Part shown: positions 1-64,000 of the stretch, piece after piece
Layout: each line of letters begins with the position of its first letter
Numbering within the stretch: the first letter of the stretch is position 1
DNA from: Thermoanaerobaculia bacterium
Lineage (GTDB): Bacteria; Acidobacteriota; Thermoanaerobaculia; Multivoradales; J023
DNA: 64,000 bases
Reading direction: 5' to 3'
Assembly: GCA_030431255.1 (NCBI GenBank)
Contig: JAUIJL010000003.1
Location: 186,001 to 250,000 of the forward strand
Program-made: the position numbers and the translations under genes
Notes under the pieces: model-generated
The model's database searches: none
Seen by the model: the letters and a program-made list of their open reading frames with translations, nothing else
What the model was told of the DNA's origin: nothing

Positions 1-549
1 CCAGACGTTTCTTTGGGTCGGGCTGTAGTTGTCGATGCTGAATTCGCCGAGCTGGGTGGCGTAGGCGAATTTCACCCACAGGAAGAGCGAGAAGATGTGG
101 AAGAAGATGATGATCAGGCAAGCCCACGCCAGATTTTCGAGCTTCTTCTTCCACGGCACCCCGGGCACGGCGAGGAAGAAAGCGAACATCATGATCAAGG
201 GAAAATGGGTGTCCGTCACGCGCACGGAGTAGAGCCATCCCTTGGCCGACGGCACGTCCGTTCGGGTGATGACGAAGTGATGGGGTGGTTTCGCCAACAA
301 GCGGGTCACGCTCGGGCTTTCGGTGAGCCGAACCAGATTCTCGGCAGCTTTGGTCAAGAATGGGTTGTAGACGTTGGTGAGACCGATCCACGCGATGGAC
401 GCCGGCACCATCCACAGCAAAATGCCGATGACGAATCGGTTCGCCCAAGCTCGTCGATCCATGGGCGGCTTCTTGGCTGAAACCCCGCGGCTTTTAGGGG
501 CCTGTGCAGCCCCCTTTTTCGGGGCGTTCTTTGGCGCGCGGTCGCTCAT
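1..549 (-). CDS. Exosortase-H-associated membrane protein (partial, C-terminus outside window)
   Basis: Reading the minus strand from the ATG at 549 gives 183 open codons with no stop before the window edge, so the C-terminus is missing. The N-terminus is basic and rich in Lys, Ala and Pro (residues 1-35). A membrane helix follows at about 38-58, and two more hydrophobic helices occupy roughly 120-165, around a PGVPW motif. The gene starts 2 nt after the stop of the exosortase H gene, so the two are co-transcribed. Exosortase H is commonly paired with a dedicated membrane protein of unknown function, and I assign this gene to that role from position and topology; I cannot confirm the family without a profile search. 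An opposite-strand reading frame over the same bases (13-480) lacks any recognisable feature and looks like a shadow. Confidence 0.7.
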   Translation of the reverse strand, partial: MSDRAPKNAPKKGAAQAPKSRGVSAKKPPMDRRAWANRFVIGILLWMVPASIAWIGLTNVYNPFLTKAAENLVRLTESPSVTRLLAKPPHHFVITRTDVPSAKGWLYSVRVTDTHFPLIMMFAFFLAVPGVPWKKKLENLAWACLIIIFFHIFSLFLWVKFAYATQLGEFSIDNYSPTQRNVW

Positions 550-551
550 GG

Positions 552-1127
552 TCAGGCGGTGCTACCGTCGGCCTTCGGCGGCAGAGCAAATCGATTCGCC
601 CAGAAGATCCATAAAACGACGCCGAAGAGAATCACGATCGACTGCCAAATCACGGTGTGAGAGCTGTCGAAAAACTCGGGGAAATAGGCGCCGGTCAAGA
701 AGAGGGAAACGACCCGGAGAAGGTTGACCCCTTGAATCGCCAAAGAGCCCAAGACCAAACCGATCAGCCGAGCCTTCCACGGTGCGGGAAAAGCGATCAC
801 CGCGGCGAGGAAAATGATCATGGTCTCCACGCCGTTGCAGCCGTTCATAATGTTGACGGCGAATCGTTCGTTGCGAATGACCGTGCCCTGCATCTGGATG
901 CCCTGGCCGATGGCGTTCAAGGACCAACCGCTGGCCTTGGCGACCAAACCCGTAAACGGCTCGATCAGGTTGTCGTTGATCGGGGTCAGGGAAATGAAGG
1001 TAAATCCACCTCCCAAGATACCGACAAAGAGGGTGATGAAAACAATCTCTTGTCGGTAGCTCTGCCAGAAGCCGGAGGGCTCCGGCGCGTTGGGTTCTGC
1101 CTGATCTTTCGGTTCTTTATTGGCCAT
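552..1127 (-). CDS. xrtH: Exosortase H (IPTLxxWG-CTERM processing transpeptidase)
   Basis: A 191-aa polytopic membrane protein with the exosortase catalytic triad: Cys97 in NGCNG, Arg138 in NLLRVV and His157 in FDSSHTV, each beside a hydrophobic helix. Exosortases cleave and transfer secreted proteins carrying a short C-terminal sorting tag to a cell-envelope acceptor. Subfamily H recognises IPTLxxWG tags. The length fits this short subfamily, and a second membrane gene follows directly. No protein in the window ends in an IPTL-type tag, so substrates lie elsewhere in the genome. The start is the ATG at 1127. An inverted repeat sits about 30 bp upstream and may be an operator. The exosortase call is strong; the H subclass rests on length and neighbour. 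Confidence 0.85.
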   Translation of the reverse strand: MANKEPKDQAEPNAPEPSGFWQSYRQEIVFITLFVGILGGGFTFISLTPINDNLIEPFTGLVAKASGWSLNAIGQGIQMQGTVIRNERFAVNIMNGCNGVETMIIFLAAVIAFPAPWKARLIGLVLGSLAIQGVNLLRVVSLFLTGAYFPEFFDSSHTVIWQSIVILFGVVLWIFWANRFALPPKADGSTA

Positions 1128-1158
1128 AGGACATCAAATTCTGGGGTGGATCACTCTG

Positions 1159-1177
1159 TTGGACCACTTTGGTCTAA
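1159..1177. promoter_or_regulatory. Near-perfect inverted repeat, possible operator of xrtH
   Basis: Half-sites TTGGACCA and TGGTCTAA are separated by 3 nt, with one mismatch over 8 pairs. The site lies 32 bp upstream of the xrtH start codon. The core GGACC-N5-GGTC recurs at 47974-47988 inside another promoter. The binding protein is unknown. Confidence 0.35.
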
Positions 1178-1419
1178 TCGCGGGGATCGCCCGAAGCGTC
1201 TAGAGAAGGCGTTGGCGAGCCATGGGGTCATGGATCGCGTTTTTCGGCGTTGGGATCGCCCGATCTCGGATCGGGGCCCGGGTCCCCCGGGGCCGACGAG
1301 AGCGGAGGGAGCCCTGGCGGCGGATTGTACCTCGGCAGCGCCTCGACGGAAACCTCTGTTCAACCCACTCTTGGCTGTGGCTTGCCTGCCGCGTCCCGTA
1401 TCGTCAGACGCTTCGGACG

Positions 1420-1448
1420 TTGACAATCCTCCGATGCGGACGTACCAT
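1420..1448 (+). promoter_or_regulatory. Sigma70-type promoter of the pyr operon
   Basis: A perfect -35 (TTGACA, 1420-1425), a 17-bp spacer and a -10 of TACCAT (1443-1448). Transcription would start near 1455, leaving only about 22 nt before the pyrR ATG at 1477. That is too short for the terminator/antiterminator leader used by Bacillus pyr operons. Confidence 0.7.
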
Positions 1449-1453
1449 CCGCC

Positions 1454-1468
1454 CGGCTCGGGAGGCCG
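1454..1468 (+). promoter_or_regulatory. PyrR-binding-loop-like hairpin containing the pyrR Shine-Dalgarno
   Basis: CGGC (1454-1457) pairs with GCCG (1465-1468) around a GA-rich loop. The segment resembles the PyrR RNA site consensus (CNGNGAGG in the loop and 3' stem): here it reads UCGGGAGG. The GGGAGG (1460-1465) is also the best Shine-Dalgarno for the ATG at 1477. If bound by PyrR, this would block translation, as reported for mycobacterial pyr mRNA. Confidence 0.45.
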
Positions 1469-1476
1469 TTCAAGAT

Positions 1477-2082
1477 ATGAAAAAACAAGACGATTCGCGT
1501 TTGGAGCTCAAGCGCCAGATGCTCGACGCCCAGGAGATGAGGCGCATTATCCGCCGGATGGCCGGCGAGATCTTGGAGCATTGCCCGGACCTTGAGCAAG
1601 TTTTGCTGGTCGGTATTCGGACCCGCGGAATTCCCCTGGCGGAGAGGCTCGCCGCCGAGATCGAAGCCATGGAAGGGGTACGGCTCGACATCGGTGCTTT
1701 GGACATCACCTTTTATCGCGACGACCTGTCGATGATCGGCCCCCAGCCGGTGGTCAAGGGCACGGAGCTGCCCGAGCCGGTGACCGATCGGGTGGTGGTG
1801 CTTTGTGACGATGTGCTCTACACGGGTCGCACGGTGCGAGCCGCCCTGGACGAGCTGGCCGACTACGGTCGCCCCAAAGCGGTTCGTTTGGTGGTGTTGG
1901 TAGATCGTGGTTGCCGCGAGCTGCCGATTCAAGCGGATGTGGTCGGTAAAACCATTCCCACCGCCAGAACGGAATTGGTCGAGGTCGGCTTCAAGGAAGT
2001 CGATGCCAATGACTTCGTCCGCTTGATGGAGCGGGTGAAGGGACAAAGCGGCTCTACCGAGGAGGCACAGGATGAGCCCTGA
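1477..2082 (+). CDS. pyrR: Bifunctional pyr regulator / uracil phosphoribosyltransferase PyrR
   Basis: A 201-aa phosphoribosyltransferase-fold protein with the PRPP-binding loop at residues 107-120 ([11 protein letters not shown]). PyrR senses UMP/UTP and binds pyr mRNA. Many members also convert uracil and PRPP to UMP. The frame is open further upstream, but the ATG at 1477 follows a consensus promoter and a GGGAGG, and gives the usual family length. The stop overlaps the pyrB start by 11 nt, and pyrC' follows, so this is the first gene of a pyrimidine operon. The C-terminal dozen residues are acidic and dispensable-looking. PyrR as an RNA-binding regulator of this operon is inferred from the hairpin just upstream. 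Confidence 0.93.
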
Positions 2083-3025
2083 ACGGTACGCGGAGAGCTG
2101 GACTCGCAAGGATCTGGTGGGCATCGCCGACTTGTCGCCGACCGAGATCGGGGTGATCCTGGATACCGCCGAGTCCTTCGTCGAAGTATCCCAGCGGCAG
2201 ATCAAAAAAGTGCCGACCCTCCGAGGCCGGACGGTTTTGAATCTATTTTTCGAAGCTTCCACCCGCACCCGTTCGAGCTTCGAGCTGGCGGAAAAGCGAT
2301 TGTCCGCGGACTCGTTGAATTTCTCGGGCTCGGGCTCGGCGCTGTCCAAGGGCGAGACCCTGATGGACACCGCCCGTAACCTGGAAGCCATGTCTCCGGA
2401 TTTGGTGGTGGTCCGCCATCAGCACCCCGGGGTGCCCCACATGCTGGCCAAACGGCTCGATTCGGGCATCATCAATGCCGGCGACGGCGCCCACGAGCAT
2501 CCCACCCAAGCGCTTTTGGATGCCTTCACCATCCGTCGAGCGAAAGGGCGTCTCGATGGGCTGCGGGTCGCGATCATCGGCGACATCGAGCATTCGAGGG
2601 TGGTGCGATCGAATATCCATCTGTTGACCAAGATGGGCGCGGAGGTGGTGATCGCCGGTCCGCGCACGCTCGTTCCCCTGCACGGCGAAAGTTTGGGTGT
2701 GGAGGTGACCCACGATCTCGACGCGGCCCTCGAAGGTGCCGATGTGGTGATGATGCTGCGGGTGCAGCTCGAGCGGCACCAACGGGCGCTCTTCCCGTCC
2801 GTGCGGGAGTATTTTCGGCTCTTCGGCCTGACGGAAGCGCGACTAAAACGAGCCAAAGACGACGTCATCGTCATGCATCCCGGGCCGATGAATCGCGGCG
2901 TCGAGATCGACTCCGCGGTGGCTGACGGTCCTTTCTCGGTGATTCTCGATCAAGTTGCCAACGGCGTTTCGGTGAGGATGGCGGTGCTCTTCCTGCTGAT
3001 GGCCGTGCGAACGGAGACCCCATGA
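2072..3025 (+). CDS. pyrB: Aspartate carbamoyltransferase catalytic subunit
   Basis: A 317-aa enzyme that condenses carbamoyl phosphate with aspartate, the committed step of pyrimidine synthesis. Signatures in order: the carbamoyl-phosphate loop STRTR at 63-67, HPTQALLD around 142-149 and the C-terminal HPGPMNRG. No pyrI-type regulatory chain is encoded here. The ATG at 2072 lies inside the 3' end of pyrR, and the 3' end overlaps the next gene by 4 nt (ATGA), so translation is probably coupled along the operon. Pairing with an overlapping dihydroorotase-like gene matches the pseudomonad arrangement, in which PyrB assembles with a catalytically dead PyrC'. Confidence 0.96.
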
Positions 3026-4341
3026 GCGGAAAATCCACGGGTGATCGTCGATCCGTGCTGTTGCAAGGTGCACGCATTGTGGACCCGAGCCAGGGGCTCG
3101 ATGAAGCCGCCGACCTGCTGCTCCGAGACGGTAGCGTCGCCGCCATCGGCTCTAACCTGAAGGCCGAAGGCGCCGAGACGGTAGACGTGACCGGCAAGGT
3201 GCTGGTGCCGGGCTTGATCGATGGCCGCGCCCATCTCGGAGAGCCGGGTTACGAGCATCGCGAAACCTTGGATTCCGGATTACAGGCGGCAGCGGCCGGT
3301 GGATTTACCGCGGTGGTGGCCACCGCCGACACCGCCCCGGTGGTCGATCAACGGGCCTTGGTGGAAATGATCACCCGTCAAGCCGATCGGCTGGGTTGGG
3401 CCCGTCTCTATCCCACCGCGACGGTGACCAAGGGCATGGCCGGCAGCGAGCTCTCGGAGGTCGGGGAGCTGACCGCAGCGGGTGCGGTGGCCCTCTCCGA
3501 CGGTGAGACGCCGATCGCCAACGCCGCCTTGCTCCGGCGGGCTTTGATGTACGCCAGCCATTTCGGGGTCCCCATCCTGCATCGAGCGGCCGACCTTCAG
3601 CTCGAAAGCGACGGGGTGATGCACGAGGGCCATTGGTCTACCCGTCTCGGCCTACCCGGCAGCACGTCGGTTTCCGAACGAAGCATCGTAGCCCGCGACC
3701 TGTTTTTGGCGGAGGAAGCCGGCGGACGATTGCATGTGGCGCCGGTCACCGTGGGCGGGGCATTGGACCAAATCCGCGCGGCCAAAGAGGCCGGTCTCCA
3801 GGTGTCCTGCGACACGACCCTGCACCATTTGCTGCTGACCGATGAAGCAGTGCACAGCAGCACATTCTCCACCGCCACCCGGGTCAGCCCGCCCCTGCGC
3901 TCGGAGCAAGACGTGGAAGCTCTCAAGAAGGGGCTCCAGGACGGCACCATCGACATGATCGTCACCGATCATCGGCCGTTCCACGCGGACGAGAAAGAGG
4001 ACGTGCAATTCAGCGTCGCGCCGCCGGGCGTGGTGGGCTTGGAAACCTTGGTCTCCCTGAGCTTGGACCGCTTGGTGAAGGCCGGGATCATCGATTTGGC
4101 CCGATGGGTGGAGCTGCTGTCCTGCGCGCCGGCGAGGATTTTCGGTTTACCGGGCGGCTCTCTCGAGGTGGGGCGGCCAGGTGATGTGACGGTGTTGGAT
4201 CTCGACGCGGAGGTCACTGTCGACCCTTCCACCTTCCGCTCCCAGGGCCGGTCGACGCCATTCGCCGGCTGGACCGCCACTGGAGCAGCGGTCGGCACCT
4301 TCGTCGGCGGTCGCCGGGTCGACTTGCCACAGAGGACCTGA
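3022..4341 (+). CDS. Dihydroorotase-like protein, probably inactive (PyrC'), partner of PyrB
   Basis: A 439-aa amidohydrolase-fold protein aligning along its length with class I dihydroorotase, but key residues have changed. The HxH metal motif reads R-A-H (69-71). The substrate Arg in HLREPG is Gly (HLGEPG). The ligand His expected in the HVCHVS region is Pro241 (HVAPVT). His187, the HH pair at 268-269 and Asp316 (TDH) remain. Loss of two metal ligands and the substrate Arg argues against catalysis. In Pseudomonas an inactive PyrC' encoded right after pyrB is required to assemble active aspartate carbamoyltransferase. The order and overlap here are the same, so I infer that role. A functional dihydroorotase should be encoded elsewhere. 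The start is ATG 3022, overlapping the pyrB stop. Confidence 0.88.
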
Positions 4342-4344
4342 GCC

Positions 4345-5193
4345 ATGGCGAGCACGGTCGACCCACGCACCCTGGATGAGATTCTGGGGGTTGCTCACAC
4401 AGCTTGCGACGCGGGGGCTGAGGTCCTGCGTAAATGGTTCAGGGCTCAAGATCTGAGGGCTAGTGAAAAGGAGCTCAACGACTTCGTGACCCAGGCCGAT
4501 CGGGAAAGCGAGCAGGCTATTCTCGCGGTGATCAGGGACAGCTTTCCGGATCACAGGCTGTTGGCGGAAGAGAGTGGAGCATCCGGCGCCGACGTCTCCG
4601 ATGGATTCCAATGGATTGTCGACCCCTTGGACGGCACCGCCAACTTCCTCCACGGTCTGCCGGTATTCTGTATTTCCGTCGCTTGCCGCTTTCACGATCA
4701 GATGGTGGTGGGACAGATCCTGGACCCCTTGAGGCAAGAGCGTTTTTGGGCAACTCGAGGGGGCGGAGCCTTTTGGAACGGGCGTCCCATGTCGGTGACT
4801 GACCACGGGGATCTGAGCAGCGCTTTTTTGGCGACGGGTTTTCCGTTCCGAGCCAAGCCTGCCCTCGACCGCTATGTGGAGCTGTTCAAAGATATTTTTC
4901 ACCAGGCGCGGGGAATTCGGCGATGTGGCGCCGCGGCCCTGGATTTGGCCTACACTGCAGCTGGGGTGTTCGACGGATTTTTCGAATTTCGCCTCTCCCC
5001 GTGGGACATTGCCGCCGGGGCTTTGTTGGTGGAAGAGGCGGGGGGAGTCGTCACCGATCTCGACGGGGGAGGGAATTTTCTCTCCTCCGGGAGCGTTCTT
5101 GCTGCCGGGCCCGGGGTTCATGCCGCACTACGGTCACGACTTTCCGCGCTCGGCATGACCGAGCAGAACCTCGTTGAGCTTCTGTCTTGTTGA
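4345..5193 (+). CDS. Inositol monophosphatase family protein
   Basis: A 282-aa Mg-dependent sugar-phosphatase-fold protein. The metal-site motifs are present: Glu75-Glu76 (LAEES), DPLDGTANF at 93-101 and WDIAAG near 220. The family includes inositol-1-phosphatase, bacterial fructose-1,6-bisphosphatases and 3',5'-bisphosphate nucleotidases (CysQ). The sequence does not decide between them, and the SuhB role in rRNA antitermination is also possible. The ATG at 4345 follows the pyrC' stop by 3 nt with a GAGG about 10 nt upstream, so it probably rides on the pyr transcript. The C-terminus ends in a 16-bp tandem duplication that includes the stop codon. Confidence 0.9.
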   Translation: MASTVDPRTLDEILGVAHTACDAGAEVLRKWFRAQDLRASEKELNDFVTQADRESEQAILAVIRDSFPDHRLLAEESGASGADVSDGFQWIVDPLDGTANFLHGLPVFCISVACRFHDQMVVGQILDPLRQERFWATRGGGAFWNGRPMSVTDHGDLSSAFLATGFPFRAKPALDRYVELFKDIFHQARGIRRCGAAALDLAYTAAGVFDGFFEFRLSPWDIAAGALLVEEAGGVVTDLDGGGNFLSSGSVLAAGPGVHAALRSRLSALGMTEQNLVELLSC

Positions 5194-5204
5194 GCTTTTG
5201 TCTT
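5173..5204 (+). repeat. 16-bp tandem duplication over a stop codon
   Basis: Two copies (5173-5188 and 5189-5204) differ at one base. The first encodes the last codons of the phosphatase gene; the stop codon is in the second. It looks like a recent slippage duplication. Confidence 0.8.
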
Positions 5205-5240
5205 TGACCCCCGACTCAGCCGAGCCGCGTTCACTTCGAA

Positions 5241-5249
5241 TGCTACAAT
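5241..5249 (+). promoter_or_regulatory. Extended -10 promoter
   Basis: TGCTACAAT combines an extended -10 TGn with TACAAT (5244-5249). No good -35 lies 16-18 bp upstream, which is tolerated for extended -10 promoters. Transcription would start near 5256, about 210 nt before the M23 peptidase gene. Confidence 0.45.
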
Positions 5250-5255
5250 GACCTA

Positions 5256-5373
5256 TCGGTCGGTTTGAGGTGAGCCTCCTGACGCGCTGCTCCGCGTCCG
5301 TTAGCTCCGGTGTAAGGCTCGACCCTTAAAGTTGTCAGAGCCACGGCCTGCTGCGCGCGACCCTGTGTCTTTT
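5256..5373 (+). ncRNA. Possible structured RNA or 5' leader
   Basis: Downstream of the extended -10 promoter the non-coding sequence can fold. A local hairpin pairs GACGCG (5281-5286) with CGCGTC (5293-5298). GAGCC near 5272 can pair with GGCTC near 5316, and GGTCG near 5258 with CGACC near 5358. A T-run (TCTTTTT) follows near 5368. It may be a small RNA or the structured leader of the peptidase gene. I compared it by eye with 6S, SRP, tmRNA and RNase P motifs and could not match any. Confidence 0.25.
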
Positions 5374-5464
5374 TGCGCTCGGGCGGTCTTCCGCTCGTCG
5401 GGTCGGGAGCCCGGCTCAGATTCGTCGAAACAGCATGAAGGACTTTTGACGGAAACCACTAGCA

Positions 5465-6565
5465 ATGCCGAGACTCTTCCCATTCCGATGGGGCCGATCC
5501 GAAGACCAGAGCCGCAGCTCCAGCTCGTCTTCCCGGCCCTTCTTGGAGATCCAATACCACCCGGGCGATATCCGGAAGAACGTCAGATACATCTTCCTTT
5601 CGCGTCGGCGATACGTCCAATGGATGGTGGGGATCTTGGTCTGGGCTCTCCTGATTTTCAACGGCATGCGCTTGTTCCCGGAGGTCTTCCGCGACTACGC
5701 TGCCAAGCTTGAGTACCGCACCGAGGCAGCGGAGAAGGAACGCCTAGGGGAATCCCTGAGCCAACGGCTGGAGCGCCTCAAGGCTCTCGAAAGGTCCACG
5801 GACGAGGTGCGGGTGGAGATGTCGAAGATCTACATGGCCTACGGCTTCTCCGAAGACGAGTCCCGAGGCAAAGGCGGCTATCCGTACGAGCCGGAAAAGG
5901 TACCCAGCTCATCCTTCGCCAGTGAGATTCGCACCGGCAACGGGTTGCGCGCTCGCATTGCCGAGCAATTTGCCGTGCTCGAAACCTTCCTCGACGAAGT
6001 TCACGATTTCGAGCAAGCTCACCAAGATCAGGTGCTGACCACTCCCTCGATCACGCCGGTTCGTTCCGAAGAATTCGTCATGACCAGCCCCTTCGGCAAC
6101 CGTACCAGCCCGTTCACCAAGCAGCTCGACTTCCACGCCGGCATCGACTTGGCGGCGCCCATCGGCACACCGATCTACGCCCCGGCCGACGGGGTGGTGG
6201 CCTTCGCGGGTCGGTACCCGCTCAAACAGAGCGTGGGCTGGTGGCGATACGGAAATCTGGTGGCGATCCGCCACGGGGAGCGGTTTATCACCCTCTACGG
6301 CCACTGCGACGAGGTGAAGGTGCGCGGGGGGCAAAAGGTCAAGCAGGGGGAGCTGATCGCGACGGTGGGCGATACAGGATGGAGCACCAACCCCCACCTG
6401 CACTACGAGGTTCGCCGACAGCTAGACGATAGCTTCGCGCCCGTGGATCCTCGCATCTACATGCTCGACCACACCTGGACGGACCAGGAACAAATCCTGA
6501 TCCGCGCCCGACGGGCTCCAGATTCCAGTGAGTTCGAGCCCCTTCCCCGGGTTCTCCGGCGCTAG
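5465..6565 (+). CDS. Membrane-anchored M23 (LytM) peptidase
   Basis: A 366-aa protein with a short cytoplasmic Ser/Arg-rich start and one membrane helix at about 55-75. A periplasmic coiled coil follows (about 78-125), then a C-terminal peptidase_M23 domain. The zinc ligands are intact: His224 and Asp228 (HAGID) and the HLH at 311-313. Such proteins cut peptidoglycan cross-links or, when bound to a partner, control amidases during division or elongation. With ligands present I favour an active endopeptidase. It follows a 270-bp non-coding stretch with its own promoter and stands alone. The ATG at 5465 has only a weak ribosome site (AACCACTAGCA precedes it). Confidence 0.9.
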   Translation: MPRLFPFRWGRSEDQSRSSSSSSRPFLEIQYHPGDIRKNVRYIFLSRRRYVQWMVGILVWALLIFNGMRLFPEVFRDYAAKLEYRTEAAEKERLGESLSQRLERLKALERSTDEVRVEMSKIYMAYGFSEDESRGKGGYPYEPEKVPSSSFASEIRTGNGLRARIAEQFAVLETFLDEVHDFEQAHQDQVLTTPSITPVRSEEFVMTSPFGNRTSPFTKQLDFHAGIDLAAPIGTPIYAPADGVVAFAGRYPLKQSVGWWRYGNLVAIRHGERFITLYGHCDEVKVRGGQKVKQGELIATVGDTGWSTNPHLHYEVRRQLDDSFAPVDPRIYMLDHTWTDQEQILIRARRAPDSSEFEPLPRVLRR

Positions 6566-6795
6566 CTAGATTCCGTCCAGTTTTGGCGTTTTCGAGCCAA
6601 CGTGAGGCTGGGTGGACCGAGGACGGAAACGAAGCTTGTCTGAGCGGCACAGTCTATGGGTCGGCTTAAGCTCCACCACATCAACAATTTATGGCGGTTC
6701 CTCAGCGGCGGCGCGAGTTCGTAGGGAGCCGGGGCCGCCCAGGTCGCAGGCCACCCAGCCGACACCCTGCGAGCCCATTTCTGGACGAAACCTAG

Positions 6796-7347
6796 CTAAC
6801 TCTCTAGGGTTTCGTGCCAATACCGGACGGATCTCAGGTAGTCCTTCCAGGATTGGGGCATGCCTTCTTGCCAAACCAGGCCACCGCATCCGTTGCCCGG
6901 CAGGGATTTGGGGCGGGTGGGTTTGGTCAACAAGCGCATTCTCGCTTGTTGCGGGGTCCTATTGCCCTTGTGCTGATTGCACGGGATACAGGCGACGACG
7001 ATGTTTTCCCAGGAGGTCCGTCCCCCTTGGGCCCGAGGAATCACGTGCTCGAAGTCGAATTCGTTGGACGGTACCTTGGTGCCGCAGTATTGGCAGCGCC
7101 CGCGGTCGCGTAAGTAGACGTTGCGCCGATTGAACGGCACCTTACGCCGGAAGGAAACCGCTGCTTTGACCTTGCGAACGAATCTCACGATGGACGGCAC
7201 CGCAAAAGCCTGGCGGGCCGACCGAACCGTGCGATCACCATAATTTTCGACCACCTCGGCTCGCCCGGTGAAGATGAGCCTGAAAGCGTCTTGCCAGCTC
7301 ACGCGATCGATCGGCTGGTACCAAGCATTCAAGACCAGCGTGTCCAT
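6796..7347 (-). CDS. HNH endonuclease family protein
   Basis: A 183-aa protein. The N-terminal half begins TLVLNAWYQPI and is conserved in a widespread bacterial HNH group. The HNH core has two CxxC knuckles (CQYCG and CIPCN) flanking the catalytic FEHVIPRAQGG with its His. The Asn and final His lie in WENIV and NQHKG. Such single-copy HNH proteins are chromosomal genes of unknown role and are not tied to restriction systems here. The start is ATG 7347 with AAGGAG 9 nt upstream on the minus strand. The neighbours are unrelated and convergent or distant. Nuclease activity is a family inference. Confidence 0.9.
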   Translation of the reverse strand: MDTLVLNAWYQPIDRVSWQDAFRLIFTGRAEVVENYGDRTVRSARQAFAVPSIVRFVRKVKAAVSFRRKVPFNRRNVYLRDRGRCQYCGTKVPSNEFDFEHVIPRAQGGRTSWENIVVACIPCNQHKGNRTPQQARMRLLTKPTRPKSLPGNGCGGLVWQEGMPQSWKDYLRSVRYWHETLES

Positions 7348-7571
7348 GATCGGAGCTCCTTCTTGTTTCCTGTCGTCGGCCAGCAGCCGAGAAACGGGGG
7401 AGATCAGCCGATCCCCCGAGACCTAATCCGAAAACCTTCGCATCACGAAGGAAGCCACAAATAAATAGAGCGTTCAGATTTCAGAAGACCGTCTCCTTCT
7501 GTTGAGTCTTGTCGACACCCGATTTATGCCTTCGAATGCGTACGGTGACAGAGGCCGACCGAAACACAAAA

Positions 7572-7595
7572 GGCCGGGCGATCTCACGCCCGGCC
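7572..7595 (-). terminator. Strong intrinsic terminator hairpin
   Basis: A perfect 9-bp GC stem (GGCCGGGCG / CGCCCGGCC) with a 6-nt loop. Read on the minus strand it is followed by CTTTTG, so it best terminates minus-strand transcription. On the plus strand the tail is TTCGTT, so weak bidirectional use is possible. Confidence 0.8.
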
Positions 7596-7630
7596 TTCGT
7601 TGATGCAGCAATAAGGACATCACTGAACCG

Positions 7631-7795
7631 TCATATTCTCGGCGCTTCCGCGATTCCATCCCTCGCCATCAGCTCGTTGGAGCCCACGGGGTCCAACGGG
7701 CGCCTCGCTCCTTGAGCGCTCAGCAGGCCGAGGACTGCCGTAAGCAAGCCGCTCAGGTGGGATTTGGGGATATGGGTCGCGAAAGGTCGGTACAT
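7631..7795 (-). CDS. Predicted 54-aa small protein of unknown function
   Basis: Starting at ATG 7795 on the minus strand, 54 codons end with TGA at 7631. The peptide has a hydrophobic segment at about residues 17-27 (SGLLTAVLGLLSA) followed by a basic and acidic tail, as in a small secreted or membrane-associated peptide. The case for a gene is context. A TTGACA promoter lies about 45 nt upstream of the ATG, and a strong terminator lies 36 nt after the stop, giving a transcript near 270 nt with nothing else in it. There is no clear Shine-Dalgarno. It could instead be a non-coding small RNA. I recognise no family. Confidence 0.45.
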   Translation of the reverse strand: MYRPFATHIPKSHLSGLLTAVLGLLSAQGARRPLDPVGSNELMARDGIAEAPRI

Positions 7796-7845
7796 GTCGA
7801 AGTGTCTTGGTCGAGTCCTATGGGTGCGTGGATGAATCGATCGTA

Positions 7846-7874
7846 AGGTTAGGCATCACTCGAAGAATTGTCAA
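7846..7874 (-). promoter_or_regulatory. Promoter of the small minus-strand unit
   Basis: On the minus strand, TTGACA (7874-7869), a 17-bp spacer and TAACCT (7851-7846). Transcription would begin near 7839 and run to the hairpin at 7572. Confidence 0.6.
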
Positions 7875-7949
7875 GCCATCTGGGGCGGCCGGTCGGCGAT
7901 AGGAGCCGGAAAGCCGGGCCTGTCGGTGTCTGAGGTCTTTGAGATGAGC

Positions 7950-9095
7950 TCAGCGGCTCGCCAAAGCTCTTTCCACCGCCGAGATCACCTCGTCGAGCTC
8001 TTCCGCACGCATGTAGGCGAAGAGGGGCAGGTTGAGCACGCTCTCAGAAAGGGCTTGAGCCTCTCTCCCACCGAAGGATGCCTTTAGGAACGGAGCTGCA
8101 CCGGGTTGTTGGGACATGGCTCCGGGATACACATTGCCGAAGCCGATGTCCTCGGACTTCAGGGCGTCTTGGATCTCAGCCCGTAGGCTGGGCTCGACCC
8201 GCAGAACGTTCAGATATCCGTTCTCTTCATATCCCGCGGGCGGCGCGATGATTCGCAAATCCTCGGGTGCCACGTCGAGCCGGCTGAGACGCTCTCGGTA
8301 TTCCGCGGCCAGGCGCCGTCGATCGGCGAGCCGTTGGTCCAGATATTCGAGAGAAAGATTGAGGAAGGCCGCGTCGAACCCTCCCATGCGACTATTCCAG
8401 CCCACCAAGCCGTGACCGTAGTGGCTGGTGCGACCGTGATTGCCCAGTTGGCGAATCACCGTCGAGGGGTCGGTGCCGTCGGCGAGCGGGTTGCAGAAGA
8501 CTGCTCCGGCATCACCACAGGAGCCGAGCACCTTGGCGGGGTAGAACGAAACGGTAGCGATCAGGCTGGCCTGGTAGATCGATCGGCCCTGCCATTGGAC
8601 GCCGATGGCCTGAGCACCGTCCTCGATCAGCGGGATATTCCGGTCTCGGCAGAGTCGGCGAATGTCGTTCAGCCGGGCGGAGCCCCAGCCATAGAGATGG
8701 ACCAGGATGACGGCCTGGGGACGGTGGGTTTCGATCGCCTCTTGGAGCAGGTGGTAGTCCATCTGCAGATCTTCGGCATCGATATCCACGGTCACCACGT
8801 CGGCGCCGACGTTGACCACCGCTTCGAAAGTGGCCCAGAACGTCGCATCGGGGATGACGACTGTATCTCCGCGCCCGATCCCGAGGGCGCGGAGCGCCAG
8901 CTGAATGGCGTCGGTTCCGTTGGCGCAGCCGACAACCCCTGCCACCTCCGCCCGCTCCCGCAGCGCGTGTTCAAGGCGTTCGGCTTCCGGACCGCCGACG
9001 AATTGTGTGTTGCGGCTGATTCGGTCGCAGATTTGCTGCCAGCGATCCAGGAAATCGTCCTCGAATCGCCGAAGGTCGATGAAGGGCACGGCCAT
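7950..9095 (-). CDS. DegT/DnrJ/EryC1/StrS-family PLP aminotransferase
   Basis: A 381-aa fold-type I sugar aminotransferase. The PLP lysine is in SFYPAKVLGSCGDAG, and the nucleotide-sugar family features NGTDAI, DATFWAT and EDGAQA appear in order. These enzymes transaminate keto-sugars bound to a nucleotide carrier for O-antigen, capsule or glycosylation pathways. The donor is usually glutamate. No other sugar-nucleotide gene adjoins it, so the substrate cannot be named. The start is ATG 9095 with GAGG upstream. A divergent HEAT gene begins 200 bp away. Confidence 0.93.
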   Translation of the reverse strand: MAVPFIDLRRFEDDFLDRWQQICDRISRNTQFVGGPEAERLEHALRERAEVAGVVGCANGTDAIQLALRALGIGRGDTVVIPDATFWATFEAVVNVGADVVTVDIDAEDLQMDYHLLQEAIETHRPQAVILVHLYGWGSARLNDIRRLCRDRNIPLIEDGAQAIGVQWQGRSIYQASLIATVSFYPAKVLGSCGDAGAVFCNPLADGTDPSTVIRQLGNHGRTSHYGHGLVGWNSRMGGFDAAFLNLSLEYLDQRLADRRRLAAEYRERLSRLDVAPEDLRIIAPPAGYEENGYLNVLRVEPSLRAEIQDALKSEDIGFGNVYPGAMSQQPGAAPFLKASFGGREAQALSESVLNLPLFAYMRAEELDEVISAVERALASR

Positions 9096-9295
9096 ATTTG
9101 AGAGGTCCTCAAGGGTGGAGGGATGGGTGAAAAAGCGAGGCGGATAGCACCCGCGACGCGGTCCGACGCAGTATACGCCTCTCGACCTGAGCCCGACAAA
9201 CGGAGTAGGCTAAGGAAAATCGGTGCTACAAGCCCCCAACATCCATGTGCCCGGTCCAAAGATTTCGAGTCGGCCTTTTTGCCAGGAGCGGCATA

Positions 9296-10156
9296 GTGAA
9301 CCGTCCGAGAAAGTCTGCTACCAAGTCCCAGATCATCAACTTCAAGTTGCTCGATCTGTTGCCGACCATGTCCCCCGACGAGCAGTTGGAGGTCTTCGAG
9401 CGTGTGATCAAAAGCTCGAATCCAGCGGTGCGGCCGAGAGCTTTGGGGCTGGGTGCGGCGATCCTGTCGAACAGTCGGCTGTTGGAGTATCTGCGCGAGG
9501 AAGACGATGTGCGGCGCAACGCGGCCGTCGAGATCCTCAAGCTGCGGCGGCAACGGTCGCTCAACCTCGCCTGTTATTTGCTGGAGGATCAGGATCCTCA
9601 GGTAGTGCTTCAAGCAGTGCAGATTTTGTCCCATTTGCGGGATCGCCAAGCCTTGGAGGCCTTGATCGGTGTGCTCGACCATCGAGATCCCAATGTGGTG
9701 CAAGCGGCTATCGTCGCCCTCGGCCGGATCGGTGATGTTCGAGCCGTCGACTCTATCCGGCGGTTTTTGAAAGCAGAGCCTTGGCTGCAGGTGGCCGCGG
9801 TGGAAACTATCGGCAAAATTGGCTCCCCGGACGTGATTCCGGATCTGGTTCCCCTGTTACGCGAGCCGGTCTTTACCTCGTTGGTCACGGAGGCTTTGGT
9901 GCAGATCGGCGGTGCCCAGGCGGTCTCGGCGTTGGTCGATTATTGGATGGAGCGTCCCGAGGAGCTGCGCTCCGAAAACACCCTGCGTCGACTGGCGGAA
10001 ATGCTTGAGTCGCTGACCTCTGCGCCACCCGACGCCGCGGGGCTCGAGGAGCTGTTGGAAGAGCAGGTGCGGTCAGGCGATAAGGACCTGCGCATTCAAG
10101 CCGTACGGTGCTTGGTCGCCTTGCGTGGCTCGAATCGAGGGCTGTGGATGTTCTGA
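9296..10156 (+). CDS. HEAT-repeat scaffold protein
   Basis: About 286 aa of alpha-helical HEAT repeats, for example units beginning DPQVVLQAVQIL, DPNVVQAAIVAL and PWLQVAAVETIG at about 30-residue spacing. There is no catalytic motif, signal peptide or membrane helix, so it is probably a cytosolic protein-interaction scaffold. The frame is open from 9245, but a GTG at 9296 has an AGGAG 8 nt upstream and removes an implausible basic extension, so I prefer it. It is convergent with the DHH gene 48 bp downstream. No partner is suggested by context. Confidence 0.8.
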   Translation: MNRPRKSATKSQIINFKLLDLLPTMSPDEQLEVFERVIKSSNPAVRPRALGLGAAILSNSRLLEYLREEDDVRRNAAVEILKLRRQRSLNLACYLLEDQDPQVVLQAVQILSHLRDRQALEALIGVLDHRDPNVVQAAIVALGRIGDVRAVDSIRRFLKAEPWLQVAAVETIGKIGSPDVIPDLVPLLREPVFTSLVTEALVQIGGAQAVSALVDYWMERPEELRSENTLRRLAEMLESLTSAPPDAAGLEELLEEQVRSGDKDLRIQAVRCLVALRGSNRGLWMF

Positions 10157-10204
10157 CCTTCTGGTGTCAGCCCGATGAGCGGGTGCGACTCCGGCAGATC
10201 GCGC

Positions 10205-11092
10205 TCAGGCGTTTTGAGGGTCCTGCAACGCGGCAATGATGTCGAGGATTCGAGTGTCGGCATCAATGATCGGCAGTGGAGTGGAGCCGGCACCGAAATG
10301 CCCGCCACCGCCGTAGCTGGACATCAGGTCACCCACACTGACCTCGCAGGTCCGGTTGAAGATCGAGTGCCCGACATTCACCATCACCCGCTCTCGGCCT
10401 TTGAATTGAGCCCGTACGGAGACGTTGGCTTCCGGAAAGAGGGTGTAGATTAAGAAACGATTGCCCACCGTCGGATCGGGCACCCCTCGGAAGTCGGTGA
10501 AGACTACGTTGCCGTCCAGCCGTGAGTGCTTCATCAGCTCCCAACAAAACGCCTCGTTTTTCTCGAACATGCGCTGGATCCGATCCCGGACCGCGGGTTT
10601 CACCAAGACCTTTTCTAAGGGCTCCTCGGCCAACCAATCGAGGCATTGGCGGAAGTAGGCTTCTTGATCCTCGTGGCCGGTGCGGGGATCGACGGTAAAT
10701 CCCAACAGCACCCATCCCTGGGGTTTGAGGACATCGCTCTCGGAAAGCTGGGCGGAATCGAAGCGATCCGTTTCCTCCACCATCCGGCGATGGTGCTCGG
10801 CCCGGCCGAAGTATTCCCACACCAATTGGGCGGCACTGGGTGCCTGTCGATAGATGCCCTCGAATTGCGCGGGCGGCTTTTCATTCGAGTCGGTGAGCAG
10901 GTGATGGTCGAACCATCGACCGCAGTCCGGGTGATAGGGGAGATTGGCCAACGTGTCGTCGGCCCGGATTTCGACTTTCTTGTCGGTGATCTCTTGGGGA
11001 TGGACCAAAAGGAGCTCATCCACCTTTTCGTTTTCCATGAACAGTATCGCGCAAGCGAGTCCGTCGAGATCTGCCCGAGTCACCAATCTCAT
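10205..11092 (-). CDS. DHH-family phosphoesterase (exopolyphosphatase/oligoribonuclease-like)
   Basis: 295 aa with the metal motifs of the DHH superfamily: DLDGLACA at the start, WFDHH near 60 and the C-terminal DHHA1 glycine motif GGGGHFGAGS. Family members hydrolyse short RNAs, pAp, cyclic dinucleotides or polyphosphate. The motif set does not separate these. The middle is rich in Trp and acidic residues, which is unusual for NrnA proteins, so the substrate stays open. A GGAGG at 11099-11103 abuts one ATG (11098) and sits 6 nt from the second (11092), so I take the second. Confidence 0.85.
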   Translation of the reverse strand: MRLVTRADLDGLACAILFMENEKVDELLLVHPQEITDKKVEIRADDTLANLPYHPDCGRWFDHHLLTDSNEKPPAQFEGIYRQAPSAAQLVWEYFGRAEHHRRMVEETDRFDSAQLSESDVLKPQGWVLLGFTVDPRTGHEDQEAYFRQCLDWLAEEPLEKVLVKPAVRDRIQRMFEKNEAFCWELMKHSRLDGNVVFTDFRGVPDPTVGNRFLIYTLFPEANVSVRAQFKGRERVMVNVGHSIFNRTCEVSVGDLMSSYGGGGHFGAGSTPLPIIDADTRILDIIAALQDPQNA

Positions 11093-11275
11093 GCTCATCC
11101 TCCAAAGCTTGAGCCGACATTATTTCCCAGGAATCCTTCGAATCAAAGTGGCAGAGAATTTGACGGCAGGCCTTCCGCACCGGATACCGCGGAACATTGT
11201 CGTATGATCCCAGCGGTCCATGATCGGATCCATGAATCGCTGCGAGCCGGGTAGCAGGGCGGTCAGCAAATCAAG

Positions 11276-11662
11276 ATGGGCGTGCCGGGACGATGCTCGG
11301 CGGAGCTATTGCAAGTGAGTCCTAGGAATCAGCAGTCGTCCTTAGCCTGGAAAGCCGGTCGCTTGGCCGGAATGATGGGCCGCAGGATCAAACAGTCTTG
11401 GCAGAGTGTCGGGGTGCCCGCGACCCGTCGACGGCGAGCCACGGAGCAGGACCCTCGGTTCGCCCGCTGGTATGCCAACTTGGAAATTCCCTACGGATCC
11501 GATCTGGCGACCGTCAAACGCGCCCGAAAACGTCTTCTGTCTCGCTATCATCCTGATCGTCACTGCGGTGATCCCGAGAGGGCGAGGAAAGCTGTGGAGC
11601 TGACCCTGGCGATTCAGCACGCCTACGAGCAATTGGCCGCGAGGCTGGAGGCTGATCGATGA
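11276..11662 (+). CDS. Small J-domain protein, translationally coupled to murJ
   Basis: 128 aa with a C-terminal J-domain (about 62-125) containing the HPD tripeptide in SRYHPDRH, which stimulates DnaK ATPase. The Gly/Phe and zinc-finger regions of DnaJ are absent. The N-terminal 60 residues are basic and low in conservation signals, and the start is uncertain: ATG 11276 has no clear ribosome site, and later ATGs at 11369/11372 would give about 97 aa. The stop overlaps the murJ start (ATGA at 11659-11662), implying coupled translation and perhaps a DnaK link to this membrane protein. The latter is inference only. Confidence 0.75.
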   Translation: MGVPGRCSAELLQVSPRNQQSSLAWKAGRLAGMMGRRIKQSWQSVGVPATRRRRATEQDPRFARWYANLEIPYGSDLATVKRARKRLLSRYHPDRHCGDPERARKAVELTLAIQHAYEQLAARLEADR

Positions 11663-13344
11663 CATCGATCGACGGGTCCGGCAGCACGGATCGGCGCAGC
11701 GGTGCGAGATTCGTCGCTGTGGGCATCCTTTCGAGCAAAGTATTCGGCCTGGTACGGGAGATGTTCTATGCCAGGTATCTCGGCATCGGACCCCATACGG
11801 ACGTGCTGCGCCAAGCCTTCCGGGCGCCCAATCTGCTGCAAAACCTTCTTGGAGAGCAGACTCTCTCGGCGGCTTTCATTCCCATCTATTCCCGCATGCT
11901 CGAGGAAGGGCGGGAGGAAGAGGCCGGGCGATTCGCGGGCGCGGTCTTCGGCCTTCTGGTGGCGACGGTCAGCGTGTTGGTGCTGATCGGAGTGATGTTC
12001 GCGCCTTGGATCGTCGCGGTGCTTTCTCCGGGTTTTCTCGCGGATGCGACCAAGGTCGCACAGGGCGAGATGACGGTGGATCGCTATCCGTTGTTGGTCA
12101 GCGTGGTGCGGTTGATTTTTCCCATGACCGGATTCATGGTGCTGGCGGCCTGGACCATGGGGATTTTGAACAGCCATCGGCGGTTCTTCTTGCCGTATAT
12201 GGCCCCCGCTTTCTGGAATATGGCGATCCTTTCCGGGCTCTTTTGGATCGCCTTTCGACAGGACCGGCTGCTCACCCCGGCGGGAGCCAGTCTCGACGAG
12301 CTGACGGCCATGCTCTACGGAATTTGTGTGGGCGCCATGGTCGGAGGGCTGCTGCAATTTCTGGTTCAGCTGCCGCTCGTGCTGCGGCTGACCCGAGGAA
12401 ATTTGCGCTTATCTCTTTTCAAACGGGTGAAGGGCGTTCCCGAGGCCCTGGTGGCGGTAGGTCCAGCCCTGGCGGGACGCGGGGTCGTTCAGCTTTCGCT
12501 CTATTTGGACACGATCCTGGCCTCTTTGCTGGCGGCGGGCGCTCCGGCCGCGATCGCCTTTGCCGGGCCGTTGAACAATCTTCCGCTCGGAGTCTTCGGC
12601 ATGTCCGTCGCGGCGGCGGAGCTGCCCGAGCTGTCGCGCAAAGATCCGTCGACTGCGCGTCGTGCAATCGCCGAACGGATTGGTAAGGCGGCTTCACAGT
12701 CGGCGTTTTTGGTGGTCCCTTCCGTGTTGGGCTACTTGGTCTTCGGCTTTTTGGTGGTGGGCTTGCTCTATCGGGGCGGTGAGTTTCAAGTCGCCTCGAA
12801 TTGGTTGGTCTGGGCGGTGTTGGCCTGCTACACCTTCGGGCTGCTGCCGTCGACCCTCTCACGCTTGATGCAAAACTCCTTCTTCGCCTTGCGAGACACC
12901 AAGTCGCCGGCCAAGATCGCAACGGTTCGCCTGGCGGCCTCCGCGATCGTGGGCCTTGGGCTGATGGTCTGGCTGGATCAATTTTCGGTCACGGAAATCA
13001 CCGGGGCCCCCGGAGGAGAGCGGCTTTTCTTCGGCGCCTGCGGCTTGGCTATCGCCTCCAGCCTGGGGGCTTGGGGCGAGCTTCTCCTGTTGATCAGAAG
13101 CCTCGGGCAGAAGCTCCCGGAGCTGACTCTGCCTTTTCCGAGAATTGCCCTATTTGTCGGACTTGCGGCGGTCGCCTGTGGTCCGGCATCGGCCCTATGG
13201 TGGTGGCTGCGAGAGTCGAGCCTGCTCTTGCAAGGCTTTGTCGTGCTCGGAGCCTATGCGGCTTGCTACCTCGGCTCGGCGGTGCTGCTCGGGTTGCCGG
13301 AGATCGAGCTTTGGGCCGGACGGTTGCGCCGTCGACGATCCTGA
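11659..13344 (+). CDS. murJ: Lipid II flippase MurJ
   Basis: A 561-aa MOP-superfamily transporter with about 14 hydrophobic helices. The MurJ N-terminal pattern (SSKVFGLVREMF, then RAPNLLQNLLGE and AAFIPIYSRML) carries the conserved Arg and the FIP motif. It moves lipid II across the inner membrane for peptidoglycan synthesis. The length is slightly above the usual 510-540 residues. The start overlaps the upstream J-domain gene by 4 nt. No cell-wall gene cluster surrounds it. Confidence 0.95.
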   Translation: MTSIDGSGSTDRRSGARFVAVGILSSKVFGLVREMFYARYLGIGPHTDVLRQAFRAPNLLQNLLGEQTLSAAFIPIYSRMLEEGREEEAGRFAGAVFGLLVATVSVLVLIGVMFAPWIVAVLSPGFLADATKVAQGEMTVDRYPLLVSVVRLIFPMTGFMVLAAWTMGILNSHRRFFLPYMAPAFWNMAILSGLFWIAFRQDRLLTPAGASLDELTAMLYGICVGAMVGGLLQFLVQLPLVLRLTRGNLRLSLFKRVKGVPEALVAVGPALAGRGVVQLSLYLDTILASLLAAGAPAAIAFAGPLNNLPLGVFGMSVAAAELPELSRKDPSTARRAIAERIGKAASQSAFLVVPSVLGYLVFGFLVVGLLYRGGEFQVASNWLVWAVLACYTFGLLPSTLSRLMQNSFFALRDTKSPAKIATVRLAASAIVGLGLMVWLDQFSVTEITGAPGGERLFFGACGLAIASSLGAWGELLLLIRSLGQKLPELTLPFPRIALFVGLAAVACGPASALWWWLRESSLLLQGFVVLGAYAACYLGSAVLLGLPEIELWAGRLRRRRS

Positions 13345-13460
13345 GGGGGCGGCAGGTGACGAGATGGGCGCCAGCCGGGACGAGTGAATGACCGATCCGC
13401 CTCGAAGGCCGTATTACAATGAAGAAAGCATTCTTCAGAGTCTTGCGGAAGGGGGCCGTC

Positions 13461-14639
13461 ATGCAGAAAAGCACAATTCAGAATTCTCCGCGGCAATGGG
13501 TCGGAGCCCTGGGCCGATCCATGATCTCGTGGTCGATCCTGGCATGCCTGCTCGGCGGGACCATCGCGTGCACCTCGACCGGATCGTTGGACGAGGGGCC
13601 ACTCGATCGCAGACGGCTCGTGAAGTTGCTCAAATATCGGGGTTTAGACCCGCATCGAGTGATTCTGCCCTATGGGTTGACGGAAGAGATGCGGCGGTGG
13701 GTGAAGGATGAAGTGCCGAAAAAATACAGCTCGGAGGATCGGTTGAACCGCCTGCGGGACGGGCTTCTGGCCAACCGAAATCTAGCGATCGAATATACCT
13801 GGGGTTATACCGGGACCGCGGCGGAGGTATTTCAGTATCGGCGCGCGAACTGCTTGGCCTTCACGAATCTCTTCTTGGGCATGGCCCGAGAGGTGGGGAT
13901 TCCCGTCTACTTTTTGGCGGTCGAGAACGTGGAGACCTACCGCAAAGAAGGCAATTTGGTCGTGATCTCCGACCATATCGCCGTCGGTTTCGGGGACGGG
14001 CCGAGTCGAAAAATCTACGACTTCTCGGAGAATCCCCAGGACGACCTACGTTTCGTGCGCAAGATTTCGGATTTACGGGCCATCGCAATGTTTCACTCCA
14101 ACCGAGGGGCTGAAGCCTTGCAAGCCGGCTCGGTGAAAGATGCCCTGGCTTGGTCCGAGCTGGCGGTGGCGATCGACGAGACGTTGCCCAGCGCCTGGGT
14201 CAACCTCGGGGTCGCGCGGCGGCGGGCGGCTCAAGTGAGTGGTGCCGAGCAAGCCTATAAAAAGGCCATCGAGCTGGATCCTCGGGTTTATTCCGCCTAC
14301 CACAACTTGGCCGCCTTGCTGCGCACCGAGAATCGCTTATCCGAGGCCGAGGCGTTTGAAGAGGCCTTGGCGGATTCTCCCAACCAGAATCCCTACACCT
14401 ATCTCTCCCTTGGGGATTTGAGCATGGAAGCGGGACGCCTCGGCGACGCGGAACGCTTTTACCGCCGGGCCGTGAGCCTTTCCGAGGGGGATGCCGAGTG
14501 TTACGCCGCCCTGGGACAGCTCGCCGTGGCCAGTGGGGATCTTCGATTGGCGAAGAAAATGCTCCGCAAAGCTCAACGCTTCGAAGGCGGCGGACCTCGA
14601 ATCCTCAGCCTCGCCTCGGCATTGGGGGGTAGCTCCTAG
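13461..14639 (+). CDS. Lipoprotein with transglutaminase-like and TPR domains
   Basis: 392 aa. The signal peptide ends in a lipobox-like GGTIAC (Cys at about residue 37). A transglutaminase-like cysteine-protease domain follows (about 95-205) with candidate Cys (RANCLAF), His (SDHIAV) and Asp (IYDFSEN). Four or so TPR units fill about 215-380 (for example AWVNLGVARR and AYKKAIELDP). It is probably an envelope-bound hydrolase or peptide-binding factor with a protein-interaction tail. An ATG at 13419 is in frame, but it overlaps a TACAAT -10-like hexamer. The ATG at 13461 has GGAAGGGGG just upstream, so I chose it. It stands alone between murJ and hyuA. Confidence 0.82.
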   Translation: MQKSTIQNSPRQWVGALGRSMISWSILACLLGGTIACTSTGSLDEGPLDRRRLVKLLKYRGLDPHRVILPYGLTEEMRRWVKDEVPKKYSSEDRLNRLRDGLLANRNLAIEYTWGYTGTAAEVFQYRRANCLAFTNLFLGMAREVGIPVYFLAVENVETYRKEGNLVVISDHIAVGFGDGPSRKIYDFSENPQDDLRFVRKISDLRAIAMFHSNRGAEALQAGSVKDALAWSELAVAIDETLPSAWVNLGVARRRAAQVSGAEQAYKKAIELDPRVYSAYHNLAALLRTENRLSEAEAFEEALADSPNQNPYTYLSLGDLSMEAGRLGDAERFYRRAVSLSEGDAECYAALGQLAVASGDLRLAKKMLRKAQRFEGGGPRILSLASALGGSS

Positions 14640-14675
14640 GTAGTGAACCCGGGCGATCTCGAATAGCATCGGCGC

Positions 14676-17006
14676 ATGCAAGATTCGAAAGATCGCTACT
14701 GGCAGATATGGGTCGACACCGGTGGCACCTTCACCGATTGCCTGGCTCTAGCACCCGATGGGCAGCTACGGCGGGTGAAGGTCCTTTCCAGCAGCGCGCT
14801 CCGTGGAACCGTCACCTCGGTGCACGGAGCGCGAGTCGTCTTCGGCGCTTCATGGAGCGTCGTTTCGGGATTCGCCGACGGTGCCGCGTTCCGGATTTTG
14901 GGCTCAGGGGTCGAGGGGACCGTGATGAGCAGCGATCGCGGGACTCTCGAGCTGCAGCAGGAGCTGCAAGGTGTCTCGCCGGGAGTCGCGTTCGAGCTGC
15001 TCTTCGACGAGCCCGCTCCCGTGCTCGCCGCCCGCTTGATCACCGACTCAGCCAATCTGGAGTCGCTGCCCGCCCTCCACATGCGGCTCGCCACCACTCG
15101 GGGCACCAACGCGCTGCTCGAGCGCCGAGGCGCTCGTACCGCCTTGCTCGTGACCCGGGGCTTCGGCGATTTGTTGCGGATCGGGGATCAGCATCGGCCG
15201 GAGCTTTTTGCCCGCCGGGTCCGTCGCCCCGAGCCGATCCATCAGAAAACCGTCGAGGTGCTCGAGCGCCTGAACGCAGAGGGTGAGGTCATCGAGCCCC
15301 TCGACGTCGATGGCGCCCGCTCGGCCATCTCAGAGCTTCGGCGCGAAGGGTTCGAGTCGGTCGCCATCGCCTTCATGCATTCCTACCTAAATGTCGATCA
15401 CGAGCAGTCGGTATCGGAGATTGCCCGCCAAGCTGGATTCTCCTTCGTGTCGGCCTCCGCCGAGCTCACTCCCACGATCAAGATCCTTCCGCGGGCCCAG
15501 ACCGCGGTGGTCGACGCCTATCTTTCGCCGGTAGTGGGCAATTACCTCGACTCGGTCGGGGACGCGGTGGGTAGGGAGCGGCTTCAGGTCATGACCAGTG
15601 CCGGTGGCCTGGCTGACGCCGCGAGCTATCGGGCGAAGGACAGCCTGCTTTCGGGGCCCGCGGGTGGAGTGGTCGGCGCGGTCCGCCGCGGACGTGAGCA
15701 CGGTTTTGAGAAGCTGATCGCTTTCGATATGGGCGGGACGTCCACCGACGTCTCTCGCTATGACGCCGAATTTCAGTATCGCTTTTCCCATGAGGTGGGA
15801 GGGGCGACGCTGGCGGCACCGTCGCTGGCGATCGAAACGGTTGCGGCCGGTGGCGGCTCGGTGTGCCGCCTCGAGGACGGGGTGTTGAAAGTAGGCCCCG
15901 AAAGCGCGGGAGCTTTTCCGGGGCCGGCCTGCTACGGTGCCGGCGGACCGCTGACGGTAACCGACGTCAATCTCCTGCTGGGAAGGTTGGATCCCGATCG
16001 GTTTGAGATCCCGATCAATCCTCGGCTCGCCTCCGAGCTCGCGGACACTCTGCTGGAAGAGCTGAGTGACGGGTCGGATCTTTCCCTGGAGCACCTGCTG
16101 TTGGGTTTTCTGGCAATCGCCAATCAGCGGATGGCAGATGCGGTTCGGCAGATCTCCGTGCGCCAGGGGTACGACCCATCGGAATACGCCATGGTGGCCT
16201 TTGGCGGCGCCGGTGGTCTTCACGCTTGTGAGGTCGCCCAGCAGCTGGGAACGTCCGTGGTGCTTTGGCCCAGGGAAGCCGGTTTGTTGTCGGCTTTGGG
16301 ATTGGGGGCGGCCGTGGTGGAGCGATTCGCCGAGCGCCAGGTCTTGGAGAATCTGGAGGCGGTCGGTGATCGGTTGACCACCTGGCTCGACGAGCTGGCG
16401 GCCCAAGCGTTGGCGGAAGCTGAGCAGGGCGGAGCCGACCAGGGCCTTTCGGAAGACGAGCCGGCTCGGGAGGTCGGGGATAGTCGGGATGTCGGGGATA
16501 GAAGGAGTGTCGGGGATCTCCAGGTACGACGACGTCTCGCCTTCATGCGATTGACGGGGCAGGAGAGCACCTTGGAGCTCGAGGTCGACGGCTCGCTGGA
16601 GGCGCTGACATCGGCGTTCTTGGAGGCCTATGAGGAACGATTCGGCTATCGACCGGCGGATCGGGCCATTGAGCTGGAATCGATTCGAGTCGTGGTCTCC
16701 GCGCCGCCGCTCCTGGGGGAAGGCTCATCCCTCTACGAAGCTAAATCGGTGGCCGAACCGACGGTAGGGGGGGCCGGGAGTGCCGTTCAGGCTCGCCCGG
16801 AGGGCGTCCAAGCCGCTTGCTTTGAAGGTGAGTGGTTGGACACCCCGGTCTACGATCTCGAGTCCTTGGCTCCGGGCTCCGAGCTGAGCGGACCGGCTTT
16901 GATCTTCGATCGTCACGCTTCATTCGTGGTGCCCGGCGGTTGGAAGGTGAGCTGTACGGCAGCCGGGACCGTGGCCCGCTTTCAACCCTCAGAGGAAGCG
17001 TCCTAA
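14676..17006 (+). CDS. Hydantoinase/5-oxoprolinase A-subunit-like ATPase, without a B gene
   Basis: A 776-aa protein of the hydantoinase A/oxoprolinase family. The N-terminal phosphate-binding VDTGGTFTD, the ATTRGTNALLER region, AFDMGGTSTDVS and VAFGGAGGLHA are all present. The family hydrolyses cyclic amides with ATP and normally works with a HyuB subunit, fused or adjacent. Here the downstream gene is a convergent kinase overlapping by 18 nt and upstream is an unrelated lipoprotein, so B must be elsewhere or absent. A polar insertion near residues 590-620 contains a three-fold VGD repeat. A TAGCAT hexamer lies 7 nt upstream of the ATG with no Shine-Dalgarno, so the mRNA may be leaderless. 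Confidence 0.88.
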   Translation: MQDSKDRYWQIWVDTGGTFTDCLALAPDGQLRRVKVLSSSALRGTVTSVHGARVVFGASWSVVSGFADGAAFRILGSGVEGTVMSSDRGTLELQQELQGVSPGVAFELLFDEPAPVLAARLITDSANLESLPALHMRLATTRGTNALLERRGARTALLVTRGFGDLLRIGDQHRPELFARRVRRPEPIHQKTVEVLERLNAEGEVIEPLDVDGARSAISELRREGFESVAIAFMHSYLNVDHEQSVSEIARQAGFSFVSASAELTPTIKILPRAQTAVVDAYLSPVVGNYLDSVGDAVGRERLQVMTSAGGLADAASYRAKDSLLSGPAGGVVGAVRRGREHGFEKLIAFDMGGTSTDVSRYDAEFQYRFSHEVGGATLAAPSLAIETVAAGGGSVCRLEDGVLKVGPESAGAFPGPACYGAGGPLTVTDVNLLLGRLDPDRFEIPINPRLASELADTLLEELSDGSDLSLEHLLLGFLAIANQRMADAVRQISVRQGYDPSEYAMVAFGGAGGLHACEVAQQLGTSVVLWPREAGLLSALGLGAAVVERFAERQVLENLEAVGDRLTTWLDELAAQALAEAEQGGADQGLSEDEPAREVGDSRDVGDRRSVGDLQVRRRLAFMRLTGQESTLELEVDGSLEALTSAFLEAYEERFGYRPADRAIELESIRVVVSAPPLLGEGSSLYEAKSVAEPTVGGAGSAVQARPEGVQAACFEGEWLDTPVYDLESLAPGSELSGPALIFDRHASFVVPGGWKVSCTAAGTVARFQPSEEAS
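16473..16517 (+). repeat. Three-copy 18-bp repeat inside the hydantoinase gene
   Basis: GTCGGGGAT recurs at 16473, 16491 and 16509 with an exact 18-bp period. It encodes a repeating VGD-SRD-like stretch in a surface insertion. The reading frame is kept. Confidence 0.75.
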
Positions 17007-19211
17007 TCCGGCTCGCACCGGTCCCAGCTCTTCTTTGAGCTGGATGAGGAGCTCGGAGGCACCGCTGAGACGGCCGGATTTGGCCTCTGATTCCATCGCG
17101 CTGCAGACCGCGCCCATTCTTTTGGCACCGAGCATCTGACAGCTGCCCTTGAGGGAGTGGGCTATTTCGTGGACGCTCTGGGCTTGGTCTTCTCTGATCA
17201 ACCGATCCAAGTCCTGGATCGCCTGGCTGGTGTGATCCAAGAAGCTTTTGATCAAGGGAATGACCCGCTCCGGACGCTGGCGGTAGAGCTGCTCCACCAA
17301 CGGAGTGAGGATCGGCTCTTCGGAGTCCAGCTCAATCCTGGGATCGGCACCCTCGTCCGGTGCAGTGTCGGTCGCTTTCGTCTGGGGCGCATTCGTCTGG
17401 GTCGTGCTCGTCCCAGCTTCGTTGGCCTCGGTCTCTTTCTCCCGGTCCGGCCTCGGTTCGGCCGGGCTTCGGTCCGGCTGGGCTTCGTCAGGGAGCTCTC
17501 GGACGACTTCATCCGGCGTCGGGGCCTGGGCTTTTTGGGCGCGCTCGGAGCATAAGATCAGAATAGATTCCAGCTCTTCTTCATGGATCGGTTTGGTCAG
17601 GAAATCGACCATGCCCGCATCCAAGCATTGCTCCCGGTCTCCTTGCATGGCGCTGGCGGTCATGGCGACCACTTGGGGACGTAAGCGCGGTTCCACTCGG
17701 CGGTGGATCTCACGGGTGGCTTGAAGGCCGTCCATGCCCGGCATCAGCACGTCCATCAGCACCAGGTCGTAGCGGCGCTTTTCGAGCGCCTGCAGCGCTT
17801 CGTGCCCGTCACCCACAACGTCTACCCGATATCCGCGGCGGGCAAGCAGAAGCCTAGCGACCTGCTGATTGGTGGGATTATCGTCGGCGACGAGGATTTC
17901 CAATGGATGCTTGATGGCGAGATGGGCGTCGAACTCTTCGGAGATCTCTCCGCGTACCGGTAGCCGGGCGGCCCGGGCGAGAATAGTGAAGTAGAAGAGA
18001 GATCCCTTTCCGAGCCGACTCTCGACACCGATTTCACCTCCCATCAGCTCCGTCAAGCGCCGACAGATGCTCAGCCCGAGTCCGGTACCTCCGTAGCGTC
18101 GGCTGGTGGACGCCTGGGCTTGGCTGAAGGCATCGAAAATCTTCTCCTGCTGCTCGGGGGCAATGCCGCAACCCGTGTCCACCACCTCGATCTTCAAACG
18201 AAAATTACCCGTATCGATGGGCTCTGCGTCGACCCAGACCTTCACCGAGCCCTTTTCAGTGAACTTCACCGCGTTGCTCAGCAGGTTGACGAGCACCTGC
18301 CGGATGCGTACTACATCTCCTTCCAGGGCTTCTGGACAGCTGTCCGAAAACCCGAAGGTCAACGATAGGCCCTTGTCGGCGGCCTGGGATCTCACCATAT
18401 AGGTGGCGTCGGCCACGGTTCGGTGTAGATCGAAGGGTTGTTTCTCCAGCTCGAGCTTGCCGGATTCGATTTTGGAGAAGTCGAGGATGTCGTCGACCAG
18501 GTCGAGCAGGGTATGGCAGCTCGCCTTGAGGGTTTCGGTAAAGGTCCTCTGATCCCGATCGAGCTTGGTGTCCAAGAGCAAGCTGGTCATGGCCACGATC
18601 GCGTTCATCGGTGTGCGTATCTCATGGCTCATATTGGCTAGAAACTCGCCCTTGGCTTGATTGGCGGCTTCGGCGGCGTCCTTAGCGGTGGAAAGATCCC
18701 GCTCCGCCATTTTTCGTCGGCTGACGTCGTAGGCGAAACCGAGGATGGCGGTCACCCTCCCTGATTCCAGGGAGGGTTTGAGCACCCATTCGGCGGTGAC
18801 GTAGGTCTTCGCCCGCGTTTTGAGGCGGATTTCGAGTGGGGGAGGGGTATCACCCAAGGTGACTTGGTGGATGGCGGCGACAAGCAGCGGTCTATCTTCG
18901 GAGTGGGCCAGGGAGGTCATGGGGCGGTCCTGCCAAACCGCCACCGGCCAGCCCGTCAGCTCCTCGAAGGCTGGATTGATCGAGCTGATCGAGCCGTCCT
19001 CTACGGAAAGGGTGAACGTGACCACCGGCGCCTCGCGAACCAAGGCTCGGTCCTGGCGCCGTCGCCTGTGGTTGCGCTGCAGTGATCGAAGCTCCAAGGA
19101 ACGTTCCGAGCGCAGTCGACGAATGATTTCTTGCCACGCGGCCCGATCGGGGGGCTCGTCTCGCAAGAAGCCCATTTGCTCGAGCAGGGCCAAAGTGTCG
19201 GTGGGAGACAC
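16989..19211 (-). CDS. Hybrid histidine kinase: PAS-HisKA-HATPase-REC-HPt
   Basis: About 740 aa, with no membrane helices, so a cytosolic sensor. In order: a PAS domain (about 60-170, with PAFEELTGWP), the HisKA box (SHEIRTPMN), HATPase_c with N-box (NLLSNAVKFT), DTGCGI and GGTGLGL, a receiver domain with Asp in LVLMDVLMPGMDG, a long charged Pro/Thr/Asp linker, and an HPt domain with His in AHSLKGSC. The phosphate therefore travels His-Asp-His and must leave to an external regulator; the NarL-type regulator at 20653 is a candidate by proximity. I prefer GTG 19211, which has GAAGGAG 6 nt upstream, over the GTG at 19247. The 3' end overlaps hyuA convergently by 18 nt. Confidence 0.92.
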   Translation of the reverse strand: MSPTDTLALLEQMGFLRDEPPDRAAWQEIIRRLRSERSLELRSLQRNHRRRRQDRALVREAPVVTFTLSVEDGSISSINPAFEELTGWPVAVWQDRPMTSLAHSEDRPLLVAAIHQVTLGDTPPPLEIRLKTRAKTYVTAEWVLKPSLESGRVTAILGFAYDVSRRKMAERDLSTAKDAAEAANQAKGEFLANMSHEIRTPMNAIVAMTSLLLDTKLDRDQRTFTETLKASCHTLLDLVDDILDFSKIESGKLELEKQPFDLHRTVADATYMVRSQAADKGLSLTFGFSDSCPEALEGDVVRIRQVLVNLLSNAVKFTEKGSVKVWVDAEPIDTGNFRLKIEVVDTGCGIAPEQQEKIFDAFSQAQASTSRRYGGTGLGLSICRRLTELMGGEIGVESRLGKGSLFYFTILARAARLPVRGEISEEFDAHLAIKHPLEILVADDNPTNQQVARLLLARRGYRVDVVGDGHEALQALEKRRYDLVLMDVLMPGMDGLQATREIHRRVEPRLRPQVVAMTASAMQGDREQCLDAGMVDFLTKPIHEEELESILILCSERAQKAQAPTPDEVVRELPDEAQPDRSPAEPRPDREKETEANEAGTSTTQTNAPQTKATDTAPDEGADPRIELDSEEPILTPLVEQLYRQRPERVIPLIKSFLDHTSQAIQDLDRLIREDQAQSVHEIAHSLKGSCQMLGAKRMGAVCSAMESEAKSGRLSGASELLIQLKEELGPVRAGLGRFL

Positions 19212-19470
19212 AGCCGCTCCTTCAATGCTCTCCGGTGATCGGTACACGCCGAACCGGCGTGGTGAGCCGACGGCTTTCGAGGGCCGGCGACTCGCGGATT
19301 CTACCTCGCTGAGCGCTCAACAATTGTTGAGGCCTATTTCAACATCGCGGCAATGTGCATTCCAGCCCTGAGCTCTAGAGTTACAGAGTCTTATCCAGCT
19401 CCGGGTTTTCCTATTGGAAAAGCCTAAACGGAGCCTCTTTCATGTTCGGCTCGCTCACTTTTCGTCGTCA

Positions 19471-20400
19471 ATGGTTGCGGCCATGGGGTACACGATGGAC
19501 TTCCTGAATAGCTTCGCGGGTGATTTTCAGTCGAGTAAAGCTGAGACATTCTTGCGCCAATGCGAGGATGTGACGGACTGGAATACGGTTTTCGAGTGCG
19601 CGGCTGAGCAAGGTGTAGACGGTATCTTGCTCCAGGCCATGTTGGACCAAGGTATGACCGTACCTCGAGACGTCCTCAGCAGGTACGGGGGACGATTGGC
19701 CGCGCAGCACTTCCTGCACAAGCAACTGAAGGCCATTGAAGGGCGGGTCGCGAAGGACTTCGCCAAGGCCGGTATACGTGCCGTCGCGTTGCACGGTCCG
19801 TCCATGGACGAGCGAATCGGCTCCATTGAGGTCGGTATGCGAGCCGCCAATCAGCTGTCGTTTCTCGTCTCCAGGCGGGACTATCTGAAGGCTGCGGCGT
19901 TGCTGTCGGGATATGACGGCGCGTTGATCCACCTCCGCTGCAACTTGCCGAACGGACTTTGTGACGTCCAAATCGATGGTCTGCTGCGTCGAGCGGTTCG
20001 CTACGAGAACCAAGCCGGAGAGTGGATTTGGACGCTCGCTTCGGAAGATGAGCTGATCGTGATGGCGACGGATTGCCAGGCCCGGGATTTCGGACGCCTC
20101 GGCTGGCTCTACGATCTCAAGCTGTTCATCGAGAGTCATTACGAGCTGGAGAAGGACTTTGTCGCGGCCAGGGCCGACGAGCTGGGTTTGGGGGGCGTTT
20201 TCCAGGGCATTCTCGACCTGCTCAGCGCATGCCTGGGGACCAGCCTGGACGACTTGGGACCGTCCGCCGGGAATTGGCCGAGTGTTTCCGGCGGGCCGCC
20301 GCTCAGCCAACGGGTGGCTTGGCAGCTGGCAGACGATGTGCTGGCAGAAGCGGTATCCACGTCCTGGGGCTTGCGGCTCTGGGCAAAGAAGGCTCCCTAA
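19471..20400 (+). CDS. NTP_transf_5-like protein with a degenerate nucleotidyltransferase site
   Basis: About 309 aa, resembling the uncharacterised nucleotidyltransferase family (PF14907 type) found near polysaccharide and peptide-modification genes. The helical N-terminus, ALHGPSM (usually LKG-A), the GMRAANQLSFLVSRRDY stretch and a helical C-terminal half align. However, the metal-binding D-I-D expected before the LLV strand reads Q-L-S, so catalysis is doubtful. The start is uncertain: in-frame ATGs at 19471, 19483 and 19495 exist, none with a strong ribosome site, and the frame extends to a TTG at 19414. It lies alone between the hybrid kinase and the response regulator. The family call is by eye and moderate. 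Confidence 0.6.
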   Translation: MVAAMGYTMDFLNSFAGDFQSSKAETFLRQCEDVTDWNTVFECAAEQGVDGILLQAMLDQGMTVPRDVLSRYGGRLAAQHFLHKQLKAIEGRVAKDFAKAGIRAVALHGPSMDERIGSIEVGMRAANQLSFLVSRRDYLKAAALLSGYDGALIHLRCNLPNGLCDVQIDGLLRRAVRYENQAGEWIWTLASEDELIVMATDCQARDFGRLGWLYDLKLFIESHYELEKDFVAARADELGLGGVFQGILDLLSACLGTSLDDLGPSAGNWPSVSGGPPLSQRVAWQLADDVLAEAVSTSWGLRLWAKKAP

Positions 20401-20462
20401 CCCTCGGCTTCCCCGACCGCTCGCCGCGGGTCAGCGCCTCGGATCCAGAATCACAATTCGCA

Positions 20463-20483
20463 CGGGCGGTGTCCTGCCGCCCG
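20463..20483 (+). terminator. Terminator-like hairpin
   Basis: A perfect 7-bp stem CGGGCGG / CCGCCCG with a 7-nt loop, 60 bp after the previous stop. The tail (CTATTCCTG) is not T-rich, so termination would be weak or Rho-assisted. Confidence 0.4.
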
Positions 20484-20652
20484 CTATTCCTGTTGTAGGA
20501 TAGGCGCATCTACTGAGAGCCGGCGTTGGGGCGTGCGCACCCCACGGGGCATCTCTATGTTGCGATCCCTGTGCCCCCCCCATCAAACTGACCTCACTGT
20601 GAGGAATGGGCACGGGACGTGGGTCCGGGCGGTCCAGGAGCGGCGAGGTTTG

Positions 20653-21300
20653 ATGTCCAACGATATCCGGGTCCTTATTGTGGACGACCATCCAGTCGTC
20701 CGCGAGGGAGTACGAACATTGCTTTCGACCATCTCCGGCCTCGAAGTCGTCGGAGCTGCCAAAGACGGCGCCGAAGGCGTGGAGATGGCGGAGCGGCTGA
20801 TCCCCGATGTGGTGCTTATGGATCTCTTCATGCCGGAAATGGATGGGGTCGAAGCCATCCGCCAGGTGTTGGCGCGGTGCCCGAGGTCGGCGGTGTTGGT
20901 GCTCAGCGGCACCAGTGGAGACCAGAAAATCTACGAGGCGGTCCGGGAGGGTGCGTTGGGTTATCTTTCGAAGGATGCCGAGCCCGACGACTTCGGCCGG
21001 GCCATCCGGCAGGTGCATCGAGGTGAGCCCTTCCTATCCCCGGAGCTGACCCGCAAGCTGATCTCCTCACGCTCAGAGCCGATGGTGCCGCAGGAAGCGT
21101 TGACCCCCCGAGAGGTCGAAATTCTGGGCTTCGTATCCCAGGGCTGGGATGATGATCGCATCGCCAACGAGCTGCATGTGGCCAAGGTCACAGTCCGCAC
21201 CCACGTCAAGAATATCCTCGATAAATTAGGTCTCGGGAATCGTGTCGAGGCGGCGCTCTACGCCTTGAGGCAGGGATTGGCGCAATTGGAGGAAAACTGA
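20653..21300 (+). CDS. NarL/FixJ-type response regulator
   Basis: 215 aa: an N-terminal receiver (about 4-120) with acidic pocket VDDH, phospho-acceptor Asp in LMDLFMPEMDG and the conserved Lys in YLSKDAEP, then a LuxR-type HTH (about 145-210, LTPREVEILG and VRTHVKNILDKLG). It binds DNA as a phosphorylated dimer. No kinase is adjacent in an operon; the hybrid kinase 1.4 kb upstream is the nearest candidate. The frame is open to 20533, but the ATG at 20653 has GGCGAGG upstream and begins the receiver strand correctly. Confidence 0.93.
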   Translation: MSNDIRVLIVDDHPVVREGVRTLLSTISGLEVVGAAKDGAEGVEMAERLIPDVVLMDLFMPEMDGVEAIRQVLARCPRSAVLVLSGTSGDQKIYEAVREGALGYLSKDAEPDDFGRAIRQVHRGEPFLSPELTRKLISSRSEPMVPQEALTPREVEILGFVSQGWDDDRIANELHVAKVTVRTHVKNILDKLGLGNRVEAALYALRQGLAQLEEN

Positions 21301-21345
21301 GCTTCTTCCACTGAATTTTCATGCTCGATGACCTGGGAGTCTGCC

Positions 21346-21708
21346 ATGCCTACCTTGATCGCCTCACCGTCCGTGATCGAAGCCGCCGGGAACAAGCCGA
21401 AAGTCATCGAAGAATTCATCGGACGGGTGAATTCGGGCACCGACGCGGTGTCGATCGCTCGCATGAAGAGCCCGTCCGGGTGGGTTGAGCCGGGCCAAAC
21501 GCCCGAATTCGACGAGTACACCTTGGTGCTCGCCGGCTGTTTGCGGGTGGAGACCCGGGAGGGCGTCATCGACGTTCAGGCGGGCCAAGCGGTCATCACC
21601 CACGGCGGGGAATGGGTTCGGTATTCGAGCCCCACCGACGACGGTGCCGAATACGTGGCGGTGTGTCTACCGGCATTCTCTCCGGAGACCGTGCATCGCG
21701 ACGAGTAG
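21346..21708 (+). CDS. Small cupin-fold protein
   Basis: 120 aa forming a single cupin barrel: EFDEYTLVLAGCLRVET matches strand motif 1 and VQAGQAVITHGGEWVRY motif 2. The usual two His of motif 1 are not obvious (GQTPEFDEY), so metal binding may be altered and the protein may bind a ligand or act as a sensor. GGGAG 7 nt before the ATG at 21346 supports this start over 21328. It is convergent with the MocR gene, 8 bp apart. The function cannot be assigned. Confidence 0.75.
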   Translation: MPTLIASPSVIEAAGNKPKVIEEFIGRVNSGTDAVSIARMKSPSGWVEPGQTPEFDEYTLVLAGCLRVETREGVIDVQAGQAVITHGGEWVRYSSPTDDGAEYVAVCLPAFSPETVHRDE

Positions 21709-21716
21709 GTCCGCTT

Positions 21717-23231
21717 TCAAGGGCTCTGGATCACCCTGGCCAGCCGCCTCAGGCCCTCGCGGATTTCGTCTTCTCGAAGGTTGGCGTAACCGAAGAGCAG
21801 GCCGGGAATCTTCGGCGGCCGGGCGAAATATGGCGCCAGGGGATAGAGCCCGACTCCGAGAGCCCTGGACTCCCGCACCCAACGTTCGACATCGGACGTC
21901 GAGTCGTTGGGGAAGCTGACCATCAGGTGAATGCCTGCGGCGCTCGAAGCGGCCTGGGCTCGCGTTCCAAAAACGTCTTGCAAGGCTTGGCGAAAGACCT
22001 GCAGTCGATGGCTGTTGCGTCGGCGCATGCGGCGTAGGTGGCGGGCAAAATGCCCTTCGGCAAAGAAGTCCGCCAGCACTCGCTGCTCCAGCGACGGGCT
22101 GTGGCGGTCCGTGAGCCGCTTAGCGGCCACGAAGACTTGGACCAGGGAATCCGGCAGCACCACATAGCCGAGGCGTAGAGCCGGGAAAAGGACCTTGGAT
22201 AGAGTGCCCACGTAAAGCACTCGACGGTGCTGGTCCAGCGCTGCGACCGCCTCCAATGGTGGCCCCTCGTATCTCAGCTCGCTGTCGTAGTCGTCTTCGA
22301 TCACAAAAGCACCATGGGTATCGGCCCAATCCAAAAGGCTCAGGCGGCGTTCCACCGGCATCACGGCTCCGGTCGGAAATTGATGCGACGGAGTCACGTA
22401 GATCCAACGGGCTGCGGGATGCAAATCCGTAGGATTCAATCCCTGATCGTCGACCGTGCAAGATTGAATCTTCAAACCGGCGGCGGCAAAAATCTGGCGG
22501 GCTCCTCGATAACCCGGATCTTCGATCGAGATGGTGTCGTCTGCCTCGGCGAGCAACCGAATCAACAGGTCGATCGCCTGCTGGGAGCCGCTGGTGATCA
22601 CGATTTGGGAAGCATCGGTTTCGATACCGCGGCTTTGACGCAGGTAACCGACCAAGGCTCGGCGCAGGGCGGGGCAGCCTTGGGGCGAATCGTATTCCAT
22701 CGGTAGATGTTGCGCGTGGCGGCTCAGCAGCCGTCGCCAAACGGTGGCCGTGGCGGGATCCGGCAGGGCCAGCCCGTAGCGGAAATCAAAGGGCAAATCG
22801 TCGGCCGTGGTGGATCCGGGGGAGCGGGGTAGCTCATCCGGATCGGTCATCGGGCCTAGGTCGCTCAGCCGCCGGCCGAAGGCGGAAAGCTTGGGAAGTT
22901 GGCCCCGCATCGACTCCGGATCGCCGTCTCGGCCTGCATCCTGAACGGCTCTTTGCGTACGACCCTCGGCCTGGTCGATCCGCAACATGCCTTCCGGCAG
23001 CTCCGGCGCGACATAGGTGCCGGATCCTTTTCTCGACTGTCCATAACCTTCGTCGATCAGCTGCTGGTAGGCGGCCAACACCACGTTGCGAGAAATCCCT
23101 AGCTCTTTCGCCAAGGCTCGGGTGGCGGGCAGGCGGGTGCCACCCGGCAGGTGACCGCTCAGGATTTCGGACCGGAAATGGCGGTAGAGGCGACGGTAGA
23201 GGGGACCGCTGCCATCCAGGGGAATCAGCAC
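21717..23231 (-). CDS. MocR/PdxR-type transcriptional regulator (GntR HTH + aminotransferase domain)
   Basis: 504 aa: an N-terminal GntR winged helix (about 10-80, LPATRALAKELGISRNVV) joined to a fold-type I aminotransferase-like domain (about 130-500) with the PLP lysine in YVGTLSKVLFP and the DDYDSELRY motif. MocR regulators sense PLP, GABA or amino acid aldimines and control vitamin B6 or amine metabolism. It is divergent from a pyridoxamine-phosphate-oxidase-fold gene, the likely target. The start is GTG 23231 with GGGAGA 7 nt upstream. Upstream DNA carries tandem 12-bp repeats and two MocR-like direct repeats. Confidence 0.93.
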   Translation of the reverse strand: MLIPLDGSGPLYRRLYRHFRSEILSGHLPGGTRLPATRALAKELGISRNVVLAAYQQLIDEGYGQSRKGSGTYVAPELPEGMLRIDQAEGRTQRAVQDAGRDGDPESMRGQLPKLSAFGRRLSDLGPMTDPDELPRSPGSTTADDLPFDFRYGLALPDPATATVWRRLLSRHAQHLPMEYDSPQGCPALRRALVGYLRQSRGIETDASQIVITSGSQQAIDLLIRLLAEADDTISIEDPGYRGARQIFAAAGLKIQSCTVDDQGLNPTDLHPAARWIYVTPSHQFPTGAVMPVERRLSLLDWADTHGAFVIEDDYDSELRYEGPPLEAVAALDQHRRVLYVGTLSKVLFPALRLGYVVLPDSLVQVFVAAKRLTDRHSPSLEQRVLADFFAEGHFARHLRRMRRRNSHRLQVFRQALQDVFGTRAQAASSAAGIHLMVSFPNDSTSDVERWVRESRALGVGLYPLAPYFARPPKIPGLLFGYANLREDEIREGLRRLARVIQSP

Positions 23232-23232
23232 C

Positions 23233-23292
23233 GTGAAGTCTCCCGTGAGCTCTCTCGTGAAGTCACCTGTGGAGTCACCTGTGATGTCACCT
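23233..23292 (+). repeat. Five tandem 12-bp repeats upstream of the MocR gene
   Basis: Five adjacent 12-mers run from 23233: GTGAAGTCTCCC, GTGAGCTCTCTC, GTGAAGTCACCT, GTGGAGTCACCT and GTGATGTCACCT. The last three share GTCACCT with an exact 12-bp period. They sit right before the GTG of the regulator, covering its ribosome site, and could be protein-binding sites or slippage-prone sequence. Confidence 0.8.
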
Positions 23293-23321
23293 TGGAAGCT
23301 CCAGATCGTCGGTTCTCGGCA

Positions 23322-23357
23322 AAATTGGACCTAAGAAAATACCACGAAGTGGATCTT
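23322..23357 (+). promoter_or_regulatory. Direct-repeat operator candidate for the MocR regulator
   Basis: AAATTGGACCTA (23322-23333) and GAAGTGGATCTT (23346-23357) are spaced 24 bp start to start. Both resemble the AAAGTGGW(T)CTA motif described for corynebacterial PdxR. The second is also part of CCAC-GAA-GTGG. The pair lies between the divergent regulator and the flavoprotein gene. Confidence 0.45.
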
Positions 23358-23433
23358 GTGAGGTGCCAATCGGCTCTCTAAGCTCTCCTTCGTGCCTGCT
23401 TTTCCGAAGGTTCTACAGACGAAGGAGCATTCC

Positions 23434-24171
23434 ATGGCCCACGAATCCGAGCTTGCGACGGGGGCGTCCACCCCCGAGAACATGGCAGACAAAGAAGTCT
23501 TGAAGACCGCGAGGACCGAAATCGGACGGCGATCCAGCCGGGGTCGGTACGATCGGGAGACGGTGTATCAGATTTTGGACGAGGCGTGGATCTGCCACGT
23601 GGGATTCGTGTTTCACGGTAGCCCGTTCGTCTTGCCGATGGCCTACGGCCGACAGGGAGATCAGCTGGTTTTGCACGGGGCGGTCAACGGCCGGTTGATG
23701 AGCTCCTTGGCGGGGGGCATCGACGTTTGCGCCGAGGTCACTTTGGTGGACGGTCTGGTATTCGCCCGATCCACTTTTCACAGCTCGGTGAACTATCGAT
23801 CCGTGGTGATTCTCGGCCGAGCCGTGCTCTTGGAAGGCGAGGAGAAAGTCGAGGCCTTGGGAGCGGTCGTCGAGCATCTCATGCCGGGGAGGAGCGCGGA
23901 CGCTCGACCGTCGACGGTCCAGGAGCTTCGTGCCACCGCGGTGCTCAGCCTGCCGATTCACGAAGCCTCAGCAAAAATTCGGAGCGGGCCACCGGGCGAC
24001 GCCGAAAAAGATCTGGATCTGCCGATTTGGGCTGGGGTCGTGCCTCTGGAAACCCGCGCGGGTGCGCCGATCACCGCTCCCGATATGCGTTTGCAGATCG
24101 GAGCCCCCGAATACGCTCGGCATTATCGTCGTCCAGGTCGCGGGCATGAGGAGGATCGGCTGCCGATTTGA
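23434..24171 (+). CDS. Pyridoxamine 5'-phosphate oxidase-fold flavin-binding protein
   Basis: 245 aa with the split-barrel fold of the PNPOx-like/NimA group: ILDEAWICHVGFVFHGSPFVLPMAY near the start, LVLHGAVNGRLM and YRSVVILGRA. Such proteins bind FMN or related cofactors; some reduce nitro groups or oxidise PNP. The divergent MocR regulator supports a B6 or amine link, by inference. ATG 23434 has GAAGGAG upstream. The C-terminal 40 residues (after PLETRAGAP) are polar and typical of this subgroup. Confidence 0.85.
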   Translation: MAHESELATGASTPENMADKEVLKTARTEIGRRSSRGRYDRETVYQILDEAWICHVGFVFHGSPFVLPMAYGRQGDQLVLHGAVNGRLMSSLAGGIDVCAEVTLVDGLVFARSTFHSSVNYRSVVILGRAVLLEGEEKVEALGAVVEHLMPGRSADARPSTVQELRATAVLSLPIHEASAKIRSGPPGDAEKDLDLPIWAGVVPLETRAGAPITAPDMRLQIGAPEYARHYRRPGRGHEEDRLPI

Positions 24172-24279
24172 ATCCGGCAAATCATGCCCAATCCACTGTT
24201 GCTCGCTGCGCCTTAGGTTAGAATTCCCTAACTTTTTCAACCAGCGGGCATTCCTTGGCGGTAACAGCATGAGGTGGGC

Positions 24280-26604
24280 ATGACGGTTCAGATCGGTTTC
24301 CTTTTCGCGGTCCTGGCGGTCATGGTCTACCTATTCTTGACCGAGAAGCTGCCGGTCGAGCTGACGGCGTTCATCGGTCTGTTGGTTTTGGTGTTTGTGG
24401 GATTCGTCGAGCCCGAGAACGCCTTCGTCGGCTTCTCGTCCCCCGCGGTCATCACCATGTTTTCGATCTTTTTCATTTCGGGGGCGCTGCTGCGCACGGG
24501 GGTCGCGGATTTCGTCGGCAAGAGGATTGCCTTCTTCTCCGGCGGCAAAGAAGTTCCGTTGATCATCCTGCTGATGCTGGTCGCCGGCATCATGTCGGCC
24601 TTCATGAATAATGTGGCCGCCGCCGCGGTGCTCTTGCCGGCGGTATCCTCGGTGGCTCGGCACGCCAACATCTCACCGTCCCGGCTGTTCATGCCCCTGT
24701 CGTTCGGCGCCATCCTCGGCGGTACCACCACCTTGGTGGGCACACCACCCAACATCCTGACCGCCGAGGTCATCCTGAATCAGGGTTTAGAGCCGTTCAG
24801 CCTCTTCGATTTCACGCCCATGGGTCTGTCGCTCTTGGGCGTCGGCATTTTGTTTATGACGACCATCGGTCGCCGGCTGATTCCGGAGCGGATCGAGGCC
24901 AAGCAGGCGGACCGTTCGAGCCACCTGACCCGGGCTTATCGACTCGATGAACGGCTGACCTCCATTCGCGTTCCCAAGGGCTCGAGCCTCGATGGCTTGA
25001 CCTTGTTGGAAGCTCGTCTGGGCACCGCCTTGGCGGTGTCGGTGATCGGCGTTCGCCGAGGGGCGAAGAAGGTGCTGGCGCCGGGTCCGGATTTTCGTCT
25101 CCAGGGAGACGACCTGGTGGTGGTGGACGGTCGGTTCAGCGATCTCGAACGACTGCTTTCCGTGCAGGGAGTCGCCATCTCCAGCAGCCAAGAAGGGCAT
25201 CTAGATCAGATCGCTTCTCAGGTTCATGGCTTGGTGCTGACCCTGCCGGCGGGGTCTGGTCTGATCGGTCGCTCCCTTCGTCAGCTTCATTTTCGCGATC
25301 GATTCGGAGTCTTGGTCGTCGGTATCCGCCGGGGCAAGGACATGGTGCGACAAGAGCTCGCCGGTCGAGTCTTGAGGCCGAAAGACGAGATTTGGGTCCT
25401 GGCCTCGGACCAACAAATGACCGAGCTGGCAGAGCAGAAGGGTTTGCATATTGAGGAAGAGCTGCCCCTGTCTCGGCTGATGGAAGACCGTATGTTCGTG
25501 GTTCAAGTGGCCCGCGATTCGCCCCTTGGGGGAACCACGATCCAGGAGAGCCGCCTGGGCGAGCTGGCGGGTTTGACCATCGTCGGCATTTTGCGCGGCG
25601 GTGAGACACTCTTGGTGAGGACCGGTGAGGAAGAGATCTTGCCGGGCGACGAGCTGTTGATTGTCGGTGAGTCGGAGCGGCTGTTGGACGTCTTGCAGCT
25701 GGGTGCGTTGCAGATCGAGCCCATCGACAAGGCGAAAATCGAATCGGAGTCGGTGAAGGTGGTCGAGGCGGTGGTCGCGCCCCGATCCGCGGCCGCAGGC
25801 TCGACCTTGAAGAAGCTCCATTTCCGCGATCGATTCGGCTTGCAGGTCCTGGCTCTTTGGCGATCCGGAGAAACCCATCACAAGGACTTGGCCAACAAAT
25901 CCTTGCGGGTGGGTGACGGGCTCTTGCTGCATGGGCGCAAGACAAAAATTCAAGAGTTGGCGGCTGAGGACGATTTTGTCGTGCTGGGGCACGACGCCGA
26001 GCCACCTCGACGCTACGACAAGGCCCCGGTCGCCCTCTTATCCCTGGCGGTCATGATCGGCATCGTGGTCTCGGGTTTCTTTCCGATTCACGTCGCGGCG
26101 TTTTCCGGAGCGGTGATTTCCGTGCTCTTCGGTGCGTTGACCATGGATGAAGCCTATCGAGCTATTGAGTGGCGCGCCCTCTTCTTGGTCGCTGCGATCC
26201 TGCCTGTGGGCTCGGCCATGGAATCGACCGGCGCGGCATTGTTGCTGGCGGACAGCGTGGCGGGCATCGCGGAAGCTTACGGACCCTACGCCTTCATGGC
26301 GGCGCTGGTGGTCCTCTCCTCGGCTCTTTCCCAAGGGCTCGACGGCGCGCCGACGGTGGTGATCCTCGCGCCGGTGGTCCTGTTGACTGCGGAGAAGCTG
26401 CAGATCAGCCCTTATCCGTTGATGATGGCGGTCGGCCTAGCGGCGTCGGCGGCCTTCATGACCCCTTTCAGCCACAAGGCCAATCTGTTGGTGATGAGCG
26501 CCGGAGGTTATCGATCGATGGATTTCGTGCGGGTCGGCACGCCCCTGACCATTGTGGTGTTGATCATGTTGGTGGTCATGGTGCCTTGGTTCTTCCCCTT
26601 CTGA
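24280..26604 (+). CDS. SLC13/DASS-family carrier with four RCK_C (TrkA-C) domains
   Basis: 774 aa. Two membrane halves (about 1-205 and 590-774) of a divalent-anion/Na+ symporter flank a large cytosolic insert with four TrkA-C-like domains of about 70-85 residues each, for example those starting LTSIRVPKGSSL, GLVLTLPAGSGL, FVVQVARDSPLG and VVEAVVAPRSAA. Repeats two and four share LHFRDRFG, showing internal duplication. The membrane signature MNNVAAAAVLLP and GTPPNI are present. The substrate (sulfate, di- or tricarboxylate) cannot be told. ATG 24280 has GAGGTGG upstream. A TAGAAT -10-like hexamer lies at 24219-24224. Confidence 0.9.
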   Translation: MTVQIGFLFAVLAVMVYLFLTEKLPVELTAFIGLLVLVFVGFVEPENAFVGFSSPAVITMFSIFFISGALLRTGVADFVGKRIAFFSGGKEVPLIILLMLVAGIMSAFMNNVAAAAVLLPAVSSVARHANISPSRLFMPLSFGAILGGTTTLVGTPPNILTAEVILNQGLEPFSLFDFTPMGLSLLGVGILFMTTIGRRLIPERIEAKQADRSSHLTRAYRLDERLTSIRVPKGSSLDGLTLLEARLGTALAVSVIGVRRGAKKVLAPGPDFRLQGDDLVVVDGRFSDLERLLSVQGVAISSSQEGHLDQIASQVHGLVLTLPAGSGLIGRSLRQLHFRDRFGVLVVGIRRGKDMVRQELAGRVLRPKDEIWVLASDQQMTELAEQKGLHIEEELPLSRLMEDRMFVVQVARDSPLGGTTIQESRLGELAGLTIVGILRGGETLLVRTGEEEILPGDELLIVGESERLLDVLQLGALQIEPIDKAKIESESVKVVEAVVAPRSAAAGSTLKKLHFRDRFGLQVLALWRSGETHHKDLANKSLRVGDGLLLHGRKTKIQELAAEDDFVVLGHDAEPPRRYDKAPVALLSLAVMIGIVVSGFFPIHVAAFSGAVISVLFGALTMDEAYRAIEWRALFLVAAILPVGSAMESTGAALLLADSVAGIAEAYGPYAFMAALVVLSSALSQGLDGAPTVVILAPVVLLTAEKLQISPYPLMMAVGLAASAAFMTPFSHKANLLVMSAGGYRSMDFVRVGTPLTIVVLIMLVVMVPWFFPF

Positions 26605-26622
26605 CCGACCCGCCGAGGCACT

Positions 26623-27099
26623 CTAGTTGCTCATGGATTCCCGACGGCGGCGTCTTCCGCCGGTGCCTCGGATGCGGTCCAGGGCCGTCGAGCCACCGTA
26701 TTTCTCCGATAGCTTGTCGTCGTAGTCGTCGGAGATCTCGGCGACTGCGGCCACAGCCCCCAGGAGGTTGGAGCGTTGCAGGGTCCGGCCGAAGAGGGAG
26801 TGGGAGAAGAAGATGTCGCTGCCGACCACGGAGAAGGCGCCGAAGGGCAGGGTGTGGTTGAGCTGGAGCAAGCTGGCCAACAGCTCGTCGTCGATATCGG
26901 CGCCCTGCACGCAATAGGCGACAATCGCTACGCTGGCTTCCTCCGGCCCGTAGGGCTCGGCGGAGATTTCGATCACTGTGGAGCCGTAGCGGACGTAAAA
27001 ATGTCCGTCTTCGTCCTCGAAAGTTTCTTCGAAAAGCTCCTGCAAATATTCCCGCACAGTCTCGTAAGTTCTGCGGTGATGCCGATGGGCGAATTGCAT
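26623..27099 (-). CDS. YbjN-family protein
   Basis: 158 aa. The compact alpha/beta domain (about 10-120: YLQELFEETFEDEDGHFYVRYGST, then VAIVAYCVQGADI and LLQLNHTLPFGAFSVVG) matches YbjN/T3SS-chaperone-like proteins. The Arg-rich tail (GGRRRRR) could touch nucleic acid or membrane. YbjN-like proteins are thought to be regulatory or chaperone-like; no enzyme activity is known. It is convergent with the SLC13 gene at 18 bp and starts at ATG 27099. There is no operon partner. Confidence 0.8.
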   Translation of the reverse strand: MQFAHRHHRRTYETVREYLQELFEETFEDEDGHFYVRYGSTVIEISAEPYGPEEASVAIVAYCVQGADIDDELLASLLQLNHTLPFGAFSVVGSDIFFSHSLFGRTLQRSNLLGAVAAVAEISDDYDDKLSEKYGGSTALDRIRGTGGRRRRRESMSN

Positions 27100-27391
27100 T
27101 TCAAGAAATCCTCACATGGGTTTCGTTCGAGGGTTCTCGCTCGAGCCGAGAGCGGCTGAGATCCAATTGGAGACACCGCTAAGGATACCGGAATAGAGCT
27201 CTGGCGTCTCGTGAACCGGGAGCCTACGGGTCTGCTGAGGGATATTGTTCGGTTTTGACGCGTTAATGGATGACAAGTTAGGTCATAGCCCCATGGGGAG
27301 ACTGGTTTCTTGACCCAACGTGAGCCGGCGTATGCTTAGGCTCTCGGTCGTAACCCCCAATGCCACATGCGCTTCAGACCGCGGAGATGTG

Positions 27392-30300
27392 ATGACGGAT
27401 CCGATGAACATGAGTCTCTCTACTTCCAGCCACCCCCCTGTCGCGGGCAGACGAAAGCCCCGGCCGGCTCCGACGGCAGAGCCCATTGCCCGGCTCGTGT
27501 TGCCGGCCATGCTGTCGTTGCCCAGGTGCCCGGCGTCCGGGCTTCCGCTGCCTAGGCGGTCATTGGCGGTGCTGCTCACCGCCGCGGCAATGCTCATGGC
27601 AGCGGCCGTCGCCTTGGGTGACGGCGATCGCGCCTCCGCAGGCGCGCCCGCGGAAACCTTCACCGACACGATGACGACGATTCGGGTCGAGGTTCCTGTG
27701 GAGGTGACCCTCGACGGTGAGCCGGTTCGCGGGCTGACGGCGGAAAGCTTCGAGCTCGTGGACGGCGGTGACGAGCAAGAGATTCTGTCGGTGGACGTCG
27801 TGGATTTGGCCCAGCTTGAAGCCGGCCCGGCTCGGGAAGGGCTGGACGTGCTTCCGGTCGTCGCTCGACGCCACTTCTTGTTGCTCTTCGATTTTTCGTT
27901 TTCCAAACCCGCATCCATCGAGCGAGCGCGTCAAGCCGCCCTGGACCTGGTGGCCAAGGATCTGCATGCGGCAGATCTCGTGGCGGTGGCGACCTACTCA
28001 CTGAATCAGGGGGCCAGGGTCCAGCTGGCGTTTACTCCAGACCGAGATCAGGTCCGTGTCGCGTTGGCGTCCCTGGGACAGACGGAGTCGACCAAGGTTC
28101 GCAGTGATCCCTTGAAGCTTTTCCTCGGTCAGCCGGATCGCTCGATCGATGCGGACCTTGAGACCAGCCGAGGATTCAACGTCGACAACCGGGCGGGTGC
28201 CGATGCCGCCGGCACCTTTCGTTCGCTACAAGCGATGGCCGACAAAGCTCAAGCCACCCAAGGGCGCAGGGAGATCAGCGCCATGGCCAGATCCATCGGC
28301 GAGCTGGGCTCGATGCTGGCCGGTGTGGAAGGGCGCAAGCACGTCGTATTCTTCTCCGAAGGCTTCGACGGCAAGCTGCTGCTCGGCACCACCGACCAAG
28401 ATCGTCGCAACGAGCTGAATCAGCGGGCCCAGACCGGTTCGATCGAGGATTTCGCAACCTTGGATTCGTCGGAATATTTCGGCTCTTCCGAGTCCCTGAA
28501 TGTCCTGGAAAACATGAACCAAGAGCTGCGTCGAGCGGATTGCACGGTCCACGCTGTGGACATCGCCGGGTTGCGGGCCGAAGGGGGAGGCTTGGCCGGA
28601 GGCGCGAAAGACGGGTTGTTCATGATGGCCAGCGGCACCGGCGGCAGTTTCTACGAGAATTTCAACGATTTGGGTCAAGCCATGGGGCAGATGTTGGAGA
28701 AAACCAGCGTCACTTATGTGCTGAGCTATCAGCCGAAAAAGCTCGTCCACAACGGCAAATATCGCAAGCTGAAAGTGCGATTGAAGGGCTTGCCGAGAAA
28801 AGCCGAGATCGTGCATCGCCCCGGATACTTTGCTCCTGGGGCCGAAGCCGACAACGGTCTGGCCGCCCAATTGGATCTGGCGCAGCGTCTGTGGGACGGA
28901 CGCGAGGGCGGCACCATTGAAGCGCGCATGCTGGCGACGCCCCTGCGCACGGAGAGCCGGCGCCTCGGTGCGGAAGGCTATGTACCCCTGCTGGTGGAGA
29001 TTGATGGGCCCAGCCTCCTGCGAGCTCCGGCAGCGACGAAGGAAACGAAGAAGTCGAAGCGCAAACGGAGACATCGCAACAAAGACCGCAAAGGTGAAGG
29101 CGGTGCCGATGGACCCGCTCGGGCCGAGATTTTCGTCTACGCGGTGGATTCCGAAGGCGCGGTCGCGGACTTCTTCAGCCAGAGTGTGGGCTTGGACAGC
29201 ACCGTGGCGGGCAAGACCCTCACGGAGCAAGGGCTCAAGCTCTACGCCCCTTTGCTCCTGGACGAAGGCACCTATGTGCTGAGGCTCTTGGTGCGAAACT
29301 CGAAGACCGGCCAAACCGGCCTGAGAATCAGCAAGGTGGAGGTGCCCGCCTCGGACGATACGGCACCGGCGCTGCTGGCGCCGTTCTTCCCGGAGTCCAC
29401 CGACGCCTGGGTGCTGGTGCGCGGACGCCGACAGGACATCGATCCCGACGCCGAGCCGCCTTACCCTTTCTTCCACGGCTCCACGGTGTATACGCCCGCG
29501 GTACGACCCCGGGTGCGACCCGGGCAGGTGTTGCCGGTCTTTTTGGCCGGGTACGGGATCCATGGCGCCCAGGATCTGCTCAGCGAGGTGGTCGACGAAT
29601 GGGGTCGATCCAGCGTCCAACCCAGGTGGCGCTTGGACGATCGCATGCAGCAAGGGGACGACGGTCTACAACGATATGTCGCCGCTTTTGAGGTTCCCGA
29701 GCTACCCCCGGGCTCCTACGAGCTGAGCTTAAGCATCAGGAATCAGCAGTCGGAGGACTCCACCCCGGGCAGCTTGCCTTTTGAGGTGGTCGCGGGGGAT
29801 GACGGGGCCCTGAGCCGGTTGTTGACCCTCGACACACCCATCGACTTCGGACCTCGGGAGGAGGCCGACGCAACCCGCTTGAGATCGAGCGCGGAGACTT
29901 CCACAGCGGCCCTGGGAGGCATGGACATTTCCAATCCGTCCGACCGGGACCGTGAGGATGGAGATGGGCTCTCCAGCGACGAAATTCAACGGCAATACCG
30001 CGCCGCTTTGGACCAGCTGTCCCGCCCGGAGGGCTCAGCGGACGCGTTGATGCGACAGCTGGTTGCGGAGATCGCGTCCCTAGAGGTGGCGGCGGCCGGG
30101 AGCCAAGCGGATCGCCGACTCGGAAGGCTGGCCCGCAGCCAGATGAAAGTCGCCCAAGGCCTGGGGTCGAAGGATCCGGAGGCCATGGTGCCCCTGATGC
30201 TCCTGCACCACGACCTATTCCTGGTTCACAAGGAAATGCGCCGGCCCTACTTGGCCCACCACAGCCAAACCGTGCTCCAGGAGCTGGCCACCACCTATGC

Positions 30301-31021
30301 ACGCATGGGGCGCTCCCGGGGCTCGAAGGTTGTTGCGGCTCGGGCGTTGGCAAGCCTCGGAGGGCATTTGGAAGCCGCGGGGCGCCAAGCGGGCCTAAGG
30401 CTCTTCGAGCAGAGTCTCGCCCTCGATGACGCCAACGAGGCGGCTCTGTTGGGCTTAGCGGCGTTCTATGAGAAGCGGGGCGGCCCCTACGAAACGGCGG
30501 TTCGCTATTTGGAGCAATTGATCGACCGCAGACCGAAAAGTCGGGAAGGCCGTCTCCGGTTGGCGCTCAACCAGGTGCGGGTGGCCGAGCAAGGAGGAGC
30601 TTTGGGGCGTCAGTCGCAGCTGAAAGCGGCTGAGAAGCATCTTCAATTCCTGCTCGACGGTCCGGAGTCGGATTGGATCTACAGTCTGGCGGCCCAGGAA
30701 GCGGCCCGGCAGAAGGCGGGTAGAGGTGAGCTCAAGAAGGCGATCGATGTATTGGATCAAGCCTTGGTCCGTATGCCGGAGGAGCAGAAGCTGCACCTTC
30801 TTCGCATCTACTTGATGGACCGCTCCAAAAGAGCGAGCTCCGCCCAACAAGCAGCGCGCCATTTGGCGGGCTCTCTGGCGGGGGCGGCCCCGGCATCTCG
30901 GGGGCGCTATAACCAATGGCCTTCGACCGCCCTCGACGCCGATCGCCGCGCCCTGCGCGAAGGCGCCATTCGGCGAATCACGGTGGCCCGTTCGGGCTCG
31001 GCCACGGGAGCCGGCGAATGA
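27392..31021 (+). CDS. Large secreted VWFA-related protein with C-terminal helical/TPR repeats
   Basis: 1209 aa. A membrane-spanning signal segment lies at about 55-78. The VWFA-related domain spans about 95-390; its MIDAS motif DFSFS (DxSxS) is intact. A basic linker (KKSKRKRRHRNKDRK) lies near 530, and the last 320 residues form TPR-like helices (GLAAFYEKRGG and AIDVLDQAL). Such proteins are frequent in Acidobacteria and are thought to bind partners through a metal at MIDAS. The frame extends to 27320, but ATG 27392 has GGAG 6 nt upstream. The last four bases overlap the next VWFA gene (ATGA), so both proteins are probably made together. Confidence 0.88.
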   Translation: MTDPMNMSLSTSSHPPVAGRRKPRPAPTAEPIARLVLPAMLSLPRCPASGLPLPRRSLAVLLTAAAMLMAAAVALGDGDRASAGAPAETFTDTMTTIRVEVPVEVTLDGEPVRGLTAESFELVDGGDEQEILSVDVVDLAQLEAGPAREGLDVLPVVARRHFLLLFDFSFSKPASIERARQAALDLVAKDLHAADLVAVATYSLNQGARVQLAFTPDRDQVRVALASLGQTESTKVRSDPLKLFLGQPDRSIDADLETSRGFNVDNRAGADAAGTFRSLQAMADKAQATQGRREISAMARSIGELGSMLAGVEGRKHVVFFSEGFDGKLLLGTTDQDRRNELNQRAQTGSIEDFATLDSSEYFGSSESLNVLENMNQELRRADCTVHAVDIAGLRAEGGGLAGGAKDGLFMMASGTGGSFYENFNDLGQAMGQMLEKTSVTYVLSYQPKKLVHNGKYRKLKVRLKGLPRKAEIVHRPGYFAPGAEADNGLAAQLDLAQRLWDGREGGTIEARMLATPLRTESRRLGAEGYVPLLVEIDGPSLLRAPAATKETKKSKRKRRHRNKDRKGEGGADGPARAEIFVYAVDSEGAVADFFSQSVGLDSTVAGKTLTEQGLKLYAPLLLDEGTYVLRLLVRNSKTGQTGLRISKVEVPASDDTAPALLAPFFPESTDAWVLVRGRRQDIDPDAEPPYPFFHGSTVYTPAVRPRVRPGQVLPVFLAGYGIHGAQDLLSEVVDEWGRSSVQPRWRLDDRMQQGDDGLQRYVAAFEVPELPPGSYELSLSIRNQQSEDSTPGSLPFEVVAGDDGALSRLLTLDTPIDFGPREEADATRLRSSAETSTAALGGMDISNPSDRDREDGDGLSSDEIQRQYRAALDQLSRPEGSADALMRQLVAEIASLEVAAAGSQADRRLGRLARSQMKVAQGLGSKDPEAMVPLMLLHHDLFLVHKEMRRPYLAHHSQTVLQELATTYARMGRSRGSKVVAARALASLGGHLEAAGRQAGLRLFEQSLALDDANEAALLGLAAFYEKRGGPYETAVRYLEQLIDRRPKSREGRLRLALNQVRVAEQGGALGRQSQLKAAEKHLQFLLDGPESDWIYSLAAQEAARQKAGRGELKKAIDVLDQALVRMPEEQKLHLLRIYLMDRSKRASSAQQAARHLAGSLAGAAPASRGRYNQWPSTALDADRRALREGAIRRITVARSGSATGAGE

Positions 31022-32196
31022 GAGCTTTCCACCGATGGATCTCGATCGTTCTGATGATTTTGGCGGCCTCTGGCCTCGGGGCCCTCGAGGTGACCATCCT
31101 GACCCCTTCCGGTTTGGAGACGGTTTTCGGTCGGGTGGAGGTCAGCGCCGAGATCCATCTCGACGAGGGGGAGATGGTCCGGGAGGCGGTGCTCTTCGTG
31201 GACGGTAGGGCCCGCGGGCGATTGACCGAAGGCCCTTGGGTTTGGCAAGTGGATGTCGGACAAGAGAACCGGGAGCACCAACTTGAGGTCCGGGCGAAAA
31301 GCACCGCCGGGGCAGAGGCTTCGTCCTCGATTTCCACACCCGCCATCCGGGTGGACGACGAAGTGGCGGTGGAGCTGCAACAGCTCTACGTGACCGTGAC
31401 CCAAGGCGGCTCTCGGGTGCTCGATTTGGAAGCGGATCAATTTCGAATCTTCGACGATGGTCAAGCCCAGGAGCTGGTGACCTTCGCCCGCGGGGATGTG
31501 GCCTTGACCGCGGTGCTGATGCTCGATTCCAGTGAGAGCATGCAAGGCGAGCGCCTGCAATCCGCGTTGCGCGGGGCGAGGACCTTCACCGCCGGCATGA
31601 AGGGTAACGACGAGGCCATGGTTATGTTGTTCTCCGACCAGCTGCTGCTTTCCACCCCGTTCACCCAGGACGCGGAGGAGCTCCAACGGTCCTTGGAAGG
31701 GGTGGCGGCACGCGGCAATACGGCGATCAACGACCACCTCTACTTGGGGCTGAAGCTCTTGGACGCACGCCAAGGGCGCCGGGTGGTGGTGCTGTTTACG
31801 GACGGCGCGGATCTCCACAGCGTGTTGGAGATGGAAGAAGTGTTGTGGAAGGCACGCCGAAGCCAAAGCCTCATCTATTGGATTCGGCTGGAAGACAAGG
31901 GGAACACCCGTCAATCTTTCTCCACCGCTTGGCGCGACGCCGAAGGCAATCGTCGCGAGCTCGAGGTGCTCGAAAAAGCCGTGCTACAAAGTGGGGGCAA
32001 GATCACCTCCCTCGAAAGTCTGGACCAGGTGGAGCCCGCCTTTCGAGACATTCTGGCCGAGCTGAGGGAGCAGTATGTGCTCGGCTATTACCCCAGCAAG
32101 ATCAAGAACGACGAGAGCTGGCACGACGTCGAGGTGCGAATTCGAGGGCGAAGCGGGTTGAAGATCCGTGCCCGAGACGGCTACGTCGATTTCTAG
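31018..32196 (+). CDS. Secreted VWFA-related protein
   Basis: 392 aa: a signal peptide (1-22), an Ig-like or N-terminal domain (about 25-115), then a VWFA-related domain (about 120-385) with MIDAS LDSSES (DxSxS) and FTDGADLHS. It ends EQYVLGYYPS followed by RARDGY, a hallmark of the acidobacterial VWFA-related family. The upstream protein carries the same domain, so the pair may form a heteromeric adhesion or scaffold complex, by inference. The ATG at 31018 overlaps the previous stop; the upstream-extended frame to 30916 is ruled out by that coupling and by the clean signal peptide. Confidence 0.9.
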   Translation: MRAFHRWISIVLMILAASGLGALEVTILTPSGLETVFGRVEVSAEIHLDEGEMVREAVLFVDGRARGRLTEGPWVWQVDVGQENREHQLEVRAKSTAGAEASSSISTPAIRVDDEVAVELQQLYVTVTQGGSRVLDLEADQFRIFDDGQAQELVTFARGDVALTAVLMLDSSESMQGERLQSALRGARTFTAGMKGNDEAMVMLFSDQLLLSTPFTQDAEELQRSLEGVAARGNTAINDHLYLGLKLLDARQGRRVVVLFTDGADLHSVLEMEEVLWKARRSQSLIYWIRLEDKGNTRQSFSTAWRDAEGNRRELEVLEKAVLQSGGKITSLESLDQVEPAFRDILAELREQYVLGYYPSKIKNDESWHDVEVRIRGRSGLKIRARDGYVDF

Positions 32197-32348
32197 ACAG
32201 GTCGTGCACAGAATCGGGCTCCTCGGGGTCGGCCGGGAGGCTCGCCACCACGAGATGACGGTATGATGGGGGAGCGGTGAGGCCTCGGTGCCGGCCGCAT
32301 GTCCTATCGAGTCGTTTTACCCATAGAGCTCCAGATTGAGTGATCGAT

Positions 32349-33449
32349 ATGAAGAGAATATTACTGTTGGTCTCGTCTTTGATGGTGTTGGCCGCCTTCG
32401 CTTGGGCCACGGTGCCTCGGGATGTCGGGGCAGCCGCCCCCGGCTTGAAGGAGCGAACCCAAACCGTTTTGTCCGAGGTCTATACGGTGGATCGAATCTA
32501 CCGATCGATGATGGGCCCGTGGAGCGGACAAGAAATCGTGCTCGGTGACCCCGCGTTGGATGAGCGGGTTTGGATCACCGGCTATTCGGCGGACATGGTC
32601 GGTGCCGACGGGAAAACTCCATTGCCCCAAGAATTTATGTGTCACTCCAATTTGGATTTGGACGCCACGGAGCATATGCGGAAGATGGGGACCAGCCCGG
32701 CTTTCAGCTCTCGCTTGTTCACCCTCTCGCAGGGGCAGCTGGAGATTGATTTCCCCCCGGGTTTCGGCATTCCGGTACGTTCCACCGAGCCCCTGGATCT
32801 GACGACGCAAGTGCTGAATCTGAACCACGAGGGTGAGCCGGTGCAGGTCCGTCATCGGGTTTCCGTCGACTATTCCCTGGAGCGAGAGGTGGGCGAGGGC
32901 ATGATTCCCTTGATGCCCATCGCCGCCTACGGCTTGGCGTTGACCGAGGGTGAGGACGGCTACTACGGCGTTCAGAATCCGGACTCCGAAGCCCACGGAC
33001 CCGGCTGCCTAGTGGGGGAGTCGGCGTCGGATCACGGCTATGAAGACGGCCTCGGGCGGACCTTCTCGGGTCATTGGGTGGTGCCTCCGGGACGCCAGGA
33101 GAATCGAACCCTGGTCACCCGGTTGATGCAGGTCCCCTTCGAGACCACCATCCACTACATCGCCGTGCATCTACATCCCTTCGCGGAGTCCCTGCAGCTG
33201 AAGGATCTGACCACCGGAAAGGTGCTGTTCGAGAGCCGGGCGGAGGGCTTCGAGGATCGGATCGGCCTCGCCAGGGTCGACGCTTTTTCCAGCGCCGAGG
33301 GTATCGCGCTCTTCCCGGATCATGAATACGAGCTGGTGAGCCTGTACAACAACACCTCCGGCGAGCCCCAAGACTCGATGGCGGTGATGTACATCTATAT
33401 TCGGGACGTGCTGCTGGAGCAGCGGATGGCGGAGCAGAGCCCGTCGTGA
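32349..33449 (+). CDS. Secreted protein of unknown function with Cys/His motifs
   Basis: 366 aa with a signal peptide (1-22). Conserved-looking motifs are FMCHSNLDL near 95, HGPGCLVGE, FSGHWVVPPGRQ and IHYIAVHLHPF near 250, then SLYNNTSGEPQDSMAVMYIYI at the end. The His pairs in HLH, plus CHSN, suggest a metal centre like those in copper monooxygenase-type beta-sandwich domains, but I cannot name the family. It lies between a VWFA gene and a kinase gene, and the kinase start (GTGA) overlaps its stop. An ATG at 32349 begins the signal peptide; the GTG at 32340 adds three residues. Confidence 0.75.
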   Translation: MKRILLLVSSLMVLAAFAWATVPRDVGAAAPGLKERTQTVLSEVYTVDRIYRSMMGPWSGQEIVLGDPALDERVWITGYSADMVGADGKTPLPQEFMCHSNLDLDATEHMRKMGTSPAFSSRLFTLSQGQLEIDFPPGFGIPVRSTEPLDLTTQVLNLNHEGEPVQVRHRVSVDYSLEREVGEGMIPLMPIAAYGLALTEGEDGYYGVQNPDSEAHGPGCLVGESASDHGYEDGLGRTFSGHWVVPPGRQENRTLVTRLMQVPFETTIHYIAVHLHPFAESLQLKDLTTGKVLFESRAEGFEDRIGLARVDAFSSAEGIALFPDHEYELVSLYNNTSGEPQDSMAVMYIYIRDVLLEQRMAEQSPS

Positions 33450-34477
33450 GCGAGTATGAAGGGTTGACGCCCCTTCTGACCCCCGGGGACATGATCCAAA
33501 ACCGATACCGGATCATTCGGTTGATCGGTCATGGGGGCATGGGTGAGGTCTACCGAGCGTCGGATCTGGCGGCGGATCGGGACGTGGCGGTCAAGATCAT
33601 TCTTCCCGAGCTGCTCGGCAACGACAAGGCGCGCGCGCGATTCGAGCGGGAGGTGCGCTGGACCCGAAGCCTCGACCACCACAACGTCATCAAGATCTTC
33701 GACTACTTGAAGATCCCTGCTATCCCCGGACGTGGCTCTTCCGAGCCCGTGCCCTGTGTGGTCATGGAGCTCTTGGAAGGAGAAAGTCTGGCGGACAGGC
33801 TGGCTCGCTCAAAGGCCCCCATTTCGCCCGAGGCAGCCAAGCCGATCGTGTGTCAAATGGCCGCCGCCCTCTCTGCAGCCCATAAGAAGGGCATCGTGCA
33901 TCGGGACCTAAAACCCGACAATGTCTTCTTGGTAAACCGGGGCTTGGACCAACCGCCTCGGGTCGTGCTGACGGATTTCGGGGTGGCGAGAAAGGGAACA
34001 GATTCAGCTTTTGGGGACTCGGATCTCTCCGAAGAATCATTGACCGCGTCAAACATCATCGTCGGCACCCCGGAATTCATGGCCCCGGAGCTGTTGGAGC
34101 TGGAGGATGCCATTCCCGCCAGTGACATCTACTCCTTGGGCTTGGTCTTTTACGAGATGGTCACCGGGCATCGTCCTTTCGACGACGAGCGACCCCTACA
34201 AGCCCTGTTCAAGCGGGTGCAATACCCCGCGCCGTCCCCGCGTGAATACGTGCCCGAGCTCGACGATGCCACCGTTCAGGTCATCTCCGGCTGCCTTCGC
34301 CGTCGGCCGGAAGATCGGCCCGAGCGCGCGGACTTGGTCATCCATGGCCTCGACGGGGACGACTCCGCCTACCTCAAAAAAGCCTCCGTTTGGGGGCGCG
34401 AGCAGAACTTCACCGCCGGAGTCTCGGCGGTGCTGGCCCTGCTCGTGGCACTGCTGGTGTGGTTCTACTCGGGTTAG
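33446..34477 (+). CDS. Membrane-tethered serine/threonine protein kinase
   Basis: 343 aa with an Hanks-type kinase domain (about 20-285): glycine loop GHGGMGEVY, VAVKII Lys, HRDLKPDN, DFGVAR and APE. The activation loop is Ser/Thr-rich. A single C-terminal membrane helix (about 322-340) ends two residues before the stop. There is no extracellular sensor domain, so input must come from a partner. Translational overlap with the secreted unknown protein upstream suggests these work together with the VWFA pair. It phosphorylates Ser/Thr of unknown targets; FHA proteins such as the one at 63723 are typical readers, but that link is speculative. Confidence 0.93.
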   Translation: MSEYEGLTPLLTPGDMIQNRYRIIRLIGHGGMGEVYRASDLAADRDVAVKIILPELLGNDKARARFEREVRWTRSLDHHNVIKIFDYLKIPAIPGRGSSEPVPCVVMELLEGESLADRLARSKAPISPEAAKPIVCQMAAALSAAHKKGIVHRDLKPDNVFLVNRGLDQPPRVVLTDFGVARKGTDSAFGDSDLSEESLTASNIIVGTPEFMAPELLELEDAIPASDIYSLGLVFYEMVTGHRPFDDERPLQALFKRVQYPAPSPREYVPELDDATVQVISGCLRRRPEDRPERADLVIHGLDGDDSAYLKKASVWGREQNFTAGVSAVLALLVALLVWFYSG

Positions 34478-34495
34478 GGCCGCGCTCCATTTCGC

Positions 34496-35926
34496 TCAGG
34501 CCAGGTCTTCCATCTTCTCTACCGCTTGCTCGAGCTCCTCGAGCGCGGGCTCGAATCCAGCGGTGAAGACGTCCGGGTCGGGCATGATTTCCGGACACGA
34601 GGTGACGCCGATCGAGAGGCGCCCAGCGTAGGAGAAGACCGGTAGGATCACTCCCATGCCGTCGAAGATCGGCCCCATGCCGACCTGTGCCCTCAGGCGG
34701 GCTCCGGCCACATAGAGGGGAATTTGCGGGCCCGGCACGTTGGTGACCACCACGTTGAAGACAGGCCGGTGTCGCTCTGCTAGGTGCATACGGGTGTAGA
34801 GGCGGGCGGCGGCGCCGGCGACGGAGAAGGGCACGATATTTCCGGCGTCGGTGAGGGTACGTGCCCCGACCGCCCGGTTATAGACCTTGGAATCGTAAGC
34901 GCTCGACATGATCTTCATCAGCCGCTCGCCGGCATCGTCGAGATCGGTGGCCAGGGAGACCAACATGGCCGAGACCTGGTTGCCCATGGTGCCCCGTTGC
35001 TCTTCGGACCGCACCGAGATGGGGCACATGGCGACCAAGGGCTGCTCCGGTAGCTCGCCTCGGCCGTCTAAGTATCGGCGCAAGGCACCGGCGCAGAGGG
35101 TGAGGACCACGTCATTGACCGTAGCCGAAACCCGCTTTCGCACCGCTTTGATTCTTTCCAAGTCCATGTGGGCACAATCCCAAACCCGATCCTTGGAGAC
35201 CTTGCCGTTGAGCACCGAGCGGGGGGCGGTAAAGGGAATGGGAGGCGGCTCGACGCGCTCGAAAGCCCAGGTGGCACCGCTGCGGATGACCCCCTTGAGG
35301 GTGTCGGTGACGGCACCGCCGACGCCCTTGGCTCCGGGAACCAATCCTTTTCCCGCTTCTGCCAACAGTCGCAAGCGAGAAGGGCTCGGCTCGGGGGAGC
35401 GCATGGGCGGTTGGGGTACTTCCCTGGGCTCAGGGGACGGATCATAGAGGGCAGACATCATTTCGCTGCCCGAGACGCCGTCGATGGCCGCATGGTGTAC
35501 TTTGGAAATAATCGCCAGGGAGCCTGGTGTCACGTTGTCGATGGAGTTGAGACCTTCGACCACCAAGATTTGCCAAAGGGGGCGATCCCTGGGCAGGGGC
35601 TGGGCCAGCTCCCACTGAACCAAGGCCCTGAGCTCTTTCATGCCACCGGGTTCCGGCAGCTGGGTCTTTTCGATGTGCTGGTCGATGTCGAAGTCGTCTG
35701 CCTCTACCCAATAGGGCTTGCCGAGGTTTAGGGGAACGTCCGCCAGTTTTTGGGTGAAAGTCCGACTGGTGTGGAGACGGGACTCGACCAGCGCTTTCAA
35801 TCGCTCGATATCGAATGGGCCATCCGGGGTGTCGGCGTCGAGGATCGACACGCCGCCGATGTGCATGGGGGAGGTTTCCGTTTCCAAATAGAGAAACGCG
35901 GAATCCAATCCGGTCAGCTGTTGCAT
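34496..35926 (-). CDS. Wax ester synthase / diacylglycerol acyltransferase (WS/DGAT)
   Basis: 476 aa with the condensation-like acyltransferase motif HHAAIDG (HHxxxDG) around residue 150 and the family N-terminus LTGLDSAFLYLET. It also has the PLPRDRPLW and VTNVPGP stretches. It esterifies fatty acyl-CoA with fatty alcohol or diacylglycerol, forming storage wax esters or triacylglycerol at the inner membrane. The upstream gene on the same strand is a lipase-like hydrolase 18 bp away, so synthesis and turnover may be co-regulated. The start is ATG 35926. It is convergent with the kinase gene. Confidence 0.93.
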   Translation of the reverse strand: MQQLTGLDSAFLYLETETSPMHIGGVSILDADTPDGPFDIERLKALVESRLHTSRTFTQKLADVPLNLGKPYWVEADDFDIDQHIEKTQLPEPGGMKELRALVQWELAQPLPRDRPLWQILVVEGLNSIDNVTPGSLAIISKVHHAAIDGVSGSEMMSALYDPSPEPREVPQPPMRSPEPSPSRLRLLAEAGKGLVPGAKGVGGAVTDTLKGVIRSGATWAFERVEPPPIPFTAPRSVLNGKVSKDRVWDCAHMDLERIKAVRKRVSATVNDVVLTLCAGALRRYLDGRGELPEQPLVAMCPISVRSEEQRGTMGNQVSAMLVSLATDLDDAGERLMKIMSSAYDSKVYNRAVGARTLTDAGNIVPFSVAGAAARLYTRMHLAERHRPVFNVVVTNVPGPQIPLYVAGARLRAQVGMGPIFDGMGVILPVFSYAGRLSIGVTSCPEIMPDPDVFTAGFEPALEELEQAVEKMEDLA

Positions 35927-35944
35927 GGGTACGCTCGTATGAAA

Positions 35945-36751
35945 TCAGGTCGCCGGTTGGGCTCGCGCCTCGGCGACCTGTTGGTTGATCGGTCTCGGGT
36001 AGAGGTAGCGCCGCAGACCGTCGCGGCGGAATCGTTGCCACGCCCCCTCGGGCTGTGCCAAGCGATCGGCGATCACGTGCAAAGTCAGGGGGTTGACACC
36101 GAGGCCGCAATGGCTGCCGACGACCTCTACATTCTCGGACATTTCCGTCTCGTCGCCGACGCAGCACTGCCAAGCGGTGATGCCGTCGGTGCGGCTATAA
36201 ACACAGGTGGTAGGAACCGGCGGCGTGCGCCGAACCATCTCATAGGTGAAGTTGTCGATCTCTTCGATCTTCCGCCCGGACATCCGTTCGAAGAGCTGCC
36301 AGCTGTGGTTCGCCCGGGGATTGTCGGTGAAGGGCGAGCCCAAGGTGATCACGGTGCGGATCAGATCCGGCTCGTGGTTGGCGATCCATCGGCTGTAGAC
36401 ACCTCCTAGGCTCCAGCCCACCAGGCTGACCTTGCGACCGTAACGTCGATAGATGCTGCGGATCCGCTTGAGCATCTGCCCTTCCAGCTGGGCTGAGAGG
36501 CCGAGGTTACGCCCTTGCTTCCAGCAGTGGGAGTTGTATCCCTTCTTGTGAAGAAACGTGCGTAAGGGACGGGTCGACCAACCGCTGGCGATGAAGCCTG
36601 GGATGACGACCACCGGATGGCCGTCGCCGTCGGGGCCATCGAGCAGGAAGGGCATGGACACGAAACTCGACGCGTATTCCCAAACAGCGCGACCTTCAGT
36701 GAGCAAATAGCGGATCGGCGGCGGGGGAGTTGCGGCGACTTCCTGTTCCAT
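35945..36751 (-). CDS. Alpha/beta-hydrolase (lipase/esterase-like)
   Basis: 268 aa with the nucleophile elbow GWSLGG (Ser about 118), the oxyanion-side strand VVVIPGF and a C-terminal catalytic His candidate (VVGSHCGLG). It resembles triacylglycerol lipase-like and PHA-depolymerase-like hydrolases without a signal peptide. I prefer ATG 36751, with GGAG 5 nt upstream, over the upstream ATG at 36829. It is first in a two-gene unit with WS/DGAT, which supports a role in neutral-lipid metabolism, but the substrate is unproven. Confidence 0.85.
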   Translation of the reverse strand: MEQEVAATPPPPIRYLLTEGRAVWEYASSFVSMPFLLDGPDGDGHPVVVIPGFIASGWSTRPLRTFLHKKGYNSHCWKQGRNLGLSAQLEGQMLKRIRSIYRRYGRKVSLVGWSLGGVYSRWIANHEPDLIRTVITLGSPFTDNPRANHSWQLFERMSGRKIEEIDNFTYEMVRRTPPVPTTCVYSRTDGITAWQCCVGDETEMSENVEVVGSHCGLGVNPLTLHVIADRLAQPEGAWQRFRRDGLRRYLYPRPINQQVAEARAQPAT

Positions 36752-37107
36752 TCGGTCTCCTTCAGAGCGGTGGGAAAGAATCGGGACGAAGCCCATAGCC
36801 GGCTGGTGGTGCCGAGGTGCGGCATGCATGAAGCCGTGCCTACCCTAAGAAACTGAGCCTGATCATTATATCTAGAAGCAGAGCTGAAGCGGAAATTGGC
36901 GGGCAGCTCCGACTCGCATCTACCAATACCGTCTCGGAATGCAGGCGCCCGCTCGCCGCATGGCGGCATCATCGTGGTCCATGTGAGCGCTTGTTATCTT
37001 TACCTGATTCTCACTCAATCTTCATGAATGGCAGGGAAGGTCGGAGAGTACTGAAAACACGTCCTAAGAAGACTCTTCGAAACAGTCCAAGATGGAGGAT
37101 GCGGAGC
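36752..37107. other. Intergenic region between the divergent lipid unit and the SBP-VWA cluster
   Basis: About 355 bp. It contains a TATAAT promoter for the minus-strand hydrolase (36865-36893), and a weaker plus-strand promoter with TTGTTA (36991-36996), a 17-bp spacer and CTCAAT (37014-37019). A short palindrome GAAGA-C-TCTTC lies near 37070. No coding sequence is evident. Confidence 0.5.
36865..36893 (-). promoter_or_regulatory. Promoter of the hydrolase-acyltransferase unit
   Basis: On the minus strand a consensus TATAAT (36870-36865) has a weak -35 near 36894 with a spacer of 17-18 bp. Transcription would start near 36858, about 107 nt before the hydrolase ATG. Confidence 0.45.
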
Positions 37108-38763
37108 ATGTGGACTGCCTGCCGAGGTTTGAAGTTTTTGATCCTGCTGAGCCTAGCGCTTTGGAGCTTGGCGTGCGGCGGCGAGGCTCCTTCTGGCCCT
37201 GGAGCTGAGAGCACCTCCAAGGAGGCGTCGCGAGCCGGAAGCGGCGGGGTCCGTCTGACCATCGTCTCCGGCTCGGAGAATAAGAGCCTGGAGCCTTTGG
37301 TGGTCGAATACGGCCGTCAGGTCGGCGCCGACATCGAAGTGCGCTACCAAGGCAGCGTCGATATCTCCCTGGCGCTCGAAAACGGTAGGAATGCAGATTT
37401 CGATGCGGTGTGGCCGGCGAACTCCCTGTGGTTGGTGCTCGGCGATCGGCACAAGGTCGTGAAGCACGAGAAGAGCATCATGCGTTCCCCGGTGGTCTTC
37501 GGGGTCAAGAAGTCCGTGGCCGAATCCTTGGGCTGGGTCGACAAGTCGGATTTGCGGGTCAACGACATTTTGGCCGCGGCGGAAGCCGGCAAGCTCCGAT
37601 TCGCCATGACCTCCGCGACCCAAAGCAACTCCGGAGCCTCTGCCTATTTCGGTTTCCTCTCGGCCATGGCCGGCAGCCCCGACGTGTTGTCGATCGAGCA
37701 CCTTGAGGATAAAGAGGTTCGCGATCAGGTTCGACGTCTGCTCAAGACCGTAGACCGTTCCTCCGGCAGCTCGGGGTGGTTGCGGGATTTGGTCATTCAG
37801 TCCTACGATCGATTCGATGCCATGGTCAACTACGAAGCCTTGGTGATCGAGGCGAATCAGGACTTGGAATCCCGTGGTCTGGAGCCTTTTTACGCCATCT
37901 ACCCAATCGACGGCATGACCATCGCCGACTCCCCGTTGGCCTACGTCGACAAGGGAAGCAAGCGCAAAGAGGAGCTCTTCCTCGGGCTCCAAGAGCATCT
38001 CTTATCCCCAACGGTCCAAGCCAGCTTAGGGGCCTTCGGTCGTCGGACGGGCCTCTTGGGTTTGGATGCCGGGTCCATGGATCGCACCGTCTTCCGGAGT
38101 GATTGGGGAATCTCGCCGGAGCGGGTGATTTCTCCCATTCCCGTGCCGGAGGAATCCGTGGTGCGGGCCGCCCTCGAGCTTTATCAAACCGCTTTGCGCA
38201 AACCGTCGTTGACGGCCTATGTATTGGACTACTCCGGATCCATGCGAGGGGACGGCATCGCCCACCTCAAGACGGCCATGGGCACCTTACTCGACAAAGA
38301 GGTGGCTCAACGATACTGGTTACAGCCTTCGCAAGACGATGTCCACATCATCATCCCTTTCGATGGGGCTCCCCGGGCGGTGTGGCAGGCAGAGGGGGCC
38401 GACTCCGCGGACTTGCGTGTGTTGTTGAACAAGATTCGCAGCGCGGAGGCCGGCGGCGGCACCGACATCTACGAGGCCGTCGGCGAGGCGGTTGAGCAAA
38501 TCGGTCGGTACGAAAACCGGTTGGCCGACTTCTTCCCAGCCATCATTCTGATGTCGGACGGCAAGTCCAAGGGTAGCTTGGAGCAGCTCGAAACCCAATT
38601 CCGCACGTCGAGCTTCGCCTACGACGTGCCGATTTTTTCCATCGCTTTCGGCAAAGCGGACGAAAGCCAGCTCGAGGCCTTGGCGGATCTGACTTCTGGC
38701 CGTGCCTTTGACGGCAAGAAAGACTTGGTCAAGGCATTTCGAGCCGCGAAGGGCTACAACTGA
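37108..38763 (+). CDS. Lipoprotein fusing a solute-binding domain to a VWA domain
   Basis: 551 aa. The lipobox LWSLAC lies near residue 20, then an extracellular solute-binding-like domain (about 45-375: DFDAVWPANSLWLVLG, SATQSNSGAS and YPIDGMTIAD). A VWA domain (about 380-550) has MIDAS LDYSGSM and ILMSDGKS. SBP-VWA proteins of this type occur in TelA/XpaC-type stress clusters and are thought to sense ligand at the outer face of the membrane and signal by protein contact. The frame starts at 36991, but ATG 37108 with GGAGG 9 nt upstream directly begins a lipoprotein signal. It is first of five same-strand genes. Confidence 0.87.
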   Translation: MWTACRGLKFLILLSLALWSLACGGEAPSGPGAESTSKEASRAGSGGVRLTIVSGSENKSLEPLVVEYGRQVGADIEVRYQGSVDISLALENGRNADFDAVWPANSLWLVLGDRHKVVKHEKSIMRSPVVFGVKKSVAESLGWVDKSDLRVNDILAAAEAGKLRFAMTSATQSNSGASAYFGFLSAMAGSPDVLSIEHLEDKEVRDQVRRLLKTVDRSSGSSGWLRDLVIQSYDRFDAMVNYEALVIEANQDLESRGLEPFYAIYPIDGMTIADSPLAYVDKGSKRKEELFLGLQEHLLSPTVQASLGAFGRRTGLLGLDAGSMDRTVFRSDWGISPERVISPIPVPEESVVRAALELYQTALRKPSLTAYVLDYSGSMRGDGIAHLKTAMGTLLDKEVAQRYWLQPSQDDVHIIIPFDGAPRAVWQAEGADSADLRVLLNKIRSAEAGGGTDIYEAVGEAVEQIGRYENRLADFFPAIILMSDGKSKGSLEQLETQFRTSSFAYDVPIFSIAFGKADESQLEALADLTSGRAFDGKKDLVKAFRAAKGYN

Positions 38764-38782
38764 TGAGGAGCGTTCGCCGAGT

Positions 38783-39415
38783 ATGAGACCGATCGTACGC
38801 GAGCTGATCGCGGGCACTGCCGCCAGCGCGTTTTTTCTCGCTCTTCTGCCCCAAGGAATTCTCGGATTCTTGCCCTTGCTCGGTCTGGCGGGCGTGGTCT
38901 ACCTCGGGGCTCGGTTGATGCTGCCCGCGCGCTCGGAGCGGGCTGAGCCGTCGTCCGTCGAGCCACCGTCCTTGATCGAGAAGGTATCGGCGGCGGCCCG
39001 ACGATTCACCGATTTATCGACCGTGGTGTCGGGCAAAGAAGCTGCCGCAAATCTGCGCCGGGTCGCGCGGGCGGTCCAGAATTTGGCCAATCAATTCGAG
39101 CGCGAGCCGGAGACGTTGCCGGTCGCCGCGGAGCTTTTGGGTCTGCACATTCCCAGCGCCCTGAGCTTGGCGGAACGCCATGTTTCGTTGGCGGGTCAAC
39201 CCCATCTCGATGCCTCGGCTCGTCAGGAGCTGGAAGAATCCGAGCGCACCATCGGGTTGGTGGCCGACGCATTTGAAGCGCAATATGCGCGTCTATTGGA
39301 GCAGGACGTGAGGGAGCTCAGGGTCGACCGCCTGGTCTTCGAGGAATTGCTACGACTGGACGACCGTCCGGGTCTGATGGGATCCGAGACGGTGGATGAG
39401 AAGGAACGATCATGA
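38783..39415 (+). CDS. XpaC-like membrane protein
   Basis: 210 aa: two closely spaced N-terminal membrane helices (about 8-24 and 30-47) followed by a long, charged alpha-helical cytosolic domain (about 60-210). This layout matches the XpaC family (5-bromo-4-chloroindolyl-phosphate hydrolysis protein), which is usually linked to TelA and VWA proteins. I recognise it from topology and genomic company rather than from a diagnostic motif. ATG 38783 is the probable start; upstream in-frame residues would overlap the SBP-VWA gene. The last four bases overlap the next gene (ATGA). Confidence 0.6.
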   Translation: MRPIVRELIAGTAASAFFLALLPQGILGFLPLLGLAGVVYLGARLMLPARSERAEPSSVEPPSLIEKVSAAARRFTDLSTVVSGKEAAANLRRVARAVQNLANQFEREPETLPVAAELLGLHIPSALSLAERHVSLAGQPHLDASARQELEESERTIGLVADAFEAQYARLLEQDVRELRVDRLVFEELLRLDDRPGLMGSETVDEKERS

Positions 39416-40521
39416 ATTGGAAGCCGTTTGCGGGACTTTTACTTCTGGCAGCCGTCGCCGGTGCCGTCTACTTTTTTCAAGGTACCGAGCAAGGATCGGC
39501 GGGTCCGAAAGGAGCTGACGGCAAGGTCGAGGCCTCTGAGCGAATCGAGGTCCCCTGTTACGTCGGCGGGGAGAAATCCCGCTATTTGAAGAATCCTCGA
39601 GTTCAGGAAATTCTCGCCGAAAAATACGGCCTGGTGTTGAAGGCGACCAAGGCCGGCTCGATCGAGATGGTCACCACTTTGCCGGTGGAGCAGATGAGCT
39701 GCTTGTGGCCGTCCAATCAGGTCGCAGTGGAGCTCTACCGGGGTCGCAGCGGCGTGCCGCCGGCCTTGGCCCAGGAGACGATTTTCAATAGCCCGATCGT
39801 GCTTTATACGTGGGATGTGGTCGCTGAGGCCCTGGCCCAAGAAGGGTTGGTGGAGAGCCGCGACGGCGTGCAGTTTTTGACCGGATTCGATGTGCTCGTG
39901 GGGCACCTCGAGTCCGGAACGTCTTGGCAGGAAATCGGCCTTCCTCAGCTTTTCGGCAAGATCAAGATCTTCTCGACCGATCCACGCAAATCCAACTCCG
40001 GCAACATGTTTTCCGGCCTCATGGCAAATATGCTGAACGGTGGAGACGTAGTGGGCCCGGAAGCGTTGGAGACGGTGCTTCCGAAGCTCAAGAGTTATTT
40101 TGAGCGCATGGGTTATATGGAAAGCAGCAGTGGAGACATCTTTGAGAATTTCTTGAAAACCGGGGTCGGTGCGAAACCGATCGTGGTCGGCTACGAGAAT
40201 CAGCTGATCGAGTTCGCGATCGAAAACCAACGCCATCTTGAAATGCTGAGGCAGCGGATCCGTACGCTTTACCCGGTGCCCACGGTGTGGAGCTCGCACC
40301 CGCTGATGGCCCTGGACTCAAAGGGAAAGCGTTTAATCGAAGCCTTTGAGGATCCCGAGCTCCAGCAGCTGGCTTGGACGCAGCACGGATTCAGATCCGG
40401 CCTGATGGGCGCCCAAAACGATCCCGCGGACCTGCCGGTGACGGGCCTGCCCGCATCGATCGAGGCGGTGGTCCCCATGCCCACTGCCGAAGCCATGGGG
40501 CGAATCATCGACGGCTTGTGA
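39412..40521 (+). CDS. Membrane-anchored solute-binding-like protein
   Basis: 369 aa. A single N-terminal membrane anchor (about 6-22) is followed by a Gly-rich linker and a type 2 periplasmic-binding-like domain (about 45-365). It shares elements with the SBP part of the first gene (SCLWPSNQVAVELYRG compared with DAVWPANSLWLVLG; FSTDPRKSNSGNMFSG compared with SATQSNSGASAYFG). It is thus a paralogous sensor without a VWA domain. There is no ABC permease or ATPase gene nearby, so it probably senses rather than imports. It is translationally coupled to the XpaC-like gene. Confidence 0.8.
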   Translation: MNWKPFAGLLLLAAVAGAVYFFQGTEQGSAGPKGADGKVEASERIEVPCYVGGEKSRYLKNPRVQEILAEKYGLVLKATKAGSIEMVTTLPVEQMSCLWPSNQVAVELYRGRSGVPPALAQETIFNSPIVLYTWDVVAEALAQEGLVESRDGVQFLTGFDVLVGHLESGTSWQEIGLPQLFGKIKIFSTDPRKSNSGNMFSGLMANMLNGGDVVGPEALETVLPKLKSYFERMGYMESSSGDIFENFLKTGVGAKPIVVGYENQLIEFAIENQRHLEMLRQRIRTLYPVPTVWSSHPLMALDSKGKRLIEAFEDPELQQLAWTQHGFRSGLMGAQNDPADLPVTGLPASIEAVVPMPTAEAMGRIIDGL

Positions 40522-40654
40522 TCGTAGCTTCGGCGAGAGATTCGGTCGGTCGGAAGGCCGGCATATCGGCAGCGAAGGGATCGGGTTACAATGCCGATGC
40601 CGACTCATGAATTAGGAAATACGCTCAGTGGACCGCGTGTGAAGGAGAGACGCG

Positions 40655-41494
40655 ATGTTTGGTGCGATAGGACGATGGTTGAAGGCTTTGGCGTACTTGG
40701 TAACCGGTCAGGTGGATTCCGCCCGACGGACCTTGGATACGAATCCCCATGTGATGCGGGCGAAATACGACGAGATCATTCGTGAAAAGACCGCTCGAAT
40801 CCATCAATACAAGCAGGCTGTGGCGCAGATCATTGCCCAAGAGCAGCAGAAGATCAGCAAGATTCGAGGGCTCGGCGAGGAGCTCGAGCGGCTCGAGAAG
40901 CTGAAAGCCGGCGCTTTGGCCAAGGCCAAGCAGGTCACGGAGAAGCTCAAAGCCGAAGGCAAGGGGCCCGAGCAGATCAAGGCCGACGAGGATTACAAGC
41001 GCTGCCTGGCCGCGTACAACGACTTCAACTCTACCTTGCAGGAAAAATCCGCGCGGGTGGAGGAGCTGGAGCAAGACGTCGAGGGCTACCGCAAGACCAT
41101 CACCGACCACAAAGTGCAGCTCGAAGGTTTGCGCCGCGAGCTCGACAAGGTGAAATCCGAGTCGTCGGAAGCGGTGGCGGACATGATCACCGCCCAACAA
41201 GAGAAAGAAATCGCCGATGCCCTCTCGGGCATTGCCCAGGACGGCTCCGAGGAGGAGCTCAACCGTTTGCGCAATTTGCGTCAAGAGGTCCGAGCCGAGG
41301 TCCAGATCTCGAAGGAGCTGGCGGGTACGGACCACAAGCGCACCGAAGAGGAATTCCTGGAATACGCCCGAACCACGGAATCCGCCAGCGAGTTCGATGC
41401 GCTGATCGGGCTTGCGGAATCGGTCGATACGGGTGCGTCCGAAAAGACCGCCTCCGAAAAGACCGCTTCGGAAAAGGCCGGTCTGCCGGAATGA
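40655..41494 (+). CDS. PspA/IM30 (ESCRT-III-like) coiled-coil protein
   Basis: 279 aa, nearly all alpha-helical with a long coiled coil (about 35-205). The N-terminal amphipathic helix (MFGAIGRWLKALAYLV) fits membrane binding by PspA family members, which form ESCRT-III-like polymers that mend or remodel the inner membrane. The C-terminal tail carries a three-copy SEKTA repeat and looks disordered. ATG 40655 has AAGGAGAG upstream. A TACAAT hexamer (40587-40592) in the 133-bp gap could be an internal promoter. The stop overlaps the 19-codon bridging ORF (ATGA) that leads to the AAA+ gene. Confidence 0.87.
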   Translation: MFGAIGRWLKALAYLVTGQVDSARRTLDTNPHVMRAKYDEIIREKTARIHQYKQAVAQIIAQEQQKISKIRGLGEELERLEKLKAGALAKAKQVTEKLKAEGKGPEQIKADEDYKRCLAAYNDFNSTLQEKSARVEELEQDVEGYRKTITDHKVQLEGLRRELDKVKSESSEAVADMITAQQEKEIADALSGIAQDGSEEELNRLRNLRQEVRAEVQISKELAGTDHKRTEEEFLEYARTTESASEFDALIGLAESVDTGASEKTASEKTASEKAGLPE

Positions 41495-41544
41495 TCCGTG
41501 CCGGAATGATCCGTGCCGGAATGATCAGCGCCGGAATGATCAGT
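41438..41544 (+). repeat. Two adjacent 15-bp minisatellites spanning the pspA-AAA junction
   Basis: Three copies of TCCGAAAAGACCGCC-like units (41438-41482) encode SEKTA repeats in the PspA tail. Four copies of GCCGGAATGATCCGT-like units (41485-41544) follow, spanning the pspA stop. Both have a 15-bp period. Each unit of the second array contains ATGA. Confidence 0.85.
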
Positions 41545-41550
41545 CGGTGA
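41491..41550 (+). CDS. 19-aa bridging ORF coupling pspA to the AAA+ gene
   Basis: The reading frame begins at the ATGA that overlaps the pspA stop (41491-41494), encodes MIRAG-MIRAG-MISAG-MISR and stops at TGA 41548-41550, overlapping the GTG start of the AAA+ gene (41547). Terminating pspA ribosomes could restart here and be delivered to the AAA+ start, which has no clear ribosome site. The peptide itself may have no function. It was generated by the 15-bp repeats. Confidence 0.4.
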   Translation: MIRAGMIRAGMISAGMISR

Positions 41551-43370
41551 GCCGGGCTCTCGACTACGCCTTCTTGGGGGTCGCCGGACGGGTTCTCAAC
41601 TCGGGCCAAGCCAGGTCCTTGTTGATGTCCGGCGCCCTTCACGACCTCTTTCGAGTCGAAGCACCGGAGGGGTCCCAATGGGTTCCCTTGGTGGACTTCC
41701 TACGCCATCACTGGACCGTGCCCGGCAAAGTGCTGCTGGTGTACGAGCTGAATGGGCCGATTCGCTTCGCCTCCGACAAGGATCGGGAGACCCTGAAAGA
41801 GGCGTGGATCCACTGGCGGACGGGCGTGGATGGCGACACCCTGGCCATCCGTCGCATGCTCGACGGCAAGCGATTCGACCAAGGGGTCAAACAACTCGAG
41901 TCGACCTTCGACCAGAATCTGCAGAATGCCATCGGCAATCCGACCGTGGCCTTCGAGCTGTTGCGTCAGCTCTGCTCTTGCTCCCGCTTTCGCTCCGAGG
42001 ACGGTCGAGCGGCTCTCGACCAAGATCTGCTGATTTTGATCGAGGGGGCGGACTTGGCTTTGCCCGAGGGGCAGGTGACGTCCCTTTCGGACGCCGATCG
42101 TCACCGGCTGGCGATTTGCACGGATTGGTTCTCGGACCCGGGATTTCTCGATGGCCGAGATGCGGTGGTGCTGTTGGCGGAATCCCGCAGCTTGGTCAAT
42201 CATCGGATCGCCCGGCTGCCGCAGGTTCTCGAAGTGGAGATTCCGGCTCCCGATTTGGATCAGCGACGGGCCTTGATCGAGGAATATGTCGCGGATTTTC
42301 CGGATCTCGCCCTCGGGCAATCCGTGGAAGGCTTGTCGGAGCTGACCGCCGGGCTGTCGATCCACGCGCTCTTGCAGATGCTCAAGGGGGCCGCCCACGG
42401 AAATCAGGAGCTGAATCGGGCGGAGGTGGTCTCGAAGGTGGAGATCTTCGTGCAATCCCAGCTCGGCGAGGACGTGATCGAGATCAAGAAACCCTCCCAC
42501 CGCCTCGAGGATGTGGTGGGCTTTACCGATCTCAAGGCTTTTTTGCGCAGCGAGCTGATTCCTCGATTCCAAGATTCCGGCGGTGGCGCCCTGCCCGGCG
42601 CCGCGGTGGCCGGGCCGATCGGCGGTGGCAAGACCTTTATCTTCGAGGCCGTGGCCTCGGAGCTCGACATGGTCGTGGTGGTGCTCAAGAATTTGAGAAG
42701 CCAGTGGTTCGGACAAACCGACGTCATCTTCGAGCGGCTGCGGCGGGCGTTGCAGGCGCTCTCGAAGGTGGTCATCTTCGTCGACGAGGCGGACACCCAA
42801 TTCGGCGGCATCGGCCCGGGAGCCCACGCCACCGAGCGTAGGCTGACCGGAAAAATTCAGCAGATGATGTCGGATCCGGCCTTGCGTGGCAGGGTCTTTT
42901 GGCTGTTGATGACCGCTCGCATTCACCACCTTTCCCCGGATATCCGCCGGCCGGGCCGAGTCGGGGATTTGATCATTCCCGTCTTGGACCCCACCGGCGA
43001 CGATCGCAGAGCTTTTCTAATTTGGGTCCTCGGCGCCGTGCTCAGCGAGTCGCCGACCGACGACGAGATCTTCCGACTGGACCAAGTCACCAAGGGATAC
43101 TCGGCGGCGGCCTTCGCTGCATTGCGTGGTCAGCTGAAGGCGGCGGCTCGACGGCGAGAGCCGGGAGAGGATTTCGACATTGAGGCGGTGCTGGAGATCG
43201 CCGGCGACCTGATCCCGCCCGCGATTGGTGAGACCCGTCGCTACCAGACCCTTCAGGCGTTGCTCAACTGCACCCGTCGGCGACTGTTGCCGGATCCGGA
43301 AATGGACCTGGCCCAGCGCGAGGTCTGGAGCCGCGAGATTCAACAGCTCGAAGCCAAGGGCATCGGCTGA
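41547..43370 (+). CDS. Classic AAA+ ATPase with a degenerate N-terminal AAA domain (Ycf46/Vps4-like)
   Basis: 607 aa. The N-terminal half (about 1-310) has AAA-like features without a Walker A: LLILIEGADLA resembles a Walker B, VVLLAES a sensor, and EIPAPDLDQRRALI a small-domain start. The second domain (about 325-560) is complete: Walker A GPIGGGKT at about 356, a WFG pore-loop motif, Walker B VVIFVDEAD at about 408-416 and the IRRPGRVG arginine finger. This is the classic AAA clade (FtsH, Vps4, Ycf46). Next to a PspA/ESCRT-III protein it would be the candidate remodelling ATPase. The start is GTG 41547, overlapping the bridging ORF stop; the track-extended start at 41412 lies inside pspA. 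Confidence 0.88.
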   Translation: MSRALDYAFLGVAGRVLNSGQARSLLMSGALHDLFRVEAPEGSQWVPLVDFLRHHWTVPGKVLLVYELNGPIRFASDKDRETLKEAWIHWRTGVDGDTLAIRRMLDGKRFDQGVKQLESTFDQNLQNAIGNPTVAFELLRQLCSCSRFRSEDGRAALDQDLLILIEGADLALPEGQVTSLSDADRHRLAICTDWFSDPGFLDGRDAVVLLAESRSLVNHRIARLPQVLEVEIPAPDLDQRRALIEEYVADFPDLALGQSVEGLSELTAGLSIHALLQMLKGAAHGNQELNRAEVVSKVEIFVQSQLGEDVIEIKKPSHRLEDVVGFTDLKAFLRSELIPRFQDSGGGALPGAAVAGPIGGGKTFIFEAVASELDMVVVVLKNLRSQWFGQTDVIFERLRRALQALSKVVIFVDEADTQFGGIGPGAHATERRLTGKIQQMMSDPALRGRVFWLLMTARIHHLSPDIRRPGRVGDLIIPVLDPTGDDRRAFLIWVLGAVLSESPTDDEIFRLDQVTKGYSAAAFAALRGQLKAAARRREPGEDFDIEAVLEIAGDLIPPAIGETRRYQTLQALLNCTRRRLLPDPEMDLAQREVWSREIQQLEAKGIG

Positions 43371-43388
43371 GCGCGGAGCCGAGACTCG

Positions 43389-44537
43389 ATGAGGGTTTTG
43401 GTCTTGGAGCCGTTCTACGGCGGTAGCCATCGCCGATTCCTGGACCGCTGGCGCCAGGGAAGCCGTCACGACTTGGACCTGCTGACCCTCTCCGCCCACC
43501 ATTGGAAATGGCGGATGCGCCATGGCGCGGTGGACTTTGCCGACCAGGCTCGGGAGCTGATGGGGCAGGGGGCTAGGTGGGACGTGCTCTTCTGTTCCGA
43601 CATGTTGGGTCTGGCGGAATTTCGGGGCTTGTTGCCGTCGTTGCCCGGCTTGCCCAGCGTGGCCTATTTCCACGAGAATCAGCTGACTTACCCCGTGCGG
43701 GAGGAGCGTGAGCGCGACATGCATTTCGCGGTCACGAACCTGACCACGGCGTTGGCGGCAGACGAGATTTGGTGGAATTCCGCCTTTCATCGCGACGATT
43801 TTCTCGGCGCGGCGGAGCGCTGGCTGGCGCGCATGCCGAAGAGCCGGCTGTCGCAGGCCCCCGAGCGCATCCGCCGCAAATCACAAGTCGTGCCACAGGG
43901 GATCGAGATGCCGCCTGAGTCGGCGTTGGCCGCAAGGCGGGCGGGTGGCGATCCACGACCCCTGAGCATCCTGTGGGCCGGTCGTTGGGAATTCGACAAG
44001 AATCCGGAGCTTTTCTTTCAAGTCATCGAAAGGCTGGAGCGGCGTGGGGTCGACTTCAGGCTCAACGTGTTGGGGGAAAGCTATCGCCAAAGCCCTGAGA
44101 TCTTTGAGCAGGTACGGACGCGCCTCGCTCACCGGATCGATCGATGGGGCTATCAGGCGAGCCGCGATGAGTATTGGCAAGCCCTATGCGCCTCCGATAT
44201 TTTTGTCTCCACGGCCGATCACGAGTTCTTCGGCGTGGCCGCGGCCGAGGCGATCGCCGCCGGGTGCTTCCCCCTCCTACCGAATAGGCTGGCCTACCCG
44301 GGTCTCTTGTCGGCCATGCCGGAGTCACAGCGCAGACAGCACCTCTACGACTCAACCGAGGTCCTGGAGCAACGTCTAGTGGCTCTGGCAGCCCGGGTTG
44401 CGGAAGGGCAGGGTTGTTGGGCCGAGGATCCGGACATAGGGCGCAAGGCGATGGCTCCCTATGCATGGTCCGTAGTCCGCCACCGTCTCGACAATGGCTT
44501 GGAGCGGGTCGCGGGAGCAAGTGCCTTACTGGAGTAG
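43389..44537 (+). CDS. DUF3524 glycosyltransferase (tRNA-queuosine alpha-mannosyltransferase family)
   Basis: 382 aa GT-B glycosyltransferase with the DUF3524 N-terminus LVLEPFYGGSHRRFLD, then VAYFHENQLTYPV and WWNSAFHRDDF. The Rossmann donor side has ILWAGRWEFDKNPE and STADHEFFGVAAAEA. Eukaryotic members (QTMAN/GTDC1) mannosylate queuosine in tRNA-Asp. Bacterial homologues are common but little studied. It begins 18 nt after the AAA+ stop, so it may share its transcript without sharing function. The donor and acceptor here are unproven. Confidence 0.85.
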   Translation: MRVLVLEPFYGGSHRRFLDRWRQGSRHDLDLLTLSAHHWKWRMRHGAVDFADQARELMGQGARWDVLFCSDMLGLAEFRGLLPSLPGLPSVAYFHENQLTYPVREERERDMHFAVTNLTTALAADEIWWNSAFHRDDFLGAAERWLARMPKSRLSQAPERIRRKSQVVPQGIEMPPESALAARRAGGDPRPLSILWAGRWEFDKNPELFFQVIERLERRGVDFRLNVLGESYRQSPEIFEQVRTRLAHRIDRWGYQASRDEYWQALCASDIFVSTADHEFFGVAAAEAIAAGCFPLLPNRLAYPGLLSAMPESQRRQHLYDSTEVLEQRLVALAARVAEGQGCWAEDPDIGRKAMAPYAWSVVRHRLDNGLERVAGASALLE

Positions 44538-44545
44538 CGCGGTGA

Positions 44546-44574
44546 TTGCCTTCCGCCCGGCGACGCGTTAATTT
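44546..44574 (+). promoter_or_regulatory. Promoter placed for a leaderless FKBP mRNA
   Basis: TTGCCT (44546-44551), a 17-bp spacer and TAATTT (44569-44574). The start point would be near 44581, two bases before the ATG at 44583. No Shine-Dalgarno precedes the ATG. Confidence 0.45.
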
Positions 44575-44582
44575 ACGCGGCC

Positions 44583-45425
<843 letters not shown>

Positions 45426-45438
45426 GGCGCGGGGCCGA

Positions 45439-46623
45439 CTAATCCGCCTTGACGCCGGCGGCTCTCGGGGCGCCGCTTACCTTTCGGGTGGCGCCCCGAC
45501 GTCCGGACTTCTTCAGCTCGGCCAAGCCTTCCTGCAGGCGATGCAGCACCAAATCGAGCCCGGTCTCTTCCGGAGTCTCGACCGTCAAATGCACGAAGCT
45601 CAGGCTCAGCTCCATGCGCCCCAGGCCGTATTCCACTTCACGGTCATTGATCGACCGGCTCAGCCGTTCCGTCACGTTGGCGGTGGCGACTGGGTCACAG
45701 CTCGGCAGCACCACTAGGAAGGAGTCGCCTCCGAGGCGACCCATGGTGTCGTAGGGACGAACCAAGGAGCCGAGGCGCCAAGCCACTTCTTGTAAGATCA
45801 CGTCTCCTTGCTCTTCGCCCACCAAGCCGTTTATTTCTTGGAACTTATCCACGTCCGCCAGGATCAAGCCCAGGGGAGCGGTGCGGCGTTGGGCCCGAGC
45901 AATTTCTCGCCGGACCATCTTGAGGATGGCGTCGCGATTCCACAGGCCGGTGAGGGCATCGTGGCTGGAAAGCTCCACGGCTCGATCGTGGGCCGACTCC
46001 AGCTCGGCTCTTCGACGGTGGGCGAGGTGGAGAAGCCCGAGGTTCGAGGCGCAAAGGATCATGCAGAGAATCACCAGAAAGCTCTGGGACCGCCAGTGGT
46101 CGTCCAACCGCCCGTAAATGTCGGTGATTTGCTCGTGTACCCGGCTTTCCAGGGAGCTGAGGCCCTTGAGCACGGCGAATGAAGCGTCGAGGACCCTTTC
46201 TTGGGCGGCCGGCTCGACGTTGGCGGTGTCGTAAAAGAGGGCCCTTTGAAGCTGCTCCAATCCGGAGTCGAGCCGCTCGGCAGCCCCCTGGATCTTGCCG
46301 CTTCCGTGTTTGATCAGGTGTTGGGAGGATGTCCAGTGAGACTCCAGCTCGGGCCAGTCCTGCTGGTCGAAGACATCCGAGGTGGGGCGCTCCAAGACGG
46401 CCCGCATCGCCCGTAGGTCCGCGATCGAGCCTTGGTGTCGGGAAAGATCCTGGCGAAGGGCGATCGATCGGAAGAGCAGCAGAAGGCACCAAAGGGAGAT
46501 GGAAACCAAGAGAACCGCCAGAGTGGCGAGGGTCATTCGGTGGACCACCTCGCGACGGACGTTGGTCTTCGGGACCGCTCGAAGGGGCGGTGCGCCCGGG
46601 GCTCTCCTGTCGGTTTCAGCCAT
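45439..46623 (-). CDS. Membrane GGDEF-family protein with a GGDSF signature
   Basis: 394 aa: two membrane helices (about 28-50 and 180-200) enclose a helical periplasmic sensor region, followed by a GGDEF domain (about 225-375). The domain has DALTGLWNRD and LADVDKFQEINGLVGEEQGD, but the signature loop reads RLGGDSF: the second acidic residue is Ser, which usually impairs diguanylate cyclase activity. It may be a weak cyclase or a c-di-GMP/GTP-binding regulator. ATG 46623 is preferred over GTG 46662 because a TAAAAT -10 lies just upstream of it, giving a nearly leaderless start. It is convergent with the FKBP gene. Confidence 0.85.
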   Translation of the reverse strand: MAETDRRAPGAPPLRAVPKTNVRREVVHRMTLATLAVLLVSISLWCLLLLFRSIALRQDLSRHQGSIADLRAMRAVLERPTSDVFDQQDWPELESHWTSSQHLIKHGSGKIQGAAERLDSGLEQLQRALFYDTANVEPAAQERVLDASFAVLKGLSSLESRVHEQITDIYGRLDDHWRSQSFLVILCMILCASNLGLLHLAHRRRAELESAHDRAVELSSHDALTGLWNRDAILKMVRREIARAQRRTAPLGLILADVDKFQEINGLVGEEQGDVILQEVAWRLGSLVRPYDTMGRLGGDSFLVVLPSCDPVATANVTERLSRSINDREVEYGLGRMELSLSFVHLTVETPEETGLDLVLHRLQEGLAELKKSGRRGATRKVSGAPRAAGVKAD

Positions 46624-46631
46624 AACACTGG

Positions 46632-46637
46632 ATTTTA
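46632..46637 (-). promoter_or_regulatory. -10 element just upstream of the GGDEF gene
   Basis: On the minus strand TAAAAT (46637-46632) ends 8 nt before the ATG at 46623. A start point 7 nt downstream would fall at about 46625, two bases before the ATG. There is no convincing -35 at the usual spacing. Confidence 0.35.
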
Positions 46638-46683
46638 GCCTACGGAATCGGAGAAGCCACACAAATCAGTGACACTTCGCCGG

Positions 46684-46712
46684 TTGGCAGGGCAGGAAGC
46701 GGCACGCATAAT
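46684..46712 (+). promoter_or_regulatory. Promoter placed for a leaderless pheA mRNA
   Basis: TTGGCA (46684-46689), a 17-bp spacer and CATAAT (46707-46712). The predicted start at 46719-46720 is three bases before the first pheA ATG (46723). No Shine-Dalgarno is present. Confidence 0.6.
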
Positions 46713-46722
46713 ACGCCGCATT

Positions 46723-47898
46723 ATGATGCCAGGACCCGATCTACAGCAGCTGCGAGAGGACATCGAGGAAATCGATCGTCGGCTTCTCAAACATCTGAAA
46801 CGACGCATGGAGCTGGTCGACCGAGTCGCCCGGAGCAAGCTGGAAGCGGCATATCCCTTCCGCGACCAAAAGCGTGAGGACATCGTTTTGCAACGGGTAC
46901 GGGGCTTGGCCGTGGAGCTGGGCTTGGATCCTCACGGTATCGAACGCCTATATCGGCGGATCATGGAGATGTCGATCTCCCGCCAGCAGGCCTTGATGAA
47001 AACCCTGGATTCGTTGCCCTTGAGGGTCGCGTATCAGGGGGTCGAGGGCTCTTACAGCCACCTCACCGCCCAGCGCCGCTACGCCGGTCGCAAAGGGGGC
47101 GTGCTGCTCACCGGTTTCGACACCGTGCGGGAAGCGGTGGACGCGGTTCGTTCCGGCCAAGCGGATCTGACCCTATTGCCGATCGAGAACTCCACCGCCG
47201 GCAGCATCAACGAAACCTACGACGAGCTGGCGGAGGGCGGCTTGTCGATCAATGCCGAGGCCCTCAGCCAGGTCGAGCATTGCCTCTTGGGCCTGCCCGG
47301 CACCCAGCTGGACGAGATCCGCTTGGTGATCTCCCATTCGCAAGCCCTCGCACAATGCGCGGAGTTCCTCCGCGGGCTGCCTTTGGCCCGGCCCAAGGCG
47401 GAATTCGATACCGCCGGCTCCGCGGCTAAGGTTAAAGACGGCGAGGATCCCTCGGTGGCCGCCATCGCCAGTGAGTCGGCAGCCCGATTGCTGGGATTGG
47501 AGGTGCTGGCCCAAGGCATTCAGGATCGGGCGGGCAACTCCACCCGATTCGTGGAGGTCTCCCTCGAGGCGGCGCCTTGCCCCCACGACACCCCGTGCAA
47601 GACCTCGATCGTGATCAGCTTGGACCACAGCGCGGGCGCCCTGGGGGAGGTGCTGACCGAATTCGGTCGACGGGGCATCCAGCTCGCCAAGCTCGAATCC
47701 CGTCCGACGGTGACCGACCCTTGGAAATACCGCTTTTACGTGGACGTGGAAGCCCACGCAGACGACGCGTCCATGGTCGGTGCGTTGGAGAAGATCTCCC
47801 CGCTGTGCCATGAGATTCGGATTCTCGGGACGTATCCCATGGCGGACCGAGCGGAGCCGCTGGCCCAAGCCTCTCAGGAAGCCGACGACAAGCGATAA
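46723..47898 (+). CDS. pheA: Bifunctional chorismate mutase / prephenate dehydratase (P-protein)
   Basis: 391 aa in three parts: an AroQ-type chorismate mutase (about 5-90, IDRRLLKHLKRRMELV), a prephenate dehydratase domain (about 100-285, with IENSTAGSI and the GNSTRF motif) and a C-terminal ACT domain (about 300-375, with LAKLESRP) for phenylalanine feedback. It converts chorismate to phenylpyruvate in phenylalanine synthesis. Two ATGs (46723 and 46726) are adjacent. A frame-extended GTG at 46669 overlaps the promoter and is unlikely. It is transcribed alone, divergent from the GGDEF gene. Confidence 0.96.
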   Translation: MMPGPDLQQLREDIEEIDRRLLKHLKRRMELVDRVARSKLEAAYPFRDQKREDIVLQRVRGLAVELGLDPHGIERLYRRIMEMSISRQQALMKTLDSLPLRVAYQGVEGSYSHLTAQRRYAGRKGGVLLTGFDTVREAVDAVRSGQADLTLLPIENSTAGSINETYDELAEGGLSINAEALSQVEHCLLGLPGTQLDEIRLVISHSQALAQCAEFLRGLPLARPKAEFDTAGSAAKVKDGEDPSVAAIASESAARLLGLEVLAQGIQDRAGNSTRFVEVSLEAAPCPHDTPCKTSIVISLDHSAGALGEVLTEFGRRGIQLAKLESRPTVTDPWKYRFYVDVEAHADDASMVGALEKISPLCHEIRILGTYPMADRAEPLAQASQEADDKR

Positions 47899-47963
47899 GT
47901 AACTCGTAGCCTCAGGTTGGCTGCGCTCCCGTCGGTCGGTTTTCAGTGGAAAGGTCTGCTCTA

Positions 47964-47993
47964 TTGACAAAGGGGACCTTTTGGGTCCACAAT
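47964..47993 (+). promoter_or_regulatory. Promoter with an internal palindromic operator
   Basis: A consensus TTGACA (47964-47969), then CACAAT (47988-47993) with an 18-bp spacer. The spacer holds the inverted repeat GGACC-N5-GGTCC (47974-47988), a classical place for a repressor. A start near 48000 leaves about 107 nt before the small Cys-rich gene, containing a six-codon frame at 48004. Confidence 0.55.
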
Positions 47994-48106
47994 AGTTTCA
48001 CCTTATGGAGATTTTGTCTCAATAAGATCCTTGCCCGACCATCTCTGGACACTTCGCCCGCTCAGCCGGCCAATGGCTGCACGTGGGTCTTTCAGATACC
48101 GCGCCG

Positions 48107-48256
48107 ATGAAAAAGCTGAAGAATAAGTGCTGCAAGAAATATCGGAAGAAAGCCAAGGTCTGCTCGTCCTGCCCCCTCCGCGCGTGCTTGGATAAGAAAG
48201 AGCGGCGCGAGCTGATCGGCAAGTATCAATCCTCCAAGAAGAAAAAAGCAGCCTGA
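48107..48256 (+). CDS. Small Cys- and Lys-rich protein (49 aa)
   Basis: Forty-nine residues from ATG 48107 to TGA 48254-48256. Five cysteines lie in CC-x(9)-C-x2-C-P-x4-C, within a very basic sequence (KCCKKYRKKAKVCSSC). The pattern resembles small conserved bacterial proteins with a CC...CxxCP knuckle, probably binding zinc or iron and perhaps RNA. An in-frame GTG at 48083 would add eight residues. A good promoter with an operator-like palindrome lies about 100 bp upstream. The function is unknown. The gene is too short for standard ORF cut-offs, but base composition and motif support coding. Confidence 0.7.
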   Translation: MKKLKNKCCKKYRKKAKVCSSCPLRACLDKKERRELIGKYQSSKKKKAA

Positions 48257-48273
48257 GCCCCCGGGCCCTTTAA

Positions 48274-48302
48274 TTGCCGGCGTAAGGTTGGGTCGAAACA
48301 AT
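48274..48302 (+). promoter_or_regulatory. Promoter placed for a leaderless hydrolase-like mRNA
   Basis: TTGCCG (48274-48279), a 17-bp spacer and AACAAT (48297-48302). The predicted start point is the A of the ATG at 48309 itself. No Shine-Dalgarno precedes it. Confidence 0.4.
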
Positions 48303-48308
48303 CGACCC

Positions 48309-49883
48309 ATGAGCCGTTTCGCCCCCATGCTCGGCATGCTCCTTGCCCTTGCGGTCGGCGCCTGCGTGGACGACTGGGCCCAGATCGCACAACCACAAGA
48401 ACAAGACGGGGAATCTCTTGGATCCGTAGATTCCGGGGATCCCATGCTCGATGCCGCCTTTTTCGCAGGGTACGAGGCGGAGCTCGAAGCGTCGATGGAG
48501 CGCTTCCAAATTCCGGGGGCGGCCATGGCCGTGGTTCGAGGCGATCGGATCGTCTACCGAAAAGGCTTCGGCTTTCGGAACGTGGACCGCCAACAGCGGG
48601 TCACCGAAACCACCCTGTTCCGACTGGGCACCGTCAGCCGTACCTTGACCGCCACCATGTTGGGGGTCTTGGTCGATGAAGACCGGCTGGAATGGAACCA
48701 GCACCTGGCCGGCGGGGTCGAGCTGACCCAATTGCTCGAGCTCGGCAATCAGCAGCCGTCAGCGGGCCCCCAATTCCTGACCGGTCAATTGTCGCTCGAA
48801 GAGCTCATGGTAGAGCTGTCTGAGCTTCCTCCGACCCGGGCCGCCCGCTCAGGGGCCTCCTCCGATCCCCGTCGTTTGTTTGCCGCCACGGGATATGCCG
48901 CCATCATGGCTGGAGGGGAGAGGCGACCTCCCGAGGTCGGGTTTCGCCGGTTGATGCACGCCAAGCTCTTCGGTCCCGCGGATATGTCGCGCACTGCGGT
49001 GGGCGGGGAGCTGGCGGCCATGGGCGGTGATTTTGCCGGCGCCTACGGCATGGACTTGTCCGGGGCTGTGACGGAAATCGACTCCCCTGCGTTTTCGATT
49101 TTCTGCCCTTACGAAGGGGTGACCAGCACCGTTTCCGACATGGCGAGGTTTCTGGTGCTTCAAACCCAGGGAGGCATTGCCCAATCCCGCAAGCGGGTGA
49201 TTTCGCCGTCGAATCTCATGCTCTCGCGGGGAGCCCTCGATGCCGGGGCCAGCATTCCTGAAGGGATTGAGCCGGAGGGGGCCGAGGCCGGTCGGCTGTG
49301 CCGGGCTTGGCAAGGCGAGCAGCCCTGTCGTGAGGCGTTGGGCTGGTCGGTGGTGAGCCTCGGTGACGGTGAAACCCTGTGGACGACCCGCGGTGGCATC
49401 GCCGGCTATTCGGCGTCCCTGAGCTTCTTGGAGCAGTCTCAAATCGGGTGGGTGGTCCTCAACAACAAAGATCCCGAGCTCGGAGGGGACGCTTTCAGCG
49501 GCCAAGCCGTCGATTTATTCCTGGGTCGCCTGCTCAACCTACCTTGGGATCCGGAGACCCGGGAGCGGCGTCACCAAGAGCGTCTCGCCGAGCTCGAGAT
49601 GTTGGCGGAGGAGGCCCGCCCACCGTTGGTGGCCGAGGTCCGTCCGTACTTGGGCAGCTATGCCGGTGGGTGGCGTTTGAGCATGGACGACCGTCGGCTT
49701 CGCCTGCTGCGCCGTCTGGAGACCTTTCCAGTGGCCGCTTACAACGGTGACGGCTTCCTGATCCCCGAAGGGCCGGGGATCGGCACCCGGGTTCGTTTTC
49801 GCGAGCACCGGGACGGCTCCATCAGCATGGCCTTTTCCGCCGTGGACGGCTCGGAGCTGGCGAGCTTCGGCAAGGTCAACTAG
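48309..49883 (+). CDS. Lipoprotein with a beta-lactamase/serine-hydrolase fold lacking SxxK (probable pseudo-enzyme)
   Basis: 524 aa. A lipobox (LAVGAC, Cys near 19) precedes a class C beta-lactamase-like domain (about 50-420: FQIPGAAMAVVRGDRIVYRKGFG). Where active members have SVTK the sequence reads T-V-S-R (RLGTVSRT), and the YxN position reads F-A-A (LFAATGY), so nucleophile, general base and Tyr are all missing. The fold is otherwise well kept, including TTRGGIAGYSA where HxG is expected. A C-terminal lipocalin-like region (after 440, PYLGSYAGGW) is present. It probably binds a peptidoglycan-like or peptide ligand without cleaving it. Confidence 0.85.
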   Translation: MSRFAPMLGMLLALAVGACVDDWAQIAQPQEQDGESLGSVDSGDPMLDAAFFAGYEAELEASMERFQIPGAAMAVVRGDRIVYRKGFGFRNVDRQQRVTETTLFRLGTVSRTLTATMLGVLVDEDRLEWNQHLAGGVELTQLLELGNQQPSAGPQFLTGQLSLEELMVELSELPPTRAARSGASSDPRRLFAATGYAAIMAGGERRPPEVGFRRLMHAKLFGPADMSRTAVGGELAAMGGDFAGAYGMDLSGAVTEIDSPAFSIFCPYEGVTSTVSDMARFLVLQTQGGIAQSRKRVISPSNLMLSRGALDAGASIPEGIEPEGAEAGRLCRAWQGEQPCREALGWSVVSLGDGETLWTTRGGIAGYSASLSFLEQSQIGWVVLNNKDPELGGDAFSGQAVDLFLGRLLNLPWDPETRERRHQERLAELEMLAEEARPPLVAEVRPYLGSYAGGWRLSMDDRRLRLLRRLETFPVAAYNGDGFLIPEGPGIGTRVRFREHRDGSISMAFSAVDGSELASFGKVN

Positions 49884-49965
49884 CGGCTAGGGTAGCCGCC
49901 GACTGACTTTTGGGCCGTTTTAGGCACACAGTCTTTCCACGCTCGGCCGCGACTTTCGAGATGTC

Positions 49966-49984
49966 GACGTATACGACGTATACT
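49966..49984 (+). promoter_or_regulatory. Tandem GACGTATAC repeat with -10 element upstream of the sortilin-like gene
   Basis: GACGTATAC occurs twice head to tail (49966-49974 and 49975-49983). Each unit holds the palindrome GTATAC. The last T-containing step gives TATACT (49979-49984), a good -10, with a start near 49991. The repeat may be an operator. Confidence 0.4.
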
Positions 49985-50013
49985 CGGCGCTCCCAATCAT
50001 CAGGAGGTCTCGA

Positions 50014-53000
50014 ATGTCGTCCCCGATTCGGTTATTGCTCAGGGCGTGGTGTGTGGAAAGCAGGGCGTTGCTGTGCGTCGCCCTATGGATTTTCGTCGCT
50101 GTTCCGTCCCTGGCGACGCAGGACACCCCACCGGAGCCTTCCCCCATGGCAGGGCTGCCGAGCCCCTCCGAGCTGCCCGACGATTTCTTCGACGCCCTCG
50201 AATACCGATTCGTCGGACCTCTGGGCAACCGTGTGCCGGCGGTGGTCGGCGTGCCGGGCGACCCACTGACCTACTACGTGGGCGCGGCCTCGGGCGGCAT
50301 CTTCAAGTCGGAGGATGGCGGACATAGTTGGCGGCCGATCTTCGATGACATGCCGTCGGCGTCGATTGGTGCTTTGGCGGTGTCGCCTTCCGATCCCAAC
50401 GTGGTGTGGGTCGGAACGGGAGAGGCGTTTATCCGCTCGAATGTGTCGATCGGCGACGGCGTCTACCGATCCACGGACGCGGGCATCACCTGGCAACATG
50501 TCGGCCTGTCCGCCAGCGGGCGAATCTCCAGGATCCTCACTCACCCTGAGGACCACCGCGTGGCCTATGTCGCCGCCCTGGGGCACGGATACGGCCCGCA
50601 GGAAGAACGGGGCGTTTTCAAAACCACTGACGGTGGGGAAACCTGGGAGAAAGTGCTCTTTGTAGATGCCGAGACCGGCTGCTCGGATTTAGTGATGGAT
50701 CCGAACAATCCGCGCATTCTGTTCGCCGGCATGTGGGACTTCGAGATGAGCACCTTCAGCCGCACCAGCGGCGGCCCAGGCTCGGGTCTGTGGCGGAGCA
50801 AGGATGCGGGTAAAACCTGGGAACGCTTGACCGGCCAGGGGCTGCCGGAAGCGCCGTGGGGCAAGATCGGTCTCACGATGACCGCCGCCGACTCCCGCCG
50901 ACTCTATGCCTTGATTGAAACCAATACCAACCGCGACTTCGCCGATCTGGATGCCTATCAGGGAACCCTGTGGCGGAGCGACGATCGGGGCGACTCGTGG
51001 ACCATGGTCAACGACGACAACACCCTGCACCAACGGCCGCTCTACTACACCCGGCTGCTGGCCGCGCCGGACGATGCCGACGAGGTGCATTTCATGGCCG
51101 CGCGGCAAAGCCTCTCCTTGGACGGCGGCAGGACGTCGTACGTGCGTGACTCCGGTTGGGATCACCACGATATGTGGATCGATCCGCTTCAGCCGGACCG
51201 CATGATCACGGGCCATGACGGCGGCATTTCGATCTCCTGGAATCGCGGGGAGACCTGGTTCAAACCTCAGCTGCCCATCGCGCAGATGTACCACGTGGCG
51301 GTTGACGATCAGATCCCCTATTTTCTTTACGGCAACCGCCAAGACGGAGACGCCATGCGTGGCCCCTCGAATACCCTCGCCGGGGCGGAGATTCCCATCG
51401 GAGCTTGGAAGTCCGTGGCCGGTTGCGAGGTGGGATTCACCTTGCCGACCCCGGGCAATTCCGACCGCGTTTGGTCCGGCTGCTACGACGGGATTCTCGA
51501 TCTCTACGATGGGGCCACGGGTCATTATCGCAACGTCAGCGTGTGGCCCGAGGCGGTGGAGAGCTGGCACGGCCAAGACTTGGAATATCGATTCCACTGG
51601 ACCTTCCCGATGGCCATCTCGCCCCATGACCCCGACCGGGTATACGTCGGCAGCCAATTCCTGCACCGGACCGACGACGCCGGCCAAAGCTGGCAAGTGA
51701 TCAGCCCGGACCTGACCTCAAACAATCCAGATCTTCAGCGGCGAACCGGCGGGCTGACCCTCGACGACGCCGGACCGACCCTCGGACCTTCTCTCTTCGC
51801 CATCGCGGAATCTCCACTGACCCCTGGGGTCCTTTGGACCGGTTCCAACGACGGCCGCGTGCACAGCTCGTCGGACGGTGGCCGAAATTGGGACGACGTC
51901 ACGGCGAATCTTCCCGAGCTGAACGGCCTGGGGACCATCTCCAATATCGAGCCGTCCCGACACGATCCGAAGACGGTCTATCTCACCGTCGATCGCCATC
52001 AAGAAGGGGATTTCGAGACCTATGTCTATCGCAGCAGGGATCTCGGACGAAGCTGGAAGCGAGTGATCCAGGGAATTCCCCAAACCGTGCATGCCTACGC
52101 CCACTGTGTGAAGGAGGATCCGTCGGTTCCGGGATTGCTCTATTTGGGCACGGAGAACGGCTTGTGGATCTCCTTCGATAGCGGGGAGTCCTGGCGCGCA
52201 TTCCAATCCAATCTGCCCCGGGTGCCGGTCCATTGGATCGAAATTCAAGATCACTTTCAGGATTTAGTGGTGGCGACCTATGGCCGGGGCTTTTGGATCT
52301 TGGACGATCTGACGCCGGTCCAGGCTTTGGCGAAGGAATCGTCCCGTGATCCCGGGCCGTACCTTTTCGAGCCCCGTTCCACTTACCGCTTCCGGTCGCG
52401 GCAGCGCACCATGGCCCAGGCCGGCGACCCGGTGGCCGGCCGCAACCCCCAACAAGGGGCCGGTCTCCACTGGTATTTGTCGAAGCCCGCGGAGAGTGTG
52501 CGTCTAGAGATTCTGGATGCCGAGGGAGAGGTGGTGCGGTCGGAGGACGAGATGGCCACAGAAGCCGGACTCCACCGGTGGGTCTGGGATCTGGCCTACG
52601 ACGCCACCGCGACCCCGAAGCTGCGCACCCCTCCCCTCGAAGGAGGGCGGGGAGAGCTCGGCGACGGAGGATGGCGTCGGCTCACCGACGGAGGGCCTCT
52701 CGAAATCTTGGTGCCACCAGGGGCCTACCGAATTCGGCTCGTGATCGACGACGGCGAGCGGGAGATCGTGCGAGAGAGCTCGTTGGACTTGATGCTGGAT
52801 CCCGCTTCGTCGATCACGCCCGAGCAGCTCGAGCGCCAATACGAGGTGTTGCTGAGCTTGCGTCAAATGGCGGGAGACGCGGCGGCTTGGATCAACGAGG
52901 CGGAGTGGTTGCGCAAGCAGCTGCGGGACTTGGACGCTCGCCTTTCGGACTCTGATTCCGAGCTCGGCAGTGAGGAGGACGTGAGCAAGGCTCGGGACGG

Positions 53001-53307
53001 CATCGAGGCCCTGGCGACCGAGCTGGAGGGGGTAGAGGGGCGATTCTTCGATTTGCGGCTGACCGACGCGGGGCAGGATACCCTGCGCTGGAAGCGTTTG
53101 TTGTGGGCCAAAATCGGGCAGCTGGCTCGGCATGTGGGCGCGGGAGATTATCCACCCACCGATTCCCAGCTAGAGGTTCACGATGTCCTGGAAGAACGCA
53201 TGGAGGCGGCTCGAGCCCGTTTTGAGCAAATTGTGAATGAAGACTTGCCGGCCTTCCAAAATCTCTTGCGCGAGCTCGGCTGGGACGGACTAATTGTTGG
53301 ATTTTGA
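50014..53307 (+). CDS. Secreted sortilin/VPS10-like BNR-repeat protein
   Basis: 1097 aa with a signal peptide (1-30). The first 750 residues are beta-propeller blades with Asp-box/BNR motifs (SEDGGHSW, STDAGITW, TTDGGETW, SKDAGKTW and others), as in sortilin-type and sialidase-like proteins. A FlgD-like Ig segment follows at about 815-905, then an acidic coiled coil (about 935-1020). Such proteins are abundant in Acidobacteria and relatives and are usually called glycosyl hydrolase-like, without proof of enzyme activity. ATG 50014 has a perfect AGGAGG. It is single, not in an operon. Confidence 0.9.
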   Translation: MSSPIRLLLRAWCVESRALLCVALWIFVAVPSLATQDTPPEPSPMAGLPSPSELPDDFFDALEYRFVGPLGNRVPAVVGVPGDPLTYYVGAASGGIFKSEDGGHSWRPIFDDMPSASIGALAVSPSDPNVVWVGTGEAFIRSNVSIGDGVYRSTDAGITWQHVGLSASGRISRILTHPEDHRVAYVAALGHGYGPQEERGVFKTTDGGETWEKVLFVDAETGCSDLVMDPNNPRILFAGMWDFEMSTFSRTSGGPGSGLWRSKDAGKTWERLTGQGLPEAPWGKIGLTMTAADSRRLYALIETNTNRDFADLDAYQGTLWRSDDRGDSWTMVNDDNTLHQRPLYYTRLLAAPDDADEVHFMAARQSLSLDGGRTSYVRDSGWDHHDMWIDPLQPDRMITGHDGGISISWNRGETWFKPQLPIAQMYHVAVDDQIPYFLYGNRQDGDAMRGPSNTLAGAEIPIGAWKSVAGCEVGFTLPTPGNSDRVWSGCYDGILDLYDGATGHYRNVSVWPEAVESWHGQDLEYRFHWTFPMAISPHDPDRVYVGSQFLHRTDDAGQSWQVISPDLTSNNPDLQRRTGGLTLDDAGPTLGPSLFAIAESPLTPGVLWTGSNDGRVHSSSDGGRNWDDVTANLPELNGLGTISNIEPSRHDPKTVYLTVDRHQEGDFETYVYRSRDLGRSWKRVIQGIPQTVHAYAHCVKEDPSVPGLLYLGTENGLWISFDSGESWRAFQSNLPRVPVHWIEIQDHFQDLVVATYGRGFWILDDLTPVQALAKESSRDPGPYLFEPRSTYRFRSRQRTMAQAGDPVAGRNPQQGAGLHWYLSKPAESVRLEILDAEGEVVRSEDEMATEAGLHRWVWDLAYDATATPKLRTPPLEGGRGELGDGGWRRLTDGGPLEILVPPGAYRIRLVIDDGEREIVRESSLDLMLDPASSITPEQLERQYEVLLSLRQMAGDAAAWINEAEWLRKQLRDLDARLSDSDSELGSEEDVSKARDGIEALATELEGVEGRFFDLRLTDAGQDTLRWKRLLWAKIGQLARHVGAGDYPPTDSQLEVHDVLEERMEAARARFEQIVNEDLPAFQNLLRELGWDGLIVGF

Positions 53308-53570
53308 AGGGCTTGCCGAGGATCGGAGGGCACGGGTCAAGGCTCCATAGGTTGCCAGAATCGGTTCCGCGCGGTAGCATCTTCGGGCGCTTTCATGTCG
53401 TAATCGCAAGCCTTATTTCTGCTTTGCCGAGATCCAGCGGCATCGTCGACGCAACGCCTGGACTCGGTCGAGGCGAATCAGGCGGCACAGGCCGCCCTCT
53501 GATGTATGTTCTGACCAGCTCTGCGGACGATACAGCTCGAAGACCTGGGCTTTTTGCCCGAGGAGCACCT

Positions 53571-55553
53571 ATGAACGCACAGGAACCCCTGAGCCCGCAT
53601 AGCCCCGGCACGTCCTTCGTCTCCTCCGTCGATTCGGATGAGCCCGTGCCGAAGTCTGTGGCGGCGACCCTCGATACCTCCCGAGGAGCCTCTGGAACCC
53701 TTCAAGAGATCTGCTACTGGCTGAGCGCCGGCTTGGTGCTCATGACCTTGGTGGCTCTGGCGGGAGTGGTCACAGCCACCCAAGATCCAGGCGAAGCTGG
53801 GGCCGAGAGCGCTGCCGGCACGACAGCTGAAGCCGAGGCCGGCGAGCAGGTGCTGACCGCCGATGAGGAGCACGAGAAGCTTTTCCTCGAAAATCGCTTC
53901 CCATCGGCGACGACCTGCGCCACCTGCCATCCCGATCACTATCGGGAGTGGTCGGTCTCACCTCACGCCTATGCCCAGATGAGCCCGGTGTTCAACGCCA
54001 TGCACGGCACGGTGCTCAAGCTCACCAACGGCACCAACGGCGACTTCTGCATCCGCTGCCACACGCCGGTGGGCATGAATCTCGGCGAGCCGGAATTCAT
54101 GTCGAATATGGATCGGCATCCCACTTCCCGCGAAGGCGTGACTTGCATCGTCTGCCATCGGGTCAACAAGGCCTACGGAAAGCTGAGCGGCCGCTTGGCG
54201 ATCGTCGAAGGAGATCTCTTCGAGCCGGTCTTCGGCCCGAAGGGCAACGACGAGCTGCAGCGGGTGCTCGACAGCGGTGATTATCGGGTCAATACGGAAC
54301 GGGGCCGCGCGGGTCGCGCCATTCACACCGAGGCCCAGGAATTCTTCCAGCTCAGCACGTCGGGTTTCTGCGGCACCTGCCACGATGTCAATCTGGTGAA
54401 CGGATTCCGGCTGGAAGAAGCTTTCAGCGAGTTTAAGAATTCTCCGTCCGCGGAAGACGGCACGTCTTGCCAGGATTGCCATATGGGCACCGAGCCCGGT
54501 GTTCCTTCGGGATACGCGGAGGCGCCGGCGGCGGTGGTCGGCGGCAAGCCCACCATGGCCCGTAAGCGCACGGACCACATGTTCATCGGCCCGGATTATT
54601 CGGTCATTCATCCCGGCATCTTTCCCCACAACACGCAGGCCTCGGAGCTGGCGACCATTCGCGAGTGGCTGACTTTCGACGTCGAGGCCGGGTGGGGGAC
54701 CGACGAATTCGAGGGCAACGTGGCCGAAGACTTCGAGTTCCCGGAACGCTGGACGTCGATCGATGATCGCTACGATGCCCGCGACATCCTCAACGAAAAT
54801 CTAGCTCTGTTGGAAGAAGCCAATCGCCAGCGCAAGAAGGTCCTGCAAGAAGGTTACCAATTCGGTGAGATTCGTCTGTTGCGGGCCGATGAGCGCAAGG
54901 GCATCGAGTTCGAGGTCGACGTCGTGAACGCCACTCGGGGCCACGGTGTGCCCACCGGCTTCGACGCCGAGCGCCTGGTCTGGGTGCGGGTCGTCGTTTC
55001 CGACCGCGACGGTCAGGTAGTGTTCAAATCCGGCGACCTCGACCCCAACGGTGACGTCCGTGACGCCCACAGCCTCTACGTGCACAACGGCGAGCTGCCC
55101 AGGGATCCCTATCTGCTTTCCCTGCAGTCCAAATTCATCACCCGCATGGTTCGGGGAGGGGAGCGGGAGCAGGTGCTGGCGGTCAACTACTCTCCGGACC
55201 CTCTGCCTTTCCTGCGGCCCTCCACCTCGTCCACCATCCTCACGGGACGCCCCCGGGGGGCTCGCAAGCACAAACAGGGCATACCGCCCGGAGGTAAGCG
55301 AGTGGGCACCTACTTGGTGGAAGCCTCCAAGCTCACCGGTCACGGCCCTTATCGAGCTGAGATCGAGATCGTCGCGGGAATGGTGCCGGTCAATTTGATC
55401 GATGCCATCAAAGGGGTCGGCTTCGACTACGGCATGAGCCCGAGGGAGGTCGCCGAGAAAGTGGTCGAGGGTCATTTGGTGCTGTGGGAAAGGGAGCTGG
55501 GCATTCCGTTGCATTCCAGCAAGCTTCCTAAACAGCGGGAGGCCGCGCCGTGA
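53571..55553 (+). CDS. Membrane-anchored five-heme cytochrome c
   Basis: 660 aa. A single membrane anchor (about 45-68) is preceded by about 45 polar residues, so the heme domain faces the periplasm. CxxCH motifs start at about residues 116 (CATCH), 160 (CIRCH), 192 (CIVCH), 267 (CGTCH) and 300 (CQDCH). The C-terminal half (after 330) is heme-free and beta-rich. The frame extends to 53304, but ATG 53571 has GAGGAG 5 nt upstream, and the extension has no signal. The last four bases overlap the outer-membrane barrel gene (GTGA), tying the two proteins together. Confidence 0.92.
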   Translation: MNAQEPLSPHSPGTSFVSSVDSDEPVPKSVAATLDTSRGASGTLQEICYWLSAGLVLMTLVALAGVVTATQDPGEAGAESAAGTTAEAEAGEQVLTADEEHEKLFLENRFPSATTCATCHPDHYREWSVSPHAYAQMSPVFNAMHGTVLKLTNGTNGDFCIRCHTPVGMNLGEPEFMSNMDRHPTSREGVTCIVCHRVNKAYGKLSGRLAIVEGDLFEPVFGPKGNDELQRVLDSGDYRVNTERGRAGRAIHTEAQEFFQLSTSGFCGTCHDVNLVNGFRLEEAFSEFKNSPSAEDGTSCQDCHMGTEPGVPSGYAEAPAAVVGGKPTMARKRTDHMFIGPDYSVIHPGIFPHNTQASELATIREWLTFDVEAGWGTDEFEGNVAEDFEFPERWTSIDDRYDARDILNENLALLEEANRQRKKVLQEGYQFGEIRLLRADERKGIEFEVDVVNATRGHGVPTGFDAERLVWVRVVVSDRDGQVVFKSGDLDPNGDVRDAHSLYVHNGELPRDPYLLSLQSKFITRMVRGGEREQVLAVNYSPDPLPFLRPSTSSTILTGRPRGARKHKQGIPPGGKRVGTYLVEASKLTGHGPYRAEIEIVAGMVPVNLIDAIKGVGFDYGMSPREVAEKVVEGHLVLWERELGIPLHSSKLPKQREAAP

Positions 55554-57163
55554 ACGGGAAACGTTTTTGGGGCTTGAGCTGGTGGTTCTGCGCCCTTTTC
55601 TCGATATGCGTGCTTTTGGCGCCCGTGGAGTCGGCGGCGTCGGCAGAGGCCGACTCGCCTACGTTGGACGGATCTTCAACTGCGGAAGAAAGCCCCTCCG
55701 GAAAGAAGACAAAGACACAGGGCGCCGAGTCCGACGATGACCACCATGGAAAAGAAGACCATGGAGAAGACGCCGAGCAACAAGGCGACGCGGATCACCA
55801 GGGACGTCACGGCGAGGCCGGCCACCACGGTGGTCACGGAAGCGGCCACAGCAGCCGTCTTTCGGACGAGGTGATTCCCCTGGATCCCGAAATGCCGGAG
55901 CGGCCCAAGCCCTTGGTGGAGCTGGGAGAGCCCTTTCTCGGCACCGGCACTTTGAATCCGGGCATCCAGCTGCCGACGGGTGCGGTCTGGCAACCCAGCT
56001 TGTTGGTCTTCGGCAATTGGCGCACCGCGGTCCAGACTTTCGAAGCGGACAACGGCACGGGACGGACCACCGAGCTGGCCACCCGCTTGGATCTCTTCCT
56101 AAACCTCTCCCTCTCCGGCAGCGAGCGGCTGGTCTTGGGAGTACGGGCCCTGGACGGTGACGGCGATTTCACCTCCTATTTCTTTGAGAGCCCGGATCCG
56201 TCCCTGGACGGTGAATTCCGCGACGTGACCGATGCGGACATCGAGGTGCTCTTTTTCGAAGGGGATTTCGGGGAGATCTTTCCCGACTTGGATCGGGATG
56301 ATTTCGGCTCGACCGACATCGGATTCTCCGTGGGGCGGCAGAATCTGCTGTTCCAGGAAGGCCTCTTGCTCAACGACAACATCGATGGAGTGGGTCTGAC
56401 CCGCAACACGTTGCTGCCCGAGGGAACGTCGAATTTTCGCGCGACTTTCTTCTACGGTTGGGGTGAGGTCAGCACCAGCGCTTTCAACGACCGGGATGCT
56501 CAGCTCTTTGCCTTGCTGACCTCCACGGATTTCCTCAAATCCACCGTGGATGCCGATCTGGCGTACGTCCGTACCAGTGACACCAGCGGTGATTTGATCG
56601 TCGGCGGCGTCAGCGCGGTGCAACGGATCGGTGCCATGAATAGCGCGTTTCGGGTCCTCGGCTCCCATGCGGTGGACGAGGAGACCCTCTTCTCGAGCGA
56701 TGGTTTTCTGTTATTCAGCGAGCTCTCGTGGGTTCCCCACGGCACCCACGACTTGATCTACGCCAACAACTTCCTGGCCATAGACGACTTCGTGCCCGCG
56801 GCCCGAGGCGTCGGCGGCGCGGGTGGTGGACCCCTCGGAAGGGCGGGGATCAACTTTGCATCGGCCGATCTCGGCAGCTTCGATGCCCCCCTTTCCAGTC
56901 GTGCCAGTGATGTGTTCGGGGGAGCGTTCGGTTACCAGCGTTTCTTTGATCACACCCGCAAGCAGCTGTTGATGGAGCTCGGCTATCGCCTCGGCATCGA
57001 GGACACACAGACCGACTCCTACGCGGCGACGGTCCGTTTTCAATCCGCCCACGGCAAACACACTGTGCTGGTGCTCGATGGTTTCGTCGGTCATCGCGAG
57101 TCTCTCCTCGGAGATGATGAGGTGCCTTTTGGTGGGCGTGTTGAGCTCCTCTTCAAGTTCTGA
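55550..57163 (+). CDS. His-rich outer-membrane beta-barrel (porin of a cytochrome conduit)
   Basis: 537 aa. The signal peptide ends at about 33. A His/Asp/Glu-rich stretch (about 60-105, repeated HH, HG and DH pairs) could bind metal. The rest is a run of amphipathic strands ending in F at the C-terminus (LLFKF), the outer-membrane insertion signal. It has 16-22 strand-like segments by eye. It is encoded between two multiheme cytochromes and overlaps the first, which fits the porin of a porin-cytochrome electron conduit. Sequence does not resemble a known MtrB/PioB that I can recognise, so this is by context. The start is GTG 55550. Confidence 0.75.
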   Translation: MNGKRFWGLSWWFCALFSICVLLAPVESAASAEADSPTLDGSSTAEESPSGKKTKTQGAESDDDHHGKEDHGEDAEQQGDADHQGRHGEAGHHGGHGSGHSSRLSDEVIPLDPEMPERPKPLVELGEPFLGTGTLNPGIQLPTGAVWQPSLLVFGNWRTAVQTFEADNGTGRTTELATRLDLFLNLSLSGSERLVLGVRALDGDGDFTSYFFESPDPSLDGEFRDVTDADIEVLFFEGDFGEIFPDLDRDDFGSTDIGFSVGRQNLLFQEGLLLNDNIDGVGLTRNTLLPEGTSNFRATFFYGWGEVSTSAFNDRDAQLFALLTSTDFLKSTVDADLAYVRTSDTSGDLIVGGVSAVQRIGAMNSAFRVLGSHAVDEETLFSSDGFLLFSELSWVPHGTHDLIYANNFLAIDDFVPAARGVGGAGGGPLGRAGINFASADLGSFDAPLSSRASDVFGGAFGYQRFFDHTRKQLLMELGYRLGIEDTQTDSYAATVRFQSAHGKHTVLVLDGFVGHRESLLGDDEVPFGGRVELLFKF

Positions 57164-57181
57164 GCTGCGCGGAGAGGCTGA

Positions 57182-59329
57182 GTGAATCGGACCGCCCTCA
57201 CGGTGCCGGCCGCCATGCGGGTGCTTCTCCAGATCTTCGGTCTCTGGGGATGCATGTTGGGATCGCCCGTGGCCGTGGCGGCGTCGGAGCCGGGGCGGGT
57301 CGTTCCCGACGAGGTGGTGACCGCCGAGAGCTGTGGGGAGTGTCACGCCTCGGAGCTGGTGGTTTGGAAGACCACCCCCCATGCCACGGGCTTCAAGTCA
57401 TTGCACCGCAAAGCCTCGGCATCGGCCATTGCCGAGCGCATGGGCTTCAAGCTGATCAAGCGCGACAGCATCTGTCTCGACTGTCACTACACACCCACCG
57501 AGCAAAGGGGGCAATTACGGGCGGTTTCGGGGGTGTCTTGCGAGAGCTGCCACGGTGCCGGCAAGGAGTGGATCGATGTCCACAACGACTACGGTGGCAA
57601 AGGCATCGACCACACCACTGAAACCGCCGAGCATCGGGCGGCCCGAATCGAGGCCAGCCGGGCGGCCGGCATGCGTCGTCCTACGGATCTCTATCCCGTG
57701 GTTTCGAGCTGTTTCGCCTGCCACACCGTGCCCAACGAGGCCTTGGTCAACGTGGGCAAGCACAGCCTCGGCAGCTCTGGATTCGAGCTGGTGAAGTGGA
57801 TGGACCAAATCCGCCACAATTTCTTGGATTCCTTCCTCACCGGCGACGGCAGTGTGAACGCCGAGCTTTCCCAAGCCCACAAACGGCGTATGTATTTCGT
57901 CGGCCGGGCGCTGGACCTCGAATACAGCTTGCGGGGCTTGGCCGAAGCCACGGAGCCCGGCGTCTTCTTCAAAGCTATGCAGCGTCGGTTGAGGTCCTCG
58001 GTGGTGGAGATGCGAGCCGTCGCTACGGTGTCGGATGTGGCCGCCGCCGATCAAATGATCACTTTGGCCAAGAACGTCGACGCCAACCTAGGCAATCGCG
58101 ACGCGCTTTTGGCCGCGGCGGATCGCGTGGGGGCGCTCAACCGGCAATTCCTGGAGGCTTACGACGAGGGCAGCTCGGCGGCCCAAGCCCTGGCCTCGTT
58201 CGATCCTTTGATCGCCGGAGAGCAGATCGATCTACCTCGCGACCCGGAGCCGGAAGCTCCGGAAAGCCGAACGGTGGTCGCTGCCGGAGGAACCCAAAAC
58301 GACTCTCAGGGAGCTGTCGCGACCACCGGTGGAGTGGCTCCAGCACCGGGGCAGGCAGAGGTGCAGATCATCCCTGGGATCGAGGCCGAGGGCGAAAAGA
58401 GGAGCCACCTTCGCCCTCGATCGAAATTCGATACCCTGGCGGCCTCCGCTTGTCAGAAATGCCACGGAGATCAGAATGCCTGGTGGTTTGACGACCCGCA
58501 CTACTCCGCGGTGGAGCCTTTCCTGGATCGAGCGCAAAAACCCTCGAAGATAGCCCGCCTGTACGGGCTCTCCCCGAGTCAAATGGCGCGGGGCGACAGC
58601 CTCTGTATGGATTGCCACGGCACCATCGCCACCGCCAGGGCAGGTCGTGAGGTGCAAGACGGCGTCAGCTGCCAGAGCTGTCACGGTCCCGGAGCCTCGT
58701 ATTTGGATCCGCACCAGGAGGGCGAGAAGTCTCTCGGCCGACAGAGGCCCGGTTTTCAGAAGGCGTTGCAGCTGGGCATGAAAGACTTACAAGAGCTCAA
58801 GACTCGGATGCGGAATTGCGCCTCGTGTCACTACGTGACGGATCCCCGCTTGATTTCCTCGGGACACCCCACTGGCGTGGACTTCGACATCGCCGGCGGC
58901 ATGGCGAAGATCAAGCATTGGTCAGCGGGTCTCGAGACCGCGAGCTCCTTGAAAACGGCCTACCAGGCGGTTCTCAGCGAGAGGGGAGCGATTCCCAAGG
59001 TGCGCTTGGCGCGATTGGAGCAGAGGATCTCGTCGGGCGGAGGGCCGGTGGCGGATTCCGGATCGGCGCCGCGGCGCCCGACCGTTCGGGCACCTCGACC
59101 GGTGGCTCGTCGGGCCGACGGGTCGCGGGCGGGGGCCGGAGCCTCGCAAGCGGCTGCGTCGGCGCCGGGCTCACAAGCCGTGACCATCGATGTGCCGGAG
59201 CTACCGGAAGTCTCGGAAGGGACTTCCATTGAGGACCTCCTAAAATTAGTGAAGGAACGGGTCGAGCTCCTCTATGAAAAACTGGGCCGGGCTCGTGTGC
59301 ATGGTGGACGCCAAGGAGATGGATCGTGA
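57182..59329 (+). CDS. Eight-heme cytochrome c from an internal duplication (c554-like)
   Basis: 715 aa with a signal peptide (1-34). Heme motifs fall in two sets of four: CGECH 51, CLDCH 98, CESCH 120, CFACH 177, then CQKCH 424, CMDCH 475, CQSCH 497 and CASCH 546. The spacing between second and third hemes is 22 in both halves, and the sequences around them (SVSCESCHG compared with GVSCQSCHG) match. This is a tandem duplicate of a tetraheme cytochrome c554-like module. The middle linker (about 330-400) is Pro/Ala-rich. The C-terminal Arg/Ala-rich tail is disordered. The start is GTG 57182; the stop overlaps the next gene (GTGA). Confidence 0.92.
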   Translation: MNRTALTVPAAMRVLLQIFGLWGCMLGSPVAVAASEPGRVVPDEVVTAESCGECHASELVVWKTTPHATGFKSLHRKASASAIAERMGFKLIKRDSICLDCHYTPTEQRGQLRAVSGVSCESCHGAGKEWIDVHNDYGGKGIDHTTETAEHRAARIEASRAAGMRRPTDLYPVVSSCFACHTVPNEALVNVGKHSLGSSGFELVKWMDQIRHNFLDSFLTGDGSVNAELSQAHKRRMYFVGRALDLEYSLRGLAEATEPGVFFKAMQRRLRSSVVEMRAVATVSDVAAADQMITLAKNVDANLGNRDALLAAADRVGALNRQFLEAYDEGSSAAQALASFDPLIAGEQIDLPRDPEPEAPESRTVVAAGGTQNDSQGAVATTGGVAPAPGQAEVQIIPGIEAEGEKRSHLRPRSKFDTLAASACQKCHGDQNAWWFDDPHYSAVEPFLDRAQKPSKIARLYGLSPSQMARGDSLCMDCHGTIATARAGREVQDGVSCQSCHGPGASYLDPHQEGEKSLGRQRPGFQKALQLGMKDLQELKTRMRNCASCHYVTDPRLISSGHPTGVDFDIAGGMAKIKHWSAGLETASSLKTAYQAVLSERGAIPKVRLARLEQRISSGGGPVADSGSAPRRPTVRAPRPVARRADGSRAGAGASQAAASAPGSQAVTIDVPELPEVSEGTSIEDLLKLVKERVELLYEKLGRARVHGGRQGDGS

Positions 59330-60987
59330 GGAATGAATCGGAGATCTCGAAAACCTCATTGAGGAGAATCGAGCAATTTCGGGATCGCTGGAGCTCGTTC
59401 GGTGGCCATACCGGCATCGAGCTGGTGGCCGAGAAGCCGACCCCGGCGGCGCTTCGAGAGCACGAGATTTTTCAGGACTTCGACGACAAATTTCTGGAGC
59501 GAATCGCCCCGGATGTTTCCGTGGCTTTGTGGCGCGAAGGCTCGGTCCTCTTTGAGCAGGGCACCTATTTGGATCTCGCTTTTTTCATCGTAGAAGGGGA
59601 GATCGAGGTCCATTTCGAAGGTGGCGAAGGTTGGGAGCCGTCCCAGGTTTTGCCGATTTTCGACACCGCTCGCACCGCCCAATTCAAGCTGCCCACCGGG
59701 CCTTCGGACGGTACCGTTTTGGCGCCGACCATGCAGGTGGCCCTGGATGCCAAGGAGAAAGCCAAGCTGGAAGGCAGCGAAAGCCACGAAATCACCTTTC
59801 TGGCAGCCCTCGACTTCAACTTACCGGAAGAAGGGGCTCGCCTGGGCCCCGGTGAGCTGCTGGGCGAGATCGGGGCCATGAGCGGTTGGCCCCAATCGGT
59901 CACCGCTAAGACGGCGACCGCTTGCCGTCTGGTTCAAATCCGCGTGCCCGCCTTGCGGGCGATGAAACGCAAATCGAAAGCCCTCAAGAACCGCCTGGAC
60001 AAGCTCTATCGCGAGCGAACCCTGCGTCGCCAGCTGAAGTCGACGCCGCTCTTTCACGGCCTCGAAGAGATGTACCTGCGCGGGCTGGAAGAAATGGTCG
60101 AGCTGGTTTCCCTCGATCCCGGCGAGGTGCTGGTCCAAGAAGGGGATGCCGCGGACGCCGTCTACCTGGTGCGTTCGGGATTCCTTCGCTTGGCCCAGCG
60201 CTACGGGGAGGGGGAGCTGGTGGTCACCTACCTTTCGAAGGGTATGACCCTGGGCGAGGTGGAGCTGGTAGTCGAGGATCTGGAGTGCTTCGAAACCACC
60301 GCCACGTCGGTCGAGTATTCAGAAATCGTCAAGCTTCCGGCCGACGTGTTGCGTCAAACCTTGGCCTTCAATCCGGAGGTGGCGTCGAGGCTTTGGCAGA
60401 GCGCGGTCGGACGCTTGAAGGAAATCGGCTCCAGCCGACGTGATCCGGGTCGGTCGGCGTTCGTCCGGCGGGCCTTGGACGACGGCCTTGTGCAAGGCAA
60501 CAGCATTCTTCTGATCGATTTGGAAACGTGCACCCGTTGTGACGATTGCGTCAGCGCTTGCGCGGACACCCACGGTGGCCGCCCCAGATTCGTGCGAGAG
60601 GGGGAGAAGGTCGACCATTTCTTGGTCGCCCGGTCTTGTTACCACTGCCGGGATCCGGTCTGCCTGGTGGGTTGTCCCACCGGAGCCATTCACCGTTCCG
60701 GTGAGCGGGAGGTCGTGGATATCGACGACCCTCTATGCATCGGTTGCGGCACCTGCTCCAACAACTGTCCCTACGACGCCATCGTCATGCACGATCTCCA
60801 CGAGACCTGGCCCGACGACACGATTCCCACCGGATTGCGGGGAAAGCCGCGCCGCGTGGCGAGCAAATGCGATCTCTGCCAAAAGACCAATCACGGTCCG
60901 GCATGTGTCGAGAATTGCCCCCAGGGCTGCGCGTTTCGGGTCGGATCCTTGGACGAAATCCGGGAGCTGCTGAAGAGCCATGAGTGA
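59326..60987 (+). CDS. Fusion of two cNMP-binding domains with a four-cluster ferredoxin domain
   Basis: 553 aa, soluble. Two Crp-like cyclic-nucleotide-binding domains (about 45-210 and 235-365) each have the glycine-rich phosphate loop (LGPGELLGEIGAM; GMTLGEVELV). The C-terminal part (about 395-550) has four Cys clusters typical of HybA/DmsB-type [4Fe-4S] proteins: CTRCDDCVSAC, CYHCRDPVCLVGC, CIGCGTCSNNC and CDLC...CVENC. It would relay electrons between a membrane quinone module and cytochromes, with ligand-gated cNMP domains. There is no signal peptide, so it acts in the cytoplasm or at the inner face. The start GTG 59326 overlaps the previous stop. Confidence 0.9.
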   Translation: MRNESEISKTSLRRIEQFRDRWSSFGGHTGIELVAEKPTPAALREHEIFQDFDDKFLERIAPDVSVALWREGSVLFEQGTYLDLAFFIVEGEIEVHFEGGEGWEPSQVLPIFDTARTAQFKLPTGPSDGTVLAPTMQVALDAKEKAKLEGSESHEITFLAALDFNLPEEGARLGPGELLGEIGAMSGWPQSVTAKTATACRLVQIRVPALRAMKRKSKALKNRLDKLYRERTLRRQLKSTPLFHGLEEMYLRGLEEMVELVSLDPGEVLVQEGDAADAVYLVRSGFLRLAQRYGEGELVVTYLSKGMTLGEVELVVEDLECFETTATSVEYSEIVKLPADVLRQTLAFNPEVASRLWQSAVGRLKEIGSSRRDPGRSAFVRRALDDGLVQGNSILLIDLETCTRCDDCVSACADTHGGRPRFVREGEKVDHFLVARSCYHCRDPVCLVGCPTGAIHRSGEREVVDIDDPLCIGCGTCSNNCPYDAIVMHDLHETWPDDTIPTGLRGKPRRVASKCDLCQKTNHGPACVENCPQGCAFRVGSLDEIRELLKSHE

Positions 60988-61888
60988 GAGCCTCGGAAAC
61001 AGCAACAGCGCTCTTGAGAGAAGGGTTCTCGAGGCCTCTGACTCGATTCCTCCGGGCAAGGTCGGCCGTGCCTCGCGGCGCTGGGCGTCGAGCTTCTGGC
61101 GTCGAGTCGCGATTCTGCTGGCGGCCACGGCTTTGATCCTCAGAGCCGTCTACGGATGGCTGGAGGGCGGGGTATGGCCCGGCGATTGGGCCGGAATCGC
61201 GTGCGGAATCGCTGCTGCGTCGATCCTGCTCGTGGCCGCTGCTTACGGCGTGCGCCGCAGGACCCGGCGCATGAGCACCCGGCTCAAGCTCGGTACCGCC
61301 GCCGCTTGGCTTCAGCTGCATCTTTACGGCGGCGGGCTATTTCTGTTTCTGGTCGCCCTGCACGCGGGGCCTCGATGGCCCACCGGTGCCCTCGGGTGGT
61401 GGCTGTGGGGGCTCGCGGTGTGGGTGGTCGCCACCGGTGGTTTGGGTCTGATGATTCAGCGTCTGGTGCCGCGAATTCTGGCCGCCGGCACTTCCACGGA
61501 GGCCCACTTCGATCGCATTGGGGAGCATGTGGAAGAGCTGCGTCAGCGGGCGCGGGAGGTGGCCGAAGCCAGCGACACGCCGATTCGCACGCTCTATGCC
61601 ACCAGCTTGGCTTCGGCCATGGCAGCTCCTCGCCGCGACCTCGGTGTGCTGCTCGACGCCGGCGGTGGACGCCGTCTCGATCCCATCGACCATCTGCGGG
61701 GGCTGCTCAGCTCGGAAGAAAAAGGTCGGCTCGACGAGCTGGAGCAGCTCTATCGGGCGAAGCTTGATCTCGATGCCCATTTCACCCTCCAGCAGCTCCT
61801 CAGGACTTGGTTGTGGCTTCATGTGCCCGCATCGGTCTTCTTGGTTCTTGTGGTGCTGCTACATATCGGCGCGGTGACCTACTACTGA
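60980..61888 (+). CDS. Cytochrome-b-like integral membrane protein
   Basis: 302 aa with about five membrane helices (roughly 43-60, 70-88, 112-131, 140-160 and 275-300). His residues sit in or by helices: QLHLYGGG, FLVALHAG, WLWLHVPA and LLHIGAV. This bis-His layout fits a two-heme cytochrome b of the type that hands quinol electrons to cytochrome c modules. The cytosolic loop (about 165-265) is Arg/Glu-rich and could dock the upstream Fe-S protein, which overlaps it by 8 nt. There is no recognisable hydrogenase or nitrate-reductase signature, so the subfamily is open. Confidence 0.72.
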   Translation: MSESLGNSNSALERRVLEASDSIPPGKVGRASRRWASSFWRRVAILLAATALILRAVYGWLEGGVWPGDWAGIACGIAAASILLVAAAYGVRRRTRRMSTRLKLGTAAAWLQLHLYGGGLFLFLVALHAGPRWPTGALGWWLWGLAVWVVATGGLGLMIQRLVPRILAAGTSTEAHFDRIGEHVEELRQRAREVAEASDTPIRTLYATSLASAMAAPRRDLGVLLDAGGGRRLDPIDHLRGLLSSEEKGRLDELEQLYRAKLDLDAHFTLQQLLRTWLWLHVPASVFLVLVVLLHIGAVTYY

Positions 61889-61995
61889 TGATTTTGCCGA
61901 CGATGGAACCGACCTCCCGAAGTGGCTCGGAAGCCGCGATTCCCGGCGCCGGCCGGCGGACCGCGATCTGGCGTGGAGATGGTGATGGCAAATAA
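61888..61995 (+). CDS. Possible 35-aa bridging ORF
   Basis: It begins with the ATG of TGATG overlapping the stop of the cytochrome-b-like gene and ends with TAA at 61993-61995, ten bases inside the next gene. The 35-residue product has no features. It may serve translational coupling across the 96-nt gap, like the ORF at 41491. It may equally be chance. Confidence 0.2.
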   Translation: MILPTMEPTSRSGSEAAIPGAGRRTAIWRGDGDGK

Positions 61996-63712
61996 GCCCA
62001 AACGGCCGGGAAAAGGTGTTTACGGCGCTCCTAAGCTGCCCGTGGCGACCAGCTACGTCATGCCTCGGCGCCCCTTGGCGTTGTTGGGATTGGGGCTGGC
62101 GGTCGGCGCGGTTTTTCTCGCCTATTCCATGGTGGATCACTACTCCGGTGGAGTCTTTTTGTCCGGTGGGCCCCTATCCTCGGGACACGCCATGTTGGAA
62201 CGGGATTGCGCGGCGTGCCACGGCGGATTCGAAGCGCCCACCAATGAAGCTTGCTCTACGTGTCACGAGAAATTCGGCGATCCCCTGGGCACCTATTCGT
62301 TCGATGCCCACTATTTGTACCGCAGCAACGATTTTCAGCAGGTGGTGGCCTCGGAGCATGAAATGACCTGCGCCCAATGCCACACCGAGCACCAGGGGCG
62401 GACGGCGACCTTGACCGCGATCGTCGACGCCCGCTGCTTGACCTGCCATCAAAACGGCTCGTTCGTGGACGGGCACCCGGAATTCGCCTTTGCGGAAGTG
62501 CCGGACGGTGACGACGACGCGTTGAAATTCGGCCATGGATTCCATGTCAATGAGCTGATGAAAGATCGCGGCTTGGCGGATGTCGAGCAGGCGTGTCTGG
62601 TATGCCACGAGCCGGAGCCGGATGGACGCCGGTTCGGAAAGATCGACTTCGATCTCCATTGTGAGTCTTGCCATCTGACCGCCGGCACCGCCACACCTCG
62701 ACTGGCGGTCGCAGACGGCGAGGATCCGGCCACGGGAGGGCTCGGGGTCAGAACCTTGGCCGAGATTCGCGTCGAAGTGGGGCCGGGCGTCGATTGGGCC
62801 TTCTACACGGATCCGACGGAATTCCGAGAAGCGGGTCGAAGCGTGGCGAAGACCACCATCTACCATGAAGACCCGTGGATCTTGCACAATCTGCGTCGCT
62901 TGCGGGGTTTGCTCTACGAGGATGCCGGGTTGGCGGACCTCCTGGTGACCTCACCGGATGTGGCTGCGGGTGACCAACGCCTCCTCTACGAAGAGGCGAT
63001 ATCGACCCTGGAGGAGCAAATTCGGGGCCTGCGTGGGACCCCGAGCTCAGATCTTCAGGATCAGCTTCGAGACCTAGAGGGATTGCTCTTCAGGGCGCGC
63101 CAGGCCTTGGCCGATCCTTTTGCTCCATTGGATGAGACCGAGCTTCTGTTGGCGTTGAGCCAGCCCAAGGATCTACCGGAAGAGGTGCTCAGCGAGGCCG
63201 AGCTTTTGATCGGTGATTTGACGGAGCCTTGCACGGGTTGCCATTGGATCGAAGACGCCACCGTGGTCCGGGTGAACGGGGACCAGCGAACCCTGCACAA
63301 AGCCGAGTTCGACCATGCGGCCCATGTGATTCAACGGCGATGCTTGGACTGCCATCAGCAGATTCCGATTTTGGAGGTGGTCTCCGGTGCCGAGTCGGAT
63401 CCGGCGGCGGATCACGCGGGCATCCACAACCTGCCGACGATTGCTCAATGTCAGGAATGCCACCGGCCCCGTCAAGTCGTCAGCAGCTGTGTCACCTGCC
63501 ATCTCTTCCATCCGGACGCGGAGCGGCGGGCGAGCTTCCTTCGCTACGTCAAACCGGAGGACTTCGAGCGGCTCTCGACCTTGCGTGGCAACGTGGACCG
63601 TGGGCAGGCCGGCGAGCCGGTGGAGAGCATGAGCCTGCCCGGCATCGGTGAGGACGCAGAGTCTACAGACCTGACCCAAGAGCCGGCTGAAGCCGATCTG
63701 GGCGAGGAATAG
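61985..63712 (+). CDS. Ten-heme membrane-anchored cytochrome c
   Basis: 575 aa. An N-terminal basic stretch and one membrane helix (about 30-50) anchor it; the rest is periplasmic. Ten CxxCH motifs occur in two groups: six in the first 230 residues (CAACH, CSTCH, CAQCH, CLTCH, CLVCH and CESCH) and four in residues about 420-510 (CTGCH, CLDCH, CQECH and CVTCH), separated by a helical region. Scattered extra His can serve as distal ligands. ATG 61985 has GTGGAG 6 nt upstream. The last gene of the redox cluster before the FHA gene, 10 nt downstream. It is a candidate periplasmic electron store or relay. Confidence 0.9.
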   Translation: MANKPKRPGKGVYGAPKLPVATSYVMPRRPLALLGLGLAVGAVFLAYSMVDHYSGGVFLSGGPLSSGHAMLERDCAACHGGFEAPTNEACSTCHEKFGDPLGTYSFDAHYLYRSNDFQQVVASEHEMTCAQCHTEHQGRTATLTAIVDARCLTCHQNGSFVDGHPEFAFAEVPDGDDDALKFGHGFHVNELMKDRGLADVEQACLVCHEPEPDGRRFGKIDFDLHCESCHLTAGTATPRLAVADGEDPATGGLGVRTLAEIRVEVGPGVDWAFYTDPTEFREAGRSVAKTTIYHEDPWILHNLRRLRGLLYEDAGLADLLVTSPDVAAGDQRLLYEEAISTLEEQIRGLRGTPSSDLQDQLRDLEGLLFRARQALADPFAPLDETELLLALSQPKDLPEEVLSEAELLIGDLTEPCTGCHWIEDATVVRVNGDQRTLHKAEFDHAAHVIQRRCLDCHQQIPILEVVSGAESDPAADHAGIHNLPTIAQCQECHRPRQVVSSCVTCHLFHPDAERRASFLRYVKPEDFERLSTLRGNVDRGQAGEPVESMSLPGIGEDAESTDLTQEPAEADLGEE

Positions 63713-63722
63713 GAGAAGTCAG

Positions 63723-64000
63723 GTGCCGGCTCGATTGATCAGCAAGGCGGGTAAGCTCAAGGGCGAATATTCGATCGACGACGAGGCGACCCTCGGCAGA
63801 AGCTCGCGAAACAGCATCGTGCTGAAACCGGAGCTGCTTTCGAACCGCCACGCCCGGATTTGGAAAGACTCCAAGCGGGGCTGCTATATGTTGGAGGATC
63901 TGAAGAGCTCCAACGGCACTCGGCTGGACGGCGAGCCGGTGCGTCGTTCCGAGCCCTTGGGGCATCTCCATGTGATTACCTTGGCGGAGCACTACGATTT
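63723..64000 (+). CDS. FHA-domain protein (partial, runs off window)
   Basis: GTG 63723, with AGGAG 7-12 nt upstream, opens a frame of 92 codons that continues past the edge. It encodes an N-terminal FHA domain: LGRSSRNSIVL, SNRHARIWKD and SSNGTRLDGE are the conserved phospho-threonine recognition motifs. FHA domains bind phosphothreonine peptides and are usual partners of Ser/Thr kinases. It is 10 bp after the ten-heme cytochrome gene, so it may belong to the redox operon and report phospho-signalling to it. What follows the FHA domain is not visible. Confidence 0.88.
   Translation, partial: MPARLISKAGKLKGEYSIDDEATLGRSSRNSIVLKPELLSNRHARIWKDSKRGCYMLEDLKSSNGTRLDGEPVRRSEPLGHLHVITLAEHYD

Follow-up and report, generated by a model that had tools for sequence, protein, structure and literature searches.

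Five plus-strand genes at positions 37108-43370 of the window (the whole 64,000-nucleotide stretch of DNA analysed here, from a Thermoanaerobaculia-type Acidobacteriota) probably represent a module fusion, in which a TelA-type sensor set has been joined to a PspA-AAA remodelling pair that replaces TelA. Genes 1-3 are partners of TelA elsewhere, the 133-nt gap between genes 3 and 4 (40522-40654) is the boundary of the two modules, and the pairing of PspA with the ATPase looks near-obligate. The preliminary description of this locus had claimed five same-strand genes with named domains, all of which were found through Pfam, profile and fold searches. Genes were called with a codon-position GC caller, and the features are listed here with the evidence for each.

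37108..38763, + strand: gene 1, SBP-VWA putative lipoprotein, 551 aa (Pfam; identity to relatives; ModA family match)
38783..39415, + strand: gene 2, XpaC-family protein (PF10112), 210 aa from ATG (Pfam 8.4e-16; hydropathy scan; profile match)
39412..40521, + strand: gene 3, second SBP-like protein with one N-terminal TM/anchor, 369 aa (identity; SubI family match)
40655..41494, + strand: gene 4, PspA-family protein (ESCRT-III superfamily), 279 aa (hhalign; Foldseek; orthologs)
41484..41541, + strand: 15-bp repeat, ~4 copies (TGCCGGAATGATCCG) (Tandem Repeats Finder and sequence)
41547..43370, + strand: gene 5, tandem AAA+ ATPase, 607 aa from GTG (Pfam AAA 5.3e-14; structure model; alignment)

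The claimed PspA/ESCRT-III superfamily identity of gene 4 is borne out by both profile and fold. The Pfam match to PspA_IM30 has an E-value of 3.6e-5 and a score of 23.9, below the gathering threshold of 33.9. In profile comparisons with hhalign, the gene 4 family gave 95.3% over 212 columns against a set of 15 PspA sequences taken from loci with a Pfam PF04012 match and 51% against five classical stand-alone PspA alone, with controls (TelA, 2-TM and TM coiled-coil proteins) at 2% or less. The top seven Foldseek matches of the gene 4 model were to Vipp1/PspA, the first seven being Vipp1 (~250 columns, E 1.3e-3 to 1.2e-2), and the modelled helices at residues 3-29, 31-100, 112-195 and 198-250 correspond to alpha0 plus the alpha1-alpha5 hairpin fold. 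A rigid VIA realignment of this model, in which generic coiled coils dominated, is uninformative for a long bent coiled coil. The protein has an amphipathic N-terminal helix and a disordered tail ending in the residues LPE, and its orthologs occur in many phyla with 34-64% identity. A C-terminal [LI]P[EL] motif following a variable linker is present in 45 of 46 aligned PspA rows, with an entropy of 0.0-0.6 bits in the motif versus ~3 bits in the linker. Based on this conservation pattern, the tail is a candidate ATPase tag.

The second AAA domain of the gene 5 protein is intact, containing GPIGGGKT, VDEAD, a WFG pore loop and RRPGR fingers, and the pore loop, Walker and finger residues are invariant or nearly so among the 53 ATPases aligned. 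The first AAA domain had been described as inactive, and this was confirmed, as the full-length model aligns with both rings of AFG2/Rix7/p97 and a conserved YELNGPIRF replaces the Walker A motif. By sequence, the protein scores higher against Cdc48/VCP (98 bits) than against Vps4 (52 bits); structural comparison of the active domain with Vps4 gave a Z of 20.9 and 3.5 A over 266 residues. No MIT domain was detected in the model, in which the two AAA domains begin at residue 49 and the preceding residues, upstream of the likely start, are disordered.

The PspA-AAA pair was found in Planctomycetota, Verrucomicrobiota, Hydrogenedentota, Sumerlaeota, Poribacteria and others. PspA lies within the fetched stretch at 49 of 86 ATPase loci and is adjacent at 16, and every genome lacking a linked PspA (18/18) has one strong copy elsewhere. 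Within one phylum, strong PspA and strong ATPase matches fall in the same 8 of 246 genomes (nominal P 3e-15, a value that ignores shared ancestry), and the distance matrices of the two proteins correlate with r = 0.82. The earlier claim of a dedicated PspA-AAA pair is thus upheld by the 18/18 and 8/246 counts. A general, Ycf46-type factor acting away from PspA is disfavoured by the close company of this ATPase family and PspA, since genomes in which the genes are unlinked still encode PspA.

The three upstream genes have their relatives in TelA operons. The gene 1 protein matches SBP_bac_11 (8.9e-13) and VWA (5e-9) in Pfam; its VWA domain retains the MIDAS residues (DYSGS/T/D), and its solute-binding domain is of the molybdate/sulfate type, the family matching solved ModA at ~3e-6. 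Identity to the SBP-VWA proteins of a TelA operon and of genome G117 is 50-52%, and a further candidate paralog (at locus L069) was rejected, the VWA domain alone being held in common. Gene 2 encodes two N-terminal TM helices, as seen in a hydropathy scan, followed by a cytosolic helical domain. A profile of the XpaC set matched the 2-TM proteins encoded in TelA operons on plasmids at 92.5% over 178 columns; against the 2-TM protein of the widespread PspA-AAA operon, one test gave 29% and another gave 90% over just 38 columns. Gene 3 had no match in the Pfam search; its family matches the solved sulfate-binding protein SubI at 2.2e-4, and the protein itself shares 46-50% identity with the SBP encoded at XpaC/TelA loci. 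In the Acidobacteria isolate Zod_Metabat.850 (G163, locus L178), the order is SBP-VWA, XpaC, SBP and TelA, with the TelA matching PF05816 at 9e-115 and the SBP-VWA and SBP each ~50% identical to those of the window. A comparable group of SBP, TelA, SBP-VWA and XpaC-like genes is found on plasmids of Sphaerotilus and Variovorax, so that the suggested tie of XpaC and VWA proteins to TelA stress networks stands. A PF05816 search yielded no TelA in the window's own genome (G000, 98.8% complete). No profile match was obtained between the window SBPs and those of the widespread PspA-AAA operon, and the window's sensors are therefore of a different class.

For the operation of the system, we infer ligand relay and filament disassembly. 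The two SBP domains would sense an anion-like or envelope-derived ligand on the outside, and the VWA protein together with the 2-TM XpaC protein would relay this state across the inner membrane. PspA would polymerise on the stressed membrane, and the ATPase may grip the [LI]P[EL] tail and extract PspA subunits, resulting in coat turnover. A wider proposal, which we offer only tentatively, is that bacteria possess a two-part ESCRT-III/ATPase engine consisting of PspA, with the [LI]P[EL] motif as its handle, and a tandem AAA protein dedicated to its turnover, into which interchangeable sensors (SBP-OmpA/VWA/ABC, beta-propeller, YqiJ/DUF3686-AAA or TelA-type SBP-VWA/XpaC) may be plugged, with TelA doing an equivalent membrane job in operons without PspA-AAA.

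The preliminary description had treated the locus as a single conserved five-gene system, a claim that is not supported, as all five genes were found together in the window's genome alone. In the co-occurrence check, genes 4 and 5 do travel together, but genes 1-3 do not co-occur with them. In a same-genus relative, XpaC is the gene next to PspA-AAA on the upstream side, at a distance of 46 nt, and homologs of either SBP gene are absent from it. As the five-gene order was seen in one genome only and this relative is without the SBPs, it may be that genes 1-3 have no effect on genes 4-5. The two units might then be unrelated and simply abutting, a TelA-less SBP-VWA/XpaC/SBP operon beside an independent PspA-AAA operon. 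The gap at the joint, the occurrence of either module without the other, and the separate contigs on which G163 carries the two (its PspA-type AAA does not share the contig with TelA) would all fit such an arrangement. We nonetheless regard it as rather doubtful: XpaC immediately precedes PspA-AAA in the same-genus relative, in the widespread PspA-AAA operon, too, PspA directly follows genes for sensor SBPs, a VWA protein and a 2-TM protein, and in another genome (G026) an SBP-VWA and an SBP precede a TM coiled-coil protein.

Alternatively, PspA could regulate or anchor the ATPase, whose real substrate would be another membrane protein, making it an unfoldase or assembly chaperone instead of an ESCRT-like disassembler. 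E. coli PspA binds the AAA+ protein PspF (literature cited in PMC8281802), PspA polymers themselves have slow ATPase activity (PMC11746142), and in both sequence and architecture the gene 5 protein is more like Cdc48/AFG2-type unfoldases than Vps4. PspF, however, is an NtrC-type AAA and not a classic threading AAA, and a conserved C-terminal tag behind a flexible linker is consistent with a substrate handle, making this alternative unlikely. Less likely still, indeed improbable, is a role in solute uptake or scavenging, in which the SBPs would feed an ABC transporter encoded elsewhere while PspA-AAA merely maintains the surrounding membrane. Many PspA-AAA operons of other phyla do contain an ABC permease and ATPase, and a transport link was proposed by Ravi et al. 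(PMC11237479), but ABC genes are absent in and beside the window operon as well as from the TelA-linked relatives of genes 1-3.

The module fusion can be placed among described systems. The preliminary description was aware of no published system with this exact gene set, which is not quite right as far as the pair is concerned. Ravi et al. (2024, mSystems, PMC11237479) already describe PspA beside a double AAA protein with an inactive N-terminal copy, and long operons with ABC and SBP-OmpA (PBPB-OmpA) genes. The window resembles that system in its PspA, its tandem AAA+ protein with an inactive first domain, its operon SBPs and the proposed ATP-dependent membrane remodelling. Unlike in the long form, neither an ABC ATPase nor a permease nor an OmpA domain is encoded by its five genes and their flanks; its SBPs are SBP_bac_11/SubI-like rather than NMT1-like; and it has a VWA fused to an SBP as well as a genuine XpaC, with VWA, XpaC and TelA all unmentioned in the main text of that paper. 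With the XpaC-TelA (YaaN) toxic-anion/lantibiotic resistance operons (Listeria lmo1966-1967, and the SBP-VWA version on the Sphaerotilus and Variovorax plasmids) it shares an XpaC-family 2-TM protein and both SBP genes, which are 46-52% identical in Acidobacteriota relatives, whereas PspA-AAA takes the place of TelA. As in archaeal and eukaryotic ESCRT-III-Vps4 (CdvB-CdvC), a superfamily filament protein is combined with a classic AAA bearing an aromatic pore loop, and a short C-terminal motif is a candidate recruitment signal; the ATPase here is a tandem, Cdc48/AFG2-type AAA instead of a single cassette, its model lacks MIT, and the filament protein is of the PspA branch, not Snf7, with no recognisable MIM. 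PspA would be an effector of membrane stress as in the classical Psp responses (PspFABC, LiaIH, ClgR-PspAMN), yet the flanking genes scanned include no PspF, PspB, PspC, Toastrack or two-component genes.

A Vps4-like motor for bacterial ESCRT-III proteins is called an open question by Liu et al. (2021, PMC8281802). PspF, the only psp-linked AAA+ discussed in a 2024 structural paper, proved dispensable for remodelling there (PMC11746142), and according to a 2024 survey, paired ESCRT systems are restricted to archaea and eukaryotes (PMC10936438). With a bacterial PspA-AAA pair in near-strict co-occurrence, a dedicated filament motor becomes testable; the PspA tail motif is mutable, and the proteins are small enough to purify. 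We did not find TelA replacement by PspA-AAA, obligate pairing or the PspA tail motif described in the literature. The apparent replacement hints that TelA, for which we know of no established mechanism, may act on the membrane and answer the same sensor.

Finally, the two overlaps claimed earlier on the basis of ORF starts are doubtful, and the sole firm overlap is one of 4 nt, shared by genes 2 and 3. The gene 2 ORF begins at GTG 38702, and an in-frame ATG at 38783 leaves a 19-nt gap to gene 1; the gene 5 ORF begins at TTG 41412, and an in-frame GTG at 41547 gives 607 aa and a 52-nt gap to gene 4. Most gene 5 orthologs are 604-609 aa long, matching the GTG start, and the extra 45 residues of the longer ORF are disordered. 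Scans for sigma-70 promoters and terminators at the locus scored no better than shuffles. Recent foreign insertion was rejected, as the GC3 of the five genes is near the window mean (all within ~1.5 sd), and an anti-phage defence role was likewise set aside, PADLOC returning just coiled-coil and generic AAA matches; the gene 5 ATPase was not found in phage or plasmid records. The 15-bp repeat array spans the region from the PspA stop to the likely AAA start, and its first copy encodes the conserved LPE together with the PspA stop codon.

The five genes at 37108-43370, in a genome of 10.2 Mb, were all present on one strand as originally described, with the following Pfam domains and flanks.

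Upstream flank: divergent wax-ester synthase and lipase-like pair
Gene 1 (SBP-VWA): SBP_bac_11 and VWA
Gene 2 (XpaC): PF10112, XpaC family
Gene 3 (second solute-binding protein, SBP): no domain match in Pfam
Gene 4 (PspA): PspA_IM30, below threshold
Gene 5 (tandem AAA+): AAA
Downstream flank: tRNA-queuosine mannosyltransferase, FKBP, GGDEF protein

When start sites were reassessed using the sequence and lengths of orthologs, the probable start of gene 2 was ATG 38783 and that of gene 5 was GTG 41547, the latter giving a protein of 607 aa, within the 604-609 aa of most orthologs. The intergenic gaps are then 19, -4, 133 and 52 nt in order. Therefore, the two overlaps in the preliminary description are doubtful, and the 4-nt overlap between genes 2 and 3 is the single firm one. 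No psp, lia or ABC genes were found in the flanks. Two 15-bp tandem repeat arrays occupy 41438-41541, one inside the PspA tail (ASEKT repeats) and the other covering the PspA stop and the spacer up to the ATPase.

Gene 5 encodes a tandem AAA+ ATPase, whose model (pLDDT 89) covered both rings of AFG2, Rix7 and p97 in structural alignment. Domain 1, previously called inactive, indeed has no Walker A, with a conserved Y-E-L-N-G-P-I-R-F in that position. The catalytic residues lie in domain 2, where Walker A and B, a WFG pore loop and an RRPGR finger region are invariant or nearly so across 53 sequences. The nearest solved relatives by sequence were Cdc48/VCP (98 bits, versus 52 bits for archaeal AAA chains titled Vps4, 4d82 and 4d80), and the active-domain model aligned to Vps4 with a Z of 20.9.

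Gene 4 is a PspA-family protein, in agreement with the coiled coil first noticed. Its family alignment (46 sequences, the orthologs sharing 34-64% identity with gene 4) matched 15 PspA sequences of PF04012 loci at 95.3% over 212 columns in profile comparison, with control families from the same operons (TelA, two-transmembrane (2-TM) and TM-coiled-coil) at <=2%; when the target was reduced to five classical stand-alone PspA, the probability was 51%. The alpha0 to alpha5 layout is seen in the AlphaFold model, whose top seven Foldseek matches in the PDB were Vipp1/PspA, while other coiled coils dominated a rigid structural realignment. With rows aligned on the motif, [LI]P[EL] forms the C-terminal residues in 45 of 46 sequences, at column entropies of 0.6, 0.0 and 0.6 bits following a linker of ~3 bits, and reads as a short linear motif. 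PspA from related ABC/TM-coiled-coil operons (L194-L212, L046, L052) ends in another conserved tail, K/R-D/E-MGP..., which suggests that each ATPase subfamily may have its own PspA tail motif.

PspA and this AAA+ family belong together, as expected of a dedicated pair. A scan of genome contigs yielded 80 ATPase loci at 50-67% identity, in Acidobacteriota, Verrucomicrobiota, Planctomycetota, Hydrogenedentota, Sumerlaeota, Poribacteria, and deltaproteobacterial and other MAGs. With five loci on viral contigs and the window, 86 were counted, 49 of which had PspA within the fetched stretch (directly adjacent at 16), and genome searches of 18 genomes lacking it at the ATPase locus found one strong same-family PspA in every case. 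Among 246 genomes of one phylum (that of a Pirellula-type MAG), strong ATPase (E < 1e-230) and strong PspA (E < 1e-100) occurred in the identical eight genomes, a match with a chance of 3e-15 under genome independence, which does not hold for these genomes. In this set, one genome (G671) had a partial, broken ATPase and no PspA, and in six others the ATPases were less closely related (E 1e-60 to 1e-110), one of these genomes also having a distant PspA. PspA and ATPase distances correlated at r = 0.82. Loci classed as viral in IMG/VR (L154-L157) carry much of a PspA-AAA-ABC operon with additional genes ahead of AAA, and probably represent host DNA rather than genes of a virus. At L112 and L078, a radical-SAM-like protein of ~340 aa (cysteine motif CRWSQCTGC), recurring in several phyla, lies immediately downstream of the ATPase.

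The pair was found in differing operon forms. The widespread order is SBP(NMT1)-OmpA, VWA, TM-SBP-OmpA, 2-TM helical protein, PspA, SBP, ABC permease, ABC ATPase, AAA; in Poribacteria, the partners are beta-propeller-like repeat proteins, judged from sequence; and elsewhere they are a YqiJ-like and a 700-aa protein (L091), joined at L149 by a 1768-aa DUF3686 AAA protein. PspA-AAA is therefore a core with exchangeable partners. Ravi et al. 2024 (PMC11237479) already describe PspA alongside a protein of two AAA domains, the N-terminal one inactive, as well as the ABC/PBPB-OmpA form; L149 and L091 unite two PspA contexts presented separately there.

Genes 1-3 derive from another known context, that of TelA (PF05816). 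In an Acidobacteria isolate (Zod_Metabat.850; G163), the order is SBP-VWA, XpaC, SBP, TelA; its counterparts of genes 1 and 3 are 50% identical to them, that of gene 2 ~25%, and the PspA-AAA family sits on a separate contig. Sphaerotilus and Variovorax plasmids carry SBP, TelA, SBP-VWA and a 2-TM protein tied to XpaC by profile comparison (92.5%, 178 columns). The Ter/TelA analysis of Anantharaman, Iyer and Aravind (2012) may describe this SBP-VWA/TelA association. Another genome (G117), lacking TelA, carries SBP-VWA and XpaC-SBP at two different contig ends, and in a further genome (G026) SBP-VWA and SBP occur together with a TM coiled-coil protein. At L169 (389-1213), a TM coiled-coil protein adjoining SBP-VWA has a weak CdvA-like match (0.005). 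TelA occurs nowhere in the window's genome, and the simplest reading is that PspA-AAA occupies its place behind this sensor. Co-occurrence of all five genes in relatives did not hold up: the same-genus genome has XpaC, PspA and AAA consecutively and no homolog of SBP-VWA or the second SBP in any part of it, so the joint through XpaC is the conserved part.

Established here are the anatomy of the genes, the pairing of PspA with the ATPase, the tail motif of PspA and the catalytic residues. In the proposed mechanism, SBP domains of molybdate/sulfate-binding type (closest solved structures: ModA, ~3e-6; SubI, 2e-4) would bind an anion-like or envelope ligand, whose state would be relayed by the MIDAS-bearing VWA domain and by 2-TM XpaC; PspA would coat the membrane, and the ATPase would pull its LPE tail, resulting in coat turnover. 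That PspA and the ATPase act jointly is likely, and that PspA is what the ATPase acts on is somewhat favored; control of both by genes 1-3 is a tentative proposal, just short of an even chance. An envelope-stress role would fit the link of Listeria TelA and XpaC to nisin and tellurite tolerance (PMC12791056). The parts are known and their combination is new as far as the open literature goes, where searches for it brought up Ravi et al. and papers on ESCRT in general, and no others. On that scope, the supposed novelty of the exact set stands for the combination but not for PspA with a double-AAA protein.

The window's genome has a second XpaC-family gene (L065, G000:C15:598392-599030; 29% identical to gene 2), which stands alone with no TelA, PspA or SBP adjacent. 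Its second PspA (L069, G000:C35:668950-671620; 197 aa) is flanked on one side by a VWA protein that starts with a hydrophobic helix and on the other by a multi-TM protein, in divergent orientation to a paired histidine kinase and response regulator, and is a further VWA-PspA association.
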